Shown here one piece after another: positions 1-24,842 of a stretch of DNA of 24,842 nucleotides. The notes below the pieces were generated by a model. The model made no database searches. It worked only from the letters and a program-made list of their open reading frames with translations, and was not told the DNA's origin. The stretch lies in the IMG/VR virus record IMGVR_UViG_3300032048_000014, positions 1 through 24,842 of that record; one strand, 5' to 3'. Position 1 is the stretch's first letter. Each line of letters starts with the position of its first letter. The translations under genes and the position numbers were made by a program. Source of the DNA: a virus.

Positions 1-1
1 A

Positions 2-160
2 TCTGTTATAGAGCACAATCATCAAACTATAGATAAGAATGGTTTAAATTCAGAAACAGACAAAGGTACAGCAAATCTCAAAGATTGGCATTTTGCGTTT
101 AGAGCTTTTGATACAAGAGGTGGTGGTTTAATGTCTGGCTTTATAGGAGGAAGGAAATAA
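2..160 (+). CDS. 3' end of an unidentified gene (partial)
   Basis: Only the last 52 codons are inside the window; the 5' end lies upstream. The frame is open from base 2 and stops at TAA 158-160, sharing its last base with the next ATG (TAATG), which is typical of translationally coupled phage genes. The visible tail contains DWHFAFRAFDTRGGG and ends with MSGFIGGRK, so it is glycine-rich and basic at the C-terminus. The family cannot be recognised from this fragment. A structural or tail-related protein is possible because the next genes include a LamG-type protein, but that is only inference from position. Confidence 0.6.
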   Translation, partial: SVIEHNHQTIDKNGLNSETDKGTANLKDWHFAFRAFDTRGGGLMSGFIGGRK

Positions 161-582
161 TGAAAACACAACTATTAGCAACATTTTGTAAGAGAAATAG
201 ATTATACGAATCAATAGATTTGATTATAGCTTGTAACGATATAGTATTTGATAAGATATATGTATTTCAGAACGAAAACGATTATCATCAATTGATATGT
301 ACATATAATATAGAAATATCTGATGATTTTATCGATGGTACAGTAGATACAATTTCTATACACAGAAAGAAACAATCAAATTCATTATACACAATTAATG
401 CACTTAATGAGTTAGTTAAGAAACTAAACAATGGTGTATTAGATAATTCATTCCCAATACCCTGGGAAAATTATAGAAATCGCATGTTATTGACAAATGA
501 TGAAGGCTTATATGAAATACCAACAAGAGTATATTCTATCATACATACAAAAACATGGAAATCTGATTTTGATGAGAAATAA
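160..582 (+). CDS. hypothetical phage protein, 140 aa
   Basis: Starts at ATG 160, overlapping the preceding stop by one base, with AGGAGG (146-151) about 8 bases upstream as a strong ribosome binding site. It is a soluble-looking alpha/beta protein with no membrane segment or signal peptide. The middle carries a basic stretch (SIHRKKQSNSLYTINALNEL) followed by an amphipathic helix and a tryptophan/tyrosine-rich segment (IPWENYRNRMLL). It resembles small conserved proteins of T4-like marine phages as I remember them, but no function can be assigned. The coupling to both neighbours suggests co-expression with the LamG protein gene that starts three bases after its stop. Confidence 0.75.
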   Translation: MKTQLLATFCKRNRLYESIDLIIACNDIVFDKIYVFQNENDYHQLICTYNIEISDDFIDGTVDTISIHRKKQSNSLYTINALNELVKKLNNGVLDNSFPIPWENYRNRMLLTNDEGLYEIPTRVYSIIHTKTWKSDFDEK

Positions 583-585
583 ATT

Positions 586-1842
586 ATGCCAACTATAGAA
601 GAAATAAAAACAGCATTAGGTGGTGCTAAATCATCTAAAATTCAGGAATCATTCCAGAAGTATTCAGCAGAATTACCAAGTTCTGCAAAATTATTTGCAC
701 CTATTGAAAAATTGGAAGGTGAGATAAGAGATAAAGATAAGATTATTGAAAATTTAAAGAATGAGTCTATTGAATTAAAGAACCAAGTTTCTAAAGTAGA
801 AGAAGAGAAATCTACTATTTTAAAAGAATTAGAGAAATCAAGATGGTTAGAAAGTAAAGCTGTCGTAGCAACAAAAAAAGTATATGACGATAAAGTTGAA
901 ACAATTATTAATGAAAATGTAGATTCAAAGATAATCCCTGTGTTAACAGCCGTTGGAAGAAGAAAACAAGGTAATCAACAATTAACTTGGAGTAATTGGT
1001 TAAAGATAACTGAGAATAGGTATTTGTTCCAAGTAAATGAAAGTATAGCTAAAAGTGTTTATAACTCTACCAATGACTATATACATAAGAAATTGGGCAT
1101 GATGGAGAAAAGCCCACCACGCGGAGGCGGAGTTCCAGCTATTAAAATTTACGGACTTGACTTTGATGGTCTTACTAATGAAGTTACAACTAATTTTTCA
1201 GGTAGTGGTGCTACACCTTTAAATAAAACCTATTCGTGGTGGATGAAATCAACTGAAACCGCTAGGAATTATTCTGTATTTGGTTATGGTACTAATAAAA
1301 GAGGAACTTTCACTCCAAATTTTAGTAGTGGTAGGGTTTTAATGTGGAATGGAAATAGCTGGTATACATATTGGGATGATACTTCTGCTCAAGATGATGG
1401 TGAATGGCATCATTGGATGGTATATAATGATGTAGAAACAATAGTAGATTCTAAATTATATGTAGATGGAACATTACAAAATGTAGAAAGAAATGTTACA
1501 TCTGGAACAGTATCAAATTTATTAACTTACACACAACCATTAACTATTGGTGCATATAAAAATAATTCAACTAATACTGGTCATCATTTTGAAGGTTCTA
1601 TAACAAACTTTGCAGTATACTCAGGAGATAAAACAGATGATGCTTCTGCTCATTATAATAATGGAACACCTAAAGATTTAAGTGGTGAATCAGATTTACA
1701 AGGTTATTGGAAAATGGACGAGGGTAAAGGTTCAACTGTAACTGATCGAAGTGGTGAGGGTAATGATGGTACAATTGACGGAGCATCATGGTTTACAATA
1801 TTGGATACACAGGGGCGTGAAGGCGTATCGTTAAAAATTTGA
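586..1842 (+). CDS. coiled-coil protein with C-terminal LamG/concanavalin-like domain
   Basis: 418 aa. Residues about 40-90 form a charged heptad-like coiled coil (KLEGEIRDKDKIIENLKNE and following). Residues about 185-405 show a LamG jelly-roll pattern: the LDFDGL opening, a WWMKS strand, the characteristic DGEWHHWMVYND followed by KLYVDGTLQN, and a C-terminal YWKMDEGKGSTVTDRSGEGN motif. LamG folds in phages usually bind carbohydrate or serve as adhesin, tail-fibre or virion-decoration modules, so a surface role is likely but inferred. A short linker, SPPRGGGVPA (about residues 177-186), joins the two halves and is encoded by an unusually GC-rich stretch for this genome, which looks like a module junction. 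Start ATG 586 lies three bases after the previous stop, with GAG at 574-576. Confidence 0.8.
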   Translation: MPTIEEIKTALGGAKSSKIQESFQKYSAELPSSAKLFAPIEKLEGEIRDKDKIIENLKNESIELKNQVSKVEEEKSTILKELEKSRWLESKAVVATKKVYDDKVETIINENVDSKIIPVLTAVGRRKQGNQQLTWSNWLKITENRYLFQVNESIAKSVYNSTNDYIHKKLGMMEKSPPRGGGVPAIKIYGLDFDGLTNEVTTNFSGSGATPLNKTYSWWMKSTETARNYSVFGYGTNKRGTFTPNFSSGRVLMWNGNSWYTYWDDTSAQDDGEWHHWMVYNDVETIVDSKLYVDGTLQNVERNVTSGTVSNLLTYTQPLTIGAYKNNSTNTGHHFEGSITNFAVYSGDKTDDASAHYNNGTPKDLSGESDLQGYWKMDEGKGSTVTDRSGEGNDGTIDGASWFTILDTQGREGVSLKI

Positions 1843-1872
1843 TTTTGAAGAAAAATAAAATGTATTTTGGGG

Positions 1873-1899
1873 AATATATATAATACTTATTTATGTATG
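1873..1899 (+). promoter_or_regulatory. promoter-like AT motif upstream of gene 32
   Basis: The 127-base gap 1843-1969 is the largest between genes in the window. It holds a TATAAT (1879-1884) inside AATATATATAATACTTAT. A 13-base identical run (AATATATATAATA) plus TTAT recurs in the gap before nrdJ (6558-6575), and ATACTTAT...TATGTAT recurs before gene 45. No good -35 box is visible 17 bases upstream (1856-1861 reads TAAAAT), so recognition may be phage-modified or extended. The leader to the gp32 ATG would be about 75 bases. No pseudoknot operator like that of T4 gene 32 could be established by eye. Confidence 0.5.
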
Positions 1900-1969
1900 A
1901 AAATGGTTACACAAGTAACAATAACAATTGAACAATTAAACTTAATTAATAACAAATAGGAGATATCAA

Positions 1970-2725
1970 ATGGATATTAACGCATTGAAGAAGCGTCTAG
2001 GTCAACTTCAAATCACAAACAATCGTACCTCAAATCTATGGAAGCCTTCGCCAGGCACAACTCAAGTAAGAATCGTACCTTATAAACACAATAAGGACAA
2101 CCCTTTCATCGAGTTATTTTTTCATTATGATTTAGGTAGAAAATCTTATCTCTCACCAATGTCATTTGGTCGTCCTGACCCAATCGAAGAGTTTTCTCAA
2201 AAACTTAAAGCTTCGGGTAATAAGGAAGACTATCAATTAGCTCGTAAGATCGAATCTAAAATGAGAACGTTTGCTCCAGTAGTAATTCGTGGTGAAGAAA
2301 CACAAGGTGTTAAGTTTTGGGGTTTTGGAAAGACAGTTTATCAAGAACTACTTTCTATTATAGCTGATCCTGATTACGGTGATATTACTGATCAAATGAA
2401 TGGTCGTGATATTACAGTAGAGTTCAAGACAGCTGAAGAAATTGGTGCTTCGTTTCCAAAAACAAATATCAGGGTTAAACCAAATCAAACCCCGATTACG
2501 GAAGATGCTACTCTTCTTGAAAATCTAATGGATAACCAAAAGGATATTACTGAAATTTATCAGGAACAATCTTATGATGAACTTACAGAAGTTCTGAATA
2601 ATTGGTTAAACCCAGAAGAATCAGAAGAATCAGAAGAGAAACCTGTAACTAAATCCGAAGTTAAAGAAGATGTAAAATCAACTGAGGATGTTTCAGCAGC
2701 ATTTGACGATCTGTTTAATAACTAA
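1970..2725 (+). CDS. 32: single-stranded DNA-binding protein (gp32 family)
   Basis: 251 aa; coats ssDNA at the replication fork and in recombination and organises the helicase, polymerase and recombinase. Evidence: a basic N-terminal patch (residues 7-9, KKR) like the LAST/LAR region of gp32; an OB-fold core with WKPSPGTTQVRIVPY, FHYDLG and KFWGFGKTVYQELL; and an acidic, Ser/Glu-rich C-terminal tail ending in AAFDDLFNN, which in this family recruits partners. It is shorter than T4 gp32 (301 aa) and has no cysteine at all, so the zinc site of T4 gp32 is absent. Start ATG 1970 has TAGGAG at 1957-1962. The gene is followed by a strong stem-loop and then uvsX. Confidence 0.93.
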   Translation: MDINALKKRLGQLQITNNRTSNLWKPSPGTTQVRIVPYKHNKDNPFIELFFHYDLGRKSYLSPMSFGRPDPIEEFSQKLKASGNKEDYQLARKIESKMRTFAPVVIRGEETQGVKFWGFGKTVYQELLSIIADPDYGDITDQMNGRDITVEFKTAEEIGASFPKTNIRVKPNQTPITEDATLLENLMDNQKDITEIYQEQSYDELTEVLNNWLNPEESEESEEKPVTKSEVKEDVKSTEDVSAAFDDLFNN

Positions 2726-2742
2726 TAGAAGACAAGTAAGTT

Positions 2743-2772
2743 GGGGGGTGAGAGTTCCGACTTTCGCTCCCC
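2743..2772 (+). promoter_or_regulatory. 12-bp stem-loop between gene 32 and uvsX
   Basis: Bases 2743-2754 (GGGGGGTGAGAG) pair completely, with three G-T wobbles, to 2761-2772 (CTTTCGCTCCCC) around the loop TTCCGA. It starts 18 bases after the gene 32 stop and ends about 16 bases before the uvsX ribosome binding site (AGGAG, 2789-2793). It is by far the most GC-rich structure in the gaps. There is no run of T after the stem (TAAGTTATATAAATTT follows), so it is at most a leaky terminator. A 3' mRNA-stabilising or processing element that lets gp32 be made in excess over UvsX fits equally well. Confidence 0.65.
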
Positions 2773-2800
2773 TAAGTTATATAAATTTAGGAGACATTGT

Positions 2801-3898
2801 ATGTCAACAAGAGACGAATTGGCAGGGCAACTTGCCGCTAGTTTAAATAAAACTTTTAAAGATACTAAAGTTGCTTATTTTCTTGATGGTAGTGATACAA
2901 CACCCACCGATATAAAAGAATTTATTTCTACAGGTTCTACATTATTAGATTTAGCAATTTCTAATAGACCACACGGTGGAGCTGCAGTAGGTAGAATTAC
3001 AGAAATCAATGGATTGGAATCGAGTGGCAAATCATTAGTTGGTGCACATCTTTTAGCTGAAACTCAGAAAAAAGGTGGTGTAGCAGTTTATATAGATACT
3101 GAAACATCAGTTAGTCAAGACTTTTTAAAAGTTATTGGTGTAGATGTAGGTAGTATGTTATATCTACATTTAGAAACAGTTGAAAATATATTCCAGGCGG
3201 TTGAAGAAATCGTATCTAAGGTTCGTGAATCAGATAAAAATAGGTTAGTAACCATTCTTGTAGATTCACTTGCAGCTGCATCTACAAATGTAGAGATGGA
3301 AGCAGATTTTGATAAAGAAGGATGGGCTACTTCCAAAGCAATTATTGTTTCAAAAGCATTAAGAAAGATTACTCAAATGATTGGTAGACAAAGAATTGCT
3401 CTTGTGTTTACTAATCAATTACGTGCTAAGTTAGGGGTTATGTTCGGTGATCCTTGGACTACAAGTGGTGGTAAAGCACTACCATTCCACGCATCTACAA
3501 GAATTAGATTGAAAAACAAAGGTCAGATTAAAGATGCTAAGAAGAATACGATTGGTATGACGATACTTGCACAAGTTGTCAAGAATCGTTTAGGTCCACC
3601 TTTGAGAAGTTGTGAGTTCCCTCTATATTTTGAGAGTGGTATTGACGATGTGGGTAGTTGGTTAAAAGTAATGAAAGACCATAAGATTGTAAAACAAGCT
3701 GGTGCTTGGTATACTATAATCGATCACTTAGGAGCAGAACACAAATTTCAATCAAAAGAATTCGGAGAGAAGTTATCAGATCCTGATTTCAAAACATTTG
3801 TTTATGACCAAATTTGCGAAAAAGTTATATTGAAGTATGATATGAAAGATATAGGAATTGATGATGTGATTGAAACAGATGAGGTAGTTGGTGAATAA
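2801..3898 (+). CDS. uvsX: UvsX/RecA-family recombinase
   Basis: 365 aa from ATG 2801, chosen over an upstream in-frame start at 2741 because AGGAG (2789-2793) sits 7 bases before it and the upstream codons lie across a hairpin. It forms a filament on gp32-coated ssDNA and drives strand exchange and recombination-dependent replication. Walker A is GLESSGKS (residues 71-78), nearer to bacterial RecA than to T4 UvsX. Walker B is TILVDSLAA (Asp at about 155). The L1/L2-like region includes VFTNQLRAKLGVMFGDP, TTSGGKALPFHAS and VVKNRLGPP. Its stop overlaps the RNase H start by one base (TAATG). Confidence 0.92.
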   Translation: MSTRDELAGQLAASLNKTFKDTKVAYFLDGSDTTPTDIKEFISTGSTLLDLAISNRPHGGAAVGRITEINGLESSGKSLVGAHLLAETQKKGGVAVYIDTETSVSQDFLKVIGVDVGSMLYLHLETVENIFQAVEEIVSKVRESDKNRLVTILVDSLAAASTNVEMEADFDKEGWATSKAIIVSKALRKITQMIGRQRIALVFTNQLRAKLGVMFGDPWTTSGGKALPFHASTRIRLKNKGQIKDAKKNTIGMTILAQVVKNRLGPPLRSCEFPLYFESGIDDVGSWLKVMKDHKIVKQAGAWYTIIDHLGAEHKFQSKEFGEKLSDPDFKTFVYDQICEKVILKYDMKDIGIDDVIETDEVVGE

Positions 3899-4962
3899 TG
3901 TCAAATGCCAGATACCTTTCAATCCTGAATGAGATAAAGAAAAAAGGTGGTTCTGTAGACTTTCAGAACACAAATAAGAAAGTCTTAATAGTCGACGGTT
4001 TGAACACTTTTATTAGAGTGTTCAGCGTAATGCCGACTCTAAACGAAAACGGTATTCATGTTGGTGGCATTGTTGGTTTCCTTAAAAGTATAGGATTTGC
4101 CATAAATATGTTTAATCCCACCCGAACTATCATTGTATTTGATGGTAAGGGTGGGAGTAACCGCCGTCGTAAATTATATTCTGAATACAAAAATAAACGT
4201 AGAACTTCTTACAGAGTCAATAGAGTAGATAATATTGGTGGTAATATTGATGATGAAAGAAAAAATATGTATATGCAGCTCAGAAGAGTTGCAGATTATC
4301 TTGAATTATTACCATTAACCACTATATCCGTAGATGGTATCGAAGCAGATGATGCTATAGCATATATTGCAAAAAATGTAATCAAAGATGGTGAGAAAGT
4401 CATTATGTCAACCGATAAAGATTTCTTACAGTTAGTATCTGATGATATCAAAGTTTGGTCTCCCACAAAAAAGAAATTATATGATAGAGAAGCAGTTTTA
4501 GAAGAGTATTGTATAACTGCAGAGAACTTTATTATGGCTAAAATATTTGAAGGAGATAAATCTGATAATATAAATGGTGTCAAGGGAATAGCAACTAAAA
4601 CTTTGGTAAAAAACATACCATCTTTGAGTGAAGAATCTAATAATTATAATTTACAGGAGATATATAAATACGCACATCAACATAAAGATGATGGTAATAA
4701 TTTTTTTGTTAAGATACTACAGAATAAAGAATTACTTGAGCGTAATTATAAATTGATGCAATTAGAAGATGTAAATATTAGTGCTTCAACTAAAACAAAA
4801 TTAATTGATGTAGTTAGAGGTCCTATAAGAAGGTTAATAAAATATAAATTCGAAACCATGTTCATGGAAGATAGATTATTTCAAAATTTGCCAAATGTAA
4901 GTAGTTGGTTAGCTCAGAATTTTACCACGATGGATAAATATGCGGAGCAAACTAATGGGTAG
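3898..4962 (+). CDS. rnh: RNase H / flap endonuclease, 5'-3' exonuclease family
   Basis: 354 aa (T4 RNase H has 305). It removes RNA primers and 5' flaps during lagging-strand maturation. FEN-family acidic clusters are visible in order: VLIVDGLN near residue 30, IIVFDGKGGSNRRR near residue 80 with a basic patch after it, VDGIEADDAIAY near residues 145-155, MSTDKDFLQL near residue 170, and FEGDKSDNINGVKGIATKTL near residue 220, the last being the helix-hairpin-helix-like segment. ATG 3898 overlaps the uvsX stop. The gene lies in a block with uvsX and helicase, matching a lagging-strand/repair function. Confidence 0.9.
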   Translation: MSNARYLSILNEIKKKGGSVDFQNTNKKVLIVDGLNTFIRVFSVMPTLNENGIHVGGIVGFLKSIGFAINMFNPTRTIIVFDGKGGSNRRRKLYSEYKNKRRTSYRVNRVDNIGGNIDDERKNMYMQLRRVADYLELLPLTTISVDGIEADDAIAYIAKNVIKDGEKVIMSTDKDFLQLVSDDIKVWSPTKKKLYDREAVLEEYCITAENFIMAKIFEGDKSDNINGVKGIATKTLVKNIPSLSEESNNYNLQEIYKYAHQHKDDGNNFFVKILQNKELLERNYKLMQLEDVNISASTKTKLIDVVRGPIRRLIKYKFETMFMEDRLFQNLPNVSSWLAQNFTTMDKYAEQTNG

Positions 4963-5134
4963 GAAAAAAAGATATTTTACTGTTAAGGAAAAGAAAGAAG
5001 CTCAAAAAAAATGGCAAATGGATTACTATTATAGAAATAAAGAAGATATTCTGAAGAAAATGAAAGAAAAATACAGACAACGGAAATTAAATTTAGGTAG
5101 ATCAAAATTGACAAAGGAGTTATATGGAGAATAA
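4955..5134 (+). CDS. small basic protein between rnh and helicase genes
   Basis: 59 aa from ATG 4955, preferred over ATG 4940 because GGAG (4943-4946) lies 8 bases upstream of it. It overlaps rnh by 8 bases and the helicase gene by 11 bases, so the three are translationally coupled. It is very lysine/arginine-rich and predicted helical, with EAQKKWQMDYYYRNKEDILK followed by KMKEKYRQRK. This pattern resembles the basic N-terminal helices found before HNH endonuclease domains, but no HNH motif is present. The position directly before the replicative helicase suggests a nucleic-acid-binding accessory role such as helicase loading, which is inference only. Confidence 0.7.
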   Translation: MGRKKRYFTVKEKKEAQKKWQMDYYYRNKEDILKKMKEKYRQRKLNLGRSKLTKELYGE

Positions 5135-6497
5135 TTCTTTAACTCAGTTTGGAACAAGTTTTCAATCAAAGATTATTACGTCTTGTTTAATAGATACTAT
5201 GTTTTTACAAACTGTTATGGAAGTTCTTCAGCCAGAATACTTTGAGTCTGATGCAAATAGTTGGATAGTTAAAGAAATATATAAATACTTTGTAAAATAT
5301 AAAACTACACCAACATTAGAAGCTTTAAAGATAGCAGTAGATGATGTAGAGAATGATGTATTAAAATTAACTATTGTTGAAGCATTAAAAGAATCTTGGA
5401 GATATAGAGAAGCAAATGATTTACCATTTGTTCAAGAAAAAACATTAGAATTTTGTAAAAATCAAGTTCTCAAATCTGCTATATTAGAATCTGCTAATCT
5501 TCTTGAAAGTCAAAATTATGATGGTATAAAAACAGTTATAGATGCTGCTATGAAAGCAGGAACTCCTGTTGATATTGGACATGATTATAATGTAGGTATT
5601 GAAGAGAGATTGACTAAATCTACAAGAATTACTATAAAAACGCCTTGGGATATAATAAATGAAGTTATGGATGGTGGATTGGGTGAAGGAGAGTTGGGTG
5701 TTGTAGTTGCGCCAGCAGGTGTTGGTAAGACTTGGTTACTTCAGACAATTGCAGCAGGCGCAATCAAGAGAGGATTTACAGTAGCACATTATACCTTAGA
5801 ATTAAATGAAACATATGTTGGTTTGAGATATGATACAATTTTTAGTGGTATATCCACACAAAATATTAAGTTTCAAAAAGAAGAAGTTAAAAAAATAATT
5901 GATTCACTTGAAGGTAGAATGATTATTAAATACTATCCAACACGTGCAGCAACTGTTAATACACTTTCAGCACATTTAAAACAATTAGAATTGAAAAGTA
6001 TAAAACCTGATTTAGTTATAGTTGATTATGCAGATATATTGAGAGATAATAGTGGTATGAGAGAGGTAAGGCATCAGTTAGGTGCTGTTTATGAAGATTT
6101 AAGAGGATTAGCTGGTGAGTTCAAAGTTCCAATATGGACTGCATCACAAGCCAATCGTTCAGCGTTAGAAGAAGAAGTGATTGAAGCAACAAAGGTTGCA
6201 GAAGCATATAGTAAGATTATGATAGCTGATTTTGTGTTGAGTATAAGTAGACAAGCACAAGACAAGTTAAGTCATACTGCAAGATGCCACATTATCAAAA
6301 ACAGATTTGGTATTGATGGTATAACTTACCCAATGAGTATGAATACTAATCTCGGTAAGATAGATATCTATGCTGGTAATAGTCAACCAGGTAAAGAACA
6401 ACAAGGTAAAATGGATAATAGTGAAGAATTTAAGAGACAATTATTAGCAAGCAAGTATAAAGATATGAAAAAAAGTGAAGTAGAAGGCTTCGAGTAA
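5124..6497 (+). CDS. 41: replicative DNA helicase (gp41, DnaB family)
   Basis: 457 aa (T4 gp41 has 475). Hexameric 5'-3' helicase that unwinds the fork on the lagging-strand template. An N-terminal helical domain covers about residues 1-150. The RecA-like ATPase core has Walker A APAGVGKT (residues 196-203) after GGLGEGELGVVV, a YTLELNE segment typical of DnaB proteins, Walker B PDLVIVDYADIL, and TASQANRSALE (sensor-like Q). The C-terminus is a charged Lys/Glu tail. Start ATG 5124 lies inside the preceding small gene, with AAAGGAG (5113-5119) just upstream. Confidence 0.93.
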   Translation: MENNSLTQFGTSFQSKIITSCLIDTMFLQTVMEVLQPEYFESDANSWIVKEIYKYFVKYKTTPTLEALKIAVDDVENDVLKLTIVEALKESWRYREANDLPFVQEKTLEFCKNQVLKSAILESANLLESQNYDGIKTVIDAAMKAGTPVDIGHDYNVGIEERLTKSTRITIKTPWDIINEVMDGGLGEGELGVVVAPAGVGKTWLLQTIAAGAIKRGFTVAHYTLELNETYVGLRYDTIFSGISTQNIKFQKEEVKKIIDSLEGRMIIKYYPTRAATVNTLSAHLKQLELKSIKPDLVIVDYADILRDNSGMREVRHQLGAVYEDLRGLAGEFKVPIWTASQANRSALEEEVIEATKVAEAYSKIMIADFVLSISRQAQDKLSHTARCHIIKNRFGIDGITYPMSMNTNLGKIDIYAGNSQPGKEQQGKMDNSEEFKRQLLASKYKDMKKSEVEGFE

Positions 6498-6540
6498 AAC
6501 TAATAAGAAAAAATTATTTAAAAATCATAAAAATTTTAAA

Positions 6541-6569
6541 TAGTTTGTTTTTAATTTAATATATATAAT
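6541..6569 (+). promoter_or_regulatory. sigma70-like promoter upstream of nrdJ
   Basis: The 107-base gap 6498-6604 contains TAGTTT (6541-6546), a 17-base spacer and a perfect TATAAT (6564-6569). The surrounding AATATATATAATA is identical to 13 bases before gene 32, so a shared phage promoter type is likely. Just upstream, ATTTAAAA (6516-6523) and TTTTAAAT (6534-6541) form an AT-only inverted repeat followed by T-rich DNA. This could be a weak terminator for the helicase transcript, but it is too weak to call. No B12 riboswitch or NrdR box is apparent. Confidence 0.5.
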
Positions 6570-6604
6570 AGTTATATTTTGGGAAGGGTTAATAAAGGAA
6601 AACA

Positions 6605-8611
6605 TTGGAGCCAGAAATAGTGGAAAAATTTAAGTTATCGGAAAATTTTATAAATAAATATAAGAAAAAAAAACCACCATTTGGTTTTAATGGATTAGGT
6701 GAATTAGTTTATATGAGAACCTATTCTCGTATTAAAGAAGATGGAAAAAATGAGAGATGGTGGGAAACAGTTCAAAGAGTTGTAGAAGGAACTTACTCAA
6801 TGCAAAAATCCCACATTGATTCATATCAGTTGGGTTGGAATGCATGGCAAGCTCAAAAATCAGCTCAAGAAATGTATGAGAGAATTTTTAATATGAAATT
6901 CCTACCACCTGGTCGTGGGTTGTGGGCTATGGGAACACCAATCACCGAAGAAAAAGGTCTTTATGCGGCACTTAATAATTGTGCATTCGTATCTACTAAA
7001 ACATTAAAAGAAGATTATTCAAAACCATTTTGTTTTCTAATGGATGCCTCTATGTTGGGTGTTGGTGTCGGTTTTGATACTAAAGGTGCAGGTAAGATCG
7101 TAATTAAAGGTGTAAATCGTAATAGAAATGAAGAAATATTTATGATACCTGATACAAGAGAGGGTTGGGTAGAATCACTTCGTTTATTATTAGAGAGTTA
7201 TTTTCACGGAACATCACCAATAGAGTTTGATTATAACCAAATAAGAGATTTAGGTGAACCAATCAAAGGTTTTGGTGGAGTGAGTTCAGGTCCTGAACCA
7301 CTAAAAGAAATTCATAATGATATTAGAAAAGTATTAGATAAGAATAGTGGAGAACCAATCACAATAACTACAATTGTTGATATTATGAATCTTATAGGAA
7401 AATGTGTTGTAGCGGGAAATGTTCGTAGAACTGCTGAAATAGTTTTTGGTGACCCTGACTCAGAAGAATATTTAGATTTAAAAAATTATAAAGTAAATCC
7501 ACATAGAGAAATGTTTGGGTGGACATCTAACAATTCTATCTTTGCAGAACTTGGTATGGATTATACAGAAGCAGCAAAAAGAATCGTAGATAATGGTGAA
7601 CCAGGATTTGCTTGGTTACAAAATATGAGACATTATTCTCGTATGAAAAATGGTGGTGATGATAAAGACCATAGAGTGGCTGGTGGTAATCCTTGTCTTG
7701 AACAATCACTTGAATCATATGAGTTATGTTGTTTAGTAGAAACATTTCCAAACAATCACGATTCATTAGAGGACTATCAAAGAACATTGAAATATGCTTA
7801 TCTGTATGCCAAATCGGTAACACTTGGTAGAACACATTGGTCAGACACTAACAGAGTTATGTTAAGAAATAGACGGATTGGATGTTCAGTAAGTGGTGTT
7901 GCTCAGTTTATAACAAATCGAGGATTAGATGAACTTAGAAATTGGTTGGAGAGCGGCTATGATACAATACAAGAGTGGGATAAGATGTATTCAGATTGGT
8001 TTGCAATACCACGTTCCATTAAAACTACTTCAGTTAAACCAAGCGGCACAGTTTCCTTATTGGCTGGTGCTACTCCAGGTTTACATTATCCCGAAAGTCG
8101 TTTCTATATTAGGAGAGTAAGATTATCAAAACAATCTGAATTAATAGAACCATTAAAAAAAGCAAATTATACAATAGAACCAGCATTTGGTTCAGAAGAC
8201 ACTACTATGGTAGTGGAAGTACCAGTAGATGTGGGTGAAGGAATTAGGACTGCGAGTGAGTTATCCATATGGGAACAATTCAGTTTAGCAGCATTTATGC
8301 AACGACATTGGGCAGATAATCAAGTAAGTTGTACAGTTACATTCGACCCAGAAGCAGAAGCTGATGAAATTGCACCTGCTTTAAACTATTTTCAATATCA
8401 TTTGAAAGGTATTTCTTTACTACCAAGACACAACTATGGTGCTTACAAACAAATGCCATATGAAGCAATAGATGAAAAAACATATCATTTTGAAGCAGAA
8501 AGACTTGGTAAGTTATATTTTGGTGTAATTAAAAATGAAGAAGCAGAAATAGACAAGTTTTGTAATAACGATAACTGTGAAATACCAGGCGAAACTATAA
8601 AAAAAGCTTGA
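6605..8611 (+). CDS. nrdJ: class II (B12-dependent) ribonucleoside-triphosphate reductase
   Basis: 668 aa. Converts NTPs to dNTPs with adenosylcobalamin, with or without oxygen, feeding phage replication. All key cysteines of the monomeric Lactobacillus-type enzyme are recognisable: Cys126 in NNCAF and Cys375 (redox pair), thiyl-radical Cys364 with Glu366 in GGNPCLEQ, and the C-terminal shuttle pair Cys653/Cys658 with CX4C spacing. KPSGTVSLLAGATPGLHYP begins at about residue 478. It is slightly shorter than the 739-aa L. leichmannii protein. Start: TTG 6605 with AAGGA (6595-6599) five bases upstream. GTG 6620, five codons later with GGAG 9 bases ahead, is an alternative. Its stop TGA overlaps the -35 box of the next promoter. 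Confidence 0.93.
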   Translation: MEPEIVEKFKLSENFINKYKKKKPPFGFNGLGELVYMRTYSRIKEDGKNERWWETVQRVVEGTYSMQKSHIDSYQLGWNAWQAQKSAQEMYERIFNMKFLPPGRGLWAMGTPITEEKGLYAALNNCAFVSTKTLKEDYSKPFCFLMDASMLGVGVGFDTKGAGKIVIKGVNRNRNEEIFMIPDTREGWVESLRLLLESYFHGTSPIEFDYNQIRDLGEPIKGFGGVSSGPEPLKEIHNDIRKVLDKNSGEPITITTIVDIMNLIGKCVVAGNVRRTAEIVFGDPDSEEYLDLKNYKVNPHREMFGWTSNNSIFAELGMDYTEAAKRIVDNGEPGFAWLQNMRHYSRMKNGGDDKDHRVAGGNPCLEQSLESYELCCLVETFPNNHDSLEDYQRTLKYAYLYAKSVTLGRTHWSDTNRVMLRNRRIGCSVSGVAQFITNRGLDELRNWLESGYDTIQEWDKMYSDWFAIPRSIKTTSVKPSGTVSLLAGATPGLHYPESRFYIRRVRLSKQSELIEPLKKANYTIEPAFGSEDTTMVVEVPVDVGEGIRTASELSIWEQFSLAAFMQRHWADNQVSCTVTFDPEAEADEIAPALNYFQYHLKGISLLPRHNYGAYKQMPYEAIDEKTYHFEAERLGKLYFGVIKNEEAEIDKFCNNDNCEIPGETIKKA

Positions 8612-8637
8612 CTTGAACTGGTTTTTATTCGTATATT
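8608..8637 (+). promoter_or_regulatory. sigma70-like promoter for DNA polymerase gene
   Basis: TTGACT (8608-8613), an 18-base spacer and TATATT (8632-8637). This is the best -35/-10 pair in the window. The expected transcript start, near 8644, gives a very short leader of about 20 bases that contains AAAGAGGT (8651-8658) and then AUA at 8665. The -35 box overlaps the nrdJ stop codon. If this start is right, the transcript would exclude or barely include the ATG at 8643. Confidence 0.6.
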
Positions 8638-8664
8638 CATACATGAAATTAAAGAGGTATAGCT

Positions 8665-11166
8665 ATATATCAAAATATCTTTTATCAATATAAGAGACGA
8701 AGAATACATATTTGGGATGATCAAAAGGGATATTCAGTACACCCTTTTAGTCAATATGCATATGTAAAGGATACTAAAGGAACATATACATCTTTATATG
8801 GTGATAAAGTAAGGAAATTACCTATCAGTAGAATAGGCGAAACCGATACAGCTTTTGAATCGGATGTGTTGCCAGAAATTAGGTTTTTGGTAGATAGTTA
8901 TACAGATTCAGATGAGGTATCAGAGGGTCATAAAGTTATGTTCTTTGATATTGAAGTAGAGGTTACACAAGGATTTCCTGATGTAAATAAAGCTGAAAAT
9001 ACAATTACTTCTATTGCTTTATATGATGAATTGACTAAACAATATTATTGTTATGTTCTTGACAAAGAGGATAAAGTCAATCCAAATCAATTTGGTGAAA
9101 CAACTGTTATTAAGTTTAAAGATGAAAGAGACTTACTAACTGCATTTTATCAAAAATATCTTGAAATATCACCAACAATTATAAGTGGTTGGAATAGTGA
9201 TAGATTTGATGTTCCATATCTTTATAATCGGTCTCGTCTGTTGTTAGGAGATGAAGTAGCTAATTGTCTTTCACCAATAGGAATCGTAGAATTTCAGAAA
9301 TATAAAGGAACATATAAGATTGCAGGTGTAGCTTCACTTGATTATCTTGAATTATATAAGAAACTTACATTTGGTGAAAGGTCGTCATATCGATTAGATG
9401 ATATTGGTAAGTTAGAGGTTGGTATAAATAAAGTATCTTATGAAGGCACACTTAATGATTTATATGATGGTGATAGAAATAGGTTTGTAGAATATAATAT
9501 AAATGATGTTATTATTCTTGAGAAACTTGATGCAAAGTTAGATTTTATTGGTATTGCTAGAGCTATTTGTCATTTGGGTCATGTTCCATATGAAGATGTA
9601 TATTATTCATCAAGATTCCTCGAGGGTGCTATTCTTGTGTATCTTAAAAAGGTTGGTATTGTAGCACCAAATAAAGTAAAAGCAAATAAACAATTGATGG
9701 ATGGTAAGGATAAGTTTGCAGGTGCATATGTTCAAGACCCACAAAAGGGTAAACACGAATGGGTGTATGACTTAGATATCACAAGTATGTATCCGTCTAT
9801 TATTATGAGTTTAAATATATCTCCTGAAACTAAGTTGGGTAAGTTAGATAGTTGGGATGTAGAATCATTTCTTAAAGGTGTGGATAAGACATATAGTGTT
9901 AAGGATAAGAATGGTAAAGAGAGTGCTAAACTAACTACAGCAGAGTTCAAGAATTTTTTGAAAGATAATAATGTATCTATATCTACTAATGGTGTGTTAT
10001 ATACACAAGATAGAAAAGGTCTTATACCGACATTGTTAGAAAAGTGGTTTGATGACAGAGTTCAGTTTAGAAAGTTAGCAAAGAAATTTGCAGATAGTGG
10101 TGATAAAGAGAAATATGCATACTTTGATAGACGACAATATATTCAAAAGGTTGTTCTAAATTCACTATATGGTGTGTTGGGATTACCCGTATTTCGTTTC
10201 TATGATATAGATAATGCTGAGGCAACGACGACAACGGGTGTAGAATTAATTAAATATACCAGAAGTATGGTTAATCATTATTACAATTCAGTAGTAGAAG
10301 ATAAAGAAGATTATTGTATTTATATTGATACAGATTCAGTTTTTTATTCTGCTATTCCTATCATTCAGAAGAAATATCCACACATAGATATTAAAGATGA
10401 AAATTTAATGACTTCTAAGATTTTGGAAATTGCATCAAGTGTTCAGAAATATTTAAATGATTCATATGATTTATTTGCTAAGAAGTTTTGTAACATAGAT
10501 GAACATAGATTTGAGATTAAGCAGGAATTGATTGCTAAAAGTGGGTTATTTGTTACAAAAAAACGATATGGTATGAAGATTATTAATGATAATGGTGTTA
10601 AGGTAAATAAACTTCACGTAAAAGGTTTAGATATTGTTCGTTCAAGTTTTCCAGCGGCTTTTAAAGAATGTTTAACTAAAGTATTAGAAGATATATTAGC
10701 AGATGTTCCTAAAATAAAAATTGATGAGTTTATTTTAAACTTTAAAAAATCTATGAAGTTAAAAAAATATGACACGATAGCAATGCCAACTTCAGTTAAA
10801 AATGTGAAAAAGTTTGTTCAAATTACTGATGGTTTCATAACTCCAAAAAAAGGAGCTCCTGTTCATGTTAAGTCAGCAATAAACTATAATAACTTTTTAG
10901 TTATCAATAAATTAAATAAAAAATATCCTCCAGTTGGTAATGGAGAAAAAATTAAGTGGACTTATTTAAAAGATAATCCGTTGAAATTTGATACTATATG
11001 TTATAAAGGTCATGAAGACCCAAAACAAGTATTGGATTATATAAAACAATATATTGATACGGATAAAATCTACAAACAAGCACTTAGTAAAAAAGTAAAG
11101 ATGCTATATCAAGCATTACAATGGGAAGAACCAAATGATGATTTTGGTTTTAATAAATTCTTTTAA
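8665..11166 (+). CDS. 43: family B DNA polymerase (gp43), apparent AUA start
   Basis: 833 aa if begun at AUA 8665 (T4 gp43 has 898). It is the replicative polymerase with a 3'-5' proofreading exonuclease. Exo I FFDIEVEV (Asp95, Glu97), Exo II SGWNSDRFDVPYL, Exo III YNINDVIIL; polymerase motif A DLDITSMYPSII (Asp371), motif B KVVLNSLYGVLG (Asn499, Tyr502), motif C YIDTDSVFY (Asp555, Asp557). KKRYGMKI follows, and the C-terminus ends DDFGFNKFF, a likely clamp-binding peptide. The first conventional start in frame is GTG 8866, only 25 codons before Exo I. The frame upstream is open to TAA 8650 and encodes protein-like sequence (YQNIFYQYKRRR, IHIWDDQKGYSVHPFSQYAY) expected of the N-terminal domain. 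AUA 8665 sits 7 bases after GAGG (8654-8657); changing its third base would give an ordinary MYQNIFYQYK start. Confidence 0.93.
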   Translation: MYQNIFYQYKRRRIHIWDDQKGYSVHPFSQYAYVKDTKGTYTSLYGDKVRKLPISRIGETDTAFESDVLPEIRFLVDSYTDSDEVSEGHKVMFFDIEVEVTQGFPDVNKAENTITSIALYDELTKQYYCYVLDKEDKVNPNQFGETTVIKFKDERDLLTAFYQKYLEISPTIISGWNSDRFDVPYLYNRSRLLLGDEVANCLSPIGIVEFQKYKGTYKIAGVASLDYLELYKKLTFGERSSYRLDDIGKLEVGINKVSYEGTLNDLYDGDRNRFVEYNINDVIILEKLDAKLDFIGIARAICHLGHVPYEDVYYSSRFLEGAILVYLKKVGIVAPNKVKANKQLMDGKDKFAGAYVQDPQKGKHEWVYDLDITSMYPSIIMSLNISPETKLGKLDSWDVESFLKGVDKTYSVKDKNGKESAKLTTAEFKNFLKDNNVSISTNGVLYTQDRKGLIPTLLEKWFDDRVQFRKLAKKFADSGDKEKYAYFDRRQYIQKVVLNSLYGVLGLPVFRFYDIDNAEATTTTGVELIKYTRSMVNHYYNSVVEDKEDYCIYIDTDSVFYSAIPIIQKKYPHIDIKDENLMTSKILEIASSVQKYLNDSYDLFAKKFCNIDEHRFEIKQELIAKSGLFVTKKRYGMKIINDNGVKVNKLHVKGLDIVRSSFPAAFKECLTKVLEDILADVPKIKIDEFILNFKKSMKLKKYDTIAMPTSVKNVKKFVQITDGFITPKKGAPVHVKSAINYNNFLVINKLNKKYPPVGNGEKIKWTYLKDNPLKFDTICYKGHEDPKQVLDYIKQYIDTDKIYKQALSKKVKMLYQALQWEEPNDDFGFNKFF
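8678..8697 (+). promoter_or_regulatory. hairpin early in gene 43, 14 bases after the AUA start
   Basis: TCTTTTAT (8678-8685) pairs with ATAAGAGA (8690-8697), with one T-G wobble, around the loop CAAT. It begins at +14 counted from the A of AUA 8665. It is AU-rich and therefore weak. Its interest comes from the similar element at the same offset in the other gene lacking a standard start (18184-18201). A role in holding the initiating ribosome is speculative. Confidence 0.3.
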
Positions 11167-11183
11167 TTTGGAGAAATAAAATG

Positions 11184-11202
11184 ATACTTATATATATGTA
11201 TA
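11184..11202 (+). promoter_or_regulatory. promoter-like AT motif upstream of gene 45
   Basis: ATACTTATATATATGTATA lies in the 51-base gap between genes 43 and 45. It shares ATACTTAT...TATGTAT with the gap before gene 32 and TTATATATATG.ATATA with the gap before the ribbon-helix-helix gene (18582-18598). AAAGGAG (11204-11210) follows directly and is the gp45 ribosome binding site, so a transcript starting here would have almost no leader. No -35 box was found. Confidence 0.35.
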
Positions 11203-11217
11203 TAAAGGAGTTACATA

Positions 11218-11949
11218 ATGGATAAACAAACGTTGATGGGATTTGTCAACAGGTTTTACTTGGGTGGTCAGACACAATCTGCACCTATAGTTTCAACAAA
11301 AGATACTCTTAGTTGTTCATTCATCAATTCAGCAAAAAGTTGTGTTGGTGATATTGTTCTATCTAAGAATGGTTTCGGTGATTATGAAATGGGTCTCTAT
11401 GAGATTCAAGACTTAATTAAGTTACTGAATGTTTTGGATGGAGAGTTGGTTGTTGAAGCTAATGAAGTTGGTGATATTGTGTCTCAATTAGTTATTAGTC
11501 AAAAGAGTAATAGCACTAAAGTCAATTATGGATTGGCTCGTCTTGATGTGGTTTCTAAGAAACCCGATCTGACGAATGTTCCAGAATTTGATTTAGAATT
11601 AAAAATAGATAAGCAATTCATCAGTTCTTTTGTTTCAGGCAAAGGTGCTTTGAGTGATGTTTCTACTTTTGCAATCCTATCGGATGGTGTAGAAGCAAAA
11701 ATTGTAATCGGTTACAGTTCAAGTACACAATCAAATAAAGTAACTATTCCTGTAGAAACTAAGAAAATGTCTTCACTTGATGATGCTGTTTTCTTTGATG
11801 CAGATACTTTTAAAGAAGTTCTAACTGCAAATAAAGATTGTGAATCAGCAACTCTTTATGTTTCAAGTGTAGGTTTAGCAAAAGTTAATTTCAAAGTAGA
11901 TGATTTTGATTCTACTTATGTCTTGGTAGCAAAAACAACTGTAGACTAA
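11218..11949 (+). CDS. 45: sliding clamp, DNA polymerase processivity factor (gp45)
   Basis: 243 aa (T4 gp45 has 228). The trimeric ring tethers gp43 to DNA, and in T4 it also activates late transcription. The N-terminal region NRFYLGGQTQSAPIVSTKDT, the alternating strands, LLNVLDGELVVEANEV, the acidic mid-region, and C-terminal ATLYVSSVGLAKVNFKVDDF and STYVLVAK fit the gp45 two-domain clamp fold. The protein is acidic, as expected for a clamp. ATG 11218 has AAAGGAG 7 bases upstream. Its stop shares a base with the start of a Mom-like gene. The clamp loader subunits are encoded about 2.6 kb downstream rather than adjacent as in T4. Confidence 0.88.
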   Translation: MDKQTLMGFVNRFYLGGQTQSAPIVSTKDTLSCSFINSAKSCVGDIVLSKNGFGDYEMGLYEIQDLIKLLNVLDGELVVEANEVGDIVSQLVISQKSNSTKVNYGLARLDVVSKKPDLTNVPEFDLELKIDKQFISSFVSGKGALSDVSTFAILSDGVEAKIVIGYSSSTQSNKVTIPVETKKMSSLDDAVFFDADTFKEVLTANKDCESATLYVSSVGLAKVNFKVDDFDSTYVLVAKTTVD

Positions 11950-12710
11950 TGGAACAATATGTAGATAAATCAAAAGTTTATCTGCGGGAAATAGATAAGA
12001 AAACTGCGAAGAGGATGATTGTAGTAAATCATTATTCGCATAAGTTTTCTTCTTGTAGGTATGCCATAGGTATATTTTATAAGTCAGAAAACCCACATCC
12101 TTTTTTTAAGGATATGAGTGAAGAAAAACTTGTTGGTTGTATGACTTATGGCTACCCTGTAGGAAGATCGGTAATGAGGTCTATTTTCAAGGATGAAGAT
12201 ATCTTGCAGACAAAAAATATTTTGGAATTGACAAGATTATTCATTCATGATGATTATGGAAAGAATATTGAATCTTATTCTATTGCACAATCATTCAAAT
12301 GGTTAAAGAAGTATGATGAAGATGTTAAGGTATTAATCAGTTATGCAGATCCCGATAGATTACACTTGGGTGGTATTTACAAAGCCACCAATTGGATGTA
12401 TCAAGGTGCAGGATTGAATTTAATGCCAAATTATTCGATATCATTAACTAATCCATATGAGTGGATACATAGTAGAACGGTTTCAGCTACTTGGGGAAGT
12501 CATAATGTAGAGAAGTTGAAAGCAGCTATAGGATACTCATTTTGGAGAAGAAAAGAACCAGATAAACATCGTTATATTTATTTCATAGGAAATAGAAAAG
12601 AAAATAAGAAGTTTATAAAGAATTTAAAATATGAATCAAAACCATATCCAACAGATGCTGAAGAGTATGTTTCACCAGTAGAGGAAATTAAAGTGGAAAG
12701 TAAATTATGA
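11949..12710 (+). CDS. Mom-like DNA adenine-modification protein, paralogue 1
   Basis: 253 aa, GNAT-related fold. Phage Mu Mom converts adenine in DNA to a carbamoylmethyl form that blocks many restriction enzymes; family members share the motifs seen here. In order: VNHYSH (residues 26-31), GCMTYGYPVG, ILELTRLFI, SIAQSFKWLKKY, VLISYADPDRLHLGGIYKA followed by TNW, and SRTVSATWG. The C-terminal 40 residues are charged and probably flexible (KYESKPYPTDAEEYVSPVEE). ATG 11949 overlaps the gp45 stop (TAATG), so its translation is coupled to the sliding clamp. No com-like activator gene lies nearby. A second, shorter Mom-like gene is at 16243. The exact modification is unknown. Confidence 0.8.
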   Translation: MEQYVDKSKVYLREIDKKTAKRMIVVNHYSHKFSSCRYAIGIFYKSENPHPFFKDMSEEKLVGCMTYGYPVGRSVMRSIFKDEDILQTKNILELTRLFIHDDYGKNIESYSIAQSFKWLKKYDEDVKVLISYADPDRLHLGGIYKATNWMYQGAGLNLMPNYSISLTNPYEWIHSRTVSATWGSHNVEKLKAAIGYSFWRRKEPDKHRYIYFIGNRKENKKFIKNLKYESKPYPTDAEEYVSPVEEIKVESKL

Positions 12711-13048
12711 ATAAATTATTAATAGCACTAGCATTATCAGTAATAGGACACATAATAGCATTTTTTCATATGAATGGACAATTCAGGTGGGAATGGATGA
12801 AATCACAATGGTATATTTTATTAATGGGAATACCAATTAGTTATTTATTTTATTATTCAACAAGATTTTCATATGAATATTTTGGGTATTTTTGGAATAT
12901 AAGATTAATTGGATTTGGTATGGGAACACTAATATTTGGTTTATTGACATGGGGAGTATTAGGAGAAATGCCTAATATGAAAGTTATGGTAAGTTTAGCT
13001 TTAGCATTAGTAATAATTTTAATACAATTAACTAACGTAGTGAATTAG
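12707..13048 (+). CDS. small integral membrane protein with four predicted helices
   Basis: 113 aa. Hydrophobic segments lie at about residues 4-22 (LLIALALSVIGHIIAFF), 34-50 (WYILLMGIPISYLFYYS), 61-84 (IRLIGFGMGTLIFGLLTWG) and 92-111 (VMVSLALALVIILIQLT). Short loops contain RWEWMKSQW and the motif YEYFGYFWN. It would sit in the host inner membrane. Its function is unknown. The topology resembles small transporter-like proteins more than a holin, which usually has one to three helices, but this is not decisive. ATGA overlap with the Mom-like gene stop; the next gene begins immediately after its TAG. Confidence 0.75.
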   Translation: MNKLLIALALSVIGHIIAFFHMNGQFRWEWMKSQWYILLMGIPISYLFYYSTRFSYEYFGYFWNIRLIGFGMGTLIFGLLTWGVLGEMPNMKVMVSLALALVIILIQLTNVVN

Positions 13049-13744
13049 ATGAATATAGCAATATTCGGAGATAGTTTTGCAAATGGAGAAACTGGTCTTC
13101 TAAATCACCTAAGTCATACAGGATTAACACAATACTTTATTGATGATGAACATTTTGTAGTTAATTTTTCAAGACAAGGAAATCGAAATCATGATATAGG
13201 TATGGTGGAAGATTATACATTTTACCTAAGACAAAATCCACATTTAAAATTTGATATTGCTTTTGTTTTTGAAACCGAACATACCCGAAACTCTTCAAAT
13301 TGGATTCAATATTTAAGAGATGGTGGGAGTGTTAGAGAAGTAGATATTCATATGGCTAAAGAATATTATAAATTATTAGGAGAAGCACAATCTATTTATA
13401 ATGTTCCAATTTATTTGATTGGTGGTGTTGCTGATACTTTAGAACCAAGTGTAGTTGAAGAATATGGAATTAAATGTATATGTCAAAGCACAGTAAATTT
13501 GGTGATGACAGGAGAACATACAATTGAAGAGCCAGTAAAGTCTTTTGTATATCCTTTACCAATGTTTATGAAAGAGATGGCAGAAGTAATAGATGATAAG
13601 GAATATTTTTTAAAGATAGAGAAAATGGGTAGTGATAGATATCAGCTGATGTTAGATAATCCAAAATATTTTTATCCTGATGGTGTTCATCCAAATAGAG
13701 TAGCTTATAAAGTTTTATATGAATATTTGAATGAGGTAGTTTGA
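13049..13744 (+). CDS. SGNH/GDSL-type hydrolase
   Basis: 231 aa. SGNH hydrolases are esterases or deacylases, often acting on acyl groups of glycans or lipids. Block I is IFGDSF with Ser9 as the likely nucleophile, block III is GNRNHD, and block V is YPDGVHPNRVAY giving Asp211-x-x-His214. No signal peptide is seen, so it should be cytoplasmic. The substrate is unknown; its neighbour is a nucleotide-sugar dehydrogenase, which suggests modified sugars. A second SGNH-type gene starts at 24662. ATG 13049 follows the preceding TAG directly. Confidence 0.75.
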   Translation: MNIAIFGDSFANGETGLLNHLSHTGLTQYFIDDEHFVVNFSRQGNRNHDIGMVEDYTFYLRQNPHLKFDIAFVFETEHTRNSSNWIQYLRDGGSVREVDIHMAKEYYKLLGEAQSIYNVPIYLIGGVADTLEPSVVEEYGIKCICQSTVNLVMTGEHTIEEPVKSFVYPLPMFMKEMAEVIDDKEYFLKIEKMGSDRYQLMLDNPKYFYPDGVHPNRVAYKVLYEYLNEVV

Positions 13745-14577
13745 TGAAAATAGGAATAGTAGGACAAGGTTATGTGGGAACTGCAATTAAGGTTGGATTT
13801 GAACCACATTATACTGTAGAAACATATGATAAGTATGATGGTTTTAAAAGTACCGTTCAATTATTTGATTTAGTTGCAGAGTGTAAAGTTATATTTGTAT
13901 GTGTTCCAACACCAATGAATACAGATGGAACTTGTCATACAGATATAGTTGAGAGTGTTATAGAAGAAATAGATAAATGGGTAAGTAGTTATCACAAAGA
14001 CATTAAACCAACTGTAGTAATTAAATCTACAGTTCCACCTGGCACAACAGATAGACTACATAAGAAATATAAAAACGTTGATGTTATATTCAATCCAGAA
14101 TTTCTTACAGAAGCTAATTTTCTTGAAGATTTTAAGAATCAGAATAGAATTATATTAGGTGGTATTCGTAGAGGAACTACTAAATTAAGACAAGTCTATA
14201 GTAAAGTATTTCCACACGCAACAATCGTGAAGACAAATGCAAAGTATGCAGAAACTGTAAAGTATTTCATCAACTGTTTCTTAGGAACTAAGGTATCATT
14301 CGCTAATGAGATGAAGATATTATGTGATGAGATAGATATTGATTATGATAAGGTTGTAGAGTATGCAACATATGATGAAAGACTTGGTAAATCACATTGG
14401 GCAGTTCCAGGTCCAGATGGTGATTATGGATTTGGTGGACATTGTTTACCAAAGGATATTTCAGCTATAGTAAATGAATATGATGATATGAAACTACTAC
14501 AAGTTGTATTGGATGTTAATAACAAAGTAAGAAAAAATAGAGATTGGGAAAAAATGAAAGGAAGAGCTGTAGTATGA
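13744..14577 (+). CDS. short UDP-glucose/GDP-mannose dehydrogenase family protein
   Basis: 277 aa from ATG 13744; the TTG one codon earlier is not needed. NAD-dependent oxidation of a nucleotide sugar to a uronic acid is the family reaction. Visible features: Rossmann motif GIVGQGYVG at residues 4-12, VIFVCVPTPMN, STVPPGT, FNPEFLTEANFL, KYAETVKYFINCFLGTKVSF, and the catalytic GFGGHCLPKD with Cys234. Full-length enzymes have about 400-450 aa; this one stops about 43 residues after the catalytic Cys and lacks most of the C-terminal nucleotide-sugar-binding domain. It may be a minimal phage form, may need a partner, or may use another substrate. It overlaps gene 44 by 4 bases. Confidence 0.85.
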   Translation: MKIGIVGQGYVGTAIKVGFEPHYTVETYDKYDGFKSTVQLFDLVAECKVIFVCVPTPMNTDGTCHTDIVESVIEEIDKWVSSYHKDIKPTVVIKSTVPPGTTDRLHKKYKNVDVIFNPEFLTEANFLEDFKNQNRIILGGIRRGTTKLRQVYSKVFPHATIVKTNAKYAETVKYFINCFLGTKVSFANEMKILCDEIDIDYDKVVEYATYDERLGKSHWAVPGPDGDYGFGGHCLPKDISAIVNEYDDMKLLQVVLDVNNKVRKNRDWEKMKGRAVV

Positions 14578-15491
14578 AAGAGCACACTTTATGGGTTGAA
14601 AAATATCGACCAGCTAAGTTAGAAAATTATGTAGGTAATGAACATTTAAAAGCAAAGGTGAGTGGATATCTAAAAACTAATGATGTTCCACATTTACTTT
14701 TATATGGAAGAGCAGGAACAGGTAAAACTACACTTGCTAAATTAGTTGTTAAGAATATTGAGTGTGATTACCTATATATTAACGCATCTGATGAGAATAG
14801 TGTAGATACAGTTCGTAATAAGGTGAGACAATTCGCATCTACGATAGGTTTCAAGGATATGAAAGTAATTGTCTTAGATGAGTGTGATTACATCACACCT
14901 AACGCTCAAGCGGCTTTGCGTAATCTTATGGAGACTTTTAGTAGACATTGTAGGTTTATCCTAACTTGTAACTATGTAGAAAGAATTATTGATCCAATAC
15001 AAAGTCGGTGTCAAGTATTTGAAATTATACCACCAAATAAGAAAGATACTGCAATACACCTTGTTAAGATATTAGAACAAGAAAAATTAAAGTATAATGC
15101 TGAAGATATTAAGGTTTTAATTGATAGTAGTTATCCTGATATAAGAAAGATTATAAATGCTACACAACGAAGTGTGGTTGATGGTGTAGTTGTTTTAGAT
15201 AAACAAAGCACTATACAAAATGACTATAAATTAAAGGTATTAGATATTTTAAAAGTTCAGGATAAGAAAACTGCTTTCGGAAATCTAAGACAATTATTAG
15301 CTGATAATGCTATCAGAGACTATTCAGATTGTTTCAGATTATTGTATGATAATGTGGATGAGTATGGAACAGGTCACATAGCAGAGGTAATTATAATATT
15401 AGCTAGATATGAACAATCAGATACACAAGTAGTCGATAAAGAAATAAACTTTATGGCTATGTTAATTGAATTATTAGGAGTAATCAAATGA
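14574..15491 (+). CDS. 44: clamp loader large subunit, AAA+ ATPase (gp44)
   Basis: 305 aa from ATG 14574 (ATGA overlap, AGGAAG at 14559-14564), chosen over an upstream in-frame start because the homologous protein begins LWVEKYRPAKLENYVG. It loads the gp45 ring on primed DNA with gp62. Walker A is GRAGTGKT (residues 45-52), Walker B VIVLDECD (Asp102-Glu103), sensor 1 FILTCNY, the arginine-finger motif PIQSRCQ, and sensor 2 PDIRKIINATQR. Length is close to T4 gp44 (319). Confidence 0.93.
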   Translation: MKEHTLWVEKYRPAKLENYVGNEHLKAKVSGYLKTNDVPHLLLYGRAGTGKTTLAKLVVKNIECDYLYINASDENSVDTVRNKVRQFASTIGFKDMKVIVLDECDYITPNAQAALRNLMETFSRHCRFILTCNYVERIIDPIQSRCQVFEIIPPNKKDTAIHLVKILEQEKLKYNAEDIKVLIDSSYPDIRKIINATQRSVVDGVVVLDKQSTIQNDYKLKVLDILKVQDKKTAFGNLRQLLADNAIRDYSDCFRLLYDNVDEYGTGHIAEVIIILARYEQSDTQVVDKEINFMAMLIELLGVIK

Positions 15492-15769
15492 GTATGCACC
15501 CAATGGGACCAATGAAAAAACCAAAAACACAAGTCAAGGTAGATTTAGGACAAGCTGAAACTATGAAGTGTGATAAATGTTCAAATTATTTGTTCATTAC
15601 ATCGTTTGTCTTGAAGAAAATATCAGCACTAATATCACCAAATGGACAAGAGGGAATAGTTCCTATCCAAGTTTATAGTTGTGGTAATTGTGGACATGTT
15701 CCAGCAAAATTACTTGAAGGAAGTGATGTTACAGGTAAAGAACTTGGCCAAGAAAAAACAGACAATTAA
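15488..15769 (+). CDS. small zinc-ribbon protein between clamp loader genes
   Basis: 93 aa. Four cysteines, Cys28/Cys31 (CDKC) and Cys65/Cys68 (CGNC), with a knuckle-to-knuckle spacing of 33, form a rubredoxin-like zinc ribbon. Between them lies a conserved-looking strand segment, VLKKISALISPNGQEGIVPI. The N-terminus is Met/Pro-rich and probably disordered. The function is unknown; nucleic-acid or protein binding at the fork is plausible from its position between genes 44 and 62, which it overlaps by 4 and 26 bases. Confidence 0.78.
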   Translation: MSMHPMGPMKKPKTQVKVDLGQAETMKCDKCSNYLFITSFVLKKISALISPNGQEGIVPIQVYSCGNCGHVPAKLLEGSDVTGKELGQEKTDN

Positions 15770-16250
15770 ACGGAAGGGTGTATTTGATTATTTAAATCAA
15801 ATCACAAAACATCAGAAAAAAGGATTTTGGGAATCACTTTCTGATGAAGACAAAAAGGGTTGGTCTACATTTCTTGTAAACCGATTCTTATCAATGAGAT
15901 CAGATTTCCTACCCATAGTGAATGAGGTTCAGAAGTATAGCTTGAAACCAGAATTGATTTACAAGACATACATGGATATTATTCCAAAAGGAAATTATTA
16001 CTTGAGATATATCAAGGGAAAGAAGAAGAAGAATATGGATTACCCAAATTGGATGATTAACGTGGTCAGTAATGACTTACAAGTCAGTAAAAGAGAAGCA
16101 ATTGATGCTATCGAAATGTATATGTTAACTGAAGCAGGACAACAAGAACTGTCAGAACTAATACAGAAATTCGGTGTTGATAAAAAACAGCTTAAATCAG
16201 TTGGATTGTATTTTGAATCAAGTGGAACAGACATAAGAACAATTGGCTGA
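15744..16250 (+). CDS. 62: clamp loader small subunit (gp62-like)
   Basis: 168 aa (T4 gp62 has 187). It partners gp44 in loading the sliding clamp. Family assignment rests on position after gene 44, size, and the pattern GVFDYLNQI, DKKGWSTFLVNRFLSM, YKTYMDIIPKGNYYLRYIKG and VSKREAIDAIEMY, which matches the helical collar protein of T4-like phages. Start choice: TTG 15744 gives MAKKKQTIKRKG, with AGG 8 bases upstream. ATG 15726 (AAGGA only 4 bases ahead) and an earlier ATG at 15681 are less likely because they lie deep in the zinc-ribbon frame. Confidence 0.78.
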   Translation: MAKKKQTIKRKGVFDYLNQITKHQKKGFWESLSDEDKKGWSTFLVNRFLSMRSDFLPIVNEVQKYSLKPELIYKTYMDIIPKGNYYLRYIKGKKKKNMDYPNWMINVVSNDLQVSKREAIDAIEMYMLTEAGQQELSELIQKFGVDKKQLKSVGLYFESSGTDIRTIG

Positions 16251-16881
16251 TTTCAAGGATTACATCGTTGAGTTAGTTCCCCGAATGGCTATACAGGAGT
16301 TTATAGAACACTACCATTATAGTCATAGTTGTAATGGTATACAAGGTTTAGAATGTTTTGCACTATTTGCACCAGGTAATTTTGGTATACCCAGAATGGT
16401 AGGTGCTATGATGTATGCTATACCATCTATGCCAAATACTGCTAAAGCATATAATCCAATACATCCTAAAAAATGTATTGAGTTAAGAAGATTAGTCTGT
16501 TTAGATGAAGCACCTAAGAATAGTGAAAGTTTCTTTATAGCTCAAACTATAAAATGGTTAAGACAGAATACAGATTATGAAGTCATTATTTCATTTGCAG
16601 ATAAACAACATGGACACACAGGAGTTATTTACAGAGCTAGTAACTTTGAGTTTATTGGTGAAACTGGTGCAGGTAGAGTTCTGATGGTTGATGGTAAAGA
16701 GTATCATAGTAGGTCTCTAAGTCAACCAATCAAACCATACAGTAGAAGAATACGTGCAAGATGGGAAGCAAAGGATCCTGATGTATTCTTTAAGAAGAGA
16801 AAGAGTAAAAACAGATATGTTTATTACTTGAATAAAGGTATTAAAAAGAAAATAAAGAAGTTTAATCGTGAAAAGAATTAG
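16243..16881 (+). CDS. Mom-like DNA adenine-modification protein, paralogue 2
   Basis: 212 aa from TTG 16243, which is needed because the segment before the first ATG (16285) aligns with the N-terminus of paralogue 1. Shared landmarks in the same order: EHYHYSH (residues 22-28), GAMMYAIPS, CIELRRLV, FIAQTIKWLRQ, VIISFADKQHGHTGVIYRA followed by SNF, and SRSLS. The family fold is GNAT-like and the expected role is nucleobase modification of phage DNA against restriction. The last about 40 residues are extremely basic (KKIKKFNREKN at the end), unlike paralogue 1, consistent with DNA contact. It overlaps gp62 by 8 bases and the nuclease gene by 14 bases. No good Shine-Dalgarno precedes TTG, so coupling to gp62 translation is likely. 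Confidence 0.72.
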   Translation: MADFKDYIVELVPRMAIQEFIEHYHYSHSCNGIQGLECFALFAPGNFGIPRMVGAMMYAIPSMPNTAKAYNPIHPKKCIELRRLVCLDEAPKNSESFFIAQTIKWLRQNTDYEVIISFADKQHGHTGVIYRASNFEFIGETGAGRVLMVDGKEYHSRSLSQPIKPYSRRIRARWEAKDPDVFFKKRKSKNRYVYYLNKGIKKKIKKFNREKN

Positions 16882-17731
16882 TTACAGTCAATATAGTCAA
16901 TGGGCTGTATGTCCTCATAAATGGAAACTAAATTATATAGATGAGTTAAGAACATTTAAGGGTAACATACATACCTTATTTGGTTCTGCTATGCATGATG
17001 TATTACAGACATATCTAACTGTAATGTATAATGACAGTATTAAAAAAGCTGATGCTTTACCATTAGCAAATATGTTGTTACATAGGATGAAAACCTATTA
17101 TAAAGATATAGTAGAAGATTTACATGGTGAAGAGATATCAAGTCAAGAAGAAATGCAAGAGTTCTATGAGCATGGATTAGCTATAATAGAGTGGTTCGTA
17201 AAGAAAAGGTCTATGTATTTCAGTAAGAAGGGTTATGAATTAGTTGGAGTTGAAGTTCCAATTGATTATGATTTACCAAACAAGATTAAGTTTGTTGGTT
17301 ATATTGATGTTTTAATCTACGATACTGTAAGAGAAAAGTATAAAATCATAGATATCAAGACTTCTACTATGGGTTGGAACAAGTGGGCTAAAGCAGATAA
17401 AACAAAGACAGATCAATTATTATTATACAAACAGTTCTATGGTGCTCAACATGATATACCCTTAGATAAGATAGATGTAGAATATTTTATAGTTAAAAGA
17501 AAACTTTATGAGAAATTAGATTGGCCACAAAGAAGAGTTCAAACATTTGTACCAGCAAATGGAACACCAAGTATCAATAAAGTTACTAATAACATAAAAG
17601 CTTTTATAGATGAATGTTTTATTGATGGAGAATATAACCAACCACATATTTATAGGAAAGAAGCATCAAAGAAGAACTGTCGGTTCTGTGAGTTTAATCA
17701 AACTGAATATTGTGATGCTGGAGTCAAATAA
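16868..17731 (+). CDS. PD-(D/E)XK nuclease, Cas4/RecB-like with probable Fe-S cluster
   Basis: 287 aa from GTG 16868. Motifs: SYSQYSQWAVCPHKW (Cys15), GSAMHDVLQTYL, VGYIDVLIYD (Asp147), IIDIKTST (Asp162, Lys164) and QLLLY (Gln183-Tyr187), the standard catalytic core and QxxxY motif of RecB-family exonucleases. Cys271, Cys274 and Cys282 near the C-terminus together with Cys15 make the four-cysteine pattern of Cas4/AddB-type [4Fe-4S] nucleases. It likely degrades or trims DNA ends in phage recombination or host DNA breakdown. No CRISPR array or other cas gene is present. Its start lies inside the second Mom-like gene. Confidence 0.85.
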   Translation: MKRISYSQYSQWAVCPHKWKLNYIDELRTFKGNIHTLFGSAMHDVLQTYLTVMYNDSIKKADALPLANMLLHRMKTYYKDIVEDLHGEEISSQEEMQEFYEHGLAIIEWFVKKRSMYFSKKGYELVGVEVPIDYDLPNKIKFVGYIDVLIYDTVREKYKIIDIKTSTMGWNKWAKADKTKTDQLLLYKQFYGAQHDIPLDKIDVEYFIVKRKLYEKLDWPQRRVQTFVPANGTPSINKVTNNIKAFIDECFIDGEYNQPHIYRKEASKKNCRFCEFNQTEYCDAGVK

Positions 17732-17734
17732 AAT

Positions 17735-18178
17735 ATGTATGATAAATTTAACATAAGTCTAAGATTACCAATACATCAATTTCTTAATCAGAAATCTGAA
17801 GAAATGGTTGTTGATAAAATAAAAGAGTGTTACTCTAAGATTAACACATCTTGGACATTAAAGGTTTGGATGGATTCTGATATTGTTGATGCTCAAGATG
17901 TTGTAGAATTTGCAGAAAAATATGAAGATATTTTTAAACATAGAACATCATTTACATCAAAAGATAAAGTGTATGCAAATGATTATGTTTTGTTTGAAAT
18001 AGTAGATCCTAACAATAGATTACCAAATCAAGAAAAATTTAACAGAAGTAGATATATTTACAAAACTCAAGTTGGAGAATTGATACCAAAAGGATTAGAT
18101 GAATACATAAAAATATCTAATTTTATTTTAAGTGTTAACCAACGAAAGGCATACGAAACATCGAGACCATCAAGATAG
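17735..18178 (+). CDS. hypothetical protein, 147 aa
   Basis: Not recognised. Soluble, mixed alpha/beta, with no cysteine cluster or membrane segment; it holds a single Cys near residue 32. Noticeable segments are LRLPIHQFLNQKSEEMVVDK, TLKVWMDSDIVDAQDVVEF and a charged middle rich in Tyr and Asp. ATG 17735 lies three bases after the nuclease stop, with GGAG (17720-17723) 11 bases upstream. Its last 10 bases overlap the SLOG gene frame. The context suggests a DNA-metabolism accessory, with no direct evidence. Confidence 0.7.
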   Translation: MYDKFNISLRLPIHQFLNQKSEEMVVDKIKECYSKINTSWTLKVWMDSDIVDAQDVVEFAEKYEDIFKHRTSFTSKDKVYANDYVLFEIVDPNNRLPNQEKFNRSRYIYKTQVGELIPKGLDEYIKISNFILSVNQRKAYETSRPSR

Positions 18179-18570
18179 CAATAATAGGTTCAAGAACCTA
18201 TACTAACAAACTAAAAGTAAAAGATTTTATATTTAAACTCAAAGAAGAACATGGAGAGTTTATAGAAATTGTTAGTGGTGGGGCTAAATTTGGTGCAGAT
18301 AAATATGCAAAAGAATATGCATTTGAATTTGGTGTAAAGTATACTGAATTTCCACCATATCATGAACCACACAATTCTTATTGTATAGAGAGTCAATTTA
18401 AATACGGCAAAGAATATAACGTTAAACATTTTTTTATCAGAAACGAAGCAATAATAAAGTATTCAAATGGAGTTGTTGCTTTTATTACTAATGGGGAATT
18501 AACATCAGGGACTGCAAATGCAGTAAATCACGCAAAAAAACACAAGAAAAAAGTTGTGTTTATTTCTTAA
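18169..18570 (+). CDS. DUF2493/SLOG-family protein without a standard start codon
   Basis: 133 aa. The frame is open from 18139 to TAA 18568-18570 and has no early ATG/GTG/TTG. Read from AUC 18169 it gives (M)KIAIIGSRTYTN, the usual start of this family. Family motifs: IGSRTYTN (nucleotide-binding first turn), IVSGGAKFGADKYAKEYA, GVKYTEFPPYHEP, RNEAIIKYSNGVVAFITNG, and SGTANAVNHAKK followed by KVVFIS. SLOG/YspA-like proteins have a Rossmann-type fold related to DprA and LOG and are thought to bind nucleotides or nucleotide-derived ligands; the exact role is unknown. GAG at 18163 and AAAGG at 18145-18149 are the only Shine-Dalgarno-like bases. AUC 18160 would be an alternative start. Translation may be coupled to the preceding gene. 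Confidence 0.8.
   Translation: MKIAIIGSRTYTNKLKVKDFIFKLKEEHGEFIEIVSGGAKFGADKYAKEYAFEFGVKYTEFPPYHEPHNSYCIESQFKYGKEYNVKHFFIRNEAIIKYSNGVVAFITNGELTSGTANAVNHAKKHKKKVVFIS
18184..18201 (+). repeat. perfect inverted repeat at the start of the SLOG gene
   Basis: ATAGGTTC-AA-GAACCTAT is an 18-base perfect palindrome. As RNA it forms 7 pairs around the loop CAAG, beginning at +16 from AUC 18169. It encodes IGSRTY, so coding constraint could explain part of it. It might act as an operator-like site or an RNA hairpin influencing initiation. The related hairpin at 8678-8697 is also close to a non-standard start. Confidence 0.45.
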
Positions 18571-18581
18571 TATATTTATAT

Positions 18582-18598
18582 TTATATATATGAATATA
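18582..18598 (+). promoter_or_regulatory. promoter-like AT motif upstream of the ribbon-helix-helix gene
   Basis: TTATATATATGAATATA occupies the 45-base gap 18571-18615 and differs by one base from 11188-11204 upstream of gene 45. It follows TATATTTATATT, so -10-like hexamers are present, but no -35 can be assigned with confidence. It marks the junction between the DNA-metabolism block and the glycosyltransferase block, a sensible place for a promoter. Confidence 0.35.
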
Positions 18599-18615
18599 CG
18601 AATGGAGTTTTAATT

Positions 18616-18807
18616 ATGGAAAGCAAATTAACATCGGTAAAAGTTCTTATCGACTTATACAAGAAATTTAAAGGGCTAAGTATTGAAGAGGAATTTACTC
18701 TTCAAAAATTAGTTAATCGTTCAATGGATTTATATTGTTCGGATGTAAAATTTCAAGAACAAATCATGACCTATACTAACTTAATTCAAAGTGGTAGTAG
18801 GTACTAA
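18616..18807 (+). CDS. small ribbon-helix-helix-like DNA-binding protein
   Basis: 63 aa. The N-terminal strand TSVKVLIDLYKKFKGL, then a helix (SIEEEFTLQKLVNRSMDLY), matches the ribbon-helix-helix arrangement of small dimeric regulators, and similar proteins occur in T4-like marine phages from memory. It would dimerise and bind DNA by the paired strands; the target is unknown. ATG 18616 has GGAG (18604-18607) upstream. It is the first gene after a promoter-like gap and lies three bases before the first glycosyltransferase, so it may regulate this cluster. Confidence 0.72.
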   Translation: MESKLTSVKVLIDLYKKFKGLSIEEEFTLQKLVNRSMDLYCSDVKFQEQIMTYTNLIQSGSRY

Positions 18808-18810
18808 AAT

Positions 18811-20193
18811 ATGGCTAAAAAGAAAATAATGTTATTATCCGACGACTTGAGAATGTCAAGTGGTGTTGGAACAATGTCAAGAGAATTCGTTATAGGAACA
18901 ATAAAAGATTTCGACTGGGTTCAAATTGGTGGTGCAATAAAACATCCCGAAGAAGGTAGAGTGGTAGATATATCGGATTCTATCAATAAAGATTATAATT
19001 TAAAAGATGCATATCTAAAAATATATCCTATTAGTGGTTATGGAAATCCCGAAATTTTAAGAAGTATTATGTCTGTAGAAAAGCCTGACGCAATTCTACA
19101 CTATACCGACCCAAGATTTTGGAATTGGTTATATCAAATGGAACATGAACTTAGACAAAGTATTCCTATCTTTTATTATAATATATGGGATGATTTACCT
19201 TATCCTCATTGGAATGAACCTTTTTATGAGAGCTGTGATTTGATGATGAATATTTCACGACAAACAGTTAATATTGTAGATAAGGTATGTGTAAATAAAC
19301 CAAGAACAGATTGGGATAACACATATGTTCCTCATGGAATAAATCATAAAGTATTTTATCCAATAGATGCATTACATAAAGAGTATGATAAAGTTAAACA
19401 ATTTAAAAATCACATAACAGGTGGTCAAGATTTCGAATATATTGTATTTTGGAATAACAGAAATATTCGTAGAAAATTACCTGGTGATGTTATAATGGCA
19501 TTTAAACAATTTTGTGAGTTAATTGGTGAAGAAAAAGCTAAAAAGTGTGCTTTGATAATGCACACACAGCCAGTAGATGATAATGGAACTGATTTACCTA
19601 AAGTAGTTGAGAAACTATTACCAAAACATATGAAAGTTATATTCTCAAATGAGAAATTAGATAACCAACAAATGAATTACATATACAATACAGTAGATGT
19701 TACAATTAATATTGCATCAAATGAAGGATTTGGATTGGGAACTTGTGAATCGTTAATGTGCGGGACACCTATCGTTGTTAATGTTACAGGTGGATTACAA
19801 GATCAATGTGGTTTTAAGAAAGAAGATGGTTCATATTTAACGGTAGACGATTACAATGATGATTTCCAATCCAATCATAGAGGGAAATATAAGGAGCATG
19901 GTGAATGGGTGTTCCCAGTATTTCCCTCTAATATTTCATTACAAGGTTCACCACCCACACCATATATCTATGATGATAGATGTAATTCGGAAGATGCAGC
20001 AGAAGGATTAAAATACTTCTATGATATGGGTGAAGAAGAGAGAAAAGAATGTGGTGAGAAGGGATTAGAATTTGTTAAGACAGAAGAGATAGGTATGACA
20101 GCAGAGAATATGAGCAACCGATTCATCAAAGATATGAATACTGCATTCGAAAAGTGGACACCACGTAAACGATACACTTTATATAAGGCATAG
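18811..20193 (+). CDS. GT-B fold glycosyltransferase (GT4-like), first
   Basis: 460 aa. The N-terminal Rossmann half begins KIMLLSDDLRMSSGVGTMSREF, with the glycine-rich acceptor loop. The C-terminal half has the EX7E motif EGFGLGTCE (Glu305/Glu313) followed by LMCGTPIVVNVTGGLQDQCG, typical of GT4-type retaining enzymes that use a nucleotide sugar. PHGINHKVFYP is the domain-linker motif common in GT4. It is cytoplasmic with no membrane segment. The acceptor is unknown; phage DNA bases, virion proteins or host glycans are all possible. It is adjacent to a second, unrelated-looking GT-B gene 8 bases downstream. Confidence 0.85.
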   Translation: MAKKKIMLLSDDLRMSSGVGTMSREFVIGTIKDFDWVQIGGAIKHPEEGRVVDISDSINKDYNLKDAYLKIYPISGYGNPEILRSIMSVEKPDAILHYTDPRFWNWLYQMEHELRQSIPIFYYNIWDDLPYPHWNEPFYESCDLMMNISRQTVNIVDKVCVNKPRTDWDNTYVPHGINHKVFYPIDALHKEYDKVKQFKNHITGGQDFEYIVFWNNRNIRRKLPGDVIMAFKQFCELIGEEKAKKCALIMHTQPVDDNGTDLPKVVEKLLPKHMKVIFSNEKLDNQQMNYIYNTVDVTINIASNEGFGLGTCESLMCGTPIVVNVTGGLQDQCGFKKEDGSYLTVDDYNDDFQSNHRGKYKEHGEWVFPVFPSNISLQGSPPTPYIYDDRCNSEDAAEGLKYFYDMGEEERKECGEKGLEFVKTEEIGMTAENMSNRFIKDMNTAFEKWTPRKRYTLYKA

Positions 20194-20201
20194 GAGTTAT
20201 A

Positions 20202-21572
20202 ATGACAAAACCATTTATTTTATTTCAAGGGCCTGTTGCAACACGAAGTGGATATGGAGCACACGCAAGAGATCTTGTTTTAGAATTATTAAAAACTGAT
20301 AAGTATGATATTAAAATAGCGTCTCTCCGTTGGGGAAATACGCCAATGAATGCATTGAATGATCAGAATCCTGATCATAAACTTATATTAGATAATATGA
20401 TATATGAAGGTAAGTTAGACAAACAACCAGATTTGCACATACAAGTTACAGTCCCTAATGAATTTCAGCAGGTTGGTAAAAAGAATTTGGGTATTACTGC
20501 AGGTCTCGAAGCAACTGCTATTCCTAAACAATGGGTTGATGGAATGAATAGGGTGGACTTAAATATAGTTCCAGCTGAGTTTGTTAAAGAAATGATTGAA
20601 CATACCCAATATGAAGAAAAGAAAGGTAAAGAAGTAGTTGGTGTTCATAAAGTTAATAAACCTATAGAAGTTTTATTTGAGGGTTACGATGAAAAAATTT
20701 ATGGTAAGACAAAAGAATTTAATCAAGAATTACTTGATGAGTTTGATAAAATCAGAGAACCATTTTGTTTTTTATTTACAGGTCATTGGTTAAGTGGTAA
20801 TATGACTGAAGATAGAAAAGATGTTGGTATGTTAATTAAAACATTTATCGAAACCTTTAAGAATAAAGGTAAAAAGAAAAGAGCAGCATTGATTCTAAAA
20901 ACAAGTAGCGCTACATTTTCAGTAATAGATAGAGAAGATATTTTGCAAAAGATTAGAACTATCAAAAATAGTGTAGAAGCTAAGATATTTCCAAGTATTT
21001 ATTTACTACATGGTGATTTGGAAGATGAAGAGATGAATCAGTTATATAATCATCCTAAAGTAAAGGCTCACGTTTCATTTACACATGGTGAAGGATTTGG
21101 CAGACCATTACTTGAAGCATCATTAACAGGCAAACCAATTATATATTCTGCTTGGAGTGGACATTTAGATTTTCTACCACCAAGTATGAGCACTGCACTT
21201 GAGGGAACTTTAGTTAAAACACCATCTGGTGCATTTCCAAAAGATATGTTTGTTGATGGTATGGCTTGGTTTGGTGTAAACTATAGTAAAGCTTCAGCAA
21301 AGATGAAAGATGTATTCTTAAACTATAAGAAATATACACCTATATTTAATCAGTTAGCAAAAACAAATAAAGTTAAATTCACAAGGTCTAAGATGGGTGA
21401 AAAGTTTGTTGAGATAGTTGATAGAATGGTTGGTGAAGTTCCACAAGCAGTAAGTCTTAAATTACCAAAATTAAAGAAAATATCAGGTGGTCAAACAGGT
21501 GCAATCAAACCACCACAAGAAAAACCAAAAGTTAAAGATGTTATAAAACTACCTAAACTGAGGAAAATGTAA
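20202..21572 (+). CDS. GT-B fold glycosyltransferase, second
   Basis: 456 aa. The N-terminus FILFQGPVATRSGYGAHARD shows the GT-B acceptor-side loop; a central VPAEFVKEMIE and VLFEGYDEKIY segment is the linker; the C-terminal half has the EX7E motif EGFGRPLLE (Glu297/Glu305) and SLTGKPIIYSAWSGHLDFL. The final about 35 residues are Pro/Lys-rich and contain a repeated KLPKLKK / KLPKLRK motif, unusual for a catalytic domain and possibly a tether. ATG 20202 has GGAG 7 bases upstream. It ends TAATG with the next gene. Substrate unknown. Confidence 0.83.
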   Translation: MTKPFILFQGPVATRSGYGAHARDLVLELLKTDKYDIKIASLRWGNTPMNALNDQNPDHKLILDNMIYEGKLDKQPDLHIQVTVPNEFQQVGKKNLGITAGLEATAIPKQWVDGMNRVDLNIVPAEFVKEMIEHTQYEEKKGKEVVGVHKVNKPIEVLFEGYDEKIYGKTKEFNQELLDEFDKIREPFCFLFTGHWLSGNMTEDRKDVGMLIKTFIETFKNKGKKKRAALILKTSSATFSVIDREDILQKIRTIKNSVEAKIFPSIYLLHGDLEDEEMNQLYNHPKVKAHVSFTHGEGFGRPLLEASLTGKPIIYSAWSGHLDFLPPSMSTALEGTLVKTPSGAFPKDMFVDGMAWFGVNYSKASAKMKDVFLNYKKYTPIFNQLAKTNKVKFTRSKMGEKFVEIVDRMVGEVPQAVSLKLPKLKKISGGQTGAIKPPQEKPKVKDVIKLPKLRKM

Positions 21573-22081
21573 TGGAAAGAGTAATAGTTTGTCCAGTATG
21601 TCATGACACAGATTCTTGTTTTGAAGAGGTGCAGGATAACTTTAGTAGTTATATGTGTTTTAATTGTGGTTTTATGAGTGATACAAGATATAGGGTTGGT
21701 AGTGTAGAGTTGGTTGATAATATGAATCAAAGCCCACAGTTGGTACAAGATTTACAATATCATGATGAGAAGAAAGGTATTGTTTGGTTTCCCTGTGTTA
21801 TTAATATGGGTGAGTTAGGTATAATTTATCCTGATGAAGATACAAGTGTTGTTGAGGCTTCATATACACATGGCAATAAGAAAAAATATGTTTGGAAATA
21901 TGCTAAAGTAGCAGAAATACCAGAAAAAGAACGTGCTAAGTATGATAATTATGATAAGAGACTTGATGTAGAAAATGCACAAGTATATAGTAAACATGAA
22001 TTTTTTAAAGCATGTCAAGATATGGGAATAATTAAAGACTTGAAAGTAAAAGATGGCATTTCTCCCGAAACACAGAAGTAG
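21572..22081 (+). CDS. zinc-ribbon protein of unknown function, 169 aa
   Basis: N-terminal zinc ribbon Cys7/Cys10 (CPVC) and Cys29/Cys32 (CFNC), followed by a mixed domain with GIVWFPCVINMGELGIIYPD and KKKYVWKYAKVAEIPEKE. The C-terminus (VYSKHEFFKACQDMGIIKDL) is helical. Not recognised beyond the zinc knuckle; similar proteins occur in marine T4-like phages as I recall them. The start shares a base with the preceding stop. Its 3' end overlaps the next gene by 29 bases. Confidence 0.72.
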   Translation: MERVIVCPVCHDTDSCFEEVQDNFSSYMCFNCGFMSDTRYRVGSVELVDNMNQSPQLVQDLQYHDEKKGIVWFPCVINMGELGIIYPDEDTSVVEASYTHGNKKKYVWKYAKVAEIPEKERAKYDNYDKRLDVENAQVYSKHEFFKACQDMGIIKDLKVKDGISPETQK

Positions 22082-22538
22082 AATATTAAATAAAGTACCT
22101 GTCGCTAAGAGTGGAATACAGAACGGAACTATAATAGAATTTCGTTACAAAAAAAAAGATGGTAGCGGTGGTTTGTATATGGCTATTGTGTTGAGTGTCT
22201 GGCCACCAGCTGGTGGTATATCAGAAAAAAAGATACATTCATTATCTATGGATTATATTTCTGATAATCATTTAAGAAGATTTGTTAAACGAATTGGACA
22301 ACCATCGGTAGATGAAGACGTTAGAACACAAACTGGAAAAGAAATAAGTAAATTCATGTTACCAGAGGGTCGTCAAGCACCAAAAAGATTTTACAAAATA
22401 AAATTAGATAAGATACCAGGAATTGTAGAAGAAGCATATAGGACATTTAATTTAAAGAATATGAGTCAGATAAAACAATTAGATTATGATTTTAAAAATC
22501 TAATACCATCAAGGTTTTTAGGAGAGGCTCCTGAGTGA
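22053..22538 (+). CDS. hypothetical phage protein, 161 aa
   Basis: Starts at ATG 22053 (MAFLPKHRSRIL), within the previous gene. The N-terminal half, NGTIIEFRYKKKDGSGGLYM with VLSVWPP, looks like a small beta-barrel (SH3-like). The C-terminal half, FYKIKLDKIPGIVEEAYRTF, LKNMSQIKQLDYDF and IPSRFLG, is helical. No catalytic motif. The pattern NGTIIEFRY..K..G is reminiscent of conserved myovirus proteins but no function is known. It overlaps the GT2 gene by 4 bases. Confidence 0.7.
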   Translation: MAFLPKHRSRILNKVPVAKSGIQNGTIIEFRYKKKDGSGGLYMAIVLSVWPPAGGISEKKIHSLSMDYISDNHLRRFVKRIGQPSVDEDVRTQTGKEISKFMLPEGRQAPKRFYKIKLDKIPGIVEEAYRTFNLKNMSQIKQLDYDFKNLIPSRFLGEAPE

Positions 22539-23155
22539 AGATCAGTTACGGCATAACCGTTTGTAACGAAGAAACTGAGATACAAAGATTAGTTACATTT
22601 TTATTAAAACACAAAGAGTTACAAGATGAAATAGTAATCACCTATGATTCTAAGAATGGTTCTAAAGGTGTAGAAGAATACTTGAGAACACATTCAGTAA
22701 ATGGTGAGTTTAATTGGCATGGTTTTGATTTCAAAGGAAACTTTTCAGATTTGAAAAATCATACAATATCTATGTGTAGTGGTGATTATATATTTCATTT
22801 AGATGCAGATGAAATCCCACATGAAATATTGATGGAACAATTACATACAATTTTAGAAATGAATGATGTAGATTTGGTTTGGATACCAAGAGTAAATACA
22901 GTTGAAGGCCTCACCGATGAGTGGACACGAAAATGGGGTTGGAGAGTATCAGAAAAAAATTGGGTAAATTATCCAGATTACCAAGCAAGAGTATTTAGAA
23001 ACAGAGAAGATATTAGGTGGACTCGTAAGGTTCATGAGTATATTGACGGTTGTAAAACATATGCACATATACCACCACACGAAGAATTAAGTTTATATCA
23101 TCCTAAAACATTAGAAAAACAGATAAAGCAGAATGAATTTTACCAAAGTATTTGA
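22535..23155 (+). CDS. GT2 (GT-A fold) glycosyltransferase
   Basis: 206 aa from GTG 22535 with GGAG (22521-22524). SYGITVCNEETEIQRLV is the nucleotide-sugar-binding start of GT2. FSDLKNHTISMCSGDYIFHL leads to DADE (Asp90/Asp92), the metal-binding DXD. The C-terminus holds YQARVFRNREDIRWTRKVHE, typical of small GT2 enzymes of the SunS/LPS type. It is short for the family but looks complete. Inferred role: addition of a sugar in the glycan cluster together with the two GT-B enzymes. It overlaps the next gene by 23 bases. Confidence 0.82.
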   Translation: MKISYGITVCNEETEIQRLVTFLLKHKELQDEIVITYDSKNGSKGVEEYLRTHSVNGEFNWHGFDFKGNFSDLKNHTISMCSGDYIFHLDADEIPHEILMEQLHTILEMNDVDLVWIPRVNTVEGLTDEWTRKWGWRVSEKNWVNYPDYQARVFRNREDIRWTRKVHEYIDGCKTYAHIPPHEELSLYHPKTLEKQIKQNEFYQSI

Positions 23156-24665
23156 ATTTGAATCTCTGATTGGAGATGTTTATGGTGTTTTCAAATATGA
23201 AGATTTCATAGAGGTTTCAGATTCTACATTTTCCCAAAAAATAAAAGAAAAAAATAGTCGTTATGGTGAAGAGAACCACACTCGTACCGTTTATAAAATT
23301 GATGATTTTTATATCAAGGTTTGGGATGTAGATTATATCAGAGCAAATACAATATCAGCTGCATTCGCAAGTGGTTTCTATGATAGCACAATCATTCCTA
23401 ACTTCGTTGGTTTACTATATGATGAAAACAATAACTGTAGAGGTTACATAGCTAAAGAATCTACACCATCAGAAGAACATTTTGAAGAACTTTTCAAAAG
23501 AATAAAATTAAAAACTATAAATACTAATTACTTTGCTTACGATTTTTGTAAAAACCACACATATGAATTTGAAGGAAAGCCAACTCTAATAGATTTAGAG
23601 GGAATATATCGTATAGATGAGTATGATAATCTTTCTAAACACCACTATGAAACTTACCTTTCAGCTGGAAATTTTATAGAGGATAATACTTATAAAACAT
23701 TTATTGAAAATTATACATCATTAATACCAATTAACTTAGAAACTTTTTTTGATATGAAATTACAACATGGTAGTGGTGGCAAAGAAATAATTCATAATGA
23801 TAAGAAAATCACAACTGTTGGTGAAGCTGTAAGATATTTTTCAGAAGAGGAGAATAGAAAAGAAGCAGAAAGTAAGTTAGATAGTAAAAATCATCAGTAT
23901 TGGAATTGTATGTGGGCTGAGTTTAAAAGAGATGCTGGAGATCACCACGCATTGGGTTGGGAAAATATGACTAAAGAATATTATGATTCTTTAGAATCAA
24001 TGCCAGATGATGAGATACAGTTAGCATTGATAGAAAATCCTGTAGAGTTTTATGGTGGTATTTTAAAACATGGATATCATAGAGGAGTTGCTATGATGGG
24101 TAGAATACTTAATGGTAAGGAGTATATTCCATTTTATATACCTAAACAAACCATATCCAATCCTATATCCAATGTTAATTTTATTGAAATGATGGATATA
24201 ATGGGATTTTCGAAAGAAGAGTATGCAATATGTAATAGTGCTATCTTAGCAGTTATGGGAGTGGATGCAAGAAAGAATAAGAATGGTGATTTAGATTTAG
24301 TATTCAGTAGTAAGTTGAGGAAACAAATCGAAGATGAGAATATAGAGTTACCAAAAGAGATACATCCATTTGGTAAAGATAGTGGTAAATTTAGATTCTT
24401 TGGTTGTAAAGATGATGATGATTTAGTTTATAACTATTCTGTAAATATTAATGGTTATAACTTTGCAGAACCAAGATTTTATTTTAGTAGAATGCATATG
24501 GTAAAACCATCAGCACACAGAAGTTTAGAAGAAAATAGGAAGATAAAGGAAGAAGGTAAAGCTGGTGTAGATAAGTTTATAGAGAAGAAAAGTTATCAAG
24601 GATATCCATTTCATTTGATTACTCAAGAACAATGGGGATTCAACTTGATACAGGAAGTAGAATGA
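23133..24665 (+). CDS. composite protein: kinase-like N-terminus and nucleotidyltransferase-like C-terminus
   Basis: 510 aa, not assigned with certainty. Residues about 45-175 look like a small-molecule kinase fold: RTVYKIDDFYIKVWD (Lys candidate), GYIAKES hinge and TLIDLEGIYRID (Asp/Glu). Residues about 225-330 include WEFKR-like helices and HGYHRGVAMMGRILNGKEYI with the HGYHR motif (residues 313-317), resembling ParB/sulfiredoxin-type domains. The C-terminal third has MGVDARKNKNGDLDLVFSS (Asp386, Asp388), which resembles a nucleotidyltransferase acidic pair, followed by the aromatic sequence FAEPRFYFSRMHM. Context suggests sugar or lipid phosphorylation or nucleotidyl transfer. It begins inside the GT2 gene and overlaps the SGNH gene by 4 bases. 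Confidence 0.62.
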   Translation: MNFTKVFEFESLIGDVYGVFKYEDFIEVSDSTFSQKIKEKNSRYGEENHTRTVYKIDDFYIKVWDVDYIRANTISAAFASGFYDSTIIPNFVGLLYDENNNCRGYIAKESTPSEEHFEELFKRIKLKTINTNYFAYDFCKNHTYEFEGKPTLIDLEGIYRIDEYDNLSKHHYETYLSAGNFIEDNTYKTFIENYTSLIPINLETFFDMKLQHGSGGKEIIHNDKKITTVGEAVRYFSEEENRKEAESKLDSKNHQYWNCMWAEFKRDAGDHHALGWENMTKEYYDSLESMPDDEIQLALIENPVEFYGGILKHGYHRGVAMMGRILNGKEYIPFYIPKQTISNPISNVNFIEMMDIMGFSKEEYAICNSAILAVMGVDARKNKNGDLDLVFSSKLRKQIEDENIELPKEIHPFGKDSGKFRFFGCKDDDDLVYNYSVNINGYNFAEPRFYFSRMHMVKPSAHRSLEENRKIKEEGKAGVDKFIEKKSYQGYPFHLITQEQWGFNLIQEVE

Positions 24666-24842
24666 ACGATATATTTTTAGCATTTGGTGATTCCTTTACT
24701 TGGGGCCATGGATTACAATACTATGATTGGATAAAAAATAGTAAAATGTCTAAGGAAGAAATAAAAGATTTTTTGTTAGAAGACCAACAATCTCAACATC
24801 ATCAATGGGTAAATTTTGATTTTAAATGTTCTGCTGCAGATT
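24662..24842 (+). CDS. SGNH/GDSL-type hydrolase, second (partial, cut by window end)
   Basis: Starts at ATG 24662 with an ATGA overlap and stays open to the window end; 60 codons visible. MNDIFLAFGDSFTWGHGLQY gives SGNH block I with the nucleophile Ser (residue 11). The remaining blocks lie beyond the window. The block I context FTWGHGL differs from the first SGNH protein (IFGDSFANG), so these are separate genes rather than a recent duplication. It probably belongs to the glycan cluster, for example as an O-acyl-sugar esterase. Confidence 0.75.
   Translation, partial: MNDIFLAFGDSFTWGHGLQYYDWIKNSKMSKEEIKDFLLEDQQSQHHQWVNFDFKCSAAD

Follow-up and report, generated by a model that had tools for sequence, protein, structure and literature searches.

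A probable AUA start codon that may limit synthesis of a gp43-type DNA polymerase in uncultured marine-type phages

In S. aureus, AUA and AUU start codons preceded by extended Shine-Dalgarno (SD) sequences yield about 10% of what AUG yields, a figure that holds in reporters for cvfC1, ccpN, and citZ (PMC13009471). Non-canonical starts such as the AUU of infC are repressed by IF3, as is sigR with its GUC start (PMC5472188), and pcnB is described, in work cited in PMC13009471, as limited by its own AUU start. Gene 43 of phage T4 is under autogenous repression, in which gp43 binds an operator made up of ribosome-binding-site sequence and a leader hairpin some 40 nt upstream; this autoregulation is absent in some T4-related gp43 proteins (PMC3014915). 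Our literature search for AUA/ATA/ATT starts in phages returned a single case, orf28 of the S. thermophilus phage TP-J34, for which an AUU start was predicted and checked by resequencing (PMC3952083).

The window analyzed here is a 24.8-kb virus contig (24,842 nt, 31% GC). Its gp43-type family B DNA polymerase gene lies at 8665–11166 on the plus strand (833 aa counted from the ATA at 8665) and encodes PolB exonuclease and polymerase domains (Pfam PF03104, E = 2.9e-20; PF00136, E = 2.7e-36). The best fold match of the predicted gp43 structure is RB69 gp43 (TM-score 0.85), and the Exo I aspartate is residue 95 when numbered from the ATA. Neighboring ORFs were tentatively recognized as replication genes (uvsX, helicase, clamp, clamp loader) by reading their translations, the clamp-loader A gene being the only neighbor matched by a model, just under the Pfam cut-off. 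The window belongs to a group of uncultured bacterial viruses of marine type. Elsewhere in the window, 16243–16881 matches the Mom DNA-modification family (PF25680, E = 7e-41), the ORF at 11949–12710 reads like this Mom-family ORF and is possibly a paralogue, and 586–1842, among the replication genes, combines a coiled-coil-like N-terminal half with a Laminin_G_3 lectin domain.

A sigma-70-like promoter is predicted between the ribonucleotide reductase gene and gp43 (8608–8637, plus strand; -35 TTGACT at 8608–8613, 18-bp spacer, -10 TATATT at 8632–8637), and its -35 box contains the TGA stop (8609–8611) of the ribonucleotide reductase gene. Alignment places the start of that upstream gene at about GTG 6629 or a nearby GTG, and not at TTG 6605 as in the mechanical call; the first residue of its homologues is that of MEKFKLSE, a position occupied by GTG in the window. 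Promoter scores of at least 9 occur at 69–86% of gp43 loci versus 25% before other genes, and one promoter type is common to gp43 relatives that start with ATA, ATT, TTG, and ATG.

The predicted transcription start of gp43 lies near 8644, some 21 nt ahead of the ATA. The gp43 frame is closed upstream by a TAA (8650–8652, plus strand), after which it reads AGA GGT ATA GCT ATA(8665) TAT CAA, and an SD sequence, AAAGAGG, spans 8651–8657 on the plus strand with a duplex energy of -7.2 kcal/mol with the anti-SD core. The spacer between its GAGG (8654–8657) and the ATA at 8665–8667 is 7 nt. The earlier ATA at 8659 was rejected as a start because it is too close, one base past the SD. The first conventional in-frame start is a GTG at codon 68 (8866–8868, plus strand). 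These results agree with the first-pass annotation, which had the frame closed by TAA 8650, GTG 8866 as its first ATG/GTG/TTG, and the AUA 7 nt past GAGG and about 20 nt past the predicted transcript start. Folding of this leader gave weak local structure only.

The annotation had also seen a protein-like N-terminus ahead of GTG 8866, and this was borne out. The 67 codons concerned (8665–8865, plus strand), which a start at the GTG would remove, align end to end with homologues, and the homologous N-terminus starts precisely at the residue of ATA 8665. Tyr2 and Gln3 are invariant in 32 sequences down to 45% identity. AlphaFold2 predicts a beta-rich domain here, with strands at residues 2–53 and a pLDDT of about 85–92 up to residue 50. 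In codons 2–67, synonymous changes outnumber nonsynonymous ones against four of five close relatives; against L033, the most diverged of the five, the count is 15 synonymous to 20 nonsynonymous. Because of the end-to-end alignment, the invariant Tyr2 and Gln3, the codon changes, and the predicted strands, we conclude that the segment is coding.

Translation might instead begin elsewhere, either at GTG 8866, which as the first conventional start is the choice of a standard gene caller, or at an upstream out-of-frame ATG at 8643 combined with a frameshift. The GTG was rejected because it would delete a conserved N-terminal domain with invariant residues and a predicted fold, and in the alignment of close relatives no protein starts at the GTG 8866 position; homologues starting there were one of the two observations that the annotation had named as refuting its proposal. 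The ATG at 8643 coincides with the predicted transcription start, most close relatives have ATC in its place, and the frame it opens is 16 codons long and terminates at TAA 8691; as this ATG is not conserved, it was rejected as well. We regard a start at either site as highly unlikely.

The ATA is shared with its surroundings among close relatives. The first scan found 13 close relatives, which come from other samples and show 89–95% protein identity, and every one has ATA, the ribosome-binding site, and the upstream stop as in the window, so that the annotation's proposal of AUA 8665 as the gp43 start is matched in codon, spacing, and SD throughout this set. The window's SD occurs in close relatives, and L012/L031, L028, and L033 have TGAAGAGG. 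On the polymerase tree, the window's subclade has ATA in 13 of 15 rows and ATG in two members; ATG with a different leader stands at the start in the close relatives L029 and L030. Since the contig is metagenomic and a single base separates ATA from ATG, a sequencing or assembly error that hides a true ATG has to be considered. A G at 8667 was the other observation that the annotation had named as refuting. However, independent assemblies from many samples concur on ATA at 8665, and ATT or ATC occurs in related leaders, which leaves such an error with a negligible chance.

We compared the start codon at the aligned methionine position, as the annotation had advised, across 200 gp43 loci, which are the best matches listed, up to 80 loci per scan, after removal of identical loci and whose frequencies are no census. 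Among these listed loci the aligned start is ATG in 101, TTG in 55, ATA in 25, ATT in 16, ATC in 2, and GTG in 1, with the more distant relatives carrying ATG, TTG, ATT, or ATC where the window has ATA. The frame is closed upstream in all 43 ATA/ATT/ATC genes among the 200 listed loci, and in 42 of the 43 there is no in-frame ATG, GTG, or TTG between the upstream stop and the ATA/ATT/ATC; the single exception, L064, has a TTG four codons upstream. Some of these genes, though none in the window's group, have an ATG at codon 14 and may therefore make a slightly shorter product. ATG or TTG is the start in relatives with less than about 55% identity and in the cultured phages that were checked.

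On a maximum-likelihood FastTree of 199 polymerases, computed with residue 1 left out, the start codon must have switched at least 45 times, and supported branches hold at least 9 gains or losses of ATA and at least 12 of ATT. Part of these changes may come from recombination of leaders. The window-type ATA leader is also found ahead of the polymerases L050, L280, and L281, whose identity to that of the window is no more than about 60%; L043, the nearest relative of these three, has a different leader and TTG. Such a distribution suggests that leader cassettes were exchanged or retained.

No credible ATA or ATT start stands at the aligned first residue in any of 1,361 other gene copies from the contigs that carry these gp43 loci. 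A codon other than ATG, GTG, or TTG stands at the aligned start in 83 of these copies, but 69 have one of the three within five codons and the remaining 14 are internal or spurious alignments. With every odd case explained in this way, a clade-wide habit of odd starts was rejected. The naive Fisher test of 43 of 200 gp43 genes versus 0 of 1,361 others, whose rows are not independent, gives p = 6e-40. In the adjoining sliding clamp, all 176 copies whose start aligns directly have ATG, 97% of them behind a strong SD, and an ATG precedes each of its 11 ATA/ATT alignments, by three codons in one case and by a single codon otherwise. Weak starts (AUA, AUU, and AUC) are far commoner in gp43 than in any other gene checked.

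Changed codes, as well as tRNA or IF3 devices borne by phages, exist elsewhere in biology, and AUA could by such means be read as methionine in infected cells. The first-pass annotation had allowed for starts being recognized differently during infection, a suggestion that found no support: neighboring genes use ATG, GTG, or TTG, and ATA codons internal to gp43 align with isoleucine (67 I, 21 L, 12 V, 7 M). Starts at ATT and ATC occur too. The tRNAs found were those for Ala, Gly, Tyr, and Cys, with none in the ATA-carrying contigs tested, and no IF3 domain was found in 20 related contigs, the contigs in both searches being incomplete. Recoding of AUA as methionine was rejected on the isoleucine matches and the lack of a relevant phage tRNA or IF3 in the contigs tested, and we consider it very improbable.

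The choice of start codon is coupled to the placement of the SD. Mean SD duplex energy at positions -16 to -5 is -6.9 kcal/mol for ATA, -7.9 for ATT, and -6.3 for TTG versus -2.9 for ATG. An SD of -5.5 kcal/mol or below is present in 40 of 41 ATA/ATT/ATC loci, and the spacer from SD to start is 7–8 nt for ATA/ATT versus 14 nt for ATG. Statistics on single rows are non-independent here, and pairs drawn from the tree provide the independent comparison: a strong SD at -16 to -5 goes with the non-ATG start in 17 pairs versus 0 (median p = 1.5e-5), and with ATA/ATT/ATC in 13 versus 0 (p = 2.4e-4). The sister pair L028 (ATA) and L030 (ATG), 96% identical over residues 2–101, has leader and start swapped, and L180 (ATT, AAGGAG) and L117 (ATG, no SD) are 93% identical over the same residues.

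This coupling of non-ATG starts to a strong SD is gone when the SD is measured over -22 to -3 with lenient thresholds. The SD difference between start classes is mainly positional; the ATG class has an SD-like run that is merely displaced and might be used through another mechanism. Because any non-AUG start requires an SD, this half of the coupling is expected even without regulation. As for the other half, a strong SD accompanies 53% of other genes' ATG copies versus 2 of 101 ATG-started gp43 genes, but ATG with a weak SD is also found in some control gene families and is therefore not unique to gp43.

The start-codon classes could not be told apart by the folding of their leaders, and hairpin covariation in the ATG-class leader gave weak signals only, the best candidate pair being -16/-4. 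Leaders of the ATG class (L030, L202, L209, L260, and others) share AAATGGGGATTTTAyAAyCTAA in the roughly 24 nt right before the ATG, a conservation that extends well past an SD and comes with weak hairpin potential. The [U/C]AA[U/C] within it is, as a string of letters, reminiscent of the UAAC loop in the T4 gp43 operator (PMC3014915). In the ATA/ATT leaders of L201, L228, and L104, a hairpin (in L104, GGGATA-TTA-TATCCC) precedes additional sequence that holds a new SD and the ATA/ATT, which gives the impression that a second ribosome-binding site was placed after the old leader.

The position of the ATA, its conservation, its repeated turnover, its gene specificity, and its coupling to SD placement are established by these comparisons, and we think it probable that gp43 is genuinely initiated at AUA 8665 and that this codon acts as a brake on polymerase synthesis. 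In the mechanism we propose, the gene's own strong promoter would yield a short leader (about 21 nt), on which a strong and ideally spaced SD would dock the 30S subunit. The host's normal initiator tRNA, carrying fMet, would then pair imperfectly with AUA at the third position, so that few docked ribosomes would proceed to elongation and the rate of polymerase synthesis would be capped at a low yield. Since IF3 destabilizes non-canonical initiation complexes (PMC5472188), such capped synthesis is probably sensitive to IF3, like that of infC or ccpN. It is probably sensitive to the supply of free ribosomes as well. In this clade the cap would be kept by two interchangeable designs, one with a near-cognate AUA, AUU, or AUC, or with UUG, behind a well-placed SD, and one with AUG and an SD moved out to about 14 nt. 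The replacement of one design by another, among two or three of similar expected strength, suggests selection for low or moderate polymerase dosage. The dosage cap proposed in the first-pass annotation is consistent with this leader pattern, while the cap itself is something we infer.

The same AUA could also be real but unregulated, a mildly deleterious or neutral start that drifts and is tolerated under compensation by a strong promoter and SD. ATA, ATT, TTG, and ATG do interchange among close relatives, and both the promoter and the SD are strong, as this explanation would have it. It sits poorly with the absence of any drift to ATA/ATT elsewhere in the same contigs, even in the sliding clamp with its strong-SD ATG, and with the retention of ATA in the window's close subclade save for its two ATG members, and we judge it unlikely. 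Beyond a brake through AUA 8665, it is conceivable, though doubtful, that the weakness of the start codon serves as a tunable and exchangeable sensor, with polymerase synthesis tracking the supply of IF3 and free ribosomes and with leader cassettes of the AUA, AUU, UUG, or displaced-SD AUG design traded between lineages. If so, replication would be matched to the host's translational state during infection.

Only a few bacterial genes are known to start at AUA or AUU, and here such starts occur across a clade in an essential phage replication gene. The many independent switches provide a natural comparison, in which one protein is preceded by differing leaders and starts, and these natural variants make the persistence of bad start codons a testable question. 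Gene callers limited to ATG, GTG, and TTG can clip the N-terminal domain off such polymerases, the first conventional start here being codon 68.

Set against the systems described at the outset, the gp43 of the window resembles infC of E. coli and S. aureus in having a near-cognate AUH codon (AUU or AUA in infC) behind a strong SD, and probably also in the weak, IF3-repressed initiation that has been shown for infC (PMC5472188; PMC13009471). The product of infC is IF3 itself, which closes a feedback loop, whereas here it is a phage DNA polymerase whose start has been turned over repeatedly. The ccpN AUA of S. aureus and B. subtilis, the cvfC1 and pcnB AUU, and the sigR GUC are likewise conserved non-canonical starts that limit yield, as the gp43 start presumably does. 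With infC, ccpN, and pcnB the window's gp43 shares an AUH at the aligned first residue, no conventional in-frame start upstream, a strong SD at ideal spacing, and a start kept among relatives. Those, however, are cellular genes in which the codon is conserved, whereas the gp43 codon is exchanged with ATG or TTG through leader changes, AUH being swapped for UUG or AUG beyond the window's subclade. The predicted AUU start of TP-J34 orf28 is also in a phage gene, but it is one prediction, made without comparative evidence, and not in a polymerase. In T4 and RB69 the same gene, 43, is restrained at translation initiation, as it would be in the window's phage. In T4 the means is a hairpin operator, whereas here the leader, predicted at about 21 nt, would not hold an operator of the T4 type, though a longer read-through transcript might, and the start codon is apparently the brake. 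The principle is thus a known one in a new place, and its evolutionary turnover is unusual.
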